Below, piece after piece: positions 1-64,000 of a stretch of DNA of 64,000 nt. Source of the DNA: Anaerolineales bacterium (GTDB taxonomy: Bacteria > Chloroflexota > Anaerolineae > Anaerolineales > JABWBV01); contig JACKAX010000017.1 of the NCBI GenBank assembly GCA_020634875.1, positions 1 through 64,000 of the forward strand. The letters run 5' to 3'. Every line of letters starts with the position of its first letter. Within the stretch, counting starts at the first letter, position 1. Below the pieces are notes generated by a model. The model worked only from the letters and a program-made list of their open reading frames with translations, did not search any database and had not been told where the DNA came from. The translations under genes were made by a program, and so were the position numbers.

Positions 1-26
1 TCACATAATGAGTAGCTGTTCATTAC

Positions 27-347
27 TCATGACGAACTTTTTTCTTCCCGCAAGTATAAAAACATTGGTAAACCGAAAGAGACGCCGATCAGGAGTGTTC
101 CAACGATGGGCAGCCATAGACGGGGCACACTTCTATTTAACTTGTCGTTTCTGATGAACACCAGTAAAGCCACGGCGGAAACGATCACATCCAGCCAGGC
201 AAAACTGGAGAGGCGCGAGGCGAGAATTTCGCTAAAAAGAAGGTTGAGGTTCAAACCATGTTCCATCAGCCAGGGGATAAATTGCGAATAGGGAACAATT
301 ACGCCCAGGATAGCAAGGGCAAGGTAAATGTTTTTAGGTTTGAGCAT
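27..347 (-). CDS. DUF2834-like small membrane protein
   Basis: A 106-aa protein with three predicted membrane helices: an N-terminal one (residues about 7-25), one after a short Leu/Ser stretch (about 48-65) and a C-terminal one (about 77-98), ending in a charged REEKSSS tail. The size and spacing resemble the DUF2834 family, whose function is unknown. The ATG at 347 lies only 5 nt beyond the stop of the upstream hydrolase gene, so the two are probably co-transcribed and translationally coupled; no strong separate ribosome site is visible. The protein presumably sits in the cytoplasmic membrane. The family assignment rests on overall pattern only. Confidence 0.7.
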   Translation of the reverse strand: MLKPKNIYLALAILGVIVPYSQFIPWLMEHGLNLNLLFSEILASRLSSFAWLDVIVSAVALLVFIRNDKLNRSVPRLWLPIVGTLLIGVSFGLPMFLYLREEKSSS

Positions 348-352
348 CTTGA

Positions 353-1729
353 TTATTTACTCTCCACAAAAATGACTTCGGGAAATGCCTCGGATGCGCC
401 TTCGAGAAGGGGGCTTGCTATACCTTTGAATTCCGCGTCAAAAAATGCGAGCGAATACGCATCAATAATTTCCTGCACGCGTGCCCCATTCAACGGCCCT
501 TTCAACCCGATGTATGAAGCAAGCGGACTGAGCGCGGGCAGATCGGTAAAATCGTAATGCGCTGTGCCCAAGATCGTAAACCGAGCCACTGGGTTACCCA
601 TTGTTTCGAATAATTGCTCAAACAATGCCATGTTTTTGGGCTTCGGCCACAATTCGGAGTATAGGAACAAGAATGGTTGCCGCGGGCCGTGGGCAATCAC
701 GTCATCTGCCACTGGAACAAGCCATGCGTCCATGCCCAGCCCGGCTTTACAGCGCAGGTCCACCGCACACACTTGCACTGTTGCTCCGCCTCCGGTTGAA
801 TGGCCGAGTACCCCCATCCGGTTCAAATCTAGTTTTCCCTGCAACGTTGAATTGGACGCGTTGATCTCTACTAATTGATCCATCACAAAACGCAAATCAG
901 CCGTCCACTGATCAAGCAGGCGTTTGGCCGCAAGGTCATATTCGGCTTCCGAGACATTTTCTGGGAGAGTGTTAGGATTGTGCTGAGCTACTCGTCCATC
1001 TGGAAACACGGTGATAACCGAGGCATAGGTATGTTCTGGGGCCACAACGATGTAGCCGTGACTGGCAAGCTCCTGCATCTGAAACGTATTCTGCGCCCGA
1101 AAGCCGCCAAAGCCGTGCGAAAAAATCAGTACCGGAAACTGCGCCTCCGCCGAGGCAACGGTTACGTTAGCAAACGCGTCCGTCTTCGCATATTTCAAAT
1201 GATCCAGGAAAAAAGACGGCATTTCGATCCATGCGGAAATCGCAGGGGCTACAATTTCCACATGTTCCATCCAAGGGACGGGCGTTTTTCCGGGTGTCTC
1301 GGCGGGATACCAGACTTGTAACATTAACTCGCGTAACGCAGAGGAGTCGGAGGCATAAGGGTCGGTGCGGGAGAGGTCCGTTAGATCGAGAGTCAGTGTA
1401 CCGACGGGGTACGGTCCGGTGGGGGGGCGGATGTGGGGGATTGGGAAAAGCACGGGCGGGGCAACGCACACGATCAGGATCAGAATTCCTCCCAACATCT
1501 TCCACCCACGGGCGCCAAAAGACCAGGGTCGCGCGGGTTGCTGGAATCCCCAGAGCGCGAATCCCAACTCGATCAGGGTGAACGCGTATAGTGGTACCAT
1601 TTGCCACCGGTAGCCTTCGAACCCTAACTGGAAAAGAACCGTTAACAGAGGAAGTGGGGCATTCCACCGGCGCGGAATGATCAGGCGAAGAATGGTGGCG
1701 AGGGGGGTAAGGATTTCAAAAAAGCGCAT
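353..1729 (-). CDS. Membrane-anchored alpha/beta hydrolase, platelet-activating-factor acetylhydrolase-like
   Basis: A 458-aa protein. The first 100 residues hold about three hydrophobic helices and the rest is an alpha/beta hydrolase. Three features match the PAF-acetylhydrolase family: the nucleophile elbow GHSTGGG (Ser near residue 311), an acid motif MDAWLVP shortly after, and a C-terminal GTAHYDFTD with the likely catalytic His. FSHGFGG forms the oxyanion-hole strand. Family members hydrolyse short or oxidised acyl esters of phospholipids or other small esters; the true substrate cannot be read from sequence. The N-terminal helices would anchor the enzyme at the membrane. It heads a two-gene unit with the small membrane protein downstream. 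Confidence 0.8.
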   Translation of the reverse strand: MRFFEILTPLATILRLIIPRRWNAPLPLLTVLFQLGFEGYRWQMVPLYAFTLIELGFALWGFQQPARPWSFGARGWKMLGGILILIVCVAPPVLFPIPHIRPPTGPYPVGTLTLDLTDLSRTDPYASDSSALRELMLQVWYPAETPGKTPVPWMEHVEIVAPAISAWIEMPSFFLDHLKYAKTDAFANVTVASAEAQFPVLIFSHGFGGFRAQNTFQMQELASHGYIVVAPEHTYASVITVFPDGRVAQHNPNTLPENVSEAEYDLAAKRLLDQWTADLRFVMDQLVEINASNSTLQGKLDLNRMGVLGHSTGGGATVQVCAVDLRCKAGLGMDAWLVPVADDVIAHGPRQPFLFLYSELWPKPKNMALFEQLFETMGNPVARFTILGTAHYDFTDLPALSPLASYIGLKGPLNGARVQEIIDAYSLAFFDAEFKGIASPLLEGASEAFPEVIFVESK

Positions 1730-1764
1730 AGATTAGGTTAAATTTTTTTCCCCAGCAAAGCTCA

Positions 1765-4700
1765 TTAATTTGTAAGTTCGGGTCCATACATCACGATACG
1801 ATTGCGCCCGGAATTTTTTGCGACAAGAAGGGCGGTATCGGCACGGTCAATGAGGGAGGCAAGGTCTGGGATGTCATCTGTTAGAGAGGCCACCCCCAAA
1901 CTAATCGTGATGGGAATTTCTCCGCGTTCGGTTTCAAAGGGCATTTGCGCGATGCGAGAGCGGAGTCGTTCAGCCAGATTAAGAGCATCAGCAGCAAGCG
2001 TATGGGGTAGGATGATTGTGAATTCTTCTCCGCCATAGCGTCCAAAAATATCGGCTTTGCGAATTTCTTGCTGGCAACGTTGGGAGAGAATTCGCATAAC
2101 ATGATCCCCTGCTGCGTGACCGTAGGTATCGTTGACGCGTTTGAAATGGTCAATATCAATCATCACAGCTGAGAGAGGAAACTTATGGCGACGAGCACGG
2201 TCAAATTCTATCTGGCCTAGTTCAAAAAGGCGTCGCCGATTTTTAATTTTGGTGAGTTCATCCACAGTTGCCAGGGTTTGAACTTCTTGAAAGAGGCGTG
2301 CATTTTCGAGCGTGATAGCGACATGGTCGGTGTAAAGTGTAAGAATTTGGAGATCGGATTTGGAAAAAACATGGTCGGCGCGCGTTTCTACCAACCCTAT
2401 AACGCCGAGGAGTTTTTCTTTTGTCGAGATAGGCGAAGCAATCGCGCCAATCCAGGGACCTTCATCAAATTGGGAAAAATGTCCTTCCCATGTACGGTAA
2501 TCGCGCAGATAGAGAGGCTGTTGGGTCTTGGCGACGTGCCCCAAAATCCCATCCCCGAGCGCAATATATGCTCCACGATAATCCTTATCCATATTATGGC
2601 AGGCAGAGATAACGAGAATTTTCTCTTCTTCGGAGTAGATGCCTAGCTCACCTCCGGCTGCGCCAATTAGCGCCACAGCTTTTTCGAGGAGGGTATCATA
2701 GAGTTTTTGGATTTCTAATTGGGATGAAATAGCAGCTATCGCAGTACGTAACTCATCCAATTTGTTGACGCGCTCCGCCTGCATTTCATAAAGTCTGGAT
2801 TTTTGAACAGCGAGTGCGATGGCATCTGCAATCTGAGTAAGGATCAGAATTTGATCATTTTGATATCCATTCGGAACATCCCATGTCAGGTTGAGTGAGC
2901 CAATCACCCCATCAGAGGTTTGCAGGGGGATGTTGAGCCGCGAGCGGACTCCGCTTTCGTACAACCTCTTTTCTGCAAGAAACTGAGTTTCCAGGGTTAA
3001 GTCAGGGGTGCGGTGGATGTGTCCTGCCAGCACATCTTCCGCGGCCGCGGAAGATGTGGTCGGGAGAATAGTTCCCTGGGTTAACGTTTCACCGGGGTGT
3101 TCCACCGCAATCATCGTAAAGGACGATTGTTCATCATTGAGTAAGGCCAGGCTGATACGTTGACATTTGGTTAGTTCTTTTATTCCTACGGTAAGTTGTG
3201 GGAAGGATTGGATAATATCGGGCAGGGCATTTAACTGGTGCAAAATATCACGCACCGTTTTCGCTTCAAACTCATTTTGGACGGTAGTTTCGTAAAGACG
3301 AGCGTTTTCAATCGCAACTGCAACTTGATCTGCAAAGGCTTTCGCGAGTTGTGCGTGGCGAGAGGTAAAGTGGTTGAGTTCTTTGCTATCCAACGCTAAC
3401 ATTCCGATGATAGTTTGGTGGACGATGAGCGGAACCCCTAGCCAGGAGCGGATGTGGTTGTGCGGCGGTTCGCGGAATGGTGAGAAACTTGTGCGGGCAT
3501 TAGAAAGTAAAAGAACATTACGGTCTCTTACGACGACGGTATTTGGATTGTCGCCCGGAATAGGGAACCGCAATCCTACGATGTTTTCATCTCCAGACCA
3601 TCCCCTTCCTCCAACTATTTCAAGGAAGTCGTCTACAATAAGTTGCACGCTAGCACTATCGTGAGGAATTACCCGCTCAAGTTCGCGCAAAATTAAGTCA
3701 ATAGCTTCTCTTTGACGTAAGGTTGCGGCAACAATTGCCCCAGCCTCGCGCAGGGTTTCGGCCTCTTTGACAGCGACTTGGGCGGCTTCGAGAGCACGAA
3801 TTTTGACAATGGCAAGCGCCACCTGGCGGGCCACTTGTTCCCCAAGAGCAATTTCTTGTGGATTCAGGGGCTTGACTTCATTAAACCCCAGAAGGGCTGC
3901 ACCAAGTTTTTCTTGCCCTGCCATAAGGGGTAAGGCTAGCACCGAACGAATGGGAGCAAAGTTGTCAATATTCGGACGAATATAGTTGGAGTTAGGCAAA
4001 TCTTCAATGAAGATTGCATGCCCTGCCGCAAGTACACTTTCGGTAATTGTCTTTTCCTTGGGGGAAATTTTTATGCTTTGATAAGGAATTTTGGTAACCC
4101 CATTCGCAAAGGTGGGAATAGTTACATGGCTTTCCTCATCCCAAAAGGTAATGTAACATCCATCTGCCTGAAATAGTTTTACCAGCCGGTCGGCAATGGC
4201 TTCAAGCATAGCGAGTAGATTGGGTTGTTCAATCGCTGCGCGAGTGATGTCATTGAGCATCGCCAAATGGTGTTCACGAGTCCGTAATTCCTGAGCGCGC
4301 GTTTCAGCTTCGGAGCGTTGGGCGCGTTCGCCTTCATATAGCCTAACCTTGATGATGGCGTTTGCCGCGCGGTTTGCAAGGGCGTTGAGAAAATCCAAAT
4401 CTTCTTTGGAAAAATCACGCGCAATTCGATCTAAGGCGTATAACACGCCCAGGGTTTGGCCTTCTGCAAAAAGTGGCACCCCGGCAAAAGCGTGGATGCC
4501 TGCTTCAATGAGCATGAGATTAGGAGACCCAAAGATTGGGTGTTCAATATCGCGCTCTACAATCGGCTGTTGGTTATGGAGAATCCAATATGCCGTGCCC
4601 ACATTTTTTCGCAACCGGCTAATGACGGTAGCGGAGTCAAATAATTCAGACGTAGAAGCTGCAGAGAGATAATCTTCGGATTCTGCATCCCACAAAATCA

Positions 4701-5898
4701 AAATTGCTTCGCCGTTTGTAGTTATCAGGCGTTGAGTTTCAGAGACAATTTTCTGAATAACTCTTTGTAGTTCGTGCTGTTCATTAATGGAAAGCTCAAT
4801 CTCGGCGAGGGCTGCCTGCCGTTGGTACAGTAAACTTAATTCTGCAGTACGTTCCTGAACTTTAATTTCTAATACTCGTGCTTGCTCTTGAACCTGTTCC
4901 AATAAACTGGTATTTTCGATGGCAATCGCCGCATAACTGGCCATGGTGACCAATAAATCTTTATCTGCTTCGGAGAACCACGTTTCCCGGCGGTTGACCG
5001 CAGCCAACACCCCAATTTCCCCTTTTTCCGGGGTTTGAAGGGGTACCGCCAACATGGAACGGGCTCGCAAATTACTCTCCGTCCCGGTTTGAATATAGTG
5101 ATCCGGGTCATTCCGCACATCATGAACAACCTGTGCCTTCCCTGTGCGTAATGCTCGAAACATAATCCCATGCCCCGAAGGAATACGCTTTCCAACAATG
5201 TCATCTACCGCCGCTTGAAAAACTAATTCTTCTGTATCCGCATCTAAGAGGGCTATGGAACAGCTATCTGCATTCAACAGGACAGCGGCTTGGTTAACGA
5301 TTAATTGAAGCAGGGCCTTAGTTTCGCGTGTAGAGGAGATCGCAACACTAATCTTGTGCAAGGCTTCGAGTTGTGCTACGCGATCTGAAAAACCTTGTTG
5401 AGTTTGCCGGAGATCATAGCTCGATTCAAGGAGTTGTTCCTCAATGGCTTCGTAATAATGGGTTTGTTGTTCCAATTTAGCCTGGACAAGCTTAAATTGT
5501 TTTTGTAATTCCAGGAATTTTGCCCCTAAAGGTGTATATCCATGAATATCCACCACGATCAAGGATATGGCTTTAAGGGAAGCAACCGCCTCAAATCGAA
5601 AGAAGAAGGATTTGTTCTCGTGGTTGGGAAGATAATTGAGAATCGGATGAACGGCTGATGAATTGTTTGGAACTTGGCCTGCTAACGCCATAAGATCTTC
5701 ACGAATACCTTCTAATTCTGGAAAAATCTCCAAAAGTGGTATTCCATATAACCCACTTGGCTCAAGATCTGAGAAGATTTCTGCGAGAGAACCTGGCTCA
5801 ACAATAATTAAGTCTCGGTTAAGTAAACCAAAACCAACGAGGTGTAATTCCAAAAAATCTGTGCGAATTTTAGGGGGAGGAAAATCAATGCCTTGCAT
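1765..5898 (-). CDS. Multi-GAF diguanylate cyclase (GGDEF)
   Basis: A 1377-aa soluble signalling protein. After a PAS-like N-terminus (about 1-120) and a coiled coil it carries about six GAF domains in series, starting near residues 185, 370, 550, 725, 895 and 1055, joined by helices of the VAIENARLYE type. A C-terminal GGDEF domain follows (about 1215-1375). Its active-site loop is GGEEF, a functional variant, and RKAD sits five residues before it, matching the RxxD inhibitory I-site. The enzyme should therefore make cyclic di-GMP from GTP and be product-inhibited. GAF ligands are unknown. The ATG at 5898 is the first in frame; no Shine-Dalgarno site precedes it. A stand-alone promoter is likely, because the next upstream gene is 210 nt away. 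Confidence 0.92.
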   Translation of the reverse strand: MQGIDFPPPKIRTDFLELHLVGFGLLNRDLIIVEPGSLAEIFSDLEPSGLYGIPLLEIFPELEGIREDLMALAGQVPNNSSAVHPILNYLPNHENKSFFFRFEAVASLKAISLIVVDIHGYTPLGAKFLELQKQFKLVQAKLEQQTHYYEAIEEQLLESSYDLRQTQQGFSDRVAQLEALHKISVAISSTRETKALLQLIVNQAAVLLNADSCSIALLDADTEELVFQAAVDDIVGKRIPSGHGIMFRALRTGKAQVVHDVRNDPDHYIQTGTESNLRARSMLAVPLQTPEKGEIGVLAAVNRRETWFSEADKDLLVTMASYAAIAIENTSLLEQVQEQARVLEIKVQERTAELSLLYQRQAALAEIELSINEQHELQRVIQKIVSETQRLITTNGEAILILWDAESEDYLSAASTSELFDSATVISRLRKNVGTAYWILHNQQPIVERDIEHPIFGSPNLMLIEAGIHAFAGVPLFAEGQTLGVLYALDRIARDFSKEDLDFLNALANRAANAIIKVRLYEGERAQRSEAETRAQELRTREHHLAMLNDITRAAIEQPNLLAMLEAIADRLVKLFQADGCYITFWDEESHVTIPTFANGVTKIPYQSIKISPKEKTITESVLAAGHAIFIEDLPNSNYIRPNIDNFAPIRSVLALPLMAGQEKLGAALLGFNEVKPLNPQEIALGEQVARQVALAIVKIRALEAAQVAVKEAETLREAGAIVAATLRQREAIDLILRELERVIPHDSASVQLIVDDFLEIVGGRGWSGDENIVGLRFPIPGDNPNTVVVRDRNVLLLSNARTSFSPFREPPHNHIRSWLGVPLIVHQTIIGMLALDSKELNHFTSRHAQLAKAFADQVAVAIENARLYETTVQNEFEAKTVRDILHQLNALPDIIQSFPQLTVGIKELTKCQRISLALLNDEQSSFTMIAVEHPGETLTQGTILPTTSSAAAEDVLAGHIHRTPDLTLETQFLAEKRLYESGVRSRLNIPLQTSDGVIGSLNLTWDVPNGYQNDQILILTQIADAIALAVQKSRLYEMQAERVNKLDELRTAIAAISSQLEIQKLYDTLLEKAVALIGAAGGELGIYSEEEKILVISACHNMDKDYRGAYIALGDGILGHVAKTQQPLYLRDYRTWEGHFSQFDEGPWIGAIASPISTKEKLLGVIGLVETRADHVFSKSDLQILTLYTDHVAITLENARLFQEVQTLATVDELTKIKNRRRLFELGQIEFDRARRHKFPLSAVMIDIDHFKRVNDTYGHAAGDHVMRILSQRCQQEIRKADIFGRYGGEEFTIILPHTLAADALNLAERLRSRIAQMPFETERGEIPITISLGVASLTDDIPDLASLIDRADTALLVAKNSGRNRIVMYGPELTN

Positions 5899-6108
5899 AA
5901 AATAAATGCGAAAAAAAAGGTAGTTTAATTGTACACGAACCGCACATTTTGAGTTTATGAAAGCACCTTTGAATATTTAGGTGCTATCGTATTTTGCAGA
6001 ATTTCTCTGTATAAATGGCTTTTGAAAATTCAAGCCTACATTGATATCCGAAACAACCCGCGTTGAGTTTACATCGCTACAAAATTAGGAAGAACTGTGA
6101 CAAGATTC

Positions 6109-8577
6109 CTAAAAATATAGGGGGAATTGTTGTGGGTCTGCCTCATGCATCATTTGATAAACCCCTTCAAAAACATCTTCCACATTTGGCTTTGACCAGT
6201 AATTACCATCTGACCCATAGGCTGGGCGGTGCGGATGGGCAGTCAAAGTATGCGGCTCGGCATCCAACCAGAAATAGCCGCCTTGTTTTTCCAACACTTC
6301 CTGCATCATATAAGCGGTAGTGCCGCCGGGGACATCTTCATCTACAAACAACACCCGGCTGGTTTTTTTAAGAGACTCCACAATTTTGCCATGAAGATCG
6401 AATGGGAGCAGGGATTGCACATCAACTATCTCTATCTCAATGCCAACTTTCGCTAATAATTCGGCGGCCTCCATCACAATCCGGCAACACGCGCCGTATG
6501 TCACCACTGTGACATCAAGCCCCTCCCGGATCACTTCCGGAACCCCTGCGGGGACGCGGAATTCCCCGATGTTATCTGGTAACCGCTCGCGAAGCCTGTA
6601 CCCATTTAGCGCTTCCACTACCAGGCCAGGTTCGTCAGAAACAAGCAGGGTGTTATAAAAGCCTGCTGCGCGGGTCATATCGCGCGGAACAAACACATTG
6701 ATCCCGCGCACGAGGTGGATGATGCCTGCCATCGGCGACCCTGCGTGCCAAACGCCTTCGAGCCGGTGGCCGCGGGTGCGGATGATGATCGGGGCCTTTT
6801 GCCCGCCGCGGGTACGCCATTGTAGGGTCGCGAGATCGTCGGACATGATTTGTAAAGCATACAGAAGATAATCTAGGTATTGAATTTCAGCAATCGGTCG
6901 CAAACCGCGCATCGCCATCCCAATCGCCTGCCCAATTATCGTTGTTTCGCGAATGCCTGTATCGGTGACGCGTAAATCACCATATTTGGCCTGCAATCCA
7001 GCAAAGCCCTGATTTACGTCACCAATTTTGCCCACATCCTCTCCAAAGGCAATCACGCGCGGTTCACGCGCCAGCATCGCATCAAAGCATGCATTCATGA
7101 TTTGAAAGCCTTGAACAGTTGGGGATTTGGGGGAAAAAGATGGCTTTATTTCCTTAATATTCAGAATCGCTTCATGCGACTGGCTCGTGAGATGTGAGCC
7201 GTATCGTATCTGATTGCGATTCTGTTGTTCGTTTTTCCAGGCAAGTAACACTGCCCGCACCGTTTCAGGAGCTTCCCGGAGAGTGAAGAGCGCTTGTTTG
7301 GCGGCGACCATTAAATCACGGCGGAGGGGTATTTGTTTGGTGAGCAATTCTTTTTTGAGTGCTTCGACTTCCGGGCGTTGCGCAGCATAGGGGATTTCAT
7401 CCAGAATATCCACCAGTTCTTGCAGTTCAGCTTTTATCGGTTCCTGGTAAGCCTCCCATGCCTGGGCGCGCAGGGTTTCGACATAGGTGTGTGCCTGGGT
7501 TTCGATGAAATCTAATTCGTCGTGGGTGGCAAGATGGTTGGCAAGGATCCATTTTCGCATTTGGTGAAGGCAGTCAAATTCCTCTTCCCATGCCAGGCGT
7601 TCGGGCGATTTGTATCTTTCATGTGAGCCGGACGTGGAATGCCCTTGTGGTTGAGTCATTTCGATTACATGGATCAGGGCAGGAACATGGTCGCGGCGCG
7701 TGATTTGCTCCGCTTCCAAGTAAGTGGTGACCAGCGCGGGATAATCCCATCCGCGGACGGTATAGTGTTGGTATCCTGGGCCTTCGCCTGAACGTGCAAA
7801 GCCCTTTAGCACTTCCCCGACATTATTTTTGGTCATTTGGATGTCATTGGTGACGGAAATGCCGTACCCGTCATCCCATATCGAGATAATGGCTGGACAT
7901 TGAAGCACGCCAATTGCATTGACCGTTTCCCAGAACATTCCTTCCGCAGAAGAAGCGTTTCCGATCGTCCCCCATGCGATTTCGTCTCCCTGCCGGGAAA
8001 ACTGCGTGAAATGTTGCAGTTCGGGCAGATGTCGGTAAAGTTTGGAGGCATACGCCAACCCGGTCAGGCGGGGCATTTGTGCAGCAGTGGGGGAAATATC
8101 TGCGGAGGTGTTGTATTGATTGGTCAAGTTGCGCCAACTGCCATCAGGGTTGAGGGAGAGGGTGGCAAAATGGGCGTCCATTTGGCGTCCGGCGGAGGCG
8201 GGGTCGTGTTGGGGGTCGGCGTGGGCGTAGAGTTGGGCAAAAAATTGTGGAATTGTGGTGATGCCAACGGCAAACATCCACGTCTGGTCGCGGTAATAAC
8301 CGGAGCGGAAATCCCCTTTACGAAATGCGTGAGCGAGGGCGAGTTGGGGCAATTCTTTGCCATCCCCAAAGATACCGAACTTTGCTTTTCCACCCATCAC
8401 CTCCCGCCTTCCAATTAAACTGGTCTGGCGGCTTTCCCATCCCATTCGATAGTCATCGAGAATTTGTTCGCGGGTGAGGGGAAAGGAATCGAGCGAGAAT
8501 TTTTCGCGGGCTGGTTGTCCATTTGGTGTTTTGACCGCGAGGGTTTCTTGCGTCATCGTTTTTTGTTTTTGTGGCAT
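6109..8577 (-). CDS. Thiamine-diphosphate 2-oxoacid dehydrogenase E1, alpha and beta subunits fused
   Basis: An 822-aa protein combining an E1-alpha-like half (about 1-430) and an E1-beta-like half (about 475-822). The alpha half carries the ThDP region as IGNASSAEG followed by WDDGYGIS, where the classical motif is GDG...NN; this variant is familiar in fused E1 proteins. The beta half has the typical FGEDVGKIGDVNQGF and TDTGIRETTIIGQAIGMA segments and a C-terminal transketolase-like domain. It would decarboxylate a branched-chain or other 2-oxoacid and pass the acyl group to a lipoyl E2, but no E2 or E3 gene is in the window. The ATG at 8577 is preceded by CAGGAAA at good spacing. An internal ATG at 8556 is a less likely start. 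Confidence 0.88.
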   Translation of the reverse strand: MPQKQKTMTQETLAVKTPNGQPAREKFSLDSFPLTREQILDDYRMGWESRQTSLIGRREVMGGKAKFGIFGDGKELPQLALAHAFRKGDFRSGYYRDQTWMFAVGITTIPQFFAQLYAHADPQHDPASAGRQMDAHFATLSLNPDGSWRNLTNQYNTSADISPTAAQMPRLTGLAYASKLYRHLPELQHFTQFSRQGDEIAWGTIGNASSAEGMFWETVNAIGVLQCPAIISIWDDGYGISVTNDIQMTKNNVGEVLKGFARSGEGPGYQHYTVRGWDYPALVTTYLEAEQITRRDHVPALIHVIEMTQPQGHSTSGSHERYKSPERLAWEEEFDCLHQMRKWILANHLATHDELDFIETQAHTYVETLRAQAWEAYQEPIKAELQELVDILDEIPYAAQRPEVEALKKELLTKQIPLRRDLMVAAKQALFTLREAPETVRAVLLAWKNEQQNRNQIRYGSHLTSQSHEAILNIKEIKPSFSPKSPTVQGFQIMNACFDAMLAREPRVIAFGEDVGKIGDVNQGFAGLQAKYGDLRVTDTGIRETTIIGQAIGMAMRGLRPIAEIQYLDYLLYALQIMSDDLATLQWRTRGGQKAPIIIRTRGHRLEGVWHAGSPMAGIIHLVRGINVFVPRDMTRAAGFYNTLLVSDEPGLVVEALNGYRLRERLPDNIGEFRVPAGVPEVIREGLDVTVVTYGACCRIVMEAAELLAKVGIEIEIVDVQSLLPFDLHGKIVESLKKTSRVLFVDEDVPGGTTAYMMQEVLEKQGGYFWLDAEPHTLTAHPHRPAYGSDGNYWSKPNVEDVFEGVYQMMHEADPQQFPLYF

Positions 8578-8763
8578 GGGGTTTCCTGAAGATTAAAACA
8601 ACGGCTTAACAAATAAACGCGCAAAGGCGGTTTACAAGCTATTGAGTAAAAGCTTACCTTTATTGAGGGGTTGGGACCTGAAGTTAGGGACATTATATCT
8701 TAACTGAAAAGTGGATTTTCTTCGAGAAAATTTCGTTGTTCAGCCAAAATACACATTCAACCA

Positions 8764-8772
8764 TGATATGAT
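8764..8772 (+). promoter_or_regulatory. Extended -10 promoter for the S9 peptidase gene
   Basis: The string TGATATGAT fits the extended -10 form TGnTATAAT with one mismatch. Transcription would begin near 8779, giving a leader of about 43 nt that includes the ribosome site GGAG at 8812-8815. No convincing -35 box lies 17 nt upstream, as is usual for extended -10 promoters. It sits in the 244-nt divergent gap between the E1 gene and the peptidase gene. Confidence 0.45.
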
Positions 8773-8821
8773 CTCGGTTGGTCAAAACTCTTTACCTTGA
8801 ATTTATTCCTTGGAGACCCTC

Positions 8822-10681
8822 ATGCACCCTGACCTCAAACTCGAAGAAAAATATGAACGGAATGGCTGGCCTTCACTCACCCGGCCAGACCTCAAGCCGC
8901 CTGAAGGCTGGAGTCTCTCCCTTATCACGGCCCATACTCGGATCCGTAGTCACCAACTTTCCCCTGATGGGCAAACTATCGCCTTTATTTGGGATCGAGA
9001 AGGGTTATCGGATGTATACATGATGCCTGCGGCAGGTGGTTGGCCTAGCCGGGTCTCCACAAATCGCGGTCTCGTAGCCTACTGGTCGGATGAAATCCCG
9101 CAGTGGTCGCCTGATTCGAACTGGTTGGCCTTTACTATAGCAGGGCATGTTCATATCATTTCACGCGAGGGGGGTGTGCCGCTTAAAATCACCGGATTTA
9201 CGGATGTTGCATCTTCCCCGGTGTGGATGCCCGACAGCTTTCATTTACTCGTTTCTGTCGAGCGGGATGATGCTATCCAACTGTTGCTCACTGACCGCGC
9301 GGGTTCCTGGCCTCGCGCGCTAGTCGCTGACCCACGCGGGGATGTGTTTGACGCCCGGCCTTCCCCCGATGGCAAACAGGTGGCGTATGTGTGGCGGCCA
9401 TTTGATGACTTGAATCGGTTGGATGTACGGCTTGTGGAGATTGAAACAGGAAATTCAAGAGAATTGGTTGGCAAACCAAAAATCCGCGCATGGTCACCGC
9501 GTTGGTCTCCAGATGGAAATACCCTCGCTTTCCTGACTGAGCAACCAGAATTCAATGAAGTGTGGCTCGTGAACCCAAACGGAGACCGTCTTCGTCAGTT
9601 AACTCGTCTCAGTCATGATGTTGGAGACCTCGCATGGTCGCCTGATGGGACTCGGCTTGCTGGTACGGTCAACCGAAATGGTTCGTTCGATCTGGTGTTG
9701 GTGGATGCCGAAACCGGTACACCCACTTTCCTTGGTCCAAACGGGGGTTATCACTCCCGCCCAAACTGGTCGTCTGATGGGAAATTCCTCACCATCGAGC
9801 GCGAAACCCCCACCCAACCTCCCGACCTCTACCGCGTTGATGTGAACACTCACGCGGTCACTCAACTGACGTTCTCCAATCTTCCTGCCCTGGCACGTAA
9901 CACGCTTATTACCCCGGAATGGATTTCATACAAAAGTTTCGATGGCCTCGAAATTCCCGCTCTCCTCTACCGCCCCACCCACCCCAATGGCGCGGCGATT
10001 CTCCACCCTCATGGCGGACCTTCCTCGCAGTACGTGATGGATTGGGACATCCTTGCCCAATATTTTCTGGCGAAAGGCTACACTTGGCTTGCTCCCAACT
10101 ATCGGGGCAGTACGGGCTATGGCTTTGCCTTTGAACACGCCAACTACGACGACTGGGGTAAAGGCGACATGCAAGACTGCCTGTATGGTGCGAGATACCT
10201 CCGAACCTTACCTGGCATTGACCCAGAACGTCTTGCCATCTACGGTGGAAGTTATGGGGGCTACATGACGGCCCTCTGTCTCTCTCGCGACCCTGAATAC
10301 CTCTTCGCCTGTGGGGTGAGCAAGTACGGTGATTCCAATCTTTATAGTTCATGGGCACAGTGCAATCGCGATTTGCGTCTGTATACCGAAATTTTCCTCG
10401 GTCATCCAGCCAAAAACCGCCAAAAATATATTGATGGTTCTCCCCTTTTTCAGGTTGAAAATGTTCAAAAACCTGTCCTGGTTCTTCACGGTCTTGACGA
10501 TGATGTCGTTCCCCCGGAAGCTTCCGAAGAGTGGGTAGACGCTCTCCGCCGGGCTGGAAAAACGTTTGAGTACAAAACCTACGCGGGCGAACCCCACGGT
10601 TTTTTGATGCGAAAAACACAACTTGACGCTTTTGGGCGGATGGAACGGTTTTTGGATTGGTATTTACAGGTTCAATCCTGA
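8822..10681 (+). CDS. S9 family serine peptidase (prolyl oligopeptidase / acylaminoacyl-peptidase type)
   Basis: A 619-aa protein. The first 350 residues contain repeated WSPDG-type blades (QWSPDSNW, RWSPDGNT, AWSPDGT) that form a beta-propeller. The C-terminal 260 residues form an alpha/beta hydrolase domain with nucleophile GGSYGGYM, acid HGLDDDVVPP and catalytic His in GEPHGF. Such enzymes cleave short peptides; there is no signal peptide, so it is cytoplasmic. ATG 8822 was chosen because GGAG at 8812-8815 sits six bases upstream; an in-frame TTG at 8810 lies on top of that site and is unlikely. An agmatinase-family gene follows after 27 nt and may be co-transcribed. Confidence 0.9.
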   Translation: MHPDLKLEEKYERNGWPSLTRPDLKPPEGWSLSLITAHTRIRSHQLSPDGQTIAFIWDREGLSDVYMMPAAGGWPSRVSTNRGLVAYWSDEIPQWSPDSNWLAFTIAGHVHIISREGGVPLKITGFTDVASSPVWMPDSFHLLVSVERDDAIQLLLTDRAGSWPRALVADPRGDVFDARPSPDGKQVAYVWRPFDDLNRLDVRLVEIETGNSRELVGKPKIRAWSPRWSPDGNTLAFLTEQPEFNEVWLVNPNGDRLRQLTRLSHDVGDLAWSPDGTRLAGTVNRNGSFDLVLVDAETGTPTFLGPNGGYHSRPNWSSDGKFLTIERETPTQPPDLYRVDVNTHAVTQLTFSNLPALARNTLITPEWISYKSFDGLEIPALLYRPTHPNGAAILHPHGGPSSQYVMDWDILAQYFLAKGYTWLAPNYRGSTGYGFAFEHANYDDWGKGDMQDCLYGARYLRTLPGIDPERLAIYGGSYGGYMTALCLSRDPEYLFACGVSKYGDSNLYSSWAQCNRDLRLYTEIFLGHPAKNRQKYIDGSPLFQVENVQKPVLVLHGLDDDVVPPEASEEWVDALRRAGKTFEYKTYAGEPHGFLMRKTQLDAFGRMERFLDWYLQVQS

Positions 10682-10708
10682 AAATTCTAAGAAAAAACAG
10701 GAGCATAC

Positions 10709-11656
10709 ATGACGAACCTTGCTTTTGGCGCACACCAACAACCATTTTCTGGGATTACGACATTTATGTGCCAGCCGGCCACGCGCGACTTGACCGGGGT
10801 GGATGTGGCGATTGTCGGTATTCCTTACGATAGTGGAACGAGTTACAGGAGCGGCACACGGTTCGGGCCGAGGAAAATTCGGGAGGCTTCACTTATGGTA
10901 TGGGGCCATAACCCAATCATGCAAGTGACTCCACTCAAAAAATTGAATCTGGTAGATTGGGGTGATGTGGATGTGATTCCAGTAGATATTCAAGCGACGA
11001 TGAAGAGTATCACCGAAGAAGTTGGGGAGATCCTGGCGCAGGATGTAAAAGTAATATCGCTCGGTGGGGATCATTCGATTGCCCTACCCTTGTTGCGTGC
11101 CCATGCGGCCAAACACGGGCCGCTCGCAATAGTGCATTTCGACTCCCACCCAGATATGTGGAACCGGGAATATAACGATACCCCGGATGGTCGCACCTTC
11201 CCCTACAGCCACGGGACACCGTTCATCCGGGCGATGGAAGAGGGGTTGATTGATAGGGAGGCGTACATGCAAATCGGGATCCGCGGCCCCGTTAGTGGCC
11301 CAGAAGATTATGCCGACGCGATCCGTTTAGGGGCGGATATGATCACGATTGGGAAAGCGTTCGAGATGGGAATTCCCGCAATCATCGAAGCTATTCACGC
11401 AAAGATGGGGAGTCGGAAGGTGTACGTAACCCTGGATATTGACGCGACCGATCCGGCCTACGCGCCTGGCACAGGCACGCCGGAAGTGGGTGGGTTTACC
11501 AGTTTTCAGATGTTGCAAATGGTGAGGGGTTTGAAGGGGTTGAATCTGATCGGGTTCGATTTGGTTGAAGTGAACCCGCAGTACGACCACGGTGATATCA
11601 CCGCGCTTTTGGCGGCGAATTTGGTGTTTGAGTTTTTGTCTCTGTTAGCTATTTAG
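10709..11656 (+). CDS. speB: Agmatinase / arginase family ureohydrolase
   Basis: A 315-aa protein with the full set of binuclear-manganese motifs: GGDHSIALP, HFDSHPDMW (the family motif is DAHxD, here with Ser) and LDIDATDPAYAPGTGTPE. The length and the GTGTPEVGG signature fit agmatinase, which hydrolyses agmatine to putrescine and urea; a guanidinobutyrase or related ureohydrolase cannot be excluded. CAGGAG lies ten bases before the ATG. The gene follows the peptidase by 27 nt, suggesting an operon linking peptide breakdown with use of arginine-derived compounds, which is inference. Confidence 0.85.
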   Translation: MTNLAFGAHQQPFSGITTFMCQPATRDLTGVDVAIVGIPYDSGTSYRSGTRFGPRKIREASLMVWGHNPIMQVTPLKKLNLVDWGDVDVIPVDIQATMKSITEEVGEILAQDVKVISLGGDHSIALPLLRAHAAKHGPLAIVHFDSHPDMWNREYNDTPDGRTFPYSHGTPFIRAMEEGLIDREAYMQIGIRGPVSGPEDYADAIRLGADMITIGKAFEMGIPAIIEAIHAKMGSRKVYVTLDIDATDPAYAPGTGTPEVGGFTSFQMLQMVRGLKGLNLIGFDLVEVNPQYDHGDITALLAANLVFEFLSLLAI

Positions 11657-11700
11657 GTGAGAACGGAAGTGTGGCATCCTCGCTCCGGTTCTACTCATTC

Positions 11701-12687
11701 TTATCGCAATGCCCAACGTTTCATCCACCGGTACATGACCAAGGGAATGATAACCATTGCTGCTAAAGATACGATCAGCATCTCGCGTCCGGTCCAGTTT
11801 TGGGAGGGTAAAACAGCCTGGAAAAAGTTCATCCCAAAGAAGCCGGTGATGAAGCTCAGAGGCATGAAGAGGGTGGTGATAACCGTTAGGGCACGCATGG
11901 TGTCATTCATCCTGTTGTTGACAACTGAGAGGTAGGTGTCCATTGTGCCCCCGACAAGGTCGCGCAAGTTTTCGATTAGTCCCTGGAGCCAGATCAGGTT
12001 GTCGAATACGTCGCGAAAATAGATTTGATCTTTTTCGTCTACCAGGGGGTAGGGGTCTCTGGCGAGTTTGTTGAAGACTTCCCGTTGGGGTACGACGGTT
12101 CTCCTAAGTTGGAGTAAGGTGCGTTTCAGAAGAAATAATTGCTCTAAAATGGCGGGGCCAGCCTTGGTAAATACTTGATCTTCAAGAGTATCCAATATTT
12201 CATCCACGTTTTCAATAACCTTCATCGCTTCCATGGCTTCCTCGTGGGCGAGGCGGTATAGCAAATGATCAGCCCCGTTTTTCATCATGCGGTTATCGTG
12301 CAAACAAGCTTTCCAAACGTGATCCAGCGCGGTTACCGGTTCTTTGTGGTAGGTGACTACATAATGGTGGCCTAAAAACACATCCAATTCGTTCATCCGA
12401 ATTTGTTCGTCGGCTTTTCCAAGCCATTCCACGCTATCGAGTACGATGTAGAGATAGGTTTCCCAATCATCTACCTTGGGAACTTGTGACTCTTCAAAAG
12501 CATCTTCCACCGCGAGGGGGTGAAAACCAAATAAATTTAGTAAGATATGTTCGCATTTGTCACGAGGCTCGTTAAATAAATCCACCCAAACCAATCCGGT
12601 ATCCGCTTTTGCCAATTGGGGAAGTTCATCTACAGAGATATCTGTCCGTAGCGTGCCATTGTTTGTGTAATGAAGAATGCCTATCAT
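11701..12687 (-). CDS. corA: CorA family magnesium/divalent-cation channel
   Basis: A 328-aa protein with a large cytoplasmic N-terminal domain, a long coiled stalk (VIENVDEILDTLEDQVF region) and two C-terminal membrane helices. The first helix ends in the diagnostic GMN motif, seen as ITGFFGMNF, and the second is followed by a basic tail (RWMKRWALR). CorA proteins form pentameric Mg2+ channels of the cytoplasmic membrane. GGAGGT precedes the ATG at 12687 at good spacing. It converges with the agmatinase gene, leaving only 44 nt between stops. It is transcribed in the same direction as the HD-GYP gene upstream, after a 93-nt gap that contains no clear U-tailed terminator. Confidence 0.93.
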   Translation of the reverse strand: MIGILHYTNNGTLRTDISVDELPQLAKADTGLVWVDLFNEPRDKCEHILLNLFGFHPLAVEDAFEESQVPKVDDWETYLYIVLDSVEWLGKADEQIRMNELDVFLGHHYVVTYHKEPVTALDHVWKACLHDNRMMKNGADHLLYRLAHEEAMEAMKVIENVDEILDTLEDQVFTKAGPAILEQLFLLKRTLLQLRRTVVPQREVFNKLARDPYPLVDEKDQIYFRDVFDNLIWLQGLIENLRDLVGGTMDTYLSVVNNRMNDTMRALTVITTLFMPLSFITGFFGMNFFQAVLPSQNWTGREMLIVSLAAMVIIPLVMYRWMKRWALR

Positions 12688-12780
12688 AAAAGGACCTCCA
12701 AAATATTTTCGGGGCTCCTGTAATTAACGGGATTTATCCAAATTTCCTGCCCGCAACGGAGGAGCCACATTTTCCTAATT

Positions 12781-15700
12781 CTACACAGGATTCTCCAATC
12801 TCTCTGCCATCATTTTCAGGAAAACCTCTACAACTTTGGGGTCAAAATCTATTCCGCTGTGCTCACGAATGTATTCGCGGATTTTTTCCAAATTCCAACC
12901 CTGGCGATATGGCCGGTCGGAAGAGAGTGCGTCCCATACATCCACAACTGAAAAAATGCGCGCGGCTAGGGGTATTTCTTCGCCCTTTAGCCCTTGGGGA
13001 TAGCCGGTGCCATCCCATTTTTCGTGATGGGAATATGGGATGGCCATCGCGGGCTTTAGGAAAGGAATGTTGCTTAGCATTACCTGGGCGTAGGAAGGAT
13101 GATTTTGCATAACAGCCATCTCTTCCGGGGTGAGTGGCCCTGGTTTGAGGAGAATGTGATCAGGAATGCCTACTTTGCCAATATCGTGCAATAAGGCTCC
13201 TCGCTGGATGTGGAGGAGTTCATCATCATCTACACCCATGCGGTGCGCCAGGCGGATAGTTAACGAGGCAACGCGGCGGGTGTGACCTTCGGTAGCTTCA
13301 TCGCGTAGCTCCAAGGCGCGTGCCCAGCCTTCGATAGTTGCTTCATAAGCCTGTTCTAATTCCATTGCATAACGTTCGGTTTCTTCGTAGAGTGTTGCCC
13401 GATGGATGGCATTCCCCCCAATTTCGGCAATGGCGGTGAGCAGGCGAATTTCCTCTGTAGTAAAGGTGTGGGCGTGGGGCAGTCCAACGTGCATAACGCC
13501 GATAATTCCGTCCGGGGAGTAGAGGGGAAGGGAGAGCTGGCAGATAATATCCTTCAGTAAGGAGAAGTCCTCAGCGATAAAGTGTCGGCGCGGATCACGG
13601 TGGATGTTTGGGGAAATGTATAGCTGACCGGTCTGGGCGACGTGTCCGGTAATCCCGTCACCTAAAAAATGTCGCAACGGATGGGTCGAAGCGTAAATTA
13701 CCGGTTCTGTACCTACTGTGTATATGCCCCGCGCGACAAATTCATCTGTGATACCCTCGCGCAGGTAAATGGCTCCTATGCTCCCTCCTAAAACATTGGT
13801 TGACCTCAATACCAGGATGGCTAACATTTCTTCCAATTTACGGGCTTGCCTTAAAGCGGATGATACTTTGCTTAAAACTTCCAACTCCGCGGTATACCGG
13901 CGCAAGTCTGCTTCCGCTTGTTTCCTTTCATTGACATCGCGATAATTGACCACAACTCCGGCTACATTCGGATTGTGGATCAGGTTGTGGGCAACTGCTT
14001 CCAGATAAATCCAGGTTCCGGAGCGATGCCGGGCACGAAACTCGATCCGGGTAATTAAATCCGGTTGGCGAAGTCCGTCTTGAAAGAGGTTTTGGATTTG
14101 CTCCCGATCTGCGGGGTGAATGTAGTCGAATGTAGAACGTCCCTGCAGCGCCTCGGGATGGTAGCCTAAAATGCGCTCACTCGCGGGGCTGTTAAATTTA
14201 AATTGTCCGTTCGCATCGAGCAAAGTGACTCCATCCACTGCATTTTCAATGAGGGCGCGATAATATGCTTCGCTTTGCTCAACAGCTTCAAAAAGGCGGG
14301 CTTTTTCAATGGCGACTGCGGCCTGGTTGGAAAGGGCATAAGCCAGTCGAATTTCTACGTTTGTAAACTGGCGAGTAGCCTCGGAAGTGAAGACGCCCAC
14401 CAACCCTATCGGACGTTCGCCAACTCTCAAAGGAATAATCAAAGCTGCTTCAAATTGGTTTTCATCGAACATGAATTTTTCGGCCAAACTGAGGCTGGGG
14501 TCAGAAAGGTTGATAACCTGTGGCTTTCCCGTTGCCAACACCTTTGCCATGCAGGTATATTCTGAGAGCAGGTAAAGCATCCCTGCGGTTGTAATTTCAT
14601 CATACTCTTCCTGTTGGGAAAACATCGCCGTCATGCGGATGGCGTGTTGGGTAGGCTCGTATTTAAAGAGTATGGATGATTCTGCATTCAGTAAATGGGT
14701 GATGGAAGTTGTAATTCGCCTGAGAATGATGCTTAAATCCAGACTTGACGAGGTCGCGCGTGCAATCTCTAGCAGAGCGGCCAGTTCTTTTTCCCGTTGT
14801 TGCGTTTCTGCAAAGAGTTGGGCATTCTCAATGATGTGGGCAGCATGGTTGGCGAGGGTTTGAACGATATGAATGTCGTGAGGTGTAAATTCGCGACGAT
14901 AGCGGCTTTCCCACATTTCCGCAATCCCCAAGGTTTGTCCATGTGCCTGAATCGGTACATAAAGCATGGTCTGAATTCCATACGCTTTAAATTGAGCCTG
15001 CTCACTCAGGCTTAGGAAAGTGTCTGAGACTTGTAGAATGATATTCTGTCCAGATTGAGCAGCTGTCGTGGAGTTGGGATAGTCCGAGAATAGGAAGGAT
15101 TGGTTGAGGTCAGATTTTCGCTCAGATAATGAAGCAGCTTCACTCCAGAACTCTGCCAGTATGGTCATACTGGTATGATTTATGGACATGATGTAACTAC
15201 TTGTCATATCCAATGTTTCTGTCAGATGCCGGGCCAATTCATATAAAATTGTGGGAGGATCGAGCGTAGTACTGAGAGCCTGGGCTGCCCGATAGAGACG
15301 CTCCAACTCTGCTGCTTTATTTTGAACCTCTTCAAATAGCTGGGCATTGGCGATAACAACCGCAGCCTGATTGCCAAAGGCAGCGGCGAGGTGTGCGGCC
15401 TCTCCGTTAAAAGCATCTATCTCTTTGCTATCTAAGGTGAGATAACCAAATATTTTTCCTTGCGTTCGTAAAGTAATACCCATCCATCCCCGGGTGTGCT
15501 CGGAATTCCCCCATTTTTTAAAACGCGGATCATGCTGAGCATCTTTCAAAAGGAGGGGATGTGTAACTTTCATGAGTTCAAGTGTTAGAGGGGAATCCTC
15601 AATCAGAAATTTGTGGCCTACCACCAGGTCAGGTTGTAGAAAGCCACGTGTGGCCGCCACCCGGGCATAGTTTTCTTCATGTAAAAAGACACATGCACTG

Positions 15701-18024
15701 TCGTAAGGTACTACTTGGGCCAGGTGAACCAGAATATTTTCCAAAACCTGACTAAGGTGTAAATTCGTAGTAAGGGCTGCGGTGGCTTCACGCAAGGTTT
15801 CTGCTTTGATGCGTTGGTGTCGTTCGGCCTCATACAAACGCGCGTTTTGAATGGCGATTCCAGCCTGACGACCAATTGACTCTGCTAAAGAAAGATCGCG
15901 CGGGGTGAATTGCTTGTTCGGAGCCCTATTAAAAAGCCCCAACACACCAAGCCGGATTTCTTGAGTGACTAGTGGCACGACAATTGTCGCGTACAGCTTT
16001 TCTTGTTCCCATATCGGAAGCGCGTGGGTATGCATCTTGTATTCCTGGCTCAGAATTGGCTCCCCGCTCTCGATGACCTGCCAAACCATCCCCTTTCCTC
16101 GGGGAGGCGAAAACGCCAATAGGTGGGCAGGGAGAAAATGAATATAAGGGAACGAAATCGTTTCTCCATCGGATGATACAAGTCCCAATGCCCCAGCATC
16201 CGCCCCTACCAGTCCTACAGCCAACTTGACGACATTATCGAGAATCTCTGAAAGCTGCAACGACCCGCTGATGGTTTCAGTAATTTTGTTCAGTTGGAGC
16301 TCCCTGTTTAAGTTTTCGACTGTTTCATCGTGGAGCGAGGCGCGGGCCAAGGCGACCCCAAGTTGGTGCCCAATGCTGGACAAAAAAGTCAGACTTTCTT
16401 CTGAAAATTCCTGTTTCGCTGAGGCAGCCAGGTTAATCAACCCTAAAACGCGTCCTCCTGCTTGAATAGGCACACTTGCATGGAGGCTTAGGTCTTTAAC
16501 AGGTTCTTCTACATTTTCTAGACGCTGGCATTCGATAATATTTATCGTTTTTGTGATCTTCCCCTCCTGCACCATCTGTTGACAATGGCAAGGTTGCCAC
16601 CTCATCTTATGATAATCATTCGCTGCTAAATCCTGTGGAAGATTGTGGTGTGCAGCCAAATAAAACTGCTTTCCTTTTGTCAACGTAATCCACCCCATGG
16701 GCAGCCCAAGGGCAGATAAAGTTTCTTGAAGTGCCCATTGTAATGTTTCGTTGAGGTCATTCGTGTGGTTAAGGGCAAACGCGATAGCATTCACCGCATT
16801 CAAATGGCGAATCTGGCGTTGTTGTGCCTCCCGTTGGCGTGCTTCGGTAATTGCGGATGCGGCTAATTGAGCAAATAGCGTTACCAATTCCACATCAGTC
16901 TCAGAAAAACGATTAATTTCTGGATCATGCACGTTAATTACCCCAATTGTTTCCCCACCCCACACAATAGGTACTCCTAACACGGAGCGGAATGGTAATT
17001 CGGCAAATTTCTCTGCCCTGCCCATCCAAGCCGGGTAATCTCCCACTACTAAGGCTTTTCCTGTTTGGGCAATTAACCCGGATAACCCTTCACCTACCCT
17101 CAATTTTGTTCCCACTAAATTTTTATCTAATTGATGTAAAACAACCAGTTCTAAAATCTGCACCTTCGTATTAAGTAAATATAGCCCACCCATGGACGCC
17201 GCTAACAAACGCGTAGCATGGCCCACAATTTCATCTAGCAAGACTGGCAAGGCTAGTTGCCTGCTTAAATTTAAATTCACCTCATGTAACGCAGCCATTT
17301 GATTAGCCCGGTTGCGTGCTTCAGTCATACTAACCCCGAAAGCCTGTATCAGATAAACGGTTGAAACCAACATAATTCCTGTCAGTAAAAGGAAAATTAC
17401 TCCACCCGTAAACCAATCTGACACAGTGCCTACAAATTTTTGCCCGTTTGTCAAAATCTGATTTGTGTTTGTTAAGTGCATCCACCCTGCGATTGCAAAG
17501 GTCAAAATGCATAAAATAAGGGCAGATACCCCCTCGCGTGGTTCAAGCAGAATTGCAGTTAAAATTACAAAAGCAAAGAGAAAAATCCGCCCGTCGCCAT
17601 TTAATCCTGAAAACCACAAAGCAACCGTTCCCAATCCGTAAAATAAAGCTAGGACAACACGCGCACGTACCCCATATTTCATTTGCTTTACGAAAGTTGC
17701 TGCCACAATCGTTAACAAAGCAAACAGGTAAATACTTCCTGCTATAAAAACGAGCAACAGGGGATGTTTGTAAAGTATTGCATCACGTTGATAACTAGAT
17801 GCTAAATTAAAACAAACCGCGAAAAAGGCGATAATCCATAATAAAAAAGTCCCATTAAGAATGCCCTGTAAAATCTGAGTGCGCCAAGCATTTAAAATGA
17901 TGGATATTTGCGCGACTTGTGAAGAAGGGGCGGGACTAAATAATAAAACTAACTCTTTAAAAACTTCTCCGAGTCGAGTAAACGCAGAGATGGTTTTGCC
18001 AAAAGGCCGACGAAAATTGCTCAA
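12781..18024 (-). CDS. Membrane multi-GAF/PAS HD-GYP phosphodiesterase
   Basis: A 1747-aa protein. About six membrane helices occupy residues 50-235, then GAF domains begin near 245, 415, 585, 750, 920 and 1090, then a PAS domain (about 1255-1375), a seventh GAF domain (about 1385-1530) and a C-terminal HD-GYP domain (about 1550-1745). The HD-GYP domain has LLHDIGKVGIP and HHEKWDGTGYP, the residues expected of an active cyclic di-GMP phosphodiesterase. It should degrade the product of the cyclase at 1765-5898. The start is a TTG at 18024 with a weak AGAGGT upstream; the next in-frame Met falls after the fourth helix, so an earlier non-ATG start is needed. Confidence 0.92.
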   Translation of the reverse strand: MSNFRRPFGKTISAFTRLGEVFKELVLLFSPAPSSQVAQISIILNAWRTQILQGILNGTFLLWIIAFFAVCFNLASSYQRDAILYKHPLLLVFIAGSIYLFALLTIVAATFVKQMKYGVRARVVLALFYGLGTVALWFSGLNGDGRIFLFAFVILTAILLEPREGVSALILCILTFAIAGWMHLTNTNQILTNGQKFVGTVSDWFTGGVIFLLLTGIMLVSTVYLIQAFGVSMTEARNRANQMAALHEVNLNLSRQLALPVLLDEIVGHATRLLAASMGGLYLLNTKVQILELVVLHQLDKNLVGTKLRVGEGLSGLIAQTGKALVVGDYPAWMGRAEKFAELPFRSVLGVPIVWGGETIGVINVHDPEINRFSETDVELVTLFAQLAASAITEARQREAQQRQIRHLNAVNAIAFALNHTNDLNETLQWALQETLSALGLPMGWITLTKGKQFYLAAHHNLPQDLAANDYHKMRWQPCHCQQMVQEGKITKTINIIECQRLENVEEPVKDLSLHASVPIQAGGRVLGLINLAASAKQEFSEESLTFLSSIGHQLGVALARASLHDETVENLNRELQLNKITETISGSLQLSEILDNVVKLAVGLVGADAGALGLVSSDGETISFPYIHFLPAHLLAFSPPRGKGMVWQVIESGEPILSQEYKMHTHALPIWEQEKLYATIVVPLVTQEIRLGVLGLFNRAPNKQFTPRDLSLAESIGRQAGIAIQNARLYEAERHQRIKAETLREATAALTTNLHLSQVLENILVHLAQVVPYDSACVFLHEENYARVAATRGFLQPDLVVGHKFLIEDSPLTLELMKVTHPLLLKDAQHDPRFKKWGNSEHTRGWMGITLRTQGKIFGYLTLDSKEIDAFNGEAAHLAAAFGNQAAVVIANAQLFEEVQNKAAELERLYRAAQALSTTLDPPTILYELARHLTETLDMTSSYIMSINHTSMTILAEFWSEAASLSERKSDLNQSFLFSDYPNSTTAAQSGQNIILQVSDTFLSLSEQAQFKAYGIQTMLYVPIQAHGQTLGIAEMWESRYRREFTPHDIHIVQTLANHAAHIIENAQLFAETQQREKELAALLEIARATSSSLDLSIILRRITTSITHLLNAESSILFKYEPTQHAIRMTAMFSQQEEYDEITTAGMLYLLSEYTCMAKVLATGKPQVINLSDPSLSLAEKFMFDENQFEAALIIPLRVGERPIGLVGVFTSEATRQFTNVEIRLAYALSNQAAVAIEKARLFEAVEQSEAYYRALIENAVDGVTLLDANGQFKFNSPASERILGYHPEALQGRSTFDYIHPADREQIQNLFQDGLRQPDLITRIEFRARHRSGTWIYLEAVAHNLIHNPNVAGVVVNYRDVNERKQAEADLRRYTAELEVLSKVSSALRQARKLEEMLAILVLRSTNVLGGSIGAIYLREGITDEFVARGIYTVGTEPVIYASTHPLRHFLGDGITGHVAQTGQLYISPNIHRDPRRHFIAEDFSLLKDIICQLSLPLYSPDGIIGVMHVGLPHAHTFTTEEIRLLTAIAEIGGNAIHRATLYEETERYAMELEQAYEATIEGWARALELRDEATEGHTRRVASLTIRLAHRMGVDDDELLHIQRGALLHDIGKVGIPDHILLKPGPLTPEEMAVMQNHPSYAQVMLSNIPFLKPAMAIPYSHHEKWDGTGYPQGLKGEEIPLAARIFSVVDVWDALSSDRPYRQGWNLEKIREYIREHSGIDFDPKVVEVFLKMMAERLENPV

Positions 18025-18165
18025 AAGGACTACCTCTTCTTGCTGGAGAAGATTAACTGGCAGATAATAAGGAATGACTCAACCTTGGGCGAAACGAATT
18101 TCTCGAAATAAACCCAATCATGGTAATGCGAAGCGACGCATTTTACCTCAGAAGGAGATGAGACG

Positions 18166-19356
18166 ATGACAACTGAATTCTTTCTCTACGAACACCTTTC
18201 TTGGCCGGAAGTGGCTGCTCTTCCCCGCAACACACCATTAATCATTCCCCTTGGCGAAGGATACTCGTTTGCCCAACTCGCTGAGACCCTTTCCCACCCG
18301 GCCCGCGCGGGTCTCCTTCCCCCCCTCCCTTACGGCTGGCGCGGAAGTGCTCTCTTCATCCCTGAACCCTTTCTTGCGGCATACCTCTCCAATCTACTCC
18401 ACTCCCTCCGCGATGACGGCTTTTCCCGTGTCTACGCCCTTGCCCCACAGGGAGTATTTCAGCCCAATCATTTCACCTTCCCCAACGCGCTCATCACCTT
18501 GCCTACCAGCCAACCGTCAAATCAACGCGCTACCAAATCTGTGATAAATCCTCTGCCTCAATCACCTAACCTCCCCAACTCACCTTCTCCAGTTTTGTTA
18601 ATTCCCATAGGTCATACCGAGCAACACGGCCACCATCTTCCCTTGAATGTGGACACCCTGATCATTGATGCCATCGCGCAGGGAACCGTTGCCGCGTCAC
18701 CCGGAGATGCGATCACGCTTCCCACCTTTCCGTATGGAGTTAGCACCCACCGTTCGTCATTTGCCGGTACTCTCAATGCAGGAGGGCGGGCTTTTGAAGA
18801 TTTTTGGCTTGCGGCTGTTGATGTCTGGGTGGCGCAGGGTTATGATAAGTTCTACTTTATGAGTGGGCATGGTGGCAATTGCTCCTTCCTTGTCACAGTC
18901 GTTAAATACGCGGGGGAACGTCATCGTCGAATTTTTGCTGCTACCGCCTGGCTCCACACATCTGACCGGATCGGGATCGAGGCTCTCAACAAATATCGCA
19001 CATCCAAACTGGGCGGCATGGGCCATGCAGGAGAATTAGAAACCAGCATGATCCTCCACCTCCGACCGGATTTGGTTCACATGGAGCGGTGTGTAGATGA
19101 GACCAATTTTGTTGCCACTCCTTCCTATATGATGGATTGGGTTGAAGCTGGTGCACTGGTTGCAAATCCTCCGTGGGATGATGACACCGCGACAGGGGCG
19201 TACGGCGCAGGAAGTGTGGCAACCGAAGAAAAAGGCCGCCTCTGGTTAGAAGCGGCCATTGCCGAAAAAGTAGATCACGTTCGCGAAATTCACGAGCAAC
19301 ACGCGCGGCGCGAAGCGAGACGGAACACGGGGTTTGGATTGTGGGGACAGCGTTAG
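18166..19356 (+). CDS. Creatininase-family amidohydrolase with an N-terminal degenerate half
   Basis: A 396-aa protein. Residues about 145-390 form a creatininase-type domain with metal ligands in GHTEQHGHHLPLNVDT, MSGHGGN and AGELETSM. Members open cyclic amides such as creatinine or act on formamide intermediates; the substrate here is unknown. Residues 1-125 look like a second, decayed copy of the same fold: LSWPEVAALP, LIIPLGE, LLPPLPYG and LRDDGFSRVYALAPQG line up with the family but lack the EQHG and HGGN ligands. A Pro/Ser/Asn-rich linker joins the halves. AAGGAG lies before the ATG at 18166. The gene converges with the lipoprotein gene, with 7 nt between stops. Confidence 0.8.
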   Translation: MTTEFFLYEHLSWPEVAALPRNTPLIIPLGEGYSFAQLAETLSHPARAGLLPPLPYGWRGSALFIPEPFLAAYLSNLLHSLRDDGFSRVYALAPQGVFQPNHFTFPNALITLPTSQPSNQRATKSVINPLPQSPNLPNSPSPVLLIPIGHTEQHGHHLPLNVDTLIIDAIAQGTVAASPGDAITLPTFPYGVSTHRSSFAGTLNAGGRAFEDFWLAAVDVWVAQGYDKFYFMSGHGGNCSFLVTVVKYAGERHRRIFAATAWLHTSDRIGIEALNKYRTSKLGGMGHAGELETSMILHLRPDLVHMERCVDETNFVATPSYMMDWVEAGALVANPPWDDDTATGAYGAGSVATEEKGRLWLEAAIAEKVDHVREIHEQHARREARRNTGFGLWGQR

Positions 19357-19363
19357 TTAGGCG

Positions 19364-20299
19364 TTACTTCAACGTCCACAAATCCAAGTTGGTAAAACTG
19401 CAACGTGTCCCGAAATCTTTATTTGTTCCGGATGTCAACGTGTAAACCAGGTCTCCTTCTTTGAGTACGGTATCTTGCAAATGAACAACCTTTTCGCCAT
19501 TGATTAAGACTGTAAACAGGGAGTCTTCAACAACGAGAATCATTTCAAAAATACCGTTAGGCGTATCCATAGTTCCGTAGTAACCATTCTGTAAAACGGT
19601 GCTTCGGCTTGATTTCCAGCGTTTAAACTCGACATTTCCATCAAGGCTCATCACGGCCTGATAAAAATTCCCGGCACTTGCATCTAAGCGGAATAAAAAT
19701 CCACAGCTAGAGTTGAACCAGTTAGCCGTGTCACTGGCCGACTGGTAGGCAATATCCACCCGGATTACGAAATTTTTGGGTGTGAGAAAGGTTGGGAAGT
19801 AATCCAGATAGTTGATTTTGGCTTGCTCTTGTTCGTGGTCAGGCAGGCGTAGATACTCTCCTGTAGTATTATTCAGGTACCCATCGGCCTTGAGTTGTTC
19901 AAGCAAATCCACCATGGGTTGGGCTTGTTCTGTCGCTTCGGTGATAGCTTGTTGGGTGCTTGCCTGGCGGGTTGCAGCAGTTTCGGTGTTTTTAGCCTGT
20001 GCGGTTCCGCTAGTCTGAGTCCGTTGCATAACCAGGGTTGCGGTGGCGTTCAAGCTACTGGCTGTTGCGGCAGCGTCTGCTTCTGCCGTCGCTGTTTGAT
20101 CAGCATAAGTGGCTTGGGCATCCACAGTGGCCTGGGCATCGGCAGCGAGTTGGGTCTGGGCGGAAGCGGTTAGGGCAAGAGGAGTACGAAGATCGGGGGT
20201 ACTGGCCGCAGTGGGCGGAGGTTCCGTAGCAGCGGGAGTACAACTTGCCAGCAAAAAAAGCAGCAGGATACTGAAGAAAGTAAGATGGGTGTATTTCAT
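19364..20299 (-). CDS. Lipoprotein with Ala/Gln/Thr-rich linker and jelly-roll-like domain
   Basis: A 311-aa exported protein. A hydrophobic signal ends in the lipobox LLASC (Cys20), so it is probably a lipoprotein. A long stretch rich in Ala, Gln and Thr follows (about 40-140), probably an extended or helical spacer. The C-terminal 150 residues are beta-rich and resemble 3-keto-disaccharide hydrolase or concanavalin-like folds (FVIRVDIAY, FLFRLDASAGNFYQ, FEMILVVEDSLFTVLING), which suggests carbohydrate binding. No catalytic residues can be named. GGAGG precedes the ATG at 20299. A gene-specific function is not known. Confidence 0.75.
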   Translation of the reverse strand: MKYTHLTFFSILLLFLLASCTPAATEPPPTAASTPDLRTPLALTASAQTQLAADAQATVDAQATYADQTATAEADAAATASSLNATATLVMQRTQTSGTAQAKNTETAATRQASTQQAITEATEQAQPMVDLLEQLKADGYLNNTTGEYLRLPDHEQEQAKINYLDYFPTFLTPKNFVIRVDIAYQSASDTANWFNSSCGFLFRLDASAGNFYQAVMSLDGNVEFKRWKSSRSTVLQNGYYGTMDTPNGIFEMILVVEDSLFTVLINGEKVVHLQDTVLKEGDLVYTLTSGTNKDFGTRCSFTNLDLWTLK

Positions 20300-20432
20300 T
20301 GGATTTCCTCCAAGGCTGAGATGTGGTTGAGCGTCAAACGGCTCAGAAAAATATTACCATGATTCCTTTTTAAGTGAGGAATTTGTTGTTCGTGGTGGCG
20401 CTGGGGGGCGATAAGGTTTTGAGAGACCGATT

Positions 20433-20463
20433 TTAAAAAAAACACCCCGAAAAGGGGTGTTTC
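20433..20463 (-). terminator. Rho-independent terminator of the LuxR-type regulator gene
   Basis: AAACACCCC (20440-20448) pairs with GGGGTGTTT (20454-20462) around the loop GAAAA. Read on the minus strand the hairpin is followed by a run of eight U, so it ends transcription from the gene whose stop is at 20487. Confidence 0.85.
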
Positions 20464-20486
20464 CTGATTACGTGCTCTCGCGTGTA

Positions 20487-21146
20487 CTAATCGGTAGGGA
20501 GGTGATCAAAAACATTATGCTTGACCGCATAAGCAGCTGCCTCGGCACGGGTGGAGAGATGTAGTTTACTCAGGAGGGAACTGACATAATTGCGGACAGT
20601 TTTTTCACTTAAGAAGATATCAGTTGCTATTTCTTTATTTGTTTTGCCTTCAGCAATTAGGGCAAGAACATGAAGTTCACGATCGGTAAGGTTGGCGAAG
20701 GATTCGTCTTCGGCTTTGCGTGAGGCCTCACGCACTCGGTCAAACACACGCTGTGTAACTGCAGGGTCAAGGAGTGAATCGCCACGCCCTATAGTTTCGA
20801 GGGCGCGGATAAGCTCACCACTGCCGATTTGTTTTAGGACGTAGCCTGAGGCTCCGGCAGAAATCGCGTCAAAGAGAAGTTCATCTTCGGCAAAGGAGGT
20901 AAGAACGACAACTTTTGTGTGAGGAAAGCGCGTAGTGATTTCGCGAGTAGCTTCAATGCCGCTTTTGCCTGGAAGACGAATATCCATAACGACGACATCA
21001 GGTTCATAACGTTCAACTTGTTGGAGTGCTTCATTTGCTGTCCCCGCTTCTGCAACCACCTGAAATTGGTTATAGCGGGACAACAAAGCTTTTAGCCCTA
21101 AACGAACAACTTCATGATCATCCACCAGTAGGATGCGTAAGTTCAT
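20487..21146 (-). CDS. NarL/FixJ-type response regulator (DevR-like)
   Basis: A 219-aa protein with an N-terminal receiver domain (acidic pair VDDHE, phospho-acceptor Asp in VVMDIRLPG, Lys in YVLKQIG) and a C-terminal LuxR-type helix-turn-helix ([20 protein letters not shown], then [19 protein letters not shown]). It should dimerise on phosphorylation and bind an inverted repeat. It is divergent from a GAF-domain histidine kinase at 21321, its probable partner, and a fitting palindrome lies in the 174-nt gap between them. GGAGG precedes the ATG at 21146. Length and layout match DevR/DosR, but the signal (oxygen, redox or other) cannot be read. Confidence 0.92.
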
Positions 21147-21275
21147 AATAATTGACCTCCGATACCCGAAAAGCTATAATCCTGATTCCTAGAATTATGG
21201 ATCTATTGAGCTACTGGTTTATAGTCCAGATGCTTCAACATTACTTATTGACTTGAAAAAATTTTTTGATTTGAA

Positions 21276-21294
21276 TTTGGGTTAATTACCCTAA
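21276..21294. promoter_or_regulatory. Candidate operator for the divergent two-component pair
   Basis: The 19-nt string TTTGGGTTAATTACCCTAA is an imperfect palindrome with half-sites TTTGGGTTA and TTAGGGTAA. It has the TTnGGG...CCCnAA frame known from DevR/DosR boxes, which are 20 nt long. It lies 27 nt before the histidine-kinase start and 130 nt before the regulator start. Binding is inferred only. Confidence 0.45.
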
Positions 21295-21320
21295 GTATAG
21301 CATAGCCTTGAAAGAAGCGT

Positions 21321-22676
21321 ATGAATAGAAATTTCCTTAAGTTTTTGACGATTATTTTGCCGGTTGTTTTTTTTGTTGCACTGATTGTGGTACGTTCCTC
21401 ATTGATCAGTTCTCCGGTGTTGTGGGGTGTCGAAACGATCATAATCATGGTCGCACTTTTGGGAATCGTACTCTTTTCAAGTTGGGTGTTTGGCGTTATT
21501 GAAAGGAATGAGATAGATATTAAACAGCAAGCGGAGCAACTAGCTGCTTTGCATGAAGCAGCTATTTCTTTAACCCGCGAATTAGACTTGACAATGGTGT
21601 TGCAGAAGGTAGTGGATTTGGCACGGGAATTGTCGAGCGCAAAATACGGCGCGTTGGGGGTGTTGGAGGAGGATGGACGGTGGATCGATCAGTTTATTTT
21701 TTCTGGGATTCCTAATCATTCAAAAGTAAATATGGGGGCAACCCCGCGTGGGTTTGGTTTATTAGGGGCCGTGATACAGGAAGGTAAGCCTATTCGGGTT
21801 TCGCGTATTGGCGAGGATAAACGCTCTATGGGGTTTCCCAGTTTTCACCCGGCGATGCAATCATTTTTAGGTGTTCCAATACGTTTTAAGGGTGAAGTGA
21901 TTGGAGAATTATATCTTTCTGATAAAAGTGGTATTTTAGGAGAGACGCTAGAATTTACAGAGCAGGATCAGCGGATTTTAGAAATGTTTGCTACCCAAGC
22001 CGCAATTGCGATAAAGAATGCTCAACTATACAGGCAAGCCCAACAATTGACAGTTTTGCAAGAGCGTGAAAGGTTTGGAATGGATTTGCACGATGGCATT
22101 ATCCAGTCTATTTATGCAATAGGTTTGATGCTGGATGATACGCAACACCGTATGCTTGAATCGCCGGAGTCTGCGCGTGAAGGCATAGCCCATGCCATCA
22201 CAGGTTTGAATGAAGTGATTCGTGATATTCGAAACTACATTCTTGACCTGCGTCCCAACCGTTTCCAGGGGCGTGACCTCAAAGAAGGCTTGGGTGAATT
22301 GGTGCGAGAACTACGCGCCAACTCATTTTTGGAGGTGGCTTTAGAATTGGATGGAACCAGTGTCGCCTTTCTGGATCCGGAAAAAACGGTGGAAATCCTT
22401 CATATTGCCCAGGAAAGCCTTTCCAACATTCGCAAGCATGCACGAGCAACACGCGTGGAAATCTGCTTGTGTACATACGATTCGGAGTTGCAGATGATGA
22501 TTAAGGATGATGGGGTCGGAATCGACTTGGAAAAAACTCAAAATTCAACTGGAAATGGATTGCGAAATATGCAGGAACGGGCATTCAGATTAGGGGCAAT
22601 TTTTGATGTTGAAAATTTAATGGGGGGGGGGACTGAAATATGCGTGAAAATTCCCCTCACAGAAGAAAGGAAGTAA
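21321..22676 (+). CDS. GAF-domain sensor histidine kinase (NarX/DevS type)
   Basis: A 451-aa membrane sensor. Two helices (about 7-28 and 34-58) are followed by a coiled linker, one GAF domain (about 85-240), a HisKA_3 dimerisation domain with phospho-acceptor His in MDLHDGIIQ, and an HATPase domain (IAQESLSNIRKHA N-box, DDGVGID G1-box, GNGLRNMQERA). It would phosphorylate the NarL-type regulator encoded divergently. A run of ten G at 22622-22631 encodes part of MGGGTE in the ATP lid region, a spot prone to slippage or sequencing error. The start ATG at 21321 is the first in frame; the upstream AT-rich segment holds a palindrome and possible -10 boxes. Confidence 0.92.
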   Translation: MNRNFLKFLTIILPVVFFVALIVVRSSLISSPVLWGVETIIIMVALLGIVLFSSWVFGVIERNEIDIKQQAEQLAALHEAAISLTRELDLTMVLQKVVDLARELSSAKYGALGVLEEDGRWIDQFIFSGIPNHSKVNMGATPRGFGLLGAVIQEGKPIRVSRIGEDKRSMGFPSFHPAMQSFLGVPIRFKGEVIGELYLSDKSGILGETLEFTEQDQRILEMFATQAAIAIKNAQLYRQAQQLTVLQERERFGMDLHDGIIQSIYAIGLMLDDTQHRMLESPESAREGIAHAITGLNEVIRDIRNYILDLRPNRFQGRDLKEGLGELVRELRANSFLEVALELDGTSVAFLDPEKTVEILHIAQESLSNIRKHARATRVEICLCTYDSELQMMIKDDGVGIDLEKTQNSTGNGLRNMQERAFRLGAIFDVENLMGGGTEICVKIPLTEERK

Positions 22677-22923
22677 GGTGTATATTTTGACCTTATTAAT
22701 GGATGGAAAACGAAAAATTTTTGTGCGTTTTACGAGACTGTTGTCCTAAAAAATGGGGGACATCTGCCACTTAGGAATTATTTTAGCCCCGTGCTAAACT
22801 CACTTTACTTGAAAAATATTTATTATCTATAAAATTAAAGAGGGCATAAGCTCTTAAGCTTTCTCTATTCGTTTTGAGCAAAGTCTGGATACTCTTAAAA
22901 ACGGTTTGATATTATTTTGTATT

Positions 22924-23340
22924 ATGAAAAAGGTACGTGTTCTCCTGGCTGACTCCCATTCTCAGGTCCGCACCCAATTGGCTGCTCGTCTTCAACGCGA
23001 GCAGGATATTGAACTTATTGGGCTGACTTCTAATAGTGGGCAGACCCTCCGCATGGCTCTTTCCAATCCGCCAGATGTACTCCTGATTGATCCCATGATG
23101 CGTGATGGCTTTGGCCTGGCAAATTTGCGGCAAATTGTTGCACGGCTTCCTACCACGATGATTATTGTCTTAACTGCCTACGTAGATACAGCCCTTAAAA
23201 TGGAGTTTGATCGCATGGGGGTCTCTCAAATCTTGACCAAGGGGTTATCATCTGAGAGTTTGCTGAATACGATTCGCTCAAATGCCAAATTCACAGCGCT
23301 CCCAGTTAACAAACCTGTCAACACTCCACTCAGGGTTTAG
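22924..23340 (+). CDS. Stand-alone response-regulator receiver protein
   Basis: A 138-aa single receiver domain. The first acidic site reads LLADSHS (Asp kept, neighbour changed to Ala), the phospho-acceptor Asp is in VLLIDPMM, Thr is in IVLTAY and Lys is in ILTKG. There is no output domain, so it would act by protein contact or as a phosphate sink. ATG 22924 is chosen because homologous sequence begins at KKVRVLLAD; an upstream in-frame TTG at 22906 has no ribosome site. TATTAT at 22910-22915 lies 8 nt before the ATG, so the message may be leaderless. A strong terminator follows, so the gene is its own transcription unit. Confidence 0.85.
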   Translation: MKKVRVLLADSHSQVRTQLAARLQREQDIELIGLTSNSGQTLRMALSNPPDVLLIDPMMRDGFGLANLRQIVARLPTTMIIVLTAYVDTALKMEFDRMGVSQILTKGLSSESLLNTIRSNAKFTALPVNKPVNTPLRV

Positions 23341-23369
23341 GAATCGGAGTTGAAATTTCATCCAAGAAT

Positions 23370-23406
23370 GATGGATAGGAATTTACAGTCCTATCCATCT
23401 TTTTTT
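23370..23406 (+). terminator. Rho-independent terminator
   Basis: GATGGATAGGA (23370-23380) pairs perfectly with TCCTATCCATC (23389-23399) around an 8-nt loop, followed by seven T. It ends transcription of the receiver gene. Confidence 0.93.
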
Positions 23407-23559
23407 GCATCTTTTCTTTAGATACACACCTTCTCTTCTTTCTGGGGATATGAAACCTGTCACATGAAAACCGGGGCACTCGACCCTATGTATAGGGTGT
23501 ATGGACAAGCAGAATTAAAATACACTTCAGGTAAATTTTATATCACTCAGGAGATTTCT

Positions 23560-24816
23560 ATGACGACCCCTTGGGAGTATCGTTACGCTCAGCGTACCCA
23601 GCGTATGGCGAGTTCAGCCATTCGCGAACTACTAAAACTCACTGCTCTGCCCAACATGATTTCATTTGCAGGAGGGTTACCAGCCCCAGATGTCTTCCCC
23701 GTTGCTGCCTTTCAGGAAGCGTCTAACCGGGTGTTGAAAGACCACGGTGCAGAGGCCTTGCAATATGGTCCCACAGAAGGCTACCTGCCTTTGCGAGAAA
23801 TGATTGCCCGTCACACTTCCCGCTATGGGATACAAATCACCTCCAATAACGTTTTACTGACCTCCGGTTCCCAACAAGCCTTAGATCTGCTCGGAAAAAT
23901 TTTTATCAACCCTGGGGACCGTATTCTTGTCGAATCCCCAACTTACCTCGGTGCTCTTCAAGCTTGGAACGCTTATGGGGCAGAATATGTGCCCGTGCCA
24001 ATTGACGAATACGGCATGATTCCCGAAGCGTTAGAAGAAGCCCTGCGCGTTGGTCCCAAATTCATCTACGCTCTGCCCAACTTCCAAAACCCTAGCGGTG
24101 TTACCCTTTCCCTCGAACGTCGCCATAAGCTCCTCCAACTGGCGGAAGAACACGGTGTCCCAATCATTGAGGATGACCCTTATGGCCAACTGCGTTATGA
24201 AGGTGAACACAAACCGGCCCTCGTAGTACTTGATGGACAACTGCATAACTCTCACGATGGACACTACCGCGGGAATATCATTTACCTCAGTACGTTTTCT
24301 AAAATTTTGGCCCCAGGCATCCGCTTAGCATGGGTCATCGCACCTCCCCAGGTTATTGACAAACTTGTCCAGGCTAAACAGGGGGCTGACCTACACACTG
24401 CAACTTTTAATCAGATGGTGGCTTACGAAGTCTCCCGAGGAGGGTTCCTTGACAACCACATTCGCACGATCCGGGAAGTATATGGTGCTCGCCGAGACAT
24501 CATGCTCCAGGCTTTGGAAACCTATTTTCCGCCCCAAGTTTTGTGGACTCGTCCGGAAGGAGGCCTTTTCCTATGGATTACACTTCCTGACTGGATGGAT
24601 GCTCGCGACGCCTTTAACACGGCCATCAAACGCAAGGTAGCCTTTGTCCCTGGCCAACCGTTCTTCCCACACAGCGAAATCAAAAACTGTGCTCGCTTAA
24701 ACTTTTCCAACGCCAGCCCCGAAGAAATCCGGACTGGGATTGCCCGATTAGGGAAAGTGTTTTATGAAATGTTAGAAACATCCCAAGATGAGGAACCCCA
24801 AAAAGCCTTGGAATAG
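23560..24816 (+). CDS. PLP-dependent aminotransferase, class I/II (2-aminoadipate/MocR-like group)
   Basis: A 418-aa fold-type I aminotransferase. SFAGGLPAPDVFP near the N-terminus, NFQNPSG and IEDDPYGQLRYEG for cofactor contacts, STFSKILAPGIRLAW with the PLP-binding Lys, and a C-terminal RLNFSNASPEEI with the carboxylate-binding Arg are all visible. These are the marks of the LysN / 2-aminoadipate aminotransferase group, which also handles branched-chain and aromatic substrates. AGGAG at 23549-23553 precedes ATG 23560; the frame is open 32 codons further upstream but that part is unlikely to be translated. The gene sits beside a 2-oxoacid:ferredoxin oxidoreductase operon, and deamination to 2-oxoacids would feed it, which is inference. 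Confidence 0.9.
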   Translation: MTTPWEYRYAQRTQRMASSAIRELLKLTALPNMISFAGGLPAPDVFPVAAFQEASNRVLKDHGAEALQYGPTEGYLPLREMIARHTSRYGIQITSNNVLLTSGSQQALDLLGKIFINPGDRILVESPTYLGALQAWNAYGAEYVPVPIDEYGMIPEALEEALRVGPKFIYALPNFQNPSGVTLSLERRHKLLQLAEEHGVPIIEDDPYGQLRYEGEHKPALVVLDGQLHNSHDGHYRGNIIYLSTFSKILAPGIRLAWVIAPPQVIDKLVQAKQGADLHTATFNQMVAYEVSRGGFLDNHIRTIREVYGARRDIMLQALETYFPPQVLWTRPEGGLFLWITLPDWMDARDAFNTAIKRKVAFVPGQPFFPHSEIKNCARLNFSNASPEEIRTGIARLGKVFYEMLETSQDEEPQKALE

Positions 24817-24826
24817 TGTTTTTATT

Positions 24827-24875
24827 GATTAGCAACAAAACAGCCGGTAAAACACCGGCTGTTTTGTTGCTAATC
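24827..24875. terminator. Bidirectional terminator, 22-bp perfect stem
   Basis: Bases 24827-24848 and 24854-24875 are exact reverse complements around a five-base loop. The stem includes ACAGCCGGT with A- and T-rich flanks on both sides, so it can serve the aminotransferase gene on the plus strand and the small coiled-coil gene on the minus strand. Confidence 0.88.
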
Positions 24876-24884
24876 GTTTATTGG

Positions 24885-25175
24885 TTAATTAATTTCATGA
24901 GGGGGCAATTCCGGGGTCATCCGATAAGCTGCATGGTGGCCGCTTGTGGTTTGTGAAAAAGCCTCAACGATTTCGTCCAACGCCACTGGACTGCCCGGCC
25001 CAATGATCCGATAAATTTTTTCTAGTTCGTTTTGCAATTCTTCCATCCGCTTGGCAAAAGCCTGTACCTTTTCTTCTTGGGTGTGGTTTAACAGGGCTTC
25101 ACCAGCATCATGGAATTGCTTCGAGGCGTTCATCGCACGCTCAATATTCTCGACAATTTCGTTCCAATCCGACAT
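24885..25175 (-). CDS. Small coiled-coil protein of unknown function
   Basis: A 96-aa acidic protein, not recognised. Residues about 5-55 look fully helical with heptad character (EEKVQAFAKRMEELQNELEK), followed by a Gly-Pro turn, a second helix (LDEIVEAFSQ) and a Pro-rich tail. There is no signal sequence or membrane helix. A strong AAAGGAGGTG precedes the ATG at 25175, so it is a real, well-translated gene. It shares a bidirectional terminator with the aminotransferase gene and is divergent from the kor operon, 280 nt away. Confidence 0.75.
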   Translation of the reverse strand: MSDWNEIVENIERAMNASKQFHDAGEALLNHTQEEKVQAFAKRMEELQNELEKIYRIIGPGSPVALDEIVEAFSQTTSGHHAAYRMTPELPPHEIN

Positions 25176-25455
25176 GGCACACCTCCTTTACAAGGCGTAA
25201 AAACGGGAAAGAACCTATCTTCAATGTAATATATTCCAGATTCCTTTCAAAATGTCAACTGTCACAGCTTTTCAATGACACATGACCCTGGCAACCATTG
25301 GCTGGACAGGGAAAATGAAATCAAATATTTTCCATACTTGAAGGCGCGCATAATGGAAAGATATTTCTTCAGGAGTTTGTAAATACTTACGGGTAGCGCA
25401 GAATTTATATACTTTGTGAGTAGATACAGGAGTTTTGTTTCAAAGGAGTACTACA

Positions 25456-25701
25456 ATGCCGGTGAGAGGCAGCATAGAAATTAATGAGTTATATTGCAAA
25501 GGATGTGAGCTATGTGTGGCAGCCTGCCCCCAACATGGAATCGCCTTAGCAATGGATGTTTTGACCCCGCGCGGGTACCACCCGGCCCGCCTTGTGTCTG
25601 AAAATTGTACTGGGTGCGAGATTTGCGGTATCGTTTGCCCGGAAGCGGCAATTACTGTTTACCGCCAAACACCTGTCCGCGTAAGGGCAATAGGAGGGTG
25701 A
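25456..25701 (+). CDS. korD: 2-oxoacid:ferredoxin oxidoreductase delta subunit (2x[4Fe-4S] ferredoxin)
   Basis: An 81-aa protein with two cluster motifs, [12 protein letters not shown] and [12 protein letters not shown], each CxxCxxCxxxCP. It carries electrons within the 2-oxoacid:ferredoxin oxidoreductase complex. AAAGGAG at 25442-25448 fixes ATG 25456 as the start; an upstream in-frame start at 25435 would overlap it. The stop is one base from the next ATG, so the genes are coupled. Order delta-alpha-beta-gamma is as in KorDABC and VorDABC operons. Confidence 0.93.
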
Positions 25702-25702
25702 C

Positions 25703-26830
25703 ATGGCCCGTGAATTGCTCAAAGGCAACGTTGCAATGGCCGAAGCGGCTGTTCGCGCCGGGGTAGAAGCCTATTTTGGCTACCCCATCACTCCCCAAAC
25801 CGAATTACTTGAACACATGTCTAAACGCATGCCCGAACTGGGGCGTGTATTCTTACAAGCTGAAAGTGAAGTCGCCGCTATCAATATGGTGTACGGCGCG
25901 GCTTGTACCGGCAAGCGCATCATGTCCTCCTCCTCCAGCCCCGGTGTGAGTTTGATGATGGAAGGCATCTCCTATATCGCGGGTACAGAAATTCCCGTGG
26001 TCTTAATTGATGTCATGCGCGGTGGTCCCGGCTTGGGCAATATCGCCCCCGCCCAGGGGGACTACAAACAAATTGTCCACGGCGGTGGGCACGGCGACTA
26101 TTTCCCCATCGTCCTCGCCCCCGCCAGCGTGCAGGAAGCGATTGATCTCACGGTTCAGGCGTTTGATCTGGCTGAAAAATATCGCAGTATCGTGATCGTC
26201 CTCGCGGATGGAAGCATCGGGCAAATGATGGAACCCGCCGAACTGCCCGAAATGCGCCCCATCCGCACGGAAGTCCCCGCATGGGCGACCAACGGAGCCA
26301 AAGATCGTCCGCGCCGCCTGCTTTCCTCCATTTACCTGCAACCCGACGAAGAAGAGATCACCAACATTCGCCTGCTCCGGCGGTACGAAGAAATTCAAGC
26401 CAACGAAGTTCAGTACAAAGAATATTACACGGAAGATGCTGAATACGTTGTCGTCGGGTTTGGCACTGCAGGACGCGTCGCCCTTTCCGCGGTGCGCGCG
26501 GCCCGTGCGGAGGGGATCAAAGTTGGGTTACTACGCCCGATCACCCTCCGCCCCTTCCCCACCAAACCCCTCGCAAAACTCGCAGGTCGGGTACGTTCCT
26601 TCCTCGTGGTCGAGATGAACTCCGGTCAAATGGTGGACGATGTCCGGCTCGCGGTCAACGGTCTGGCCCCGGTCGAATTCTACGGGCGGATGGGGGGGGT
26701 AGTTCCCATGGCCGATGAAATTTTGGATGAGATCAGAAAAAGCGCGGTGCAAAAAGCAACTTACCGCAACGGTCACGCCCGCAAAGAGTGGTTGACCCAT
26801 CTCTCTGAACTTCACGCAAGCAAGAACTAA
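25703..26830 (+). CDS. korA: 2-oxoacid:ferredoxin oxidoreductase alpha subunit
   Basis: A 375-aa subunit beginning [20 protein letters not shown] with the signature [16 protein letters not shown] and [11 protein letters not shown]. These mark the pyrimidine-domain half of the ThDP-dependent oxidoreductases for 2-oxoglutarate (KOR) or branched-chain 2-oxoacids (VOR). The complex converts a 2-oxoacid and CoA to acyl-CoA, CO2 and reduced ferredoxin, and can run in reverse. GGAGG lies before the ATG, within the end of the ferredoxin gene. Which substrate is used cannot be told from motifs; the nearby aminotransferase fits either. Confidence 0.92.
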
Positions 26831-26840
26831 GGAGTGAGCC

Positions 26841-27632
26841 ATGGATATTCGAGTTCCTTTCGCACGCGATAATTTTGACCTGGTCTATGAACGCCCCGAA
26901 GCGTTGGGCGATACCGTCACCCACTACTGCCCCGGCTGCACCCACGGCACCGCTCACAAACTCGTCGCCGAAGTGATTGACGAAATGGGCATCAGTGACC
27001 AAACGATTGGCGTGGCCTCGGTCGGCTGTTCCGTCTTTTCTTATAACTACTTCAATTGTGACTTTGTCGAAGCTGCCCACGGACGTGCCCCAGCAATGGC
27101 AACAGGCATCAAACGGGTTCTCCCCGACCGGTTTGTCTTCACCTATCAGGGTGATGGCGATTTGGCCTCCATTGGCATGGGCGAAATCGTCCACGCCGCC
27201 GCCCGCGGGGAAAACATCACCGTCATCTTCATCAACAACGCCATTTACGGCATGACCGGCGGACAAATGGCCCCCACGACCCTTCCAGGGATGGTTACAA
27301 CTTCCTCCCCCACCGGGCGCGACCCCTTCGCCACCGGCTATCCGATGCACGTGTCCGAGCTTTTGTCCACCTTGCAAGGCACTAGTTATATCGTCCGGCG
27401 CAGTTTGCACGATGTCGCCAACATTCGTAAAGCCAAAAAAGCCATTCGCACGGCATTTGAAGTGCAAGCGCGCGGCCTAGGTTTTGCGCTCGTCGAATTG
27501 CTCTCCACCTGCCCGACCAACTGGGGTATGCAACCCCTCGCGGCCTGTGATTGGCTTGCAAATAGTATGATCCCGGTTTATCCGTTAGGCGACTACAAAG
27601 TAAACGAGGCTGTCAAAGCCATCAAAATTTAA
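26841..27632 (+). CDS. korB: 2-oxoacid:ferredoxin oxidoreductase beta subunit (ThDP-binding)
   Basis: A 263-aa subunit with [13 protein letters not shown] at the N-terminus, [13 protein letters not shown], then the ThDP/Mg2+ motif [14 protein letters not shown] ... [12 protein letters not shown], and the CPTNWGM segment near the C-terminus. These are standard for KorB/VorA-type beta subunits. AAGGAG precedes the ATG, ten nt after the alpha stop. A 100-nt gap separates it from the gamma gene, but no terminator is seen there. Confidence 0.93.
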
Positions 27633-27732
27633 GTTCCCACCAATTCCCACAATTTCCGGGAGTTCCAATTTCAGGTGCGAACCAACCGGAAGGGAATTAA
27701 TAAGTAAATATCTTGCTGTTCAGGAGTGAAAC

Positions 27733-28311
27733 ATGCAAACAGAAATCGTCATTTCAGGATTTGGGGGTCAGGGGGTGCTCTTTGCGGGGCAAGTTTTAGC
27801 GTATGCCGCCATGGATACCGGGCTAAACGTAACCTGGATTCCCTCGTATGGACCGGAGATGCGTGGGGGTACCGCAAACTGTACGGTCATTGTTTCAGAT
27901 GAGGAGATTGGTGCACCGTTGGTGAAAAACCCACTTGCAGTGATCGCCCTCAATCTACCTTCTTTAGATAAGTACGAACCGCTAGTCACTGACGGGGGCG
28001 TTCTAGTGGTCAATACGGCGCTGGTTAACCGTGAGGTTCAGCGCAAAGACTTAATTGTCATTGGCATTCCAGCCAATGAAATCGCCGAAAGGTTGGGAGA
28101 TAAGCGGCTGGCCAACATGGTGGCTGTAGGGGCGTTGCTTGGCGGATTAGAACAGGTTCGGGCAAAAACCGAACTGCCAGTTCCGTCTCTGGATGCCGTG
28201 ATTCAAGCCCTAAAGGATCACTTGCCGGAGCGGCACCAAAGACTAATTCCCGCCAATGTAGAAGCCCTCCATCAAGGGATGGCCTTTGTACCCGAACTTC
28301 CTGCTGTATAG
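27733..28311 (+). CDS. korC: 2-oxoacid:ferredoxin oxidoreductase gamma subunit
   Basis: A 192-aa subunit with the family opening [20 protein letters not shown] and the [18 protein letters not shown] segment. It binds CoA and completes the four-subunit enzyme. CAGGAG precedes ATG 27733. It is the last gene of the operon; a GC-rich hairpin follows at 28401. Confidence 0.93.
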
Positions 28312-28400
28312 AGCTGTACTGCTGGAAATTCACCCCTGGGACCTGGGGGCAGTTCTAACCTATTGGATTAGAGTGAGGGAAAACCGTCCAAACGCTCGAT

Positions 28401-28440
28401 GCGCCCCATGCTTGAAAAGGCATGGGGCGCTTTCGTTTTG
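28401..28440 (+). terminator. Terminator of the kor operon
   Basis: GCGCCCCATGC (28401-28411) pairs perfectly with GCATGGGGCGC (28420-28430), followed by TTTCGTTTT. The 11-bp GC-rich stem and T-rich tail fit a rho-independent terminator 90 nt after korC. Confidence 0.85.
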
Positions 28441-28447
28441 TGAGAAC

Positions 28448-28476
28448 TTGACGGCTCGATCTTGCACTCTTACAAT
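28448..28476 (+). promoter_or_regulatory. Sigma-70-like promoter of rnhA
   Basis: TTGACG (28448-28453) and TACAAT (28471-28476) are separated by exactly 17 nt. Transcription would start near 28483, only about four bases before the ATG at 28487. There is no Shine-Dalgarno site, so the message is probably leaderless. Confidence 0.7.
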
Positions 28477-28486
28477 CGCTTTCCCC

Positions 28487-29125
28487 ATGTCAAAACAAAA
28501 ATCATCCAAAACCTACGTTGTCTGGAAAGGCCGCAAACCGGGAATTTACCCCACCTGGGATGCCTGCAAAGCCCAAGTGGAAGGCTACCCCGGCGCATTG
28601 TATAAATCTTTTACCACGCGGACCGAAGCGGAATCTGCCTACCGACAATCTGTCACCTCTTTCGTGGGCAACCCCACCCCGCGAAACCTGGCCCCCGCGG
28701 ACCTCCGTACCCTGGGCATCACCCACCCCGACGCGGTCGCCGTGGATGCCGCGTGCAGTGGCAGCCCTGGCCCCGTCGAATACCGCGCCCGCTACCTGTT
28801 CTCCGGCAAACTCCTCTTTCATCAAGGCCCGTACCCCGACGGAACCAACAACGTCGGCGAATTCCTCGCGATTGTCCACGCTCTTGCCTATTTCCAACGC
28901 CAGGGAAGCGACGCCCCGATCTACTCCGATTCCGCCAACGCACTCTTATGGGTGAAACTCAAACGTTGCCGCACCAAACTCGCCCGCACCTCCCGCAACG
29001 CCGAACTCTTCGACCTGATCGCCCGCGCGGAAAAGTGGCTGGCGGAAAACCGCTATCCCAACCCCCTCCTCAAATGGAAAACCAGTGAATGGGGCGAAAT
29101 CCCCGCCGATTTTGGAAGGAAGTGA
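28487..29125 (+). CDS. rnhA: Ribonuclease HI with N-terminal viroplasmin-type domain
   Basis: A 212-aa protein. Residues about 8-50 (TYVVWKGRKPGIYPTWDACK) match the viroplasmin / RNase H1 N-terminal domain that binds RNA-DNA hybrids. The rest is an RNase H fold with catalytic candidates Asp in VDAACSG, Glu in NNVGEFLAI and Asp in IYSDSANAL. It removes RNA from RNA-DNA duplexes. The start at 28487 begins exactly at the conserved domain; the frame stays open upstream into the korC end but that part crosses the terminator. A promoter 11 nt upstream supports leaderless translation. Confidence 0.9.
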   Translation: MSKQKSSKTYVVWKGRKPGIYPTWDACKAQVEGYPGALYKSFTTRTEAESAYRQSVTSFVGNPTPRNLAPADLRTLGITHPDAVAVDAACSGSPGPVEYRARYLFSGKLLFHQGPYPDGTNNVGEFLAIVHALAYFQRQGSDAPIYSDSANALLWVKLKRCRTKLARTSRNAELFDLIARAEKWLAENRYPNPLLKWKTSEWGEIPADFGRK

Positions 29126-29137
29126 GTGTGTAGTGCG

Positions 29138-29187
29138 ATGTAGTGCGAATTGCCAATTCGCAAGCGATTTAGCAATTTGTACTACAT
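29138..29187. repeat. Palindromic intergenic element
   Basis: Bases 29138-29152 and 29173-29187 are inverted repeats matching at 13 of 15 positions, and GCGAATT/AATTCGC forms a second small stem inside. It lies just after rnhA and may also act as a processing or termination hairpin. Confidence 0.6.
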
Positions 29188-29218
29188 ACAAGTGCAATTT
29201 CGCTCAACCTGACTATCT

Positions 29219-29333
29219 TGTCATTTCGACCTACGGGAGAAATCTCTGGAGCGTGCTGAGAAATCGTCTATCCATCAGGCAGGCTCATCGGACGGTTGTT
29301 ACAGGGATTCCTCACTGCGTTCAGAGAATGACA
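29219..29333. repeat. Intergenic repeat with TGTCATTT/GAATGACA ends
   Basis: The 115-nt segment starts with TGTCATTTC and ends with AGAATGACA, near-perfect inverted termini, with AGAAATCT and GGGATTCC inside. It resembles the short TGTCATT-bounded repeats I know from other environmental bacterial genomes. It ends exactly at the stop of the ABC transporter gene. Confidence 0.5.
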
Positions 29334-31163
29334 TTAAGTCGCCTGTCCCTTAAACTGGCTCATATACAGGTGATGATAAAACCCCTTTTGCGCCAACAAC
29401 TCTTTGTGATTCCCCCGCTCGATAATTTCCCCATCTTTGATCACTAATAATTCACTCGCCTCGCGGATGGTACTCAACCGGTGAGCAATGACAAAACTCG
29501 TGCGCCCCGCCATGAGGCGGAGCATGGATTTCTGAATGCGCGCCTCAGTGCGGGTGTCCACACTGCTGGTAGCCTCGTCGAGGATCAGAATGCGCGGGTC
29601 AGCCAAAATGGAACGGGCAATGGTGAGCAGTTGGCGTTGACCCTGGCTGAGATTGCTCCCACGTTCAGAGAGCATCGTCTCATAGCCATGTGGCAGTTGG
29701 CGGATGAAATGATCGGCGTCGGCCATTTTCGAGGCCTGGATGCACTCTTCGTCGGTCGCGTCCAGCCGTCCGTAGCGGATGTTGTCCATCACGGTAGCGG
29801 AAAACAGGAAGGTGTCTTGCAGTACGATTCCCAGTTGGCGGCGTAGGCTGGATTTTTCAACGTGGCGGATGTCATGGTCGTCAATCGTGATGGCACCACT
29901 GTCAATGTCGTAAAAACGCGAGAGCAGGTTCACCAGCGTGGTTTTGCCCGCCCCGGTAGGGCCGACGAGGGCGATGGCTTGACCTGGTTCGGCGTGTAGG
30001 GTCATGTTTTTGATGACGGGGATGCCGGGCAGATAGCTGAACGTGACCTGATCGAAGTGGACTTCGCCGCGAATCGTGTCGAGGGGTTTAGCGTCGGGGT
30101 CGTCCACCAACTCGCGAGGGGTGTCCATCACTTCGAAGACGCGCTCTGCTCCGGCCAGGGCTGCCTGGATATCGTTGTAAATATTCGCCAACTGTCGAAG
30201 GGGTTGGATGAACCGGCGTCCGTAACTGATGAACGTGGCAATCGCCCCGACCGTTGCGAGGTCGCGGATGGCGAGCCAGCCCCCCACGCCCGCGAGCACG
30301 ATCACGAACAGGTTGCCGAGGATATTGGTGAGCGGCATCAGCAGGAGCGCGTAGGAGTTCGCATAGACACCCGCGCGGTACACAGCCTCGTTGTGTTCGC
30401 GAAAGGTTTCGACCGCCCGATCATTGCGCCTGAACGCCTTCACCACCCGTTGCCCGCTGATGTTTTCTTCCATCGTGCCGTTGAGCTGTCCCAGGCTTTT
30501 TTGCAAATCCCGAAACCCCCGCCGCGTGTACCGGGCCACAAATCCGGTGAACCAAAACGTGATCGGGACCACCACCAACGCGGCCAATGCCAACCAGACA
30601 TTGAGCACAAACATCGCGACGAGAATTCCGACAAGGGTCAGACCGCCCGCCACGAGCGAGGTGACATTTTGGGAAATAGCCTGGTTGATAGCGTCAATGT
30701 CGTTGGTCAGTCGGCTCATCAGTTCCCCGGCAGGGTTGCGGTCGTAAAAGCTGAGGGAGAGGCTTTGCAGGTGTTTGAATAAATCTTGGCGGAGTTGGCG
30801 CAGTGCGCTTTGAGAGATGCGCGCCATGAACCAGTCGGAAGTGGATTGGAACGCGGCACTGAGCAGGTATACCGTCAGCATCAGCAGGGCGATGCGGATC
30901 AGTCCGGCGACATCGTGGGTGCTGATAAAGCGGTCAATCGCAACACCCATCAGGTACGGGCCGACGAGGTCGAGTAGGGTGTACACGAGAACAAGCACGA
31001 ACACGCCGCTCAACGCGGGCAGATGGGGGCGAAGATAGTACAGGAAACGGCGCAACGCGTGGCGGGCGTCTTTGGCGCGTTCGACACTGCGCGGGGTGGC
31101 CGGGCCGCGCATCAGGTTGGGGTTCATTTGGGCTTGTTTGGTGTCGGTGGGTTGGTTAGACAT
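29334..31163 (-). CDS. ABC exporter half-transporter, catalytically complete partner
   Basis: A 609-aa protein: six membrane helices (about 45-340) followed by a nucleotide-binding domain with Walker A GPTGAGKTT, signature LSQGQRQ, Walker B ILILDEATSSVD (catalytic Glu present) and switch IAHRLSTI (His present). It pairs with the neighbouring half-transporter to form a heterodimeric exporter of the TM287/288, BmrCD or LmrCD type, probably for drugs or lipids. ATG 31163 follows GGGAGG and overlaps the upstream stop by 8 nt, so translation is coupled. The frame is open a further 84 codons upstream, but that region belongs to the partner gene in another frame. Confidence 0.93.
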   Translation of the reverse strand: MSNQPTDTKQAQMNPNLMRGPATPRSVERAKDARHALRRFLYYLRPHLPALSGVFVLVLVYTLLDLVGPYLMGVAIDRFISTHDVAGLIRIALLMLTVYLLSAAFQSTSDWFMARISQSALRQLRQDLFKHLQSLSLSFYDRNPAGELMSRLTNDIDAINQAISQNVTSLVAGGLTLVGILVAMFVLNVWLALAALVVVPITFWFTGFVARYTRRGFRDLQKSLGQLNGTMEENISGQRVVKAFRRNDRAVETFREHNEAVYRAGVYANSYALLLMPLTNILGNLFVIVLAGVGGWLAIRDLATVGAIATFISYGRRFIQPLRQLANIYNDIQAALAGAERVFEVMDTPRELVDDPDAKPLDTIRGEVHFDQVTFSYLPGIPVIKNMTLHAEPGQAIALVGPTGAGKTTLVNLLSRFYDIDSGAITIDDHDIRHVEKSSLRRQLGIVLQDTFLFSATVMDNIRYGRLDATDEECIQASKMADADHFIRQLPHGYETMLSERGSNLSQGQRQLLTIARSILADPRILILDEATSSVDTRTEARIQKSMLRLMAGRTSFVIAHRLSTIREASELLVIKDGEIIERGNHKELLAQKGFYHHLYMSQFKGQAT

Positions 31164-32922
31164 TTTGACCTCCCAAATCTCCCGCCAAAACGCCATCGCC
31201 GAGTTGGGAGTCGTAAATTTCTTGATAGGTGGGGCTGGATTGCATGAGTTCCCGGTGCGTGCCAAGCGCGACGATTTGTCCGTGGTCGAGGACGACGATT
31301 TTGTCTGCGTTGAGGACGGTGCTGATGCGTTGGGCGACGATGAAACTGGTGCGCCCGCGCATGATCGTTTCGAGTGCGTCCTGGATTTTGCTTTCGGTTT
31401 CCACGTCCACCGCACTGGTGCTGTCGTCGAGGATCAGGATTTTGGGTTGGACGAGGAGGGCACGGGCGATGGCGATGCGCTGTTTTTGGCCCCCGGACAG
31501 GTTGACGCCGCGTTGTTCGACGTGGGTATCGTATCCGTCGGGTAGGTCAACGATGAAGGGGTGGGCTTGCGCGGCTTTGGCGGCGGCGACGATTTCTTCG
31601 AAGGTCGCGGTGGGATGCCCGTAGGCGATGTTGTCCCGCACGGTGCCGGAGAAGAGCACGGTTTCTTGCAGGGCAACGCCGACCTGTGCGAGGAGCGAAT
31701 CCTGCGTGAGGTCGCGGACATCCACGCCGTCAATCAATATCCGGCCCCCGGAGACATCGTAGAAACGCGGGATCAGGTTGACGAGGGTGGATTTGCCGGA
31801 GCCGGTCGCGCCGAGGATGGCGATGGTTTCGCCGGGTTCGGCAGTGAGGTTGATGTTTTGGAGAACGGGGTCGGCGCAGTCACCATCGTAGGAGAAGCAG
31901 ACGTTTTCGTAGGTGACACGCGCGGGGACGGCGTCCGGCAAGGGGTGGGCAGCGGGGAAGTCCACCACGTCGGGGGTGTTGGTCAGGACTTCGTTCACGC
32001 GTTCGGCGGAGACGTTGGCGGCGGCCATCACCTGCGCGAGGTTGGACATGATCACGAGCGGGGTCATCGTCGTGAGCAGGTAATTTGTGAAGGCGACGAT
32101 TTCCCCCAGGGTGAGCGTGCCGTGAATGGCTTGTAAACCACCCGCCCAAATCACGATGACGATGCCCACGTTGATCAGGAAGGTGAGCGAAGGCATGAGA
32201 AAGGCCATCCACTGCATGACGCGGATGGAGCGTTCGGCGAAGTCTTCGTTGGCGAGGGCGAAACGGTCGGTTTCGTGCGCGGCCCGGTTGAAGGCTTTGA
32301 CGACGCGGACGCCTGCAATGTTTTCTTGCAGGACGGTGTTGAGGGCGTCGAGTTTGCGTTGGACGGCAAGGTAGAGGGGCTGAGTGTGGGAGATGAACCA
32401 GACGATGATCACACCCATCACGAGCAGGAGCGGCATGAGGGTGGTCGCGAGCCGCGGGCTGGTGGAAAACATCAGGATGATGCTGCCGATCATGAGGAGC
32501 GGGGCGCGGGTGCCGATGCGGATGAAGGTGCGGATGATCCGCACGATCATGGTGATGTCGCTGGTGAGGCGAACCATCAGTTGCCCGGTGCGGAGGCGGT
32601 CGAGGTTGCCGAAGGAGAAGGTTTGAATTTTGAGAAAAAGGGCCTCGCGTAAGTCGCGGCCAAAGCCTTCGCTGGCTTGTACGGAGAGGTTGTTGTTGAG
32701 AATGGCGAAAATGGTGCTCAAGACGGTGATCAAGAGCATGAACGCAGTGGTTCTGAGGATCATCGCCTGATCTTTTTGGGCGATGCCCTGGTCAATGATG
32801 TGTTGGATCAGGCGGGGAATCGCTAAGTCCATGACCACGACCGCCGTGAGGAAGATCAGTGCCCAGGTGCTCTGTTTGCGGTAAGGGCCGAGGAAACGCG
32901 TGAGTTTGAGGATGTCGTTCAT
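31156..32922 (-). CDS. ABC exporter half-transporter, degenerate-site partner
   Basis: A 588-aa protein with six membrane helices and a nucleotide-binding domain: Walker A GATGSGKST, signature LSGGQKQR, Walker B ILILDDSTSAVD (Asp in place of the catalytic Glu) and switch VAQRISTV (Gln in place of His). These two substitutions are the classic mark of the non-hydrolysing site in heterodimeric exporters. TATAAT read on the minus strand (32936-32931) lies 8 nt before the ATG, so the message is probably leaderless. It is the first gene of a two-gene operon. Confidence 0.93.
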   Translation of the reverse strand: MNDILKLTRFLGPYRKQSTWALIFLTAVVVMDLAIPRLIQHIIDQGIAQKDQAMILRTTAFMLLITVLSTIFAILNNNLSVQASEGFGRDLREALFLKIQTFSFGNLDRLRTGQLMVRLTSDITMIVRIIRTFIRIGTRAPLLMIGSIILMFSTSPRLATTLMPLLLVMGVIIVWFISHTQPLYLAVQRKLDALNTVLQENIAGVRVVKAFNRAAHETDRFALANEDFAERSIRVMQWMAFLMPSLTFLINVGIVIVIWAGGLQAIHGTLTLGEIVAFTNYLLTTMTPLVIMSNLAQVMAAANVSAERVNEVLTNTPDVVDFPAAHPLPDAVPARVTYENVCFSYDGDCADPVLQNINLTAEPGETIAILGATGSGKSTLVNLIPRFYDVSGGRILIDGVDVRDLTQDSLLAQVGVALQETVLFSGTVRDNIAYGHPTATFEEIVAAAKAAQAHPFIVDLPDGYDTHVEQRGVNLSGGQKQRIAIARALLVQPKILILDDSTSAVDVETESKIQDALETIMRGRTSFIVAQRISTVLNADKIVVLDHGQIVALGTHRELMQSSPTYQEIYDSQLGDGVLAGDLGGQNV

Positions 32923-32930
32923 TGGGGCGA

Positions 32931-32936
32931 ATTATA
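32931..32936 (-). promoter_or_regulatory. -10 box of the ABC exporter operon
   Basis: A perfect TATAAT on the minus strand ends 8 nt before the ATG at 32922. The -35 region is weak. Transcription would begin within a few bases of the start codon. Confidence 0.55.
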
Positions 32937-32954
32937 CGCCTCACGAACCTTACA

Positions 32955-33617
32955 TCACTCGCCCAATAATTCTCGCAACTGACGAAGCGCTTGATTGTCT
33001 ACCACCGCCAACACCTCATCCTCCGGCAAAAACATCATATTCCCGCGCGGCGTAAGCACTTTGCCTTCACGAATGATCGCCGCGATGGTACAAGTTTCGG
33101 GTAAAGACAAATCCTTCAAAGGGGCATCCAACAGTCCAGAACCTGGCCGCAGTTTCTCCTCCACCAGCGAATACTCGCCTCGCCGCAGTTTGAGCAAGGT
33201 CATCATATCCCCCAGCGACATCTCCTCCGCCACCAACCGCGCAAAAATCTCCGTCTGATTCAACGCCACGTCCACGCCCATTTCGGCGGTGAACAGCCAG
33301 AAATTTTTTGGGTTGTTCACGCGTGCAATCGTTCGCGGTACGTGAAACTCGAACTTCGCCAGCGTCGTGATCACTAGATTCGCCTCATCTTCCCCCGTTA
33401 CTGCGGCCAGCACATTCGCCTGCCCAATCCCCGCGGCCTCCAAAACCCCTGGCGAACTACCATCCCCCACCACCAGCACCTCTGCCGGGAGTTCGTCCGC
33501 TAATTTCGCCACGATTTCAAGCCGGTTTTCAATCAACCGCACCTGATACCCATCCGTCACCAATTGCTGTGCCAAAAACGCACCGGTTTTACCGCCGCCA
33601 ACCACAATTACAAACAT
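32955..33617 (-). CDS. TrkA/KtrA-type RCK potassium-channel regulatory protein (second copy)
   Basis: A 220-aa protein. Residues 1-130 form a Rossmann NAD-binding RCK_N domain with the glycine loop VVGGGKTGAFLA and acidic RLIENR. Residues about 140-220 form an RCK_C domain. Such proteins gate K+ transporters in response to nucleotides. GAGGT precedes the ATG at 33617, 12 nt from the stop of the first TrkA-like gene, so the two form an operon and may form a heteromer. No TrkH/KtrB pore is in the window; the partner could be the permease encoded at 37287. Confidence 0.9.
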   Translation of the reverse strand: MFVIVVGGGKTGAFLAQQLVTDGYQVRLIENRLEIVAKLADELPAEVLVVGDGSSPGVLEAAGIGQANVLAAVTGEDEANLVITTLAKFEFHVPRTIARVNNPKNFWLFTAEMGVDVALNQTEIFARLVAEEMSLGDMMTLLKLRRGEYSLVEEKLRPGSGLLDAPLKDLSLPETCTIAAIIREGKVLTPRGNMMFLPEDEVLAVVDNQALRQLRELLGE

Positions 33618-33629
33618 AAGATACCTCGC

Positions 33630-34277
33630 TTACACATCCAACAATTGCTTCAACTGCTCCATTGCCGAAGCAGCCACCGTCAAATGCAGCACATCCCGCG
33701 CCATAAACGCCGTCCCGATAAAAGGGATCAACGCATGTTCCTGCCGGGTGATCGCCGTCACGCTAATCTCGCCGGGAATGCTCAAATCCCGCACCAACCG
33801 CCCCACCAACCGCGGCGGAACTTCGACCGACAGGATCGCCACTTCGCCATTGCCAAACGTAAAGATCGGGTCCAGTTCCGCGTGGGTGAGTAGTTCCCGA
33901 ATGCGTTCAGCTCCCCACGTGGTGGAAGAAATCGTTCGTAAGCCCAACCGCTGATAAATCTCCGCCCGCCGCGGATCGTACAAACGCGCCACCACGCGCG
34001 GCACATGAAACACCTCCCGAGCAATCCGCGCCGCGACGATGTTCGCATTGTCCGACGAACTGGTCGCCGCGAACGCGTCCGCTTCCTCGATCCCGGCCTT
34101 GAGCAGCACCTCGCGGTCGAACCCAATCCCTTTCACGCGTTGGCCCTTAAATCGCTCGGGCAAGCGCGCCAGCGCATGGGCATCGTAGTCCACCACCGTA
34201 ACCGCGTGCCCCTCATCCGACAAAATGTAGGCCAGTTGTTCGCCAACGCGCCCGCAACCCATCACAATCACTTTCAT
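33630..34277 (-). CDS. TrkA/KtrA-type RCK potassium-channel regulatory protein (first copy)
   Basis: A 215-aa protein with RCK_N (VMGCGRVGEQLAYIL, then VTVVDYDAHAL) and RCK_C domains, a paralogue of the product of 32955-33617. AAGGAGG upstream fixes ATG 34277, although the frame is open 28 codons further. The gene lies 130 nt after the P-type ATPase gene with a terminator between, so the two RCK genes have their own promoter or depend on read-through. Confidence 0.9.
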   Translation of the reverse strand: MKVIVMGCGRVGEQLAYILSDEGHAVTVVDYDAHALARLPERFKGQRVKGIGFDREVLLKAGIEEADAFAATSSSDNANIVAARIAREVFHVPRVVARLYDPRRAEIYQRLGLRTISSTTWGAERIRELLTHAELDPIFTFGNGEVAILSVEVPPRLVGRLVRDLSIPGEISVTAITRQEHALIPFIGTAFMARDVLHLTVAASAMEQLKQLLDV

Positions 34278-34334
34278 ACGGCCTCCTTCATTGAGCCTGA
34301 AAAATGCTTCCGTAACAGCCAGAAGGTGTCCCTG

Positions 34335-34380
34335 AAAAAAGGATGAAAGGCGAATGTACATTCCCCTTTCATCCTTTTTT
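34335..34380 (-). terminator. Rho-independent terminator after the P-type ATPase gene
   Basis: Bases 34335-34350 and 34365-34380 pair over 16 bp, with a further GAATG/CATTC stem inside. On the minus strand the stem ends in a run of six U. It closes the P-type ATPase transcript before the RCK genes. Confidence 0.85.
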
Positions 34381-34406
34381 TAGGGAAATTTCCTCCCCAG
34401 GCCTCG

Positions 34407-37187
34407 TTACTTTCTTCTAATCCGCCGAACCAACCCCTTCCGGCCCCAATCCAGGGTGTACAAAATAAACGGATACAACCCCAGCCCGCCCCAAAAAAAC
34501 CACGGCAGCGGAAAATGGTCAAATTCCCGCGCCACGCGGGGCGTATAGATCATCCCCAAAATCAACGCCAGTTCCAGCCCCACCCCAAACCACAGCGACG
34601 GATTGCTAAACCACCCCAGGCGACGCCCCCGGTTCGTCTCCGTGCGGCAAGCAAACGCGTTCCCCATCTGGGCGAGCACCACCCCCGCGTGAAAAACCGT
34701 GACCGCCATAAAATTAACCTGCTGCGGTGTCAGCACCCCCACCACGGGAAGGGGAAAAGTCCCCTGCGCGTCGCCCCACGCACGTACCAGGAAAAAGCCG
34801 GTGTAACACAACAACGCCTCGATTAACCCCAGCCACAAAAACGCCCGGATGAGCAGAGCACGGTCCACCAATGGCTTCCCACGCGGGCGGGGCGGGTGCT
34901 GCATCACGTCCGGCTCAGGTTTTTCCGACCCTAGCCCGAGGCCGGGAAGCATGTCCGTGCCCAGGTCAATCGCCAGGATTTGTTTCACCGTCAGGGCCAG
35001 GGGAATTTTGAGCGTCGCCGTCAGCATAAAGGGCAAAATTTCGGGGACATTGCTGGAAAAAATATACGTAATGAATTTCCGTAAATTATCGTACACCGCC
35101 CGCCCTTCTTCAACGGCCCGCACGAAACTGGCAAAGTTATCGTTCGTCAGAATCACGTCCGCCGCCTCCTTCGCCACATCCGTGCCTGTAATCCCCATCA
35201 CAATCCCCACATCGGCTTTTCGCAGCGCGGGCGCGTCATTCACTCCATCCCCGGTTACAGCCACCACATCCCCCCGCGCCTGAAACGCCGCCACCAACCG
35301 CAACTTGTGGTCCGGGGCCATGCGCGCAAAAATCGTCTCCTCATTCAGCACCGTCTGAAACTCCGTCTCAGACATCATCTCCACCTCCGCGCCGGTCACG
35401 ATGCGCGGGTTTAGCGTTGTCAACATCCCCACACGCCGCGCAAACGACTCTGCCGTCAGCCCATAATCCCCCGTCACCATCACCATTCGAATCCCCGCTT
35501 CCCGGCAGGTTTGCACCGCTTCGGCCACTTCGGGGCGCGGCGGGTCCTGCATCGCCACCAACCCCAACAGGGTCAGGTCGCATTCAAGCCGTTCGGGCGA
35601 GCGCGCCCCCTGTGTGGGAATTTCCCGGCGCGTGACCGCCAACACCCGGAGGGCGTGGTGCGCATAATCATCGTTCGCCGCCAAAATGTCGTTGCGGATC
35701 GTTTCATCGAGGGGAAGCGCCTGCCCATTGAGTAACACCCGTGAACACAACTGCAACACTTCCCGCGGCGCACCTTTGACGAACACCACCTCTGTCCCGG
35801 TCAACTCTGCGGATAGCGGGCCGGTTTTCCCGTTCGAAACGCGGCGATGGACCGTCCCCATCCTTTTGCGGCGGGCGTCAAAGGGCAACTCGTGGATGCG
35901 CGGATATTCAGCAGTGAGAGCGGCCTCGTCCAATCCGCCTTTGATCGCTAAAACTTTGAGCGCGGCCTCCGTCTGATCGCCCAGGCTGCTCCACTGCGGG
36001 CGGGTTGGGTTGGGAGGAATCAGCCGCGCGTTATTGCATAGCGTTGCAGCGGTGAGAAGATCGCGTAAATCCTCCTGGGCAAAAGTTCCTTCAGACGTAA
36101 ACGTGCCTACCGGATCGTACCCCACCCCCGATACGCGCAATCGTTCCCCGGACACCCACACCTCTCGTACAGTCAACTGATTTTGGGTCAGCGTGCCGCT
36201 TTTGTCCGTACACAAGGTCGAAACCGTCCCTAACGTTTCCACGACCGAAAGTTGTTTGACCAACACCCCACGTTGGGCGAGCCGTTGCCCCGCCAAAGCC
36301 ATCGTCAAAGTGATCGTGGCGGGCAGCCCTTCGGGAACTGCCGCGACGAGAATCCCCAAGGCTAACAAAAAAGCTTCTCGTTTCGCCAGTCCCACATCTG
36401 AAACGCCGACCACGAAGACGATCAGGCTAATACCTAATGCGGCGATGAAGATCTGCCGGGTCAGGCGTTTGAGTTCCAGTTGGAGCGGGGTGGGTTCTTC
36501 TTTGGCGGTTTGTGTCAGGTGGGCGATGCGGCCAATCTGGGTCAACATTCCCGTAGAAAAGACCACTGCCCGCCCTGTCCCCGCGATGACGGATGTACCT
36601 GCAAAAATCAGGTTCGGGCGTTCCAATTCGCCAAGGTCATCTCGCAGGGAGGCGTCGGCGGTTTTGTGGGCGGGCATCGTTTCCCCGGTCAGGACAGCGT
36701 TGTTTGTACGGAGGCCAAATTCTTCCACCACCCGTGCGTCGGCGGGGATGTTGTCCCCCTCGGCGAGGATCAGAATATCGCCAGGAACCACTTCGCTGGC
36801 AGGGATTTGCACTTCTTGCCCATCCCGAAGCACGCGGGCATACGAGGGCAGAAGTTGGTGGAGGGCTAACATCGCCTGTTCGGCGCGTGCTTCCCGCCAA
36901 AAAGTAAACGTGGCATTGATCAGGATCAACAACCACATCACCCCGCCTAAGACAGGTTCACGGACGATCAACGCAATAGTCCCTGCCAGCCAGAGCACGA
37001 GCGACAGGGGATGGAAGATGTGTTGGAGAAACTTTACTCCGCGCGAGGGGAGCGGGGGCGTGGAAAGGCGATTGTCTCCGTACAAATCCCGGCGCGTGGT
37101 CACCTCCTTGCGGGGCAGGCCGAGCGGGGAGGTGACCAGGGCGGGATAAACGTCCGCCGGACGTAAAGCGTATAAAGGGGTCGCCAT
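34407..37187 (-). CDS. P-type cation ATPase, type II with Na+/K+-ATPase-like membrane motifs
   Basis: A protein of 926 aa from ATG 37187. Visible are a cation-ATPase N-terminal domain, actuator motif LTGETMP, M4 motif VPEGLPATIT, phosphorylation site CTDKSGTLTQN, KGAPREVL, hinge TGDGVNDAPA and ten likely membrane helices. M5-M6 reads NVPEILPF then DLGTDMLPGLGLGSEKPEPD, close to the NIPEITPF and DLGTDMVP of animal Na+/K+-ATPases, so Na+ export or K+ exchange is plausible; Ca2+ transport is the alternative. An upstream in-frame GTG at 37253 sits inside a hairpin and is less likely. It lies 100 nt downstream of the KimA-like permease gene. Confidence 0.9.
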   Translation of the reverse strand: MATPLYALRPADVYPALVTSPLGLPRKEVTTRRDLYGDNRLSTPPLPSRGVKFLQHIFHPLSLVLWLAGTIALIVREPVLGGVMWLLILINATFTFWREARAEQAMLALHQLLPSYARVLRDGQEVQIPASEVVPGDILILAEGDNIPADARVVEEFGLRTNNAVLTGETMPAHKTADASLRDDLGELERPNLIFAGTSVIAGTGRAVVFSTGMLTQIGRIAHLTQTAKEEPTPLQLELKRLTRQIFIAALGISLIVFVVGVSDVGLAKREAFLLALGILVAAVPEGLPATITLTMALAGQRLAQRGVLVKQLSVVETLGTVSTLCTDKSGTLTQNQLTVREVWVSGERLRVSGVGYDPVGTFTSEGTFAQEDLRDLLTAATLCNNARLIPPNPTRPQWSSLGDQTEAALKVLAIKGGLDEAALTAEYPRIHELPFDARRKRMGTVHRRVSNGKTGPLSAELTGTEVVFVKGAPREVLQLCSRVLLNGQALPLDETIRNDILAANDDYAHHALRVLAVTRREIPTQGARSPERLECDLTLLGLVAMQDPPRPEVAEAVQTCREAGIRMVMVTGDYGLTAESFARRVGMLTTLNPRIVTGAEVEMMSETEFQTVLNEETIFARMAPDHKLRLVAAFQARGDVVAVTGDGVNDAPALRKADVGIVMGITGTDVAKEAADVILTNDNFASFVRAVEEGRAVYDNLRKFITYIFSSNVPEILPFMLTATLKIPLALTVKQILAIDLGTDMLPGLGLGSEKPEPDVMQHPPRPRGKPLVDRALLIRAFLWLGLIEALLCYTGFFLVRAWGDAQGTFPLPVVGVLTPQQVNFMAVTVFHAGVVLAQMGNAFACRTETNRGRRLGWFSNPSLWFGVGLELALILGMIYTPRVAREFDHFPLPWFFWGGLGLYPFILYTLDWGRKGLVRRIRRK

Positions 37188-37286
37188 CGGGCGTCCGAAG
37201 GGGTAGGAAAAAGTCTGCGCTTTCCGCTCGTGTGGGATTTGGCAATCCCACACGGGTGATTCACGGCGTTATTCTTTTACAAGTCT

Positions 37287-39110
37287 TTAGTGAACGGGAT
37301 CAGCGGTAGGCTGGTCGCCCGTTTTTGGCGCGCCTTCTTTGGGGGGGAGGGGAGCCAGGTATTTCGCCAGGAGGGAGGGGGCTTCGGGGTGGTCCACGTG
37401 CATGGCATGGTCGTAATCGCCCGCGGGAACGGGCACAGGTTCAAACCGTTGCGGTCGTCGCACGCCGAAGAGTTCAAAGAACCGGGTAACACTCATCAGC
37501 AATGCGTACCGGTATTCCTGCATCCGAAGCGACTGCCATTCCACAATTGAGGCCATCGCGCCTTCCACCCGCGCTTTTTCTCGCACGATGCGGTGGATTT
37601 GTTTGGGTTCCCGGTAGCCGATGGGCGAAAGAAGCAGCGCGTGGGCCGCGAGGGCGAGGATGGTGAAGGAGATGAGTGCAGCCCATCCGCCTTCTTCCCA
37701 CTTCCCGACGATTTGCCCAACAAAGACTGTCGCGGACAGCCCCGCGGCAAACGTGGCCCCGATCACCGCCCATTTTCGGGCGCGGCCCTCCATGTGTGCC
37801 TGGGCGTGACGGCGCACCGCCAACCCCATCGCGGTGATGGGCATGAAGACACCGACCCCGTAAAATGGCACGGCCACGGTCGTTTGCCCCCGCACGATCA
37901 GCATCAAAACCACCGAGACGATAAACCCAACCGTAACCGAACGGGTGAACGTACCCTGTGGATTGCGGTACACGACGATTTCAGGGATTTCTCCGATGGC
38001 GACATCGCGCCATGCGGTCGCTTGCAAGTCTTGAAACGCGGTCATCGAGGCGGCGGCCAGCATCAACACGGCGATAATTTGGTAAGCCCAAAACAGAATG
38101 ACGCCGCCGGGAATTTCGTTGAACCCGATAAAAGCCAGGTTGCCGACGAGCGTGCGGCCATACGTGCCGTCGAAGGTGTTGAAGCGAATGGCGAAATAGG
38201 TCAGGAACAAGGTGGTCAGCCCGCCGTAAAACAGGAAGGAGGTTTGCACAAAACGTCCGATCCCGGTTTTGCCGCTGTAAAACTCCCAAATTTTGCCGAG
38301 TTTGGGGAGGTGTTTCTTGCCCCACACGACCAGTCCGGCATCTTCATGGCGCATAAACTGAATCCCGTTCGAGACCGCTTCCAGCCCGGTGAGGGCGACC
38401 ATGCCTTTCATCGAGGCGGTGAGCATGTGCATCAACGCCTGGGCAAGCGAAACTGGTGCAGGCGTTTCCGTGATGGGCGCGGCGGCTACGCCCTTGAGGT
38501 GGGCGATCACCAACCCGATCCCCATCGCGACCGTGAGCATCGCAAAGATAGCGATCAGGACGAAGACAAGTTTGGCCGATTCCCCGCGCCCGCGGATGGT
38601 GAGAAACCACGTTGCGGTGGCGAGGATTGCTCCGATGCCAAAGTGGTAAATCCAATTGGTGCCGTACAGCCCGAGGATGGAAAGCAGTTGGTCGCCGCCG
38701 GACAGCGCAGAAACGACGATGGTCAGCACATAGTCCTGAATCAGCGTCACGGCGACGATGAGACTCAGGGTCGGCCAAAGATAACGCATGGACGCAGTGT
38801 AGGAACCGCCGCCTTCGTTGAAGGGGCCAAGCGAAAACATATACAACGCGCCAAAGACGAAGTTCGCAAACGCGATCACAAACACGGCAATGTAGGCTTT
38901 GTCCTGCAAGCCGAGGGGATGCAAAGCACTCATCATTTCGCCGGTGGCGTAGTAGTAGGAGGTGAAGTAGTCCACCCCAAAGAGCGCCAGCGCGGCAATT
39001 ACCCCGATCTGCCCCGCGCCGTGGATGTGGGCATCTTCTTCCTTTTCGCGCGGGGCCGCGCGATAGGCAAGATAAATGACGAGAATTAATAAGGCAATGG
39101 AAAATAACAT
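37287..39110 (-). CDS. APC-superfamily permease, KimA-like (probable K+ importer)
   Basis: A polytopic protein of 607 aa from ATG 39110 (616 aa if the in-frame TTG at 39137 is used, which would overlap the previous stop). An extra N-terminal helix precedes the APC core of about 12 helices. Numbered from TTG, the residues D56, Y63, D135, Y136, T139, S143, T250 and E253 fall at the spacing of the potassium-binding residues of Bacillus KimA (as I recall D36, Y43, D117, Y118, T121, S125, T230, E233). This points to K+/H+ symport and not amino-acid uptake. Its neighbours (RCK proteins, KdpDE-like pair, P-type ATPase) agree. An amino-acid permease remains possible. Confidence 0.82.
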   Translation of the reverse strand: MLFSIALLILVIYLAYRAAPREKEEDAHIHGAGQIGVIAALALFGVDYFTSYYYATGEMMSALHPLGLQDKAYIAVFVIAFANFVFGALYMFSLGPFNEGGGSYTASMRYLWPTLSLIVAVTLIQDYVLTIVVSALSGGDQLLSILGLYGTNWIYHFGIGAILATATWFLTIRGRGESAKLVFVLIAIFAMLTVAMGIGLVIAHLKGVAAAPITETPAPVSLAQALMHMLTASMKGMVALTGLEAVSNGIQFMRHEDAGLVVWGKKHLPKLGKIWEFYSGKTGIGRFVQTSFLFYGGLTTLFLTYFAIRFNTFDGTYGRTLVGNLAFIGFNEIPGGVILFWAYQIIAVLMLAAASMTAFQDLQATAWRDVAIGEIPEIVVYRNPQGTFTRSVTVGFIVSVVLMLIVRGQTTVAVPFYGVGVFMPITAMGLAVRRHAQAHMEGRARKWAVIGATFAAGLSATVFVGQIVGKWEEGGWAALISFTILALAAHALLLSPIGYREPKQIHRIVREKARVEGAMASIVEWQSLRMQEYRYALLMSVTRFFELFGVRRPQRFEPVPVPAGDYDHAMHVDHPEAPSLLAKYLAPLPPKEGAPKTGDQPTADPVH

Positions 39111-39123
39111 AGCACCAACTCGA

Positions 39124-40239
39124 TTAACTATTTGCAAAAACCTGTTCCATCATCTGCAAACCTGCAAGGAGATGGCGGCGGGTGGAAGGGTTCAGACGGG
39201 TATCCTGGGCGACTTTGACCTGTTCCTGGCGGGTGGCACGCACGACAAACGCCGGGACGAACATGATGCGTCCGGCGGGGATAATTTCAAAATCGTGGGT
39301 GTGCATTTGGAGGGTTTGGTCGTCGAAGAAGGGGAGGCTGAGGCTCAGGCCGCGGTTGAGGTCGTGGGCACCGGCGCGGCGTTGGATGGTTTGGATGATT
39401 TCCCGCGTTTGGTAGCGCGCCAGGGCACGTCCCTGGTTGACCAGTTGGCCCAGCATCCCGTAGCGTTTTTGTTGGTACACGGAGTCGGCGATGAGGTAGG
39501 GGGTGAGGGCAACGGCGGTGTGGAGGACGGTCAAGAATCGCTGCATGGAGGCAACATAGGCTTCGGCTTCCACGAGTGAATTGACGAGGAGGTGATCCTG
39601 ATCGTCAAAGGCAACCCATTGGGGCAGGTAAAAGCGGCGGGCGGCGGGCACGAACGGTGTCAACAAAGTGCCCCGGCCTGTTTCACCGTGCTCGGATTCT
39701 TCGGCGATGGCGTCAGTGGCCTCGGTGAGGGCGGAACCGGGTTCGAAGTCGCTCGCGATGGGGAGGGTGGGGATTTCTTCCTGATCGAGCGCGCGGTATT
39801 GCACGGAGCGGCCTGAGGGGAGCCGATAGTGGACCATGTGGATGGCGGTAGCGTAGCGCAACAATCCAGCGGACGCCGCGAGGGCCGGCGTGGAAGACGC
39901 TTCTAACTCGGCGAGCCTTTGGCGGAGGACGGCGTTCAGGTCGGCGCGGGCGAGGCGATCAAACAGGCCACCCGCGAGTTGTTCGCGTTGGTCGGCGGGG
40001 AGGGGCGCGGTCTGCCCGGTGGGGAGGACGATGGAATCCGGGAGGGTGAACCGAACCTGGGGAGCCGTTTGAAGCAGGGCGTCGGCGATGCGTTGGGCCT
40101 GGGCGTCCAAAAAGCGTTGGACGAGGATGGGTTGGCGTTCGTAGGCGGTTTGCCAATCCGCGAGTTCCTGAGCAAGGAAACTAACTGTCCCGTCTAAAGA
40201 GGATGAATTTTGAGAAAGAGAGGCATTAACAGCAGGCAT
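39124..40239 (-). CDS. Unknown protein in the potassium block
   Basis: A 371-aa soluble protein, not recognised. The N-terminal 120 residues are helical and Gln/Ala-rich (VQRFLDAQAQRIADALLQ). The middle holds an acidic, low-complexity stretch (AIAEESEHGETGRG), and the C-terminal half is mixed alpha/beta with many aromatic residues (RRFYLPQWVAFDD, HTHDFEIIPAGRIMFVPAF). No signal peptide or membrane helix is visible. It starts 3 nt after the stop of the small membrane protein gene and ends 13 nt before the permease ATG, so it is firmly inside this operon. Confidence 0.75.
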   Translation of the reverse strand: MPAVNASLSQNSSSLDGTVSFLAQELADWQTAYERQPILVQRFLDAQAQRIADALLQTAPQVRFTLPDSIVLPTGQTAPLPADQREQLAGGLFDRLARADLNAVLRQRLAELEASSTPALAASAGLLRYATAIHMVHYRLPSGRSVQYRALDQEEIPTLPIASDFEPGSALTEATDAIAEESEHGETGRGTLLTPFVPAARRFYLPQWVAFDDQDHLLVNSLVEAEAYVASMQRFLTVLHTAVALTPYLIADSVYQQKRYGMLGQLVNQGRALARYQTREIIQTIQRRAGAHDLNRGLSLSLPFFDDQTLQMHTHDFEIIPAGRIMFVPAFVVRATRQEQVKVAQDTRLNPSTRRHLLAGLQMMEQVFANS

Positions 40240-40242
40240 GTT

Positions 40243-40641
40243 TTAGTACCAATATTGATCCCAACGCCAAAGCAGGCTGATTTCGACCACGACGGTAATC
40301 AGCAAGACAACCTGACTCGCCGGACTACGCAATAGACGGTTGAGATAGATTTGTAAGCCGAGGAAACTGGTAAGAAGGGTAAGAAAAACACCCCATCCTA
40401 CCAATTCATGAAGCCAGCGAGGAAGACGGGGGGTCTTTTCTTGATCAGGGTCAAAGAAAATGATGCGGATTTTGGGTGAGACGCGCGGCATTTCCTGATA
40501 GGGGATGAGTGACTTTTCGGCTTCGGCGAGAGGAAATGAGAAGAGCAATTCAATTTCTGGGCTGGCAGTTTGTACAGCTACCTCAGAAGGGGTGCGCTCA
40601 GGCGGGGGCGTTTCTTTTTGGAAAGCGGAGGGATCGAACAT
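40243..40641 (-). CDS. Small two-helix membrane protein of unknown function
   Basis: A 132-aa protein, not recognised. The first 75 residues are soluble and Pro/Glu-rich; two membrane helices follow (about 80-100, VGWGVFLTLLTSFLGLQIYL, and about 107-127, QVVLLITVVVEISLLW). AAAGGAT precedes ATG 40641; the frame is open 39 codons upstream but without a ribosome site. It starts a transcription unit running through the unknown 371-aa protein and the permease to the P-type ATPase. Confidence 0.7.
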   Translation of the reverse strand: MFDPSAFQKETPPPERTPSEVAVQTASPEIELLFSFPLAEAEKSLIPYQEMPRVSPKIRIIFFDPDQEKTPRLPRWLHELVGWGVFLTLLTSFLGLQIYLNRLLRSPASQVVLLITVVVEISLLWRWDQYWY

Positions 40642-40739
40642 CGTGAATCCTTTGCTAAAAAATGATTGAAGGTCAGTGAAGGATAGCACCCGCATGTAAA
40701 GGCCAAACAAAGAAAAAAGGCAGGGACATAAAGAAAAAA

Positions 40740-40770
40740 TAAAAAAACGCCCCATCACGGGGCGTTTTTT
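40740..40770 (-). terminator. Rho-independent terminator after the KdpE-like gene
   Basis: CGCCCC (40748-40753) pairs with GGGGCG (40759-40764) around ATCAC, flanked by A7 and T7 runs. On the minus strand the hairpin is followed by seven or more U. It ends the sensor/regulator transcript. Confidence 0.9.
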
Positions 40771-40783
40771 TATTTTTGGTGAG

Positions 40784-41482
40784 CTATTCGCCAGTGGAAA
40801 ACCGGTAGCCGATGCCTGGTTCGCTGAGCAAATAGCGGGGATGTTTGGGGTCAGGCTCTAGCTTTTTGCGGAGTTGGCTCATGTACACGCGGAGATATTC
40901 GACGTTGTCTTCGTAGCCCCCGCCCCAGACTTTTGTCAAGATGTTTTGATGGGTAAGGACGCGCCCGATGTTTTTGACTAAATAGGTCAGCAGGCGGAAT
41001 TCGGTGGCGGTGAGTTTGACTTCGCTTCCTTTCAAAGTGACGAGGTGCGCGCCAAGATCAATGACCAGATCGCCTGTGGTAACGATGGTTTCTTTAGGAC
41101 CTTCAAACGCCTGGGCGGAGTGGCGGAGGGAAACGCGGATGCGCGCGAGGAGTTCTTCGATGCCGAAGGGTTTGACCAGGTAGTCATCTGCGCCCTGATC
41201 GAGGGCACGGACTTTGTCACGTTCGTCTTCGCGGACGGAGAGAACGATGATGGGGATTTGCGTCCACTCCCGCAAACGGCGGCAGACCGTGAAACCGTCT
41301 ATGTCGGGGAGACCGAGATCGAGGATGACAACGTCCGGCGGCGAGGCGACCGCGAGGGCCAGGCCTTCTTCTCCGCGGGAGGCGGTGGTGACACGAAAAT
41401 GTTTGGCGGTCAGGATTGTTCGCAGGGCGCGGAGAATTTGGGGTTCGTCATCAATGACCAGGATGTGGGGTTGGGTGGTCAT
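40784..41482 (-). CDS. kdpE: OmpR/KdpE-type response regulator
   Basis: A 232-aa protein: receiver domain (VIDDEPQI, phospho-acceptor in VVILDLGLPDIDG, Lys in YLVKPFG) and a winged-helix DNA-binding domain ending in RYLLSEPGIGYRF. The region LTATEFRLLTYLVKNIGRVL is typical of KdpE. ATG 41482 overlaps the kinase stop as ATGA, so the pair is translationally coupled. KdpE normally turns on kdpFABC, which is absent here; the adjacent permease operon is the natural candidate target. Confidence 0.88.
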   Translation of the reverse strand: MTTQPHILVIDDEPQILRALRTILTAKHFRVTTASRGEEGLALAVASPPDVVILDLGLPDIDGFTVCRRLREWTQIPIIVLSVREDERDKVRALDQGADDYLVKPFGIEELLARIRVSLRHSAQAFEGPKETIVTTGDLVIDLGAHLVTLKGSEVKLTATEFRLLTYLVKNIGRVLTHQNILTKVWGGGYEDNVEYLRVYMSQLRKKLEPDPKHPRYLLSEPGIGYRFSTGE

Positions 41483-42978
41483 AAGGTTTCTGTTTTCAGG
41501 GTTGGGGGAGGCCGTCCGTTCCAATCCAGGGGGAGGGTGAAGCAAAAGGCAAAGCCGCCGGGCAGGTTTTCAGCCCAAATCGTGCCGCTATGCGCTTCAA
41601 TAATGCCTTTACAAATGGAAAGGCCCAGGCCCGTACCGGTGACGCGGTCAGCGTCGGTGATGCGGTGGAATTTGTCGAAAATCTGGGTAAGGTGTTCGGG
41701 TGGGACGGGTGGCCCCTGGTTGGTGACACGGACGGTGAGGGCGTGCGGCGTGGCACCGGCCTGGATTTGGATGGTGGTGCGAGGGGGTGCGTATTTGATG
41801 CTGTTGCTGAGGAGGTTGGTGAAGACCCGCTCCAGTTGAGAGTAATCTACGGGCACGAGGGGCAGGTCGTCGGGGATGTCGAGCAGGATGAGGTGGTTTT
41901 CGAGGACGCGGTGCATCCGATCAAGGGCGGCGTCTACGATTTCGGCGAGAACGTTCCACTGGCGGTCGGGTTTGAGCGCGCCCGCTTCGAGCCGGGACAT
42001 GTCGAGCAGGTTGCCGACAAGCCGGTTGAGCTGGTCGGATTCTTCATCTACAACGGAGAGGAGTTCGTGGCGAACGGCGGCGTCTTCCCAACCGACTTCG
42101 CCGCTCAACAGACTGGTGATGGAGGCTTTGATGGTGGCGAGCGGGGTGCGGAGTTCGTGGGAGACAGAGGAGAGGAGGGCGGATTTCATGCGGTCGCTTT
42201 CTTCGAGCACCTGGGCGCGGGTTTCGGCTTGTAAAAAGGTGGCACGTTCAAGGGCCAACGCGGTTTGGGTGGCAAAGGTTTGGAGCATTTGCTGTTCGGC
42301 GGAGTTGAGAGGGGTTTCACGCCAGAGATGGAGTTCGCCCAGCAGCCGAGGGGCGGCGGAGACGGGGACAAGGGCGTCGGGAGGCGTGGAGGGAGTGGGG
42401 CGGTCGGGTGGGGTGATGACAGCGATAGGGGGGGCGCCTGCGGGAACGGTCAAATGGACGCAGACTACGCTGGTGCGAAAGGTTTCTTGCACTTGACTGG
42501 CTAGGATATGGGCGATTTCAGGCAGGCTGTTGACGCCAACGAGCCGGACGCTGAGCTCGTAGAGGCGGGTAGCTTCGAGTTCGCGGGTCTGGGCAACTTC
42601 CAGGTTCTTGCGAGCGCGTCCGACCAATTGACTGGTCAGGACGGCGACGAGGAAGAAGATGGCTAATCCAGCTAAATCCTGGGTGTGGAGGACGGTGAAG
42701 GTGTAGTAGGGTTTGGTGAAAAAATAGTTGAGGCCGAGGAACGCGGAAAACCCGGAAACCAGGCCGGGACTTAACCCCCATTGGGTGGTGCTGATGAGGA
42801 CGGGGATGAGAAAGATGAGGGCGACGGTGGAGGTACTCAAAAATTCACGGACGAAAAATAACAGGCCAATCATTAAGAGGGTGGTGAGAAGGGCATTTAC
42901 GTGTTTAAAAACGGGGGAAAACACTTTTGTCACACCGCGTAGTGTACCATTCTGATATTGCACTGGCTTTAAAACCAC
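41479..42978 (-). CDS. kdpD: KdpD-like sensor histidine kinase lacking the N-terminal KdpD/Usp domains
   Basis: A protein of up to 499 aa. Four membrane helices of the DUF4118 type (about 25-115), a GAF-like domain (about 140-260), HisKA with phospho-acceptor in SSVSHELRTPLATIKAS and an HATPase domain (NLLSNSIKYAPP, TGTGLGLSICKGII). This equals the C-terminal half of KdpD; the usual 400-residue N-terminal domain is missing. The start is uncertain: the open frame begins with GTG at 42978, overlapping the SDR stop by 10 nt, and GTG at 42933 or 42924 are alternatives. Confidence 0.88.
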   Translation of the reverse strand: MVLKPVQYQNGTLRGVTKVFSPVFKHVNALLTTLLMIGLLFFVREFLSTSTVALIFLIPVLISTTQWGLSPGLVSGFSAFLGLNYFFTKPYYTFTVLHTQDLAGLAIFFLVAVLTSQLVGRARKNLEVAQTRELEATRLYELSVRLVGVNSLPEIAHILASQVQETFRTSVVCVHLTVPAGAPPIAVITPPDRPTPSTPPDALVPVSAAPRLLGELHLWRETPLNSAEQQMLQTFATQTALALERATFLQAETRAQVLEESDRMKSALLSSVSHELRTPLATIKASITSLLSGEVGWEDAAVRHELLSVVDEESDQLNRLVGNLLDMSRLEAGALKPDRQWNVLAEIVDAALDRMHRVLENHLILLDIPDDLPLVPVDYSQLERVFTNLLSNSIKYAPPRTTIQIQAGATPHALTVRVTNQGPPVPPEHLTQIFDKFHRITDADRVTGTGLGLSICKGIIEAHSGTIWAENLPGGFAFCFTLPLDWNGRPPPTLKTETL

Positions 42979-43679
42979 TCAATTTCTAATATCTGGCCTG
43001 TGATATAGCGTGACTCATCGCTTGCCAAAAAGATCGCGGAGGGCACGCAGTCTTCGGCTTTGAGCATTTGCTCCTTGTCTTCGGAGACGTTCGCGCGCAT
43101 GGGGGTGTCCACTTTGCCGGGGGCAAGGGCGTTGACGCGAATGTTGGCGGGTTTGCCCTCTTCGGCGGTCACTTTGGTGAAGCCCAATTGCGCCCATTTG
43201 CTGGCGGAATAGGCGGAGTACATCGGGTAGATGCGCGTGCCGGAAAGCGAGGAGACGTTGATGATGCTGCCGCCGCCCGCTTTTTTCATGGATTTCCAAA
43301 CGTGTTTGGTGCAAAGAAACGTGGAAGTAGCGTTGATGGACATGATCCATTCCCACGTTTTGAGCGGGGTGCCGTAGGCTGGGCGAAACGCGCCAACTCC
43401 GGCATTGTTGATGAGGATGTCCACCTGTCCAAAAGTGTCCACGGTGGCTTTTACCATCGCTTCTACTTGCTCTTCAAGGGTGACATCGGTGGGAATGACC
43501 AACGTGCGCGGAGCGTTCTCACCGAGGGTGCGGATTTCTTCGGCGACCGCTTCCAGTTCAGCTTGGGTACGAGCGGCGAGGGCGACGTGTGCGCCCTCAC
43601 GGGCAAAGCCGAGCGCGATGGCGCGTCCGATGCCGCGTCCAGCCCCAGTAATAATGGCTACTTTATCTTTTAATCGCAT
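42969..43679 (-). CDS. Short-chain dehydrogenase/reductase (SDR)
   Basis: A 236-aa classical SDR with the nucleotide loop TGAGRGIG, the NNAGVG motif, Ser in NVSSLSGT and the catalytic YSASK. It uses NAD(P)(H); the substrate is unknown, though 3-oxoacyl reductases look similar. AAGGAG precedes ATG 43679. The C-terminal end overlaps the open frame of the KdpD-like gene. Its first residues, MRLKDK, are close to those of the partial gene at the right end of the window (MRLQNK). Confidence 0.9.
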   Translation of the reverse strand: MRLKDKVAIITGAGRGIGRAIALGFAREGAHVALAARTQAELEAVAEEIRTLGENAPRTLVIPTDVTLEEQVEAMVKATVDTFGQVDILINNAGVGAFRPAYGTPLKTWEWIMSINATSTFLCTKHVWKSMKKAGGGSIINVSSLSGTRIYPMYSAYSASKWAQLGFTKVTAEEGKPANIRVNALAPGKVDTPMRANVSEDKEQMLKAEDCVPSAIFLASDESRYITGQILEIEWF

Positions 43680-43784
43680 GGATACTCCTTCAAAATGAAA
43701 CAAAATGCGACGCAGTGGCTGGCGTCGCATTTAGCTTGATGTGAATCAAAAAATTTCCCACTCAATTTTCAAAAACAAAAGAAC

Positions 43785-43952
43785 CTATTCAGTTTTGTCC
43801 GTTGTATTTTCTTCGTCGCCCTTGAGGCCCTCGCGAAACGCGCGGATCCCGCTCCCCAACTCTTTTCCAATTTTGGAAATGCGCCCGACACCAAAGACAA
43901 GCACGACAATCACTAAAACAATAATCAGTTCGCCACCACGTGGTAGGGACAT
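43785..43952 (-). CDS. tatA: Twin-arginine translocase subunit TatA
   Basis: A 55-aa protein read directly from the minus strand. It has a short N-terminal segment, one membrane helix (residues about 9-22, LIIVLVIVVLVFGV), the GRISKIGKELG hinge, an amphipathic helix containing FREGLKG, and an acidic tail. This is the standard TatA/TatE layout with the invariant Phe-Gly after the helix. AAAGGAG precedes the ATG by seven bases. A longer overlapping open frame at 43789-43977 on the same strand is only its shadow. It lies between SDR and ctaA; no tatC is in the window. Confidence 0.9.
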   Translation of the reverse strand: MSLPRGGELIIVLVIVVLVFGVGRISKIGKELGSGIRAFREGLKGDEENTTDKTE

Positions 43953-43996
43953 GTTTAACTCCTTTTTTATAAAACATTCACTGAGATAAATTTATT

Positions 43997-45100
43997 CTAC
44001 CGCGCCAAAGAAGGTTGGGCAAGTTTCGCCTCTTTTGGGGCGAATACTCGATACGCAAAAACTTCATAGTTCAGATAAACAATGGCAAGGAACAGCAACA
44101 TTGCCGTGCCCTGATGCGTAATTGCGGCTAAAATTGCGACGTTGAACCATACCGTCAAGATACCCAGGGTGATTTGCACAAGCGTCAAATAAATGACGTA
44201 CAGACTGGCTTTTTGAATACCGGCTGTCTCTGACCGTTTGCGTGCCTCGAAATACACCCAGATTGTCGTGGCAAGCACAATAAAGGCAAACCAACGGTGG
44301 ACAAAGTGAACGGTCAATTCTGACGCAAACAGGTTGAGCCACCAGGGGTGTAGTTTAGCAAACAAGCCGCCAGGAATCCACTGGCCCAGCATGAGGGGCC
44401 AGGTGTTGGAAACGTGTCCAGCTTTTAGCCCGGCGACGAACGCACCGTATGTGATTTGAATGACGACAAGGACGAACAACGTGATCACCGGCCCGCGCAG
44501 ATGACGCAACCCGGCCTCCAATCCCTGTGTGCGGGATTCCGTTGCCAGACGTGGCGCGAGTTTCCGCTGGTCGAGCGCGACCCAAAACGTTAGGGCAAGC
44601 AAACTCAGCGCGGCCATCAAGTGCGCGGCTAACCGATATTGGCTCACCTGCGGCATATCTTCCAACCCACTCGCGACCATATACCATCCCAAAAACCCTT
44701 GAAACGCAAAGCCGAGGCCAATGGTCAGGTACGGCACGGACTTTTTCCACGGGATGATGCCGCGCCAGAGAAAATAGAACAAGGGCAGGACATAAATCAA
44801 CCCTGCTGTGCGTCCGATCAGCCGGTGGAAGTATTCAACGTAATAAATAGTTTTATACCCATCCAGGGTCATGTTGACGTTGATTAACTGCCCTTCCGGG
44901 GTGGCCTTGTATTGGGCGAACTCATCTTCCCACGCCGCCTGTCCGATGGGGGGAAGCACACCAGTGATGACGTCCCATTGCACGATGGACAACCCTGATC
45001 GCGTGAGCCGGGTATATCCGCCAATGAGTACGAGTGCCCCAATAAACACGACCACGGTGTAAAGCCAGATAGATAAAGTCTTTTGATGCGATTGCGTCAT
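43997..45100 (-). CDS. ctaA: Heme A synthase (CtaA/COX15)
   Basis: A 367-aa membrane protein with eight helices. Family motifs GGYTRLTRSGLSIVQWD near the N-terminus, EYFHRLIGRTAGLIY (with a heme-ligand His) and FVHRWFAF in the second half are present. It oxidises heme O to heme A for cytochrome c oxidase, which implies aerobic respiration. GGAG eight bases upstream supports ATG 45100; a GTG two codons earlier is possible. No ctaB or oxidase subunits lie nearby in the window. Confidence 0.93.
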   Translation of the reverse strand: MTQSHQKTLSIWLYTVVVFIGALVLIGGYTRLTRSGLSIVQWDVITGVLPPIGQAAWEDEFAQYKATPEGQLINVNMTLDGYKTIYYVEYFHRLIGRTAGLIYVLPLFYFLWRGIIPWKKSVPYLTIGLGFAFQGFLGWYMVASGLEDMPQVSQYRLAAHLMAALSLLALTFWVALDQRKLAPRLATESRTQGLEAGLRHLRGPVITLFVLVVIQITYGAFVAGLKAGHVSNTWPLMLGQWIPGGLFAKLHPWWLNLFASELTVHFVHRWFAFIVLATTIWVYFEARKRSETAGIQKASLYVIYLTLVQITLGILTVWFNVAILAAITHQGTAMLLFLAIVYLNYEVFAYRVFAPKEAKLAQPSLAR

Positions 45101-45217
45101 GCACACTACTCCAAATGAAAATTTTCACTATCATACCAAAAGACCGTCTCCCTGACATGATGACAAACTAAGAAAGGTGGGATAAATTTTTCAGGGGTTC
45201 CCTTTTTTTAGATCGAC

Positions 45218-45223
45218 TATAAT
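45218..45223 (+). promoter_or_regulatory. Possible -10 box upstream of the M24 peptidase gene
   Basis: A perfect TATAAT lies 108 nt before the ATG at 45332, but no good -35 box is seen. A tandem repeat lies between this box and the gene. Confidence 0.35.
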
Positions 45224-45257
45224 CGGTGAAAAAGTGATGAAGCGATAAGTAAAATTT

Positions 45258-45291
45258 ACTCGCCACTCGCCACTCGCCACTCGCCACTCGC
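45258..45291 (+). repeat. Tandem 7-bp repeat ACTCGCC, about five copies
   Basis: Four exact ACTCGCC units run from 45258 to 45285, followed by a fifth ending ACTCGCT. It sits in the divergent gap between ctaA and the M24 peptidase gene, in the probable leader of the latter. Confidence 0.9.
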
Positions 45292-45331
45292 TAGCTCCTT
45301 TTCTCATCCTTACTCCCACTCCTCTACTCCT

Positions 45332-46453
45332 ATGCTAACCCCCTCCTTGCTCTTCTCCCGACATTCCAAACTTGCCAATGCCCTACAACAATCCGGCCTC
45401 GATGCCGTGGCTGTCAACCCTGGCCCTTCGCTTACCTATTTGACCGGTTTGCATTTTCACACCAGCGAACGCCCGGTCGTTTTGCTTTTTGCTCCTGGAA
45501 AAACGCCCGCGTTAGTGCTTCCCGAACTGGAAACGCGCAAAGTGGATCATCCTCTGTTTGAGTTGCAAGTATTCCCGTATGGGGAAAATCCGCTCGATTG
45601 GGTCAAAGCTTTTGCAGGGGCGGCGTACGCAGTCGGGTTGCCTGGTGCCCGTGTGGGCGTGGAAGCGCGACGGATGCGGGTGTTGGAAGTTCATTATCTG
45701 GAAGAAGCCGCGGCGGGTGCGCGGTTTATCCCCGCGGAAGAAACCTTCGCCGCCCTTCGTATGTACAAAGATGCCGCCGAAGCCGAAACCATGCGCCGCG
45801 CCGCGGACGTGGGGCAGAAAGCGCTCATCGCCACCCTCCCGTTGATCAAACTGGGGATGACCGAAAAAGACCTCGCGGGTGAACTGGTCATTCAACTCCT
45901 CCGACAGGGTTCCAGCCCCGCGATGCCCTTCTCCCCCATCGTGTCGTTTGGCCCGAACAGCGCCAACCCCCACGCCAGCCCCACCGAGCGCAAACTGGCC
46001 CCGGGCGATCTCCTGCTCTTCGATTGGGGCGCGACCGTGGACGATTATTACTCTGACATTACGCGCACCTTTGCCGTGGGCGAAGTAGAGCCGGAATACG
46101 TCAAAATTGCAGCCATTGTCAAACAAGCAAACGAGGCAGGGCGCGCTGCTGCCAAACCAGGTGTGCCGTGCAGTGCGGTGGATAAAGCCGCGCGGGGTGT
46201 CATCGAAAAGGCCGGGTACGGGCAATATTTCACTCACCGTACCGGACACGGCCTGGGCATGGATGGACACGAAGAACCCTACATGCGCGGCGATAATGAG
46301 CAACTGCTTGAACCCGGCATGGTTTTTACCGTCGAACCCGGCATTTATCTCCCTGACCGGGCGGGGGTACGGATTGAGGATGATGTGATGATTACAGAGG
46401 GTGGTGCTGAGAGTTTTACAGATTTGCCGCGTGAATTAATTCGCGCCCTCTAA
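45332..46453 (+). CDS. M24 family aminopeptidase (Xaa-Pro peptidase type)
   Basis: A 373-aa protein with a creatinase-like N-terminal domain (about 10-140) and a pita-bread catalytic domain. Metal ligands appear in order: Asp in LFDWGA, Asp in YSDITRTF, His in HRTGHGLGMDGHEE, Glu in FTVEPGIY and Glu in VRIEDDV. The fold and HRTGHG motif fit Xaa-Pro aminopeptidase or dipeptidase (PepP/PepQ). It is cytoplasmic. No ribosome site precedes the ATG; the leader is C-rich. It converges with the response-regulator gene and their stop codons overlap. Confidence 0.9.
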   Translation: MLTPSLLFSRHSKLANALQQSGLDAVAVNPGPSLTYLTGLHFHTSERPVVLLFAPGKTPALVLPELETRKVDHPLFELQVFPYGENPLDWVKAFAGAAYAVGLPGARVGVEARRMRVLEVHYLEEAAAGARFIPAEETFAALRMYKDAAEAETMRRAADVGQKALIATLPLIKLGMTEKDLAGELVIQLLRQGSSPAMPFSPIVSFGPNSANPHASPTERKLAPGDLLLFDWGATVDDYYSDITRTFAVGEVEPEYVKIAAIVKQANEAGRAAAKPGVPCSAVDKAARGVIEKAGYGQYFTHRTGHGLGMDGHEEPYMRGDNEQLLEPGMVFTVEPGIYLPDRAGVRIEDDVMITEGGAESFTDLPRELIRAL

Positions 46454-47250
46454 ATAGCCAGACGGTAACCTTCGCCTCGTACCGTAAGAATGTATTCTGG
46501 TTTTTGGGGGTCGGTTTCAATGATTTTTCGGAGTTCGTGAATGCGCCACCGGGCGAGGTCGCGTGCTTCCGCACCCATGACCTCATATCCTTGTGCTTCT
46601 TTGACGAGGATTTTATAAGAAACCGAGCGGGGTGCGTACCGCACAAGCGTGACAAGATAATCAAAATATATACCAGAGACGGGTAGGTATTTGTTGTGGA
46701 GCAGGGCATGCCGCGCATGTAGGTCTAGCCCGAAAGGCCCTTTTTCCAAAAACCGAGTACTTTCAGTCGGAGGAACTGAGGCTAACACACTGGTTGGGGT
46801 GGCTTCCAATCCCTCGAGTTGTTGTAACTCCTGAAGAAGATTTTGAATCTGGTTGACTACTTCACGTTTACGGACGGGTTGTTCAAGTTCGTCAAAAATG
46901 GAGCGTACGCGATCTAACAGGGCCGGAGGGTCAATAGGTTTAAGCAGATAATCCCGCGCACCAAGCCGGACCGCCTGAATGGCCGATTCTAGTGAAGCAT
47001 GGGCCGTTAGGATAAACACCGGGAGTGTGGGGTAAAGACGGTGAACTTCCGCTAGAAGTTCGATTCCGCTCATTTTTGGCATATTTAGATCAAGAAACAT
47101 TAAGTCCATCTGATTCTGCATCAAGAGCTGAAGCCCTTTTATTGCATTTTCACTCAAATGGACAAGGTATCCTTCTTTTTTTAAGATAAACGAAAGCGTC
47201 AAGCCTAGGTTGGGATCGTCGTCTACAATTAGAATGTTTTTTGGACGCAT
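46450..47250 (-). CDS. Response regulator with winged-helix output domain
   Basis: A 266-aa protein. The N-terminal receiver has VDDDPNLG, phospho-acceptor Asp in LMFLDLNMPKMSG, and Lys in YLLKPID. A linker (about 125-175) leads to an OmpR-like winged helix ending in YILTVRGEGYRL, although the first part of that domain differs from classic OmpR proteins. GGAGG precedes ATG 47250, and the frame is open four codons further. It lies 49 nt after the histidine-kinase gene, so the pair is an operon. Its stop overlaps the stop of the M24 gene by 4 bp. Confidence 0.9.
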   Translation of the reverse strand: MRPKNILIVDDDPNLGLTLSFILKKEGYLVHLSENAIKGLQLLMQNQMDLMFLDLNMPKMSGIELLAEVHRLYPTLPVFILTAHASLESAIQAVRLGARDYLLKPIDPPALLDRVRSIFDELEQPVRKREVVNQIQNLLQELQQLEGLEATPTSVLASVPPTESTRFLEKGPFGLDLHARHALLHNKYLPVSGIYFDYLVTLVRYAPRSVSYKILVKEAQGYEVMGAEARDLARWRIHELRKIIETDPQKPEYILTVRGEGYRLAI

Positions 47251-47299
47251 ACAATCCTCCAATAAAAGTTCAAGATCAGTGGTAAGGTTTTCTGGTTCA

Positions 47300-49126
47300 T
47301 TATTGGATACTCACAATTGGTAACCACACTTTAAAACATGTTCCCTGCCCTAATTTGCTTTCAACAAGAATTTGTCCTTGATGTTGTTGGACGATGTCAT
47401 AGGTAATTGCGAGGCCTAGCCCGGTGCCAGTCTCTTTGGTGGTAAAGAAAGGTTCAAAAATGTTTTTTAGTACCTGAGGTGATATACCCGGCCCAGTGTC
47501 AGAAAACACTACCTCAACACGTCGGTGTTTATTATCTATGTGCAATTCCACGGTAAGTGTGCCACTCTGGCTGTCGCGGTGCATTGCTTCAATGGCGTTG
47601 AGTGAAAGGTTAATGAACACCTGTTTGAGCCGGTCAGGAAAACCTGGGACAATGATCGTGCGGGTTTCTTCGGGGGCTTGCCAAATGATGTGATTCTGTT
47701 CCAGATGGGGGGTCATTAAAATCTGGGTCTCTCGAAGAATTTGAGTTAAGTCCACCCGCTGAACTGTGGCATTCGCTCGGGGCCGGTAGGTATCGCGGAG
47801 TTGTGCGATGAGATTGGCAATCCGGTTCGTTTCGGACATCGCAATTTCGATGAAATGTGCCACCGGGCTTTCTGGTTCCACTTCATCTAAAGCCAGAAAG
47901 AAGGTATTTTTGATTGTCTGGATGGGATTGTTAATTTCATGGGCAATGGAAGCCACCATACGACCTAGAGCAGTCAACTTGTCAGCTTGGACGAGTTGGG
48001 TGCGGGTTTGTTGTTCTTTTGAAAGAGATTCTGCCAAATCAGATAACAACTCTGCATTTCGCAAGGCCAACGCAGCGGATGCGGCTAGAGCTTCCAACCG
48101 ACGGGGTGCTTTAGGCGAAAAGTAATGAGGCTTGTCATGAACCACATTTAAAAAGCCGATTAACTCGCTTTGGAAGAACATTGGCACCCCGATATATGTG
48201 CGGACCCACTCCCGCCCCTCGATCACTTGCCAATCGGGAAACGCCCTCGTGTCAGGAATGAAGACCGGCTTTTGATTGGCTTTCATCGTGTGGATGGTCG
48301 GCCAGTCAAGCGAAACGCGAATGGCATCGCTCGCAGCGCTACTGATCCCGCGTTCCATGTGCCGGGCAATGTACGCACTGTCCCCTTTGACCAACATAAT
48401 GTTTGCCGAACGGTTAGGGACTACAAGGTTGATTTGTTCCAAGATATGGTCGAGAATATCGTTTAACTTTAAGGAACTGTTCAATACCATCGTTGCGCTG
48501 AGGAGGGCTTCGGCAAACTGGCGCTCTTCTTGTTCATCTTGATATACCTGCGCGTTTTGAATCGCTAATGCAGTGATCGTAGCTAACCGGGCGATAAGCA
48601 TTTCATCTCGTTCTGAGAAAGCCGCACTCCGGTTGCTGGAGATGCTGATGGTACCAACTAAATCTCCTTTCCTTAGGATGGGAGCTGAAAGAAGGGCATA
48701 GATCTCCCGGTTGCTTGAGGTAATAAAGTTGGGATGTTTTTGAACGTCGGGCACATTAAGAAGTTTTTTGTTATGTCCTGCCAACCCGGCTATACCATCT
48801 CCCAATTTCATGGTCAACGTTACATCTCCCGTTTGGAAGGGTTCAAGTTGCTCTTGTTCACTGTTGAAAATATGGACAGCTACCTGTGACACATTGGGGA
48901 TGATTTGGTATGCCGCCTGCTCGATCAGATTGACAACTTCCTTCAGATCGAGGGTTTCGTTCAAGGCTTGGCTAATCGTCTCAAGCGCCTCATTTTCTTT
49001 AAGAAGACTTTCTAATTCCTGATTACGCGCTTGGTTCTCATCGTATAACCGTGCTTTGTTCAATACCTGAGACAAAACTTCAGGAGATATATCTGATTTT
49101 CGGTTTTGCATTGCCAATTCTGCCAT
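47300..49126 (-). CDS. Soluble GAF-domain sensor histidine kinase
   Basis: A 608-aa protein without membrane helices: an N-terminal coiled coil, two GAF domains (about 50-200 and 215-370), HisKA with ASIAHEINNPIQTIKNT and HATPase with NLSLNAIEAM, DTGPGI and TGTGLGLAITYDIV. It should phosphorylate the response regulator encoded 49 nt downstream. AAAGGA lies at proper distance before ATG 49126; the ATG at 49135 is too close to it. Confidence 0.9.
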   Translation of the reverse strand: MAELAMQNRKSDISPEVLSQVLNKARLYDENQARNQELESLLKENEALETISQALNETLDLKEVVNLIEQAAYQIIPNVSQVAVHIFNSEQEQLEPFQTGDVTLTMKLGDGIAGLAGHNKKLLNVPDVQKHPNFITSSNREIYALLSAPILRKGDLVGTISISSNRSAAFSERDEMLIARLATITALAIQNAQVYQDEQEERQFAEALLSATMVLNSSLKLNDILDHILEQINLVVPNRSANIMLVKGDSAYIARHMERGISSAASDAIRVSLDWPTIHTMKANQKPVFIPDTRAFPDWQVIEGREWVRTYIGVPMFFQSELIGFLNVVHDKPHYFSPKAPRRLEALAASAALALRNAELLSDLAESLSKEQQTRTQLVQADKLTALGRMVASIAHEINNPIQTIKNTFFLALDEVEPESPVAHFIEIAMSETNRIANLIAQLRDTYRPRANATVQRVDLTQILRETQILMTPHLEQNHIIWQAPEETRTIIVPGFPDRLKQVFINLSLNAIEAMHRDSQSGTLTVELHIDNKHRRVEVVFSDTGPGISPQVLKNIFEPFFTTKETGTGLGLAITYDIVQQHQGQILVESKLGQGTCFKVWLPIVSIQ

Positions 49127-49291
49127 ATAGAGCATCCTTTTACAAAAAGCATCAACTTTTTACGTATGACAGGATTATACAAGATAAATTCCATCCCTTC
49201 CGTTACGGGAGAATAACGATTTTTTGTCCTTGTTTTTTCCAAATGCGTTTCTTTTCCCCCTTTTGTCCCAGAGGATTTAACTCACGCATGA

Positions 49292-50830
49292 ATGAAAAGC
49301 CTTAAAATAGAAACACGCATCAAGCCTATGTCAAATATGAAACTCATCCAATTACTGCAGGATTCGGAACATTTCACGAAGATGCTCCTCTCGATTATTG
49401 AGGAAGGCATTGTAGTTTGTGATCATAGTTTCCAAATTCAAACTTGGAATAAGTTTGTGGAAGAAATGACGGGGCTGAGTGCGGAACAACTTCACAATCA
49501 GTCGCTTTTCCAACTCTTTCCATCTTTTTCCGAACCACAAATACGCGAACTATTGAACAGAGGCATCTTGGGTGAGACGGTCTTGTTACCCGACTTCGCT
49601 TTGCATCAGCCAAGCGCAGGTGAATTCAGATGGTATCGGGGTAAACTTTGTCCACATTTGGGTACACACGGAGAGAATTTAGGTGTTTTTCTTGTCCTAA
49701 CCAACATTACTCAAGAGAAACGGGCCGAAGAAAATCAAAAAGCCCTTGAAGAAGCCTTTCAGGAGCAAAGAATGCTGGCAGAAGCCCTAGGGCGCATTAT
49801 CTTTGCCAACACGATTTCTACTGATCTTTCTTCTTTATTGGAATTAATTTGTCAGGAATGCGCCTTTTTATTCAATGCAAAGACAGTACATGTTTGGTTG
49901 CTCAAATCCGATACCCTGGCCAAAATCGCTGGGTATGGGACACATTCTGATCAACAAGTGCAAACTCAAATCTCTCTGGGGGATCCGAACCATCCCGCGG
50001 CCCAAGTTATCCGCACTAGAAAGCCTTGTTTGCAAAACGGATATGATGCTCCTTCCCACAGGATCACGCCTGCCTCCTCCTTTTCCCAGATGGCCGTTCC
50101 TTTGATGAAAAGCCAGGAAGTTATCGGGACCTTGATCATCGAGAATCGCCCTTCGTATGAATTCAGCACCTCCGATTTGGAAATTGCCTTGCAATTTGGT
50201 AGTTATGCTGCCATCGCCGTTGAAAGTGCCCGCTTGTATAATGGTATCATCAATGCCAACGAAAAACTGATACAAACTTACGATAGCACGCTTGCCGGAT
50301 GGGCAAAAGCGCTCGAACTGCGTGACCGGGAAACTGAAGGGCACACACAGCATGTTACTAACGGTACTATCAAACTCGCCCGCGCATTTGGCATAGGGGA
50401 CGATGAACTCGTCCACATCTACCGTGGTGCCCTATTGCATGATATCGGAAAAATGGGGATCCCCGATACTATCCTGAAAAAACCAGGCAACCTTAGCGAG
50501 GAAGAGTGGGTCATTATGCGTCAGCACCCGGTATATGCGTATGAATGGCTCAGCCCCATCGAATATTTACAGCCCGCCCTGGAAATTCCTTATTGCCATC
50601 ACGAAAGATGGGATGGCACTGGCTACCCGCGCGGGCTGGCTGGAAAAGACATTCCCCTTTCCGCGCGGATCTTTTCTGTGATTGATGTCTGGGATGCCCT
50701 TTCTTTCGACCGTCCATACCGCAGGGCTTGGCCCCAAGCACATGTTCTCGAACATATTCGGAGTCAGGCGGGAAAGCATTTCGACCCCGAAATCGTTACC
50801 GAATTTCTCAAAATTCACGCTACTCTTTGA
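49292..50830 (+). CDS. PAS-GAF-HD-GYP cyclic di-GMP phosphodiesterase
   Basis: A soluble protein of 512 aa. A PAS domain (about 25-145; IIEEGIVVCDHSFQIQTWN), a GAF domain (about 165-325) and an HD-GYP domain (about 335-510) follow one another. The catalytic part has LLHDIGKMGIPDTIL and CHHERWDGTGYPRG, so hydrolysis of cyclic di-GMP is expected. It is divergent from the histidine-kinase operon. The start is uncertain: ATG 49292 has only a distant AGAGGA, and ATG 49328 is an alternative. Confidence 0.92.
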   Translation: MKSLKIETRIKPMSNMKLIQLLQDSEHFTKMLLSIIEEGIVVCDHSFQIQTWNKFVEEMTGLSAEQLHNQSLFQLFPSFSEPQIRELLNRGILGETVLLPDFALHQPSAGEFRWYRGKLCPHLGTHGENLGVFLVLTNITQEKRAEENQKALEEAFQEQRMLAEALGRIIFANTISTDLSSLLELICQECAFLFNAKTVHVWLLKSDTLAKIAGYGTHSDQQVQTQISLGDPNHPAAQVIRTRKPCLQNGYDAPSHRITPASSFSQMAVPLMKSQEVIGTLIIENRPSYEFSTSDLEIALQFGSYAAIAVESARLYNGIINANEKLIQTYDSTLAGWAKALELRDRETEGHTQHVTNGTIKLARAFGIGDDELVHIYRGALLHDIGKMGIPDTILKKPGNLSEEEWVIMRQHPVYAYEWLSPIEYLQPALEIPYCHHERWDGTGYPRGLAGKDIPLSARIFSVIDVWDALSFDRPYRRAWPQAHVLEHIRSQAGKHFDPEIVTEFLKIHATL

Positions 50831-50863
50831 GATTTCCACACGGGTCTGATGTAAAATTATCCC

Positions 50864-53800
50864 GTGCCCCCCTCTACCCTCATCCTCCAAAGCAAAATCA
50901 CCCCGCCGCTTCTCCCCGCCCGCACCCTCGCGCGGGAACGCATCGCCGGACAACTCCTCGACGCCCTCAACCATCGCCTCACGATTCTGCAAGCGGGCGC
51001 GGGGTACGGCAAAAGTACCGCCCTCGCCACCCTCGCCGCCCGTCATCGCCCCTTCGTCTGGTACCAGGTTTCACGGGATGACAACGACCTCGTCGTCTTC
51101 CTCCTCCATCTTTGTCACGCCACCCGCCTCGCTCTCCCGGACATCGCGGGTCTCCCCATCCCCGAACTCGAAGCCTGGGACGCCACCCGCGACCCCTTCC
51201 CCCAGCGCGCCGTGGTGTATCAATATCTCAACGCCCTCAGCGGGCAAGACACCCCCACCCTCCTCGTCATAGATGACGCCCACCTCATCATCGAAAACGC
51301 CGAAATCGCCCACGTCCTCGACCAACTCATCGCCCTCGCCCCACCCCATTTCCACATCCTGCTCTCCTCCCGCCTCTTCATCACCCTCCCCAACCTCTCC
51401 CGCTGGCGGATGCGCGGCGAAGTCCTCACCCTCGACCAATCCGTCCTCGCCTTCACCCAAGACGAAATCGCCGCCCTTTTCGAGCACCACTATCACTACG
51501 AACTCACCGAAGAAGAAGCGGGCATCCTCTACAAAGCCACCGAAGGCTGGGCCATCACCCTCCAACTCATCTGGCAAAGTCTGCGGAGTGGCAGCCTCAC
51601 TTCAATTTCCGAAGAACTCGCCCGGCAGGACAAACCCCTCGAAAGCCTCTTTGAAATGTTGGCGCAAGATGTCCTCGCCCTGCAACCCGAAGATGTCCAA
51701 CGGTTTCTCCGGGCCACCTCCGTCCTGCGCGAACTCACCCCCGACGCGTGCAACGCCCTCCTCAAAACGTCCACCAGCGCGGCCATGCTCGCCTACCTCC
51801 GCCGCCAGGAATTTTTCGTTGTTGACGTAGAAAACCCCGGCGACGAAACTCACACCCTCCGCTACCACTTCATTTTTCACCGTTTCCTCCGCCAACAATC
51901 CACCGAACCCGAACGCCGCGAATGGCACACCCTCGCGGGGGATTATTTCCTCTCGCAGGATGATTTTGCTGCTGCACTTTATCATTTTCTCCGGGCCGAA
52001 AACCCTACTGCCTCCGCGCGCCTGCTCGTCACCTACGGCAGCCAACTCCTTTCCACAGGACGCCTCGATACGCTCGCTTCCTACCTCGACGCGTTGCCCC
52101 CCGCCACCCTTTCCCAGTATCCCACCCTCCTCTTTTACCTCGGCGACCTCGCCCGCCTCCGCAGTCGTTTTCAAGAAGCCCTCGGTTGGTACCAGCAAGC
52201 CGAAAGCCTCTGGCGCGAAAATGGTCAACCCGATGGCGTGAGCCGCGCCTTGCGTGGGCAAGCCCGTGTCTACCTCGACACCGTCAACCCCAGCCGCGCG
52301 GAAGAACTGCTCCAACAATCCCTCCGCCTCAGCGATGGCACCGTTGACCGGGAAGCGCAAGCCCGCCTCCTCGAACTCCTCGCCGAAAACAAACTCAATG
52401 CAGGCAAACCCCTCGAAGCCGAACGCCTCCGCCAGCAAGCCCGTGCCCTCCTCCTCGAAGGCCCCTCCGACAACCAACTCCTCTACCGCGTCCTCCTCCG
52501 CACCGGACGCCTGACCGAAGCCATCGAAAAACTCGAAATCCAGGCCGAAGTCGAACGCGAATCCCCTGTCCAAACTCCCCGCGCCCACCGCGAAACCCCG
52601 CTCCTCCTCTCCATCCTCTACGCTTTCCTCGGCATGTCCGAACCCGCGTACCGCACTGCTCTCGAAGGGACGCAGCGCGGCTTGTCACTCAGTTCGCCGT
52701 TCATTACCGCCGTGGGGTACATGCGGCAGGGGCACGGGCTGATGTTGTTGGGCGATGATCGGTATGACGAAGCGCGCGCGGCGTTCGAGAAAACGATCGA
52801 GTTAAGCAATCAGTTGGCGGTGCCCCGTTTGTGCGTGGAAGCGTATTGGGGTCTGTGTCGCGCGTATGGGTACAAAGGGGATCTGGCAAATGCCGAAGAT
52901 GCCGCCCAGAAGGGGATCGAAATCGCCGCGCAAGCCGGGGACGAGTGGATGGTGTCCATCACATCGCTCGCGATGGGGAACAGTTTTCTGTTCGAGGCGC
53001 GGTACGAGACGGCAGAGACATGGCTCAACCGGGCGCGGCGGGGGTTTGAGGAGTGCAGCGATCCGTTTGGCGTGGTCGTCTCCCAATTGATGCTGTGTTT
53101 GGGCTGGCTCCGGCAGGGAGATACCGTCCGCGTGGCGCAAGTTTTCCCCGGCGTGTTGAAATCTTGCCAACAGCACGGATACGAATTTCTTTTTACCCGC
53201 CCTACCATCCTCGCCGTTTCCGATGCGCGGATGCTGACCCCGCTCCTGGTGTTCGCCCGCAACAAGGGTTGGGAACTGCGCTATGTTGAAAAGTTGTTGC
53301 GCCAGCTTGGCCTGCCCGACATCACAATGCACCCCGGCTACCAGGTGCGGATGCTGACGCTCGGCACGTTCCAAACCTGGTTGGGCGGGGCGCAAATCCC
53401 CAACAACGCCTGGCTCCGGGCGTCGGCGCGCCAGTTGTGGCAACTGCTCCTGACCTTTCACGAGGCCCCGCTCGACCGCGAACAGATTTTTGAACATCTC
53501 TGGCCTGGCACCGACCCCGAAGCCGCCCAACGGAATTTCAAGGTTGCGCTGAATACGCTCTACAAAGTGCTGGAACCCAACCGCCCGCCCGGTGCCGACT
53601 CCGCCTTCATCCTGCGGGAAGGAACGGTCTACGCCCTCCGTCCGGGCGCGGACCTCTGGCTGGACGCGCGGGAGTTCACCCAACAGGTGCGCGAGGCCGA
53701 AGCCCAGTTGCCCGATTACCCGAACCGCGCCATCCCGATCTTGGAACAAGCGCTGTCGCTATACCCGGGCGAGTACATCCCCGAGGCCCGGTACGAAACG

Positions 53801-54106
53801 TGGGCTGCGGCCAAGCGCGAGCAGTTGGCGGTCGTTTTCCTGCAAGCGGCGGACCGGCTGTGCGAACTATATTTGCGAATTGGTCGTTTTGAAGAGACGA
53901 TTTCCCTCGCCCACCGCATTTTGGGCGAAGACCCCTGTTGGGAACGTGCCTACCAACACTTGATGCAAGCCTACGTCCGGGTAGGCGATCACGGGCAGGC
54001 CGCGCGGACGTATCATCGCTGTGTGGAGACGTTGGAGAAGGAGTTGGAAGTGCCGCCGTCCGCGGAGACGGAGCAGTTGTATAAGACGCTGACTGAAAGG
54101 ACTTAG
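50864..54106 (+). CDS. MalT-like STAND ATPase regulator with C-terminal winged helix and BTAD
   Basis: A 1080-aa protein. P-loop GAGYGKST (residues 45-52), Walker B LLVIDDAH and sensor HILLSSR mark a STAND ATPase. A long TPR-like superhelix follows (about 360-800), then a SARP-type winged helix (about 825-920) and a bacterial transcriptional activator domain (about 930-1075). It should be a ligand- and ATP-controlled transcription factor. The start is a GTG at 50864; TAAAAT at 50852-50857 ends 6 nt before it, so the transcript may be leaderless. Third-position bases change from mostly C to mostly G near 52680. An AT-rich lipoprotein gene follows after 10 nt. Confidence 0.88.
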   Translation: MPPSTLILQSKITPPLLPARTLARERIAGQLLDALNHRLTILQAGAGYGKSTALATLAARHRPFVWYQVSRDDNDLVVFLLHLCHATRLALPDIAGLPIPELEAWDATRDPFPQRAVVYQYLNALSGQDTPTLLVIDDAHLIIENAEIAHVLDQLIALAPPHFHILLSSRLFITLPNLSRWRMRGEVLTLDQSVLAFTQDEIAALFEHHYHYELTEEEAGILYKATEGWAITLQLIWQSLRSGSLTSISEELARQDKPLESLFEMLAQDVLALQPEDVQRFLRATSVLRELTPDACNALLKTSTSAAMLAYLRRQEFFVVDVENPGDETHTLRYHFIFHRFLRQQSTEPERREWHTLAGDYFLSQDDFAAALYHFLRAENPTASARLLVTYGSQLLSTGRLDTLASYLDALPPATLSQYPTLLFYLGDLARLRSRFQEALGWYQQAESLWRENGQPDGVSRALRGQARVYLDTVNPSRAEELLQQSLRLSDGTVDREAQARLLELLAENKLNAGKPLEAERLRQQARALLLEGPSDNQLLYRVLLRTGRLTEAIEKLEIQAEVERESPVQTPRAHRETPLLLSILYAFLGMSEPAYRTALEGTQRGLSLSSPFITAVGYMRQGHGLMLLGDDRYDEARAAFEKTIELSNQLAVPRLCVEAYWGLCRAYGYKGDLANAEDAAQKGIEIAAQAGDEWMVSITSLAMGNSFLFEARYETAETWLNRARRGFEECSDPFGVVVSQLMLCLGWLRQGDTVRVAQVFPGVLKSCQQHGYEFLFTRPTILAVSDARMLTPLLVFARNKGWELRYVEKLLRQLGLPDITMHPGYQVRMLTLGTFQTWLGGAQIPNNAWLRASARQLWQLLLTFHEAPLDREQIFEHLWPGTDPEAAQRNFKVALNTLYKVLEPNRPPGADSAFILREGTVYALRPGADLWLDAREFTQQVREAEAQLPDYPNRAIPILEQALSLYPGEYIPEARYETWAAAKREQLAVVFLQAADRLCELYLRIGRFEETISLAHRILGEDPCWERAYQHLMQAYVRVGDHGQAARTYHRCVETLEKELEVPPSAETEQLYKTLTERT

Positions 54107-54116
54107 GGTTGGGTAT

Positions 54117-55172
54117 ATGAAAAGGTTTGTTTTCTCACTTGTGATTTTCGTGATGTTGTTGTCGGGTTGTTCTGAGGCACAAACATCTGCCTCTGTTCAA
54201 CCAACTTTAACAATTTCGTCACCAACCTTAACCCTTACTCTAATACAAACATTATTGGAGACTTCAACCAAAACCCCAACAGACACGCCAAAGCCAACCG
54301 TATCCCCCACCCAAACGCCCAGACCCTCGACAACATCAGCCCCAATTCCCCCTACGGTTCCAATTGCAACGCTGAATGCAAGAGCAACAATAGAAACACT
54401 TGAAGATTTATGCCTTGAATACAAGACTGATTCCAACCGAGCTGTAGAAATATCACCGGATGGAGAGTGGGTTGCAATAGGCTGTGGCTATGACACTAAT
54501 CAGGTTATGATAATAGAAAATCAAAAAGACCTAAAGTGGGTATTAAACTTTGCAGATTTCTTAAATCCAGACCTTGCAGGAATATCGGGCAATTTTTCAC
54601 CAATGGCTTGGAGTTCGGATGGTCGCTTCCTTTACTTCACGAAGTATTTAGGGTGGGACGGTGGCGGCAACCAGTGCTTTTCTGGGTTTGGAGTTTTTGG
54701 GTTGTTTCGATTACATCTAACTACAGGCACATTAGTAACACTTCTTCCAACAGATGATTTCTATGATCATAAAATCAGGTTTTCGCCTACTGTTGAATAT
54801 TATGCTGTAGATTTAAATGGCGTAAGAATAACGAACCTGGAAACAGATGAAGTTACCCAAATAGATGTTTCGGGGGTCATGGACATGCGATGGTCACCTG
54901 ACGGGCGGTATTTAGCTTACTCTATAGCCAGTTGCGGGGATGAATTTGTCGAATCATCATCTATATTTGTTTGGGATTCGGTGACGGGTCAAACACAAGA
55001 ATTATTTGCTTCCGAAGAAATGCGATTGTTGCCCAGTACCTGGATTGACGATTCGATCCTTCGGTTTGAAGGCGAGAAATGGCTTGAGAATAAATACCAA
55101 TACACCATATTTGAGTATGATTTAACTCAGAACGGAATGATTTTCTCCGGCACAGTTACCCCACGCCCCTGA
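54117..55172 (+). CDS. AT-rich lipoprotein with Thr/Pro stalk and propeller-like domain
   Basis: A 351-aa exported protein. The signal ends in the lipobox LLSGC (Cys18). A Thr/Pro/Ser stalk follows (about 28-85), then a domain with ISPDGEWVAIGCG, AWSSDGRFLYF and RWSPDGRYLAYSI repeats, typical of TolB/WD40-like beta-propellers. The gene is clearly richer in A and T than its neighbours, suggesting recent acquisition. It begins 10 nt after the BTAD regulator and is probably co-transcribed. The function is unknown; a cell-surface sensor or binding protein is possible. Confidence 0.8.
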   Translation: MKRFVFSLVIFVMLLSGCSEAQTSASVQPTLTISSPTLTLTLIQTLLETSTKTPTDTPKPTVSPTQTPRPSTTSAPIPPTVPIATLNARATIETLEDLCLEYKTDSNRAVEISPDGEWVAIGCGYDTNQVMIIENQKDLKWVLNFADFLNPDLAGISGNFSPMAWSSDGRFLYFTKYLGWDGGGNQCFSGFGVFGLFRLHLTTGTLVTLLPTDDFYDHKIRFSPTVEYYAVDLNGVRITNLETDEVTQIDVSGVMDMRWSPDGRYLAYSIASCGDEFVESSSIFVWDSVTGQTQELFASEEMRLLPSTWIDDSILRFEGEKWLENKYQYTIFEYDLTQNGMIFSGTVTPRP

Positions 55173-55196
55173 AACAGTGATGTGAAATAATTCTGT

Positions 55197-56165
55197 ATGC
55201 GCGCCAAACAAAACCTCCCCTTTTTACCTTTTGAACGTCGCCTGACCATCAGTCTGATTACGGTGACCGCGCTCTTAACCTGCGTCCTTTATCTCGTCTT
55301 TACTTCCCACGCCCCTGAAACCGAACCCCTATCCCGCACCATCCCCGCCCTCGAACAATTCGTCCTCGTCATGGCCGTGTATCCGATCAAGCTGGCTTAC
55401 ATCCTGCTGGCGTTTGGCGCAATGGTGCTTTTATGGAAAGAAACCACCCGCCCTCTGACCGCGTTGCGGTGGTCCATGATCTTTTTCCTGTTTGGCGAAG
55501 TGGCGTGCTGGTTCAACATCCTCTTCTTTTTTGAGGAGAATCTCGTGTTGGAATATATGCACAGTTGGGGGATGGTGATGTGCCTCGGCTTTTTGGTTTA
55601 TGCGGTTTTGGAAGCGTTGGACAGCAACGTGTTTCACTTCAGCGCGCCAGACTCGAAATGCGCGTTGGCGGGCGTGTGCCACAAATGCGCCAAATTTACC
55701 GAAGCCCCGTGCGCGTTGGAACGGTTTTTCAAATGGACGCTTCCCATCGGTATCCTGCTGGCGTTTGTCCCACTCACCGCGCTGGTGGTTCCGATTTCGT
55801 ACAACACGGAGATTTTCGGGTTCGCGAAAAATCTCTCGCACGACGCGGTGGTGCAATGGTACGAACTGCGCTATGTCCCCTGGGCGAGTGTGGCCCTCAT
55901 CGGAGCTGCCTGGCTGCTCACCCTTTGGCGCGGGCGGCGCGCTGACGTGCTCCGGGTTGCCAAGATTTTGATGGCGGCGGGCGCGGGACATCTCCTGTTT
56001 GCCTTCCTGCGCCTGGCCTTTTTTGCGTTCTACCGCGAGCATTTGGTCTGGCTTGTCTTTTGGGAAGAATTTACGGAATTGATCCTGGTGGGGAGTGTGT
56101 GGATTTCGTTGTGGGTGTTCAAACCCGGATTTTTCTCGCGTTGGGCGAAAGTTCTGCCGATTTAG
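55197..56165 (+). CDS. Eight-helix membrane protein with a four-Cys loop
   Basis: A 322-aa protein, not recognised. About eight membrane helices are seen (about 18-36, 52-80, 90-112, 122-141, 180-200, 233-252, 262-285, 290-312). Between the fourth and fifth lies a soluble loop with C155, C161, C164 and C172 (C-x5-C-x2-C-x7-C), which could hold a metal or iron-sulfur cluster. There is no ribosome site; TGAAATAAT, an extended -10 form, ends 5 nt before the ATG, so the gene may be leaderless. Confidence 0.75.
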   Translation: MRAKQNLPFLPFERRLTISLITVTALLTCVLYLVFTSHAPETEPLSRTIPALEQFVLVMAVYPIKLAYILLAFGAMVLLWKETTRPLTALRWSMIFFLFGEVACWFNILFFFEENLVLEYMHSWGMVMCLGFLVYAVLEALDSNVFHFSAPDSKCALAGVCHKCAKFTEAPCALERFFKWTLPIGILLAFVPLTALVVPISYNTEIFGFAKNLSHDAVVQWYELRYVPWASVALIGAAWLLTLWRGRRADVLRVAKILMAAGAGHLLFAFLRLAFFAFYREHLVWLVFWEEFTELILVGSVWISLWVFKPGFFSRWAKVLPI

Positions 56166-56210
56166 GTTAATTCGCAATAACGCCTAACCCACTTTTGGAT
56201 TCGGTGGGAT

Positions 56211-56307
56211 GATGGTATGCAGAAAACACTGAAAACGCAGAAGGACACAGAAAAATTTATAAAATTCTGTTTCCATCTGTTCCCCTCTGTGCCATCTGTG
56301 TACCATC
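56211..56307. repeat. Palindromic intergenic element
   Basis: GATGGTATGCAG (56211-56222) and CTGTGTACCATC (56296-56307) are inverted repeats matching at 10 of 12 positions. Inside, CAGAAAAATTT faces AAATTCTG, and ATCTGT/CTCTGT motifs recur every 9-12 nt. The segment can fold on itself. No gene is seen in it. Confidence 0.55.
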
Positions 56308-56365
56308 CCCCCTCCTGTAACCCCTCTGTACCGGCCTTCTGCTATCCTTGCAACGAGGCCGAAAA

Positions 56366-56569
56366 ATGACAGACACACCTGAAATCGACTCTTTTATCAT
56401 CCGCATTGTCCACTCTCACCCCGAAGAAACTTCCGCCCAACTGCGGGGCAGTATCCGGCACATTCAAACCAACGAAGAAAAAGCCTTCACCCACTGGCAG
56501 GAAGTGGAGCAGTTTATGAAACGCTTCATTCCCCTCGATGGCCCCCTCTTTCCTCCCGAGGAAGCCTGA
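56366..56569 (+). CDS. Small protein with a WRG-HVQ-like domain
   Basis: A 67-aa protein. Its core, LRGSIRHIQTNEEKAF followed by EVEQFMKRFI, matches residues 40-70 of the phasin-like protein encoded at 59051 (WRGNIHHVQGDEEIPF). Small proteins of this type are, from memory, common in Chloroflexota, with unknown function. GAGG nine bases upstream supports ATG 56366. It lies 75 nt before the alpha/beta hydrolase gene. Confidence 0.7.
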   Translation: MTDTPEIDSFIIRIVHSHPEETSAQLRGSIRHIQTNEEKAFTHWQEVEQFMKRFIPLDGPLFPPEEA

Positions 56570-56644
56570 TCGCTCTCCCCTTCTCCTTTTCACCTTTTCT
56601 CCCCCTCACCTCCTCCCTCCACCCCCCACCCTCAAGGAGTTTCC

Positions 56645-57700
56645 ATGTCCACCGTTCCCACCCTATCCGGCATCACCTCGAAAATGGTGCCCACTTCCCG
56701 CCTTACCACCCACGTCCTCTTCAGTGGCCCGGATGACGGTATTCCCGTTGTCTTCATTCACGGCAACTTTTCCGCCGCCACCTACTATGAAGAAACCATG
56801 CTTGCCATGCCCGCCCAATTCCGTTGCATCGCCCCCGACTTGCGCGGCTATGGCGACACAGAAGACAAAGTTATTGACGGCACGCGCGGCGCACGCGACT
56901 GGGCCGAAGACCTCAGAGCTTTGTCCGATGCCCTCGGCGACAAACCCGGTCATCTCGTCGGATGGTCAATGGGCGGCGCGGCAATCATGCAATTCGCCCT
57001 CGATTACCCCGAACTCGTCGCCTCCCTCACCCTGATCAGCCCGGTCAGCCCTTACGGGTTTGGCGGGACGAAAGACGTGAACGGGACACCGTGTTACGAT
57101 GATTTTGCTGGCTCCGGCGGAGGCACCGTCAACCCCGAATTCGTCAAACGCATCCAGGCGGTTGACCGTTCCGCGGACGATCCCAACTCCCCGCGCAACG
57201 TTATCAACGCCTTTTACTACAAAGGTGGCTACAAAGCCGCCCGCGAAGAAGCCTTCCTCGACGCCGCCCTCCTCGAACGCACCGGCAGTGACCGCTACCC
57301 CGGCGACCTGACCCCCTCCGCCAACTGGCCCAACGTCGCCCCCGGCACGCTTGGCCCGATCAACGCTGGTTCACCCAAATACTTCAACGTCAGCGGCATT
57401 GCCGACCTCGCCCAAAAACCGCCCATTCTCTGGGTTCGCGGCGACGGCGACCAAATCGTCTCCGACGCTTCCTTCTTTGACTTTGGCACGCTCGGTCAAT
57501 TTGGCTTTGTCCCAGGCTGGCCCGGTGCGGACGTTTTCCCGCCCCAGCCGATGGTCTCCCAAACCCGCGCCGTGCTCGAAACCTACAGAGCCAACGGCGG
57601 CAAATACACCGAACTCGTCCTCGACGCTGGTCACGCTCCGCACATCGAAAAACCGGAAGAATTTTTGAAAGCGTTTGTGGCGCATTTGGAAGGGAAATAG
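56645..57700 (+). CDS. Alpha/beta hydrolase
   Basis: A 351-aa hydrolase with oxyanion motif HGNFSAATYY, nucleophile elbow GWSMGGAA, acid in RGDGDQIVSD and His in DAGHAPHIEKPEEF. It has no signal peptide. Bacterial esterases, haloalkane-type hydrolases and intracellular PHA depolymerases share this fold; the closeness of the PHA genes makes the last worth testing. AAGGAG precedes ATG 56645. A palindrome follows the stop. Confidence 0.85.
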   Translation: MSTVPTLSGITSKMVPTSRLTTHVLFSGPDDGIPVVFIHGNFSAATYYEETMLAMPAQFRCIAPDLRGYGDTEDKVIDGTRGARDWAEDLRALSDALGDKPGHLVGWSMGGAAIMQFALDYPELVASLTLISPVSPYGFGGTKDVNGTPCYDDFAGSGGGTVNPEFVKRIQAVDRSADDPNSPRNVINAFYYKGGYKAAREEAFLDAALLERTGSDRYPGDLTPSANWPNVAPGTLGPINAGSPKYFNVSGIADLAQKPPILWVRGDGDQIVSDASFFDFGTLGQFGFVPGWPGADVFPPQPMVSQTRAVLETYRANGGKYTELVLDAGHAPHIEKPEEFLKAFVAHLEGK

Positions 57701-57716
57701 GTAAACAAGTACACAC

Positions 57717-57762
57717 GTACACAGGTAGACAAAGTAGACTCCCACTTTGTTTACCTGTGTAC
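57717..57762. repeat. Inverted repeat after the alpha/beta hydrolase
   Basis: Bases 57717-57735 and 57744-57762 are inverted repeats with one mismatch in 19, around an eight-base loop. No U-run follows, so it is not a standard terminator. It shares its ACCTGTGTAC arm with the direct repeats that continue to 57803. Confidence 0.7.
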
Positions 57763-57803
57763 TCTATATACCTGTCTACCTTGTATACCTGTCTACCTCC
57801 CCC
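57753..57803 (+). promoter_or_regulatory. Three 17-bp direct repeats before the BTAD regulator gene
   Basis: ACCTGTGTAC (57753), ACCTGTCTAC (57770) and ACCTGTCTAC (57787) recur at exact 17-nt spacing, and the last ends just before the ATG at 57804. A fourth copy lies inverted at 57717. The site could be an operator for the SARP-type protein itself, since that family binds direct repeats, or a chance tandem duplication. Confidence 0.45.
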
Positions 57804-58517
57804 ATGCTCCGCATCCAAACCCTCGGCGGGTTCCGTGTCTGGATAGATGGCTATGAAATTCCGCCCACCGCCTGGACCCGGGAAAAAGCACTACACCTGC
57901 TTCACCTGCTGATCACCCTCCGGCTGAAACGCCCCCACAAAGAACAAATCGTTGACATCCTCTGGCCCGATCTTGACCCTGAAACGGGAGATCGGGATTT
58001 TCGCGTTGCCCTCAACGCCCTGCAAAACGCCCTCGAACCCGACCGCGCTCCCCGTACCCCGTCCCAATACGTTATCCGCTCCGAACTGAATTACAGCCTC
58101 AACTTAGGGGAAATCTGGCTGGATGTAGAAGAATTTGAAAAACATCTGGCTGCTGATAATCTCCAAGCCGCCATCGCCCTTTATCACGGCGAATACCTCC
58201 CCGAACGCCGTTACGAAGACTGGACCACTGCCGAACGCGAACGCCTTCATACCCTCGCCCTCAGCGCCATGACCCGCCTCGCCGAACGCCTGCTCCCCTC
58301 CAACCCCCTCGAATCTATCCGCCTCACTCGCCGCGTCCTCGAACTCGATCCTCTATGGGAAAACGCGTACCGGATCGAGATGCAAGCACATTTGTCCACC
58401 GGAAATCGTCCGATGGCGATTCGCGTGTATGAGCAGTGTAAAAAAGTGATGATGGATGAGTTCGGGTTAGAGCCGCTGCCAGAAACCAAACAGCTTTATA
58501 GAAAGATAATAGATTAG
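57804..58517 (+). CDS. Stand-alone SARP-like winged-helix/BTAD regulator
   Basis: A 237-aa protein equal in layout to the last 260 residues of the 1080-aa regulator at 50864: MLRIQTLGGF start, LWPDLDPETGDRDFRVALNA in the winged helix, LWLDVEEFE-like IWLDVEEFEKHL, YHGEYLPERRYEDWT and a BTAD helical domain. It lacks the STAND ATPase and superhelix. ATG 57804 begins exactly at the conserved domain; the frame is open 19 codons upstream, but through repeat DNA. An AT-rich orphan gene follows after 6 nt. Confidence 0.88.
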   Translation: MLRIQTLGGFRVWIDGYEIPPTAWTREKALHLLHLLITLRLKRPHKEQIVDILWPDLDPETGDRDFRVALNALQNALEPDRAPRTPSQYVIRSELNYSLNLGEIWLDVEEFEKHLAADNLQAAIALYHGEYLPERRYEDWTTAERERLHTLALSAMTRLAERLLPSNPLESIRLTRRVLELDPLWENAYRIEMQAHLSTGNRPMAIRVYEQCKKVMMDEFGLEPLPETKQLYRKIID

Positions 58518-58523
58518 CTTTAG

Positions 58524-59000
58524 ATGAAATCAATGAATTGGTTAAAAAAGCCACTTAGGACCCGTAAAAGTGTTGTTATCTTCATACTTTTCATCATCAT
58601 TAGTTGCTTATTTTTGTTCTTCATTACTGATTATGATTATTGGCACAATAACCCAATTGCCGTTCCGTGGAAATATACCGATCCTTTAAGCTTTGAAGTA
58701 GCACTTGATTTGTGTGAGAAACTTTCCATTTCGTTAGGTGATCTACGTTGTCAAACCGATTCGACCGTTTACGCACCTGATTTTGATAAAGAAGTAAAGA
58801 TTATCGCTAACAGTGGGAAATTACAAACATTTGCCGACTGGGAAGCTTACTTCGGGAAATACCAAAGTTACTGTGGGCCAAAAACCCCAGATTTTCAATG
58901 CGATTATGATTTTCATGGTGATGGGGTGTTTTTGATCTATGTGTTTTTTGATGCTGAGGGGAATATGACTCGCTGGCGATTTTCAATTTTAGATGACTGA
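58524..59000 (+). CDS. AT-rich single-helix membrane protein, unknown
   Basis: A 158-aa protein, not recognised. A basic N-terminus (KKPLRTRK) is followed by one membrane helix (about 16-36, VVIFILFIIISCLFLFFI) and an external domain of 120 residues with four Cys (LCEKLS, LRCQT, YCGPK, QCDYD), probably forming disulfides. Base composition is AT-rich compared with its neighbours. It starts 6 nt after the BTAD regulator stop. Confidence 0.7.
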   Translation: MKSMNWLKKPLRTRKSVVIFILFIIISCLFLFFITDYDYWHNNPIAVPWKYTDPLSFEVALDLCEKLSISLGDLRCQTDSTVYAPDFDKEVKIIANSGKLQTFADWEAYFGKYQSYCGPKTPDFQCDYDFHGDGVFLIYVFFDAEGNMTRWRFSILDD

Positions 59001-59038
59001 TTGTCTCCCCCTGCAACTCAACTGTAACATCCCCCTGC

Positions 59039-59044
59039 TATCAT
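59039..59044 (+). promoter_or_regulatory. Extended -10 box of the phasin-like gene
   Basis: TATCAT at 59039-59044 is preceded by TG at 59036-59037, giving TGCTATCAT. It ends 6 nt before ATG 59051, and no ribosome site is seen, so the message is probably leaderless. Confidence 0.55.
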
Positions 59045-59050
59045 CACCCC

Positions 59051-59629
59051 ATGATGAACAGCAACCCCCTCGAACAAGCGCTCAATACCCAACGACAGGT
59101 CGCGTCGTTTTTGCTCCGGTTTACACAGGATATGTGGCAAGACGAAAATGGCGAGCCGAAAGTGCAGTGGCGTGGCAACATCCACCACGTCCAGGGCGAT
59201 GAAGAAATCCCGTTTACGGACTTCACCGAAGCTTTGCTCTTTATGCAGAAACAACTCCAGGATTTGACCCTCCAGGCGTTCCCTACCGCCGATGCCAAAA
59301 TGCAGGAGAAGATGTTGGCGGAGAGTTTCAAGTTGTGGGAGCAGTTTGCGGCGAATTATTCCAAGATGTTGTTTCTGGCGATGGAGCAGACGATCCAACG
59401 TTCGCAGGAAATTCAATATCAGGTGGGGGACGCGTTCACGAAGGCGTTTGATGTCTGGATGCCACCCGTCTTTCGGAGCGAGAAAACGAAAGGGCAGGAG
59501 ACTGTTCGGGATCAGCCACCCGCGGAAGCCGGTATTTCGTCTGAGTTAGTCCAACAACTGGCAACACTCACCGCGCAGGTTCAGGCATTGTCCGCCAAAA
59601 TCGAAACTTTAGAAAAATCAGAGAAATAG
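59051..59629 (+). CDS. Phasin-like protein with an N-terminal WRG-HVQ domain
   Basis: A 192-aa protein. Residues 15-75 contain the WRGNIHHVQGDEE domain also found alone in the 67-aa protein at 56366. Residues 80-150 are one long amphipathic helix region (MLAESFKLWEQFAANYSKML), as in phasins that coat PHA granules, and the last 30 residues form a coiled coil (LVQQLATLTAQVQALSAKIE). The fusion suggests that the small domain has a granule-related role. The gene heads the PHA cluster, 33 nt before a second phasin gene. Confidence 0.75.
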   Translation: MMNSNPLEQALNTQRQVASFLLRFTQDMWQDENGEPKVQWRGNIHHVQGDEEIPFTDFTEALLFMQKQLQDLTLQAFPTADAKMQEKMLAESFKLWEQFAANYSKMLFLAMEQTIQRSQEIQYQVGDAFTKAFDVWMPPVFRSEKTKGQETVRDQPPAEAGISSELVQQLATLTAQVQALSAKIETLEKSEK

Positions 59630-59662
59630 ATCTGTTTACAAAAAAATCAAGGAGAAACCCAA

Positions 59663-59947
59663 ATGACCACCAAGAAAAATGAAACCCAAACCGGATTCGA
59701 AACGTTTGAAGAAACCACCAAAACCTACACCGACTTCCTCTTCGAAACCACCCAGAAATCCTTTGAACAGGCCCTTGCCATGAGTGAAAAAATGACTGGC
59801 ATGTGGCTGGAAAATGCGAAGAAGGCTCAGGAACTGACTGTGAAGCAGACCGAAGCCGCCCTCCAGATGGCCGAAGCCGCCCAGACCCAAATGAAAACCG
59901 CGTCGGATCGCTGGGTCAAAATGACAAAAGATTTTTCCGCCAACTAA
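59663..59947 (+). CDS. Phasin family protein
   Basis: A 94-aa, almost fully helical protein with Thr/Lys-rich start and pattern FEQALAMSEKMTGMWLENAK, then LQMAEAAQTQMKTASDRWVK. The size and amphipathic repeat fit small PHA granule-associated phasins. AAGGAG precedes ATG 59663. A strong terminator follows, so it may be made in large amounts from a short transcript, as is usual for phasins (inference). Confidence 0.78.
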   Translation: MTTKKNETQTGFETFEETTKTYTDFLFETTQKSFEQALAMSEKMTGMWLENAKKAQELTVKQTEAALQMAEAAQTQMKTASDRWVKMTKDFSAN

Positions 59948-59954
59948 TTGAGCG

Positions 59955-59987
59955 AAAGACCTCGGAGCACGTCTCCGGGGTCTTTTG
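59955..59987 (+). terminator. Rho-independent terminator after the phasin gene
   Basis: AAAGACCTCGGAG (59955-59967) pairs with CTCCGGGGTCTTT (59973-59985) around five bases, with one G-T pair, followed by a T-rich tail. It lies 8 nt after the phasin stop. Confidence 0.88.
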
Positions 59988-60039
59988 TTTTGTGTAACCT
60001 TTCAGTGCCGATCAAAGAGTAAAATCAATTTAGATCTTT

Positions 60040-60106
60040 TTGACGCAAAGGCGCAGAGCCGCAAAGTTTTTTAAATATTCTTTGCGCCTTGGCGTCTTTG
60101 CGTCAA
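60040..60106. repeat. Palindromic element of the GACGCAAAG type
   Basis: Left arm 60040-60066 and right arm 60080-60106 are inverted repeats in which most of the 27 positions pair. Both contain GCAAAGGCGC-like units repeated every 8-9 nt. A related half-copy lies at 62219-62256. I recall similar elements in other environmental bacteria. Confidence 0.65.
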
Positions 60107-60140
60107 ATCCCTTTGTCAAGCTAAATTTCAGGAGTAAGCC

Positions 60141-60392
60141 ATGCAACCCGAAGATTTCTTCAAACAAAATGTCGAGATGTGGGAAAAATTTACCACCAAT
60201 TACATGGACACCATGTTCAAAACCGTCGAAAAAACGATGGAACAGTCCCAATCGTTCAAAGAAAAAATGGATAAAGCTGTCGAAGATACCGTTGCTGCCC
60301 AGATGAAAGCCACCCTGACTGCTCTCCAGGCCCTGCAACGGCAGGTTGAGATGCTGAATGAGAAGGTGGATAAATTGATGGAGAAGGAATAA
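60141..60392 (+). CDS. Small coiled-coil, PhaE/phasin-like partner of PHA synthase 1
   Basis: An 83-aa helical protein. The first half is amphipathic (FFKQNVEMWEKFTTNYMDTM), as in phasins. The second half is a heptad coiled coil (ALQALQRQVEMLNEKVDKLM) like the C-terminus of PhaE proteins. CAGGAG precedes ATG 60141. The stop is only 3 nt before the PHA synthase ATG, so the two are coupled and probably interact. Confidence 0.75.
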   Translation: MQPEDFFKQNVEMWEKFTTNYMDTMFKTVEKTMEQSQSFKEKMDKAVEDTVAAQMKATLTALQALQRQVEMLNEKVDKLMEKE

Positions 60393-60395
60393 TCG

Positions 60396-62027
60396 ATGTT
60401 CCCCTCCTTCCTCGACCTCTTCAACCAATCCCTCACCACCATGACCAAAGCGCAAAAGGCCACGTTTGAGGCCTGGACGCGCTCAATGGAAATGACGCAA
60501 AACATGGCTGCCAGCTTTTGGGGCCAGACGCCTCCCGAGGACATTGACCTCGGCAAGGATGATGGTCGTTTTACCGACGAAGCCTGGCGCACGAACATGG
60601 TCGCCAGTTTCTCGCGGCAGTCTTATCTAATCATGTCCAAGTGGATGGAAGACACCGCCAACGCGCTGGACTTCCTCGAACCCAAAACCCAAACCCAGGT
60701 CAAATTCTGGACCGAACAAATGGCGGACGTGCTCAGTCCCTCGAACAGCCCGTTCACCAACCCCGAAGTGGTGCGCGAAACGGTCAAAACCGGGGGCACA
60801 AACCTCGTCAAGGGGATGCAAAACTTCATGCACGACGCCGCCGCCGGACGGGTGACACAAGTCCCGGATGACGCGTTTGTCGTCGGCAAAGACCTCGCCT
60901 GCACTCCCGGCAAAGTAGTGTACCGCAGTCCGCTCATGGAAATCATGCAGTACACCCCCACCACCGAAAAAGTCCATGCCATCCCCATGCTCATGGTCCC
61001 CCCGTGGATCAACAAATACTACGTCATGGACATGGCCCCGGAAAATTCCCTCTACAAATACCTTGTGGACAACGGCTTTACCGTCTTCACGATCAGTTGG
61101 AAAAACCCGGACGAATCCATCCTCGATTTGGAATGGGACGACTACGTGCAGCAAGGCCCTCTCGAAGCGTTGAAAGTCGTGCAGGAAATCACCGGCGCGA
61201 AAAAGGTAAACCTCGTCGGCTATTGCCTCGGCGGGATTTCTTCCCAAGTCGCGCTGGCCTACCTCGCGGCGAAAGGCGAAGATGACATCGTCAACACCGC
61301 CACGTTCTTCACTACCCACCAGGATTACACCTGCGTCGGCGACATCACCGTTTTCATTGACGAAAACTGGGTCAAATTCCTCGACTGGTTGATGCAAGCG
61401 AGTGGCGGCTATCTCGATGGCAAAAATATGGGCGCGACCTTCAACATGCTCCGCGCCAATGACCTGCTCTGGCGGTACGTGGTCTCCAACTACCTGCTCG
61501 GTCAACAGCCCCCCGCGTTCGCCCTCCTCTACTGGAATAACGACGGCACCCGCGTCCCTGGCAAAGTTCACTCCTTCCTGCTCCGCGAATTCTTCCTGCA
61601 CAACAAACTCCAAACCGGTGAACTGGAAGTATTGGGAACCCGCATTGACCTGAAAAAAGTCAAAACCCCGACTTACGCGGTCACCGCATCCAATGATCAC
61701 ATCGTCCCCTGGCAGGGCGCGTACAAAATCCGCGAACTGATGGGTGGCCCCGTCCGGTTCATCCTCACCGGCGGCGGACACATCGCGGGCGTGGTCAATC
61801 CCCCCCACCCGACGAAAAAGCGTCCTCACTGGGTCAACGACGAAACCACCACCACCGACCCCGAAGAATGGCGCAAAGGTGCCACCGAAGTCTCCGAAAG
61901 CTGGTGGACCGACTGGGTTCCCTGGCTCGCCAAACAATCGGGCCGCAAAATCAATCCCCCCGCCACCGGCAGCGAAAAATATCCGCCCCTCATGGACGCC
62001 CCGGGGCAGTACGTACTAGAAAAGTAA
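60396..62027 (+). CDS. phaC: PHA synthase, class I-like
   Basis: A 543-aa protein. The catalytic triad is Cys277 in the lipase-like box GYCLGG, Asp434 in ASNDHIVPW and His462 in GGGHIAGVVNPP. The spacing (157 and 28 residues) is close to that of class I PhaC. The Trp-rich WKNPDESILDLEWDDY region and a helical N-terminal domain of about 180 residues also fit. It polymerises (R)-3-hydroxyacyl-CoA into polyhydroxyalkanoate on granules. Class I enzymes usually need no partner, yet this gene is coupled to a small coiled-coil gene 3 nt upstream. Confidence 0.93.
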   Translation: MFPSFLDLFNQSLTTMTKAQKATFEAWTRSMEMTQNMAASFWGQTPPEDIDLGKDDGRFTDEAWRTNMVASFSRQSYLIMSKWMEDTANALDFLEPKTQTQVKFWTEQMADVLSPSNSPFTNPEVVRETVKTGGTNLVKGMQNFMHDAAAGRVTQVPDDAFVVGKDLACTPGKVVYRSPLMEIMQYTPTTEKVHAIPMLMVPPWINKYYVMDMAPENSLYKYLVDNGFTVFTISWKNPDESILDLEWDDYVQQGPLEALKVVQEITGAKKVNLVGYCLGGISSQVALAYLAAKGEDDIVNTATFFTTHQDYTCVGDITVFIDENWVKFLDWLMQASGGYLDGKNMGATFNMLRANDLLWRYVVSNYLLGQQPPAFALLYWNNDGTRVPGKVHSFLLREFFLHNKLQTGELEVLGTRIDLKKVKTPTYAVTASNDHIVPWQGAYKIRELMGGPVRFILTGGGHIAGVVNPPHPTKKRPHWVNDETTTTDPEEWRKGATEVSESWWTDWVPWLAKQSGRKINPPATGSEKYPPLMDAPGQYVLEK

Positions 62028-62039
62028 TCAATAGAACAC

Positions 62040-62197
62040 AGCATCCTGAGCGGAGCGGGAAGTCACTCGAATCATTGCTTATCCGACTCCAGCGCAGTCG
62101 AAGGATGCGGAAAGTGACTCATCCTCTTGTTCCGCACCCTTCGATTACGGATTTTGTCTTCCCAAAGCCGAAGGCAAAACCCTCCGCTCAGGGTGCT
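62040..62197. repeat. Nested palindromic repeat, copy A
   Basis: The 158-nt element begins AGCATCCTGAGCGGA and ends TCCGCTCAGGGTGCT, inverted with 14 of 15 matches. An inner inverted pair (GCAGTCGAAGGATGCGG against CCGCACCCTTCGATTAC) gives a second stem. A second copy lies at 62607-62738, on the other side of the small coiled-coil gene. Confidence 0.85.
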
Positions 62198-62218
62198 ACC
62201 ACTCAACATCATTGAAAA

Positions 62219-62256
62219 CTTTGCGTTTCTGCACCTTAGCGCCCTTGCGTTAAAAA
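62219..62256. repeat. Half-element of the GCAAAG-type repeat
   Basis: AACTTTGCGTTTCTGCACC and GCGCCCTTGCGTT resemble the right arm of the palindrome at 60040-60106. Only one arm is present. It lies just before the PhaE-like gene. Confidence 0.45.
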
Positions 62257-62265
62257 ACTAACCCC

Positions 62266-62598
62266 ATGCCAAACCAAGACCCCAAATCCGACCCCTTTGC
62301 CAACATGATCCAGTTCTACGAAAACTGGTCCAAAACCTGGGCGCAAGCCATGAGCGACACCGCCTCCAGCAAAACTTTTGCCGAGACGATGGGCAAGCAA
62401 ATGGAAACCAACATGGAATCCCTCGCCCTCGCCCGCAAACAGTTCAACGAAATCATGGAACAGGCCCTCCAGCAAATGAGCCTCCCCACCCGCGCCGAAG
62501 TCACCTCCCTCGCCGAACGCCTCACCAGCGTTGAGATGAAGTTGGATGATATGGACGCGAAGATGGATGAGGTGCTGGATTTGTTGAAGAAGAAATAA
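62266..62598 (+). CDS. Mini-PhaE-like protein, partner of PHA synthase 2
   Basis: A 110-aa helical protein. Residues 10-70 are amphipathic (MIQFYENWSKTWAQAMSD). The segment MSLPTRAEVTSLAERL followed by a heptad coil (MKLDDMDAKMDEVLDLLKK) matches the C-terminal signature of PhaE, the second subunit of class III PHA synthases, which is usually about 350 aa. It lies 155 nt before a class III-like phaC. There is no clear ribosome site. Nested repeat copies flank the gene on both sides. Confidence 0.78.
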   Translation: MPNQDPKSDPFANMIQFYENWSKTWAQAMSDTASSKTFAETMGKQMETNMESLALARKQFNEIMEQALQQMSLPTRAEVTSLAERLTSVEMKLDDMDAKMDEVLDLLKKK

Positions 62599-62606
62599 AA
62601 CCACCC

Positions 62607-62738
62607 AGCATCCTGAGCGGAGCGGAAAACAACCCGAATCATCATCTTTCCGACTCCAGCGCAGTCGAAGGATGCGGGAAGTGACTTTTCAGTTAGCCCC
62701 GCATTCTTCGACTACGCAAAGCCTCCGCTCAGAATGCT
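62607..62738. repeat. Nested palindromic repeat, copy B
   Basis: The 132-nt element begins AGCATCCTGAGCGGA and ends TCCGCTCAGAATGCT. It shares the inner CGACTCCAGCGCAGTCGAAG and AAGTGACT segments with copy A at 62040-62197. It ends 15 nt before the ATG of the second PHA synthase and contributes TGCTAGATT, a possible extended -10. Confidence 0.85.
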
Positions 62739-62753
62739 AGATTCTGAAATCCC

Positions 62754-63875
62754 ATGAACCCCCTCCCCGACTGGGCTGAATTTTTCTCCCCGAACTTCGA
62801 TCCTGAAAAATTGGATGAACTCGGCGAATTGACCGAGAAATCTTACGCGCGGCTCGCTACGGCGTCGAAAGCGTTTGTCGAATCGTTTGATGTGCCGGTG
62901 GGCCTCACCCCGCGGGAGGAAGTCTGGTCGCTGAACAAAGTCAAGCTCTATCGCTACACCCCGGTCAAACCCTTAGAAGAACGCCATCCTATCCCGGTGC
63001 TGCTAGTCTACGCCTTGATCAATAAGCCTTTCGTCTTTGACCTGATCCCCGGACGGAGTTTCATCGAATTCATGGTTGAACAGGGTTTCGACATGTACCT
63101 GCTCGATTGGGGTTCGCCCGGTGCGGAAGACAAAGACACCACGATGGACGATTACGTGACCGAGTACCTGCGCCGCGCGGTTCGCAAGGTCCTCCGCATT
63201 TCCAACGCCGAAGAATTCACCCTGCTCGGTTACTGCATCGGCGCGACGCTGGCGACCACTTACGCCGCGCTGTACCCCGACGCCCCCATCCGCAATCTGA
63301 TCCTGCTCACCGCCCCGCTCGATTTTGGCAAAGGGGAAGGGGTCATTGCGACCTGGGCCAGCGAAAACGCCCTCAACGTGGAAAAACTGGTCAACACTTT
63401 CGGCAACATTCCTGGCGAGATGATCAAAGCCTGGGCCAAGATCATCCGCCCGGTCGAGAACATGATGGGGGTGTACGTCACCATGCTCCGATTAATGGAC
63501 GATGCCAACGCCCTATGGGGATGGCAAGCGATGCACCGCTGGGTCGAGGAAGTCATCCCGTTTGCGGGTGCGGCGTTCCGGCAGTTTGTCGAAGTGTACA
63601 TCCGCCAAAATAAACTCATCAAAGGCGAACACGTCATTGACGGGCGTCCGGTGGATTTGAAAAACATCCGCGCCTCGTTTCTGAACATCGTCGCTGAATA
63701 CGATCACCTTATCCCCCGTTCCGCGTCCGAAACCATCATGGATAAAGTCTCCAGCACAGACAAAGAATTCCGCGTCATCCGCGCTCCCCATGTCGGGATC
63801 ATGATCAGTCGGAGTTCCCGCTACAAACTATGGCCGGAGATTGTGGAATGGTTGGGGAAGCGGTCAACCCTATAA
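62754..63875 (+). CDS. phaC: PHA synthase, class III-like catalytic subunit
   Basis: A 373-aa protein, the size of class III PhaC. The triad is Cys161 in GYCIGA, Asp317 in AEYDHLIP and His346 in APHVGIMISRSS; spacing (156 and 29) agrees with class III enzymes. The box ends in Ala where GG is usual. PVLLVYALINKPFVFDLIPG and FDMYLLDWG are typical of this class. It should work with a PhaE-type subunit, here probably the 110-aa protein encoded upstream. There is no ribosome site; TGCTAGATT ends 10 nt before the ATG. Confidence 0.92.
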   Translation: MNPLPDWAEFFSPNFDPEKLDELGELTEKSYARLATASKAFVESFDVPVGLTPREEVWSLNKVKLYRYTPVKPLEERHPIPVLLVYALINKPFVFDLIPGRSFIEFMVEQGFDMYLLDWGSPGAEDKDTTMDDYVTEYLRRAVRKVLRISNAEEFTLLGYCIGATLATTYAALYPDAPIRNLILLTAPLDFGKGEGVIATWASENALNVEKLVNTFGNIPGEMIKAWAKIIRPVENMMGVYVTMLRLMDDANALWGWQAMHRWVEEVIPFAGAAFRQFVEVYIRQNKLIKGEHVIDGRPVDLKNIRASFLNIVAEYDHLIPRSASETIMDKVSSTDKEFRVIRAPHVGIMISRSSRYKLWPEIVEWLGKRSTL

Positions 63876-63890
63876 ACTAAAAAATTCTTG

Positions 63891-63953
63891 ACACGAATTT
63901 ACGCGAATTTTCACTAAATCAAAAACATTCGAAGAGTTCGTGAAAATTCGTGT
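63891..63953. repeat. Palindromic element of the ACGAATT type
   Basis: CGAATTTTCAC (63904-63914) pairs with GTGAAAATTCG (63940-63950), and ACACGAATTT precedes it as a second, tandem copy of the arm. It lies between PHA synthase 2 and the last partial gene. Confidence 0.6.
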
Positions 63954-63981
63954 CGAATATCTTTCCAACAGGAGTTTTCTC

Positions 63982-64000
63982 ATGCGTTTACAAAACAAAG
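63982..64000 (+). CDS. Start of a gene cut by the window end, probable SDR reductase
   Basis: Only MRLQNK is visible, preceded by CAGGAG eight bases upstream. The opening resembles the SDR encoded at 42969-43679 (MRLKDKVAIITG). After two PHA synthase genes, an acetoacetyl-CoA reductase (PhaB) is a reasonable guess. This is inference from six residues. Confidence 0.4.

Follow-up and report, generated by a model that had tools for sequence, protein, structure and literature searches.

Eight adjacent genes of an Anaerolineales bacterium (GCA_020634875.1) probably constitute a K+-limitation module: as read from the sequence, a KdpDE-type sensor pair would switch on an operon for a KimA-like importer, which would be gated by two RCK proteins and by U371, a conserved protein without a family. 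The window, by which we mean the whole 64,000-nt stretch analysed (contig JACKAX010000017.1, positions 1-64,000), carries this block at 32955..42978. A more specific version is possible, and we put it forward tentatively: a LeuT-fold K+ importer devoid of its own regulatory domain would be gated externally by a heteromeric RCK pair and by U371, the latter being the first member of a new-fold family of KimA-dedicated regulators, and expression of the whole assembly would be driven by a rewired circuit of the KdpDE type, with an operator that also serves as the tail of a terminator.

Location and conservation of the gene block

The minus strand carries all eight genes, with coordinates and order verified; they run 5' to 3' as kinase, regulator, U171, U371, permease, ATPase, RCK2 and RCK1. 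Several starts in the mechanical ORF list were too early, and comparison with L001 (with relatives for the permease) gave the likelier ones shown here:

41479..42978, minus strand: short KdpD-like sensor kinase (Pfam; 499 aa; DUF4118 membrane region, HisKA with His274, HATPase)
40784..41545, minus strand: KdpE-like OmpR-family response regulator (Pfam, NCBIfam); the start is probably at about 41482 and overlaps the kinase stop
40735..40777, minus strand: strong intrinsic terminator 3' of the kinase-regulator pair (RNA fold -24.9 kcal/mol, z -6.3)
40728..40743, minus strand: KdpE-type box with two TTTAT half-sites and an 11-bp period, overlapping the terminator T-tract (family statistics; binding predicted)
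40680..40685, minus strand: -10 element TATCCT, starting 58 bp downstream of the box's first base
40243..40641, minus strand: U171, short protein that retains the hydrophobic C-terminal region of UspTM proteins (UspTM model match), true start likely at about 40641 (132 aa)
39124..40239, minus strand: U371, conserved protein of no assigned family, its gene paired with that of the KimA-like permease (homologue search, synteny)
37287..39137, minus strand: KimA-like permease, likely start about 39110 (KimA site residues; extra N-terminal helix; without the KimA C-terminal regulatory domain)
34407..37253, minus strand: P-type ATPase of the IIA/IIC group, likely start about 37187 (Pfam; Na,K-ATPase-like ion-site residues; DKSGT motif)
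33630..34361, minus strand: RCK2, TrkA_N + TrkA_C protein (Pfam), likely start about 34277
32955..33617, minus strand: RCK1, TrkA_N + TrkA_C protein (Pfam)

The initial annotation had made its reading depend on conservation of this gene order in relatives, and the order does recur in other species, across 79 related loci. When only full U371 copies (>300 bits) and permease copies above 500 bits were counted, U371 directly preceded the KimA-like permease gene in 71 of 81 cases, and in seven it was followed by the ATPase and not by the permease. The RCK pair stands directly after the ATPase in 51 of 64 ATPase pieces in a strand-aware count; ten further pieces end at a contig end and three precede another ATPase piece, through tandem copies in L058 and L070 and a split gene in L020.

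Downstream, ABC transporter genes (29334-32922) begin 32 nt past RCK1, and these were left outside the module because ABC matches occur at only two of the 79 related loci. An Rfam scan of the window returned no family at the gathering score, and ydaO and other known riboswitches were thus not detected. A defence role, checked for three of the proteins with PADLOC, was dropped, as the sole match was generic, weak and to the kinase.

The sensor pair and its predicted operator

The two regulatory genes had been described as a KdpD-like kinase with KdpE, which stands for their core domains and not for a whole KdpD. Pfam matches in the kinase comprise DUF4118, HisKA and HATPase_c, with nothing else above cut-off: the N-terminal KdpD domain (PF02702, atypical serine kinase) is absent and there is no Usp domain match. 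Its histidine, His274, is kept in 30 of 30 relatives, and its score of 248.5 bits lies below the NCBIfam KdpD equivalog cut-off of 1123. The regulator consists of a receiver and a winged helix (Response_reg and Trans_reg_C), and KdpE is its best NCBIfam family at 241 bits, yet this too is below the equivalog cut-off (325). The split KdpD of Deinococcus is similar in that the kinase likewise corresponds to the C-terminal half of KdpD and is paired with a regulator; according to the available part of that report, the sensor kinase and KdpD-N are separate and the pair adjoins and regulates kdp (PMC5716572), whereas the box in the window points instead to the KimA-like operon.

The KdpE site of E. 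coli comprises TTTATA and TTTACA, 5 bp apart, in the available text of PMC3264566. In 29 of 33 loci, where about 0.2 would be expected by chance, a direct repeat of this type with an 11-bp period occupies the gap between regulator and transporter operon, and no box was found upstream of U371 at any of the 39 loci without the regulator. Seven of the 79 loci were left out of these counts, as they had no matching regulator and their U371 gene lay no more than 420 nt from the edge. The strict box is missing from four regulator-bearing loci (L021, L028, L057 and L070), and at L114 the second half-site is degenerate; the window carries an additional TTTAC half-site at about 40696-40700. Flexilinea flocculi TC1 (L058) is among the relatives that have both operon and box. 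Although the box overlaps terminator T-tracts, its spacing and the position of the -10 element, with TAnnnT at offset 58 in 24 of 35 sites and at offset 59 in three, argue against it being a by-product of the terminator. Across 25 genomes, chosen by hand and not drawn at random, 16 of 18 matches to the composite site are located at the U371-permease operon and one more at canonical KimA, while the site was not found in four of the 19 U371 genomes (G003, G010, G017 and G021). Most operon genomes searched have the composite operator at one or two places, a distribution that suggests a small, readily testable regulon.

The initial annotation had also reported kdpFABC as absent from the island. 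This is correct for the window, where searches with relatives' single kdpA, kdpB and kdpC sequences found none of these genes in 64 kb, the sole KdpB match (84 bits) being the ATPase itself, but kdp genes are not foreign to the island: they adjoin or fall within 11 of the 79 related loci, and at L067 and L039 U371-permease pairs lie within kdp operons. Together with the presence of kdpA in 15 of 29 operon genomes, this would suit a kinase-regulator pair that serves kdpFABC elsewhere and adjoins the operon by accident. We consider such an accident very improbable, given that the box and -10 element are located between the regulator and the KimA-like operon, that no KdpE-type box precedes kdpA in L078, that eight of the 11 kdp loci show a complete, separate KdpD gene, and that the composite site is found overwhelmingly at the operon itself.

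The position of the box and -10 element thus supports the proposal, made at the outset, that the sensor pair controls a different set of K+ movers. As their families suggest, the short kinase would phosphorylate the regulator, which would bind the repeat overlapping the terminator of its own transcript; transcription would then begin from the -10 element, whose spacing, like the site, was identified by comparison. The predicted transcript would encode U171, U371, a KimA-like K+/H+ importer, a P-type cation pump and the two RCK proteins. This circuit would share with KdpDE-KdpFABC a DUF4118 kinase, an OmpR-type regulator and, as far as the available sources describe them, TTTAY half-sites that recur every 11 bp ahead of the target, but it differs in a kinase without the KdpD serine-kinase and Usp domains and in an apparent target that is the KimA-like operon and not kdpFABC. 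Where 5 kb or more of upstream sequence was available (58 loci), the short kinase was not found upstream in 30, and control of this kind is therefore not universal. In some Anaerolineae (Chloroflexota), the operon offers a testable case of KdpDE-type sensing that may have switched its target from the Kdp pump to a KimA-type importer.

The permease and its putative regulators

No Pfam family matches the permease at E 0.01, and a sequence search of the PDB at E 0.1 gave KimA (E 1.3e-15) as the sole relative. Its membrane domain has a LeuT fold of the KimA kind, and all ten compared K+-coordinating and H+-coupling residues, taken from the available parts of PMC6994465 and PMC10284832, are present in the window permease; the count across the family used the 78 of 83 permease copies that were long enough. 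In fold and site residues the protein therefore resembles KimA (KUP family), as portrayed in those sources, but it has an extra N-terminal helix, only 21-22 % identity over the aligned part and no C-terminal PPAT-like c-di-AMP domain, as the alignment to KimA ends at residue 455 and residues 508-616 of the structure model form a short helical tail. These residues, along with the kdp genes at related loci, bear out the K+ theme of the initial annotation, and we infer that the permease is a K+/H+ importer that would take up K+ through the KimA residues.

U371 (371 aa) has no recognised fold and gave only a sub-threshold Pfam match, to Phage_tail_T (E 0.007). Its family is large, with 3536 proteins matched among 7998 candidates scored; viral contigs, scanned once with the U371 sequence as sole query, yielded no relative. 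The synteny, and the fact that TrkH/KtrB is missing, suggest that U371 may be a dedicated accessory or regulatory partner of the importer, which offers this large and still nameless family a context and a probable partner. The preceding gene product, U171, has no Pfam family at E 0.01 but matches a UspTM model built without it (E 1.4e-11), has hydrophobic stretches at residues 80-98 and 103-126, and is, judged by its sequence, a remnant of a longer membrane protein. An origin of UspTM as a split-off KdpD Usp domain was kept as a lead only: a profile comparison with KdpD Usp+TM gave p 0.0038 and a probability of 8.8 % over 162 collinear columns (seven control families, p 0.08 or worse), and ten UspTM members gave no Usp match in Pfam. 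A crude scan of 16 members found 0 to 4 hydrophobic stretches in each.

Both RCK proteins contain TrkA_N and TrkA_C, confirming the two TrkA/RCK regulators annotated initially. The usual RCK partner is TrkH or KtrB; Pfam identified neither among the block proteins, and neither was found in 28 of 29 operon genomes. TrkH absence was rejected as an operon-specific signature (TrkH in one of 11 operon genomes versus 58 of 238 others, p 0.47), because few genomes of the class carry TrkH at all (59 of 249). A Kup search of the 29 operon genomes returned matches in eight, three of them above cut-off and all weak, which may be KimA-type proteins.

Synteny and the lack of a detected TrkH/KtrB make it plausible that the RCK pair gates the permease, such that an importer without KimA's c-di-AMP domain would be controlled by nucleotide-sensing proteins. 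The published c-di-AMP-binding RCK_C signature, as given in the available part of PMC10117811, occurs in none of 52 RCK1 and 51 RCK2 proteins, nor in the two of the window. Among six stretches read for synteny, L114 has the order permease-RCK2-RCK1 without U371 or ATPase. Canonical KimA, sampled at 17 permease loci and one end piece, adjoins RCK genes at eight of the 17 loci (one of the eight cut at a contig end), and at L123 it retains its own regulatory domain next to an RCK pair; RCK proteins therefore need not replace that domain. Permease-RCK linkage is also seen in Streptomyces, where the RCK_C gene Vnz_27460 and the KimA-like Vnz_27465 have adjacent locus tags in the available text of PMC10117811. 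With most U371 copies preceding the permease, these arrangements make it unlikely that the RCK pair and U371 act on the P-type ATPase or on some other channel instead of the permease, even though RCK2 so often directly follows the ATPase and seven U371 copies precede it.

Gating of the permease would involve two separate TrkA-type RCK proteins, as in CeoBC/TrkA pairs. A word search of two Mtb CeoBC papers did not find permease, TrkH or Rv2690c named, and, unlike here, the kinase pair, ATPase and U371 are not mentioned in the available texts on the Streptomyces and CeoBC systems. The proposed gating bears on the membrane partner of stand-alone TrkA pairs such as CeoBC without TrkH or KtrB. If RCK proteins do gate a LeuT-fold transporter, the known range of RCK-domain targets widens.

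The P-type ATPase

The description of the pump as Na+/K+-ATPase-like holds for most ion-site residues, but it is better placed as IIA/IIC-like with its ion unproven. Its Pfam domains (E1-E2_ATPase, Cation_ATPase N/C and HAD) are the P-type II domains found in both Na,K-ATPase (IIC) and bacterial IIA Ca2+-ATPases, and it scores under the cut-offs for both the Na,K-type TIGR01106 (537 bits, cut-off 946) and the SERCA-type Ca2+ TIGR01116 (546 bits, cut-off 703). The slightly higher SERCA-type score and a near-equal PDB match to the Listeria Ca2+-ATPase lmo0841 (476 vs 491 bits) would be consistent with a Ca2+ pump in an operon that is a general ion-stress cluster rather than a K+ module, a reading that we regard as doubtful. 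The positions of E327, Y771, S775, N776, E779, D804, D808 and Q923, in Na,K-ATPase numbering, are kept in 53 of 53 ATPases and E954 in 43, whereas SERCA has Asn at the D804 position, and the remaining operon genes are K+-related. Based on these ion-site residues, the pump probably exports Na+ or exchanges Na+ for K+. The family departs from both reference groups in other respects: N stands at the D926 position in 50 of 53 members, and DKSGT replaces DKTGT in 51 of 53. The T772 position of Na,K-ATPase is changed as well.

Gene content and distribution of the module

The operon lies in one strand of the window, encoding a short kinase (KdpD-like, without the N-terminal domains), a 371-aa protein of no family (U371), a short protein (U171) in the slot of the UspTM family, a KimA-like permease and two TrkA_N + TrkA_C proteins (RCK2 and RCK1), among others:

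32955-42978, minus strand: eight-gene block, in transcription order short KdpD-like kinase, KdpE-like regulator, U171, U371, permease, P-type ATPase and two RCK proteins

Neither kdpA, kdpB nor kdpC was found within the 64-kb window. Searching genome contigs with a profile of U371 yielded 107 relatives, which were reduced to 79 distinct loci. By title, these come from Chloroflexi, from Anaerolineae and its orders, or from genera of Chloroflexota, with the exception of L012 and L057 (both 'uncultured bacterium'). The closest named locus, L001 from an Anaerolineales MAG, encodes a U371 that is 77% identical to that of the window, which probably stems from a bacterium of this order as well. The gene following the 81 full U371 copies encodes the permease in 71 cases, the ATPase in seven and another U371 in one, with a contig end in two, while the 64 ATPase pieces are followed by RCK2-RCK1 (51), another ATPase piece (3) or a contig end (10). 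In a sample of 249 genomes from the class, U371 occurs in 11, the permease subfamily (>300 bits) in 11 and both in nine; the exceptions are G514, where a contig edge ends the locus, G492 (partial U371 only), G562 (permease fragment only) and G188, which has the permease without U371. As U371 was found in only these 11 genomes of the class and in 7/400 genomes of a phylum sample, the module is restricted to a minority of the class, though it is large in the protein collection, where 3536 U371 and 3919 permease relatives were among the candidates scored. No description of the module was found in titles and abstract openings on KimA, KdpDE, RCK or Chloroflexota/Anaerolineae K+ among the matches listed, which include few subscription journals.

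A two-gene ABC exporter (window 29334-32922) begins 32 nt past RCK1, and the operon might read through into it in the window's lineage.

The short kinase and kdp genes

Pfam analysis indicated that the window kinase retains the half of KdpD that comprises the membrane region and the histidine-kinase core, with no N-terminal KdpD domain and no Usp domain. A comparable stand-alone kinase half of KdpD is described for Deinococcus (PMC5716572). In Escherichia coli, the KdpD N-terminal domain inhibits KdpFABC via KdpB phosphorylation (PMC11018627), a task that would have no object in this operon. Of the 58 loci in which U371 is preceded by 5 kb or more of sequence, 28 have the short kinase, and the remainder of the operon is conserved in loci that do not have it. 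In L055, a whole KdpD-KdpE pair directly adjoins the short kinase-regulator pair and, judging from this side-by-side placement, the two pairs are paralogous.

Genes for kdp occur in 11 of the 79 loci, and a whole-type KdpD gene is visible in eight of these. They lie upstream on the same strand in L055 and are divergent in L078, while the U371-permease pair of L067 sits between kdpC and kdpD. In L001, kdpA-kdpB immediately precedes the regulator, with neither kdpC nor a kinase at that place, and a KdpD-KdpE pair is retained elsewhere in the genome. Overall, 15 of 29 operon genomes contain kdpA. Among the 249 genomes sampled from the class, a kdpA match exceeded the cut-off in 34, including six of the 11 with U371 (p 0.001).

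L067 and L071 share one contig, on which the short-kinase operon is adjoined back to back by a kdp operon that includes a U371-permease pair of its own. In Chloroflexota kdp operons, kdpB and kdpC also flank a gene for an unnamed protein of the 128-aa type, and some of these operons have a stand-alone DUF4118 protein:

L067, 6984-7370 and 8082-8840; also L039, L045, L064, L071 and L078: loci with these additional kdp-operon proteins

A KdpE-type box and composite site upstream of the operon

Two elements separate the regulator gene from U171, which starts at 40641:

40777-40735, minus strand: strong terminator 3' of the regulator (fold -24.9 kcal/mol, z -6.3)
40685-40680, minus strand: -10 element TATCCT, upstream of the U171 start

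The terminator T-tract includes TTTATTTTTTCTTTAT, which comprises two half-sites with an 11-bp period. In the E. coli KdpE site, the half-sites TTTATA and TTTACA lie 5 bp apart (PMC3264566). This box, TTTAY-N6-TTTAY, was found between the regulator and the next operon gene in 29/33 loci (absent in L021, L028, L057 and L070), versus 0.16 sites expected from the all-loci rate and a mean of 0.24 (maximum 3) in dinucleotide shuffles. When spacers from 0 to 20 were scanned, only the 11-bp period was enriched, with every other spacer in at most five loci on either strand, and the box was absent upstream of U371 in all 39 usable loci without a short-pair regulator. Across 35 aligned sites, a TAnnnT -10 element is offset from the first base of the box by 58 bp in 24 and by 59 bp in three, where one site may score at both. 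The arrangement from terminator to -10 recurs in L114, a locus with the kinase pair, but its second half-site is degenerate.

A composite pattern (box, further half-site and -10) gave 18 matches across 15 of 25 hand-picked, non-random genomes, versus four for a reversed control. By coordinates or identity with the aligned box sites, 16 of the 18 are at the operon, and the site was found in 15 of 19 U371 genomes (missing from G003, G010, G017 and G021), while G188 and five genomes without U371 and permease have none. One match falls in the closest relative's genome, with a canonical KimA gene on one side and a kinase-regulator pair resembling that of the window (813 and 445 bits) on the other. 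Because the composite site maps to the operon and to a canonical KimA, its predicted binding ties the regulator to KimA-type genes and not to kdpFABC.

The last match (G002, contig 172) looks like chance. The window holds three KdpE-type box matches in total (0.37 expected); the other two, 8791-8806 (+) and 55288-55303 (+), showed no link to a K+ gene in the window, and the latter falls within an ORF (55197-56165).

Predicted roles of the module proteins

The order in L114 (G188) is kinase-regulator-UspTM-permease-RCK2-RCK1, with neither U371 nor ATPase, and U371 is absent from the genome. Canonical KimA genes adjoin RCK genes in 8/17 loci fetched (one cut at a contig end), and the sole canonical KimA compared, from L123, keeps its C-terminal domain and aligns almost end to end with Bacillus subtilis KimA (E 2.7e-146). 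TrkH/KtrB was found in one of 29 operon genomes and a c-di-AMP cyclase domain in 28/29; the published c-di-AMP signature was found in none of 103 RCK sequences. Taken together, these observations leave the permease as the likeliest client of the RCK proteins, but TrkH is rare across the whole class too (59/249).

The family scores of the ATPase are intermediate between Ca2+ and Na,K pumps. When aligned to Na,K-ATPase and numbered accordingly, all 53 sequences retain the acidic and polar residues compared at the ion site, with the E954 position kept in 43/53 and D926 replaced by N in 50/53. Na+ export or Na+/K+ exchange is our preferred guess for its role, with somewhat better than even chances. 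In the window ATPase (34407-37253) and its relatives, the phosphorylation site is DKSGT in place of the canonical DKTGT, with S in 51/53.

The predicted structure of U371 is confident (pLDDT 90.8), and no recognised fold was found in the model. L028 (4978-9717) and L021 (5007-7298) hold additional permease genes, in front of which lie genes for short proteins that correspond to the C-terminal part of U371 alone; this natural minimal form points to that part as the putative working unit. The U171 slot of many relatives encodes a protein of 200-250 aa in which an alpha/beta-looking domain is followed by a hydrophobic C-terminal part; the family model used found 16 such UspTM-type relatives, while the window and L001 retain the C-terminal part alone (U171 versus the model, E 1.4e-11).
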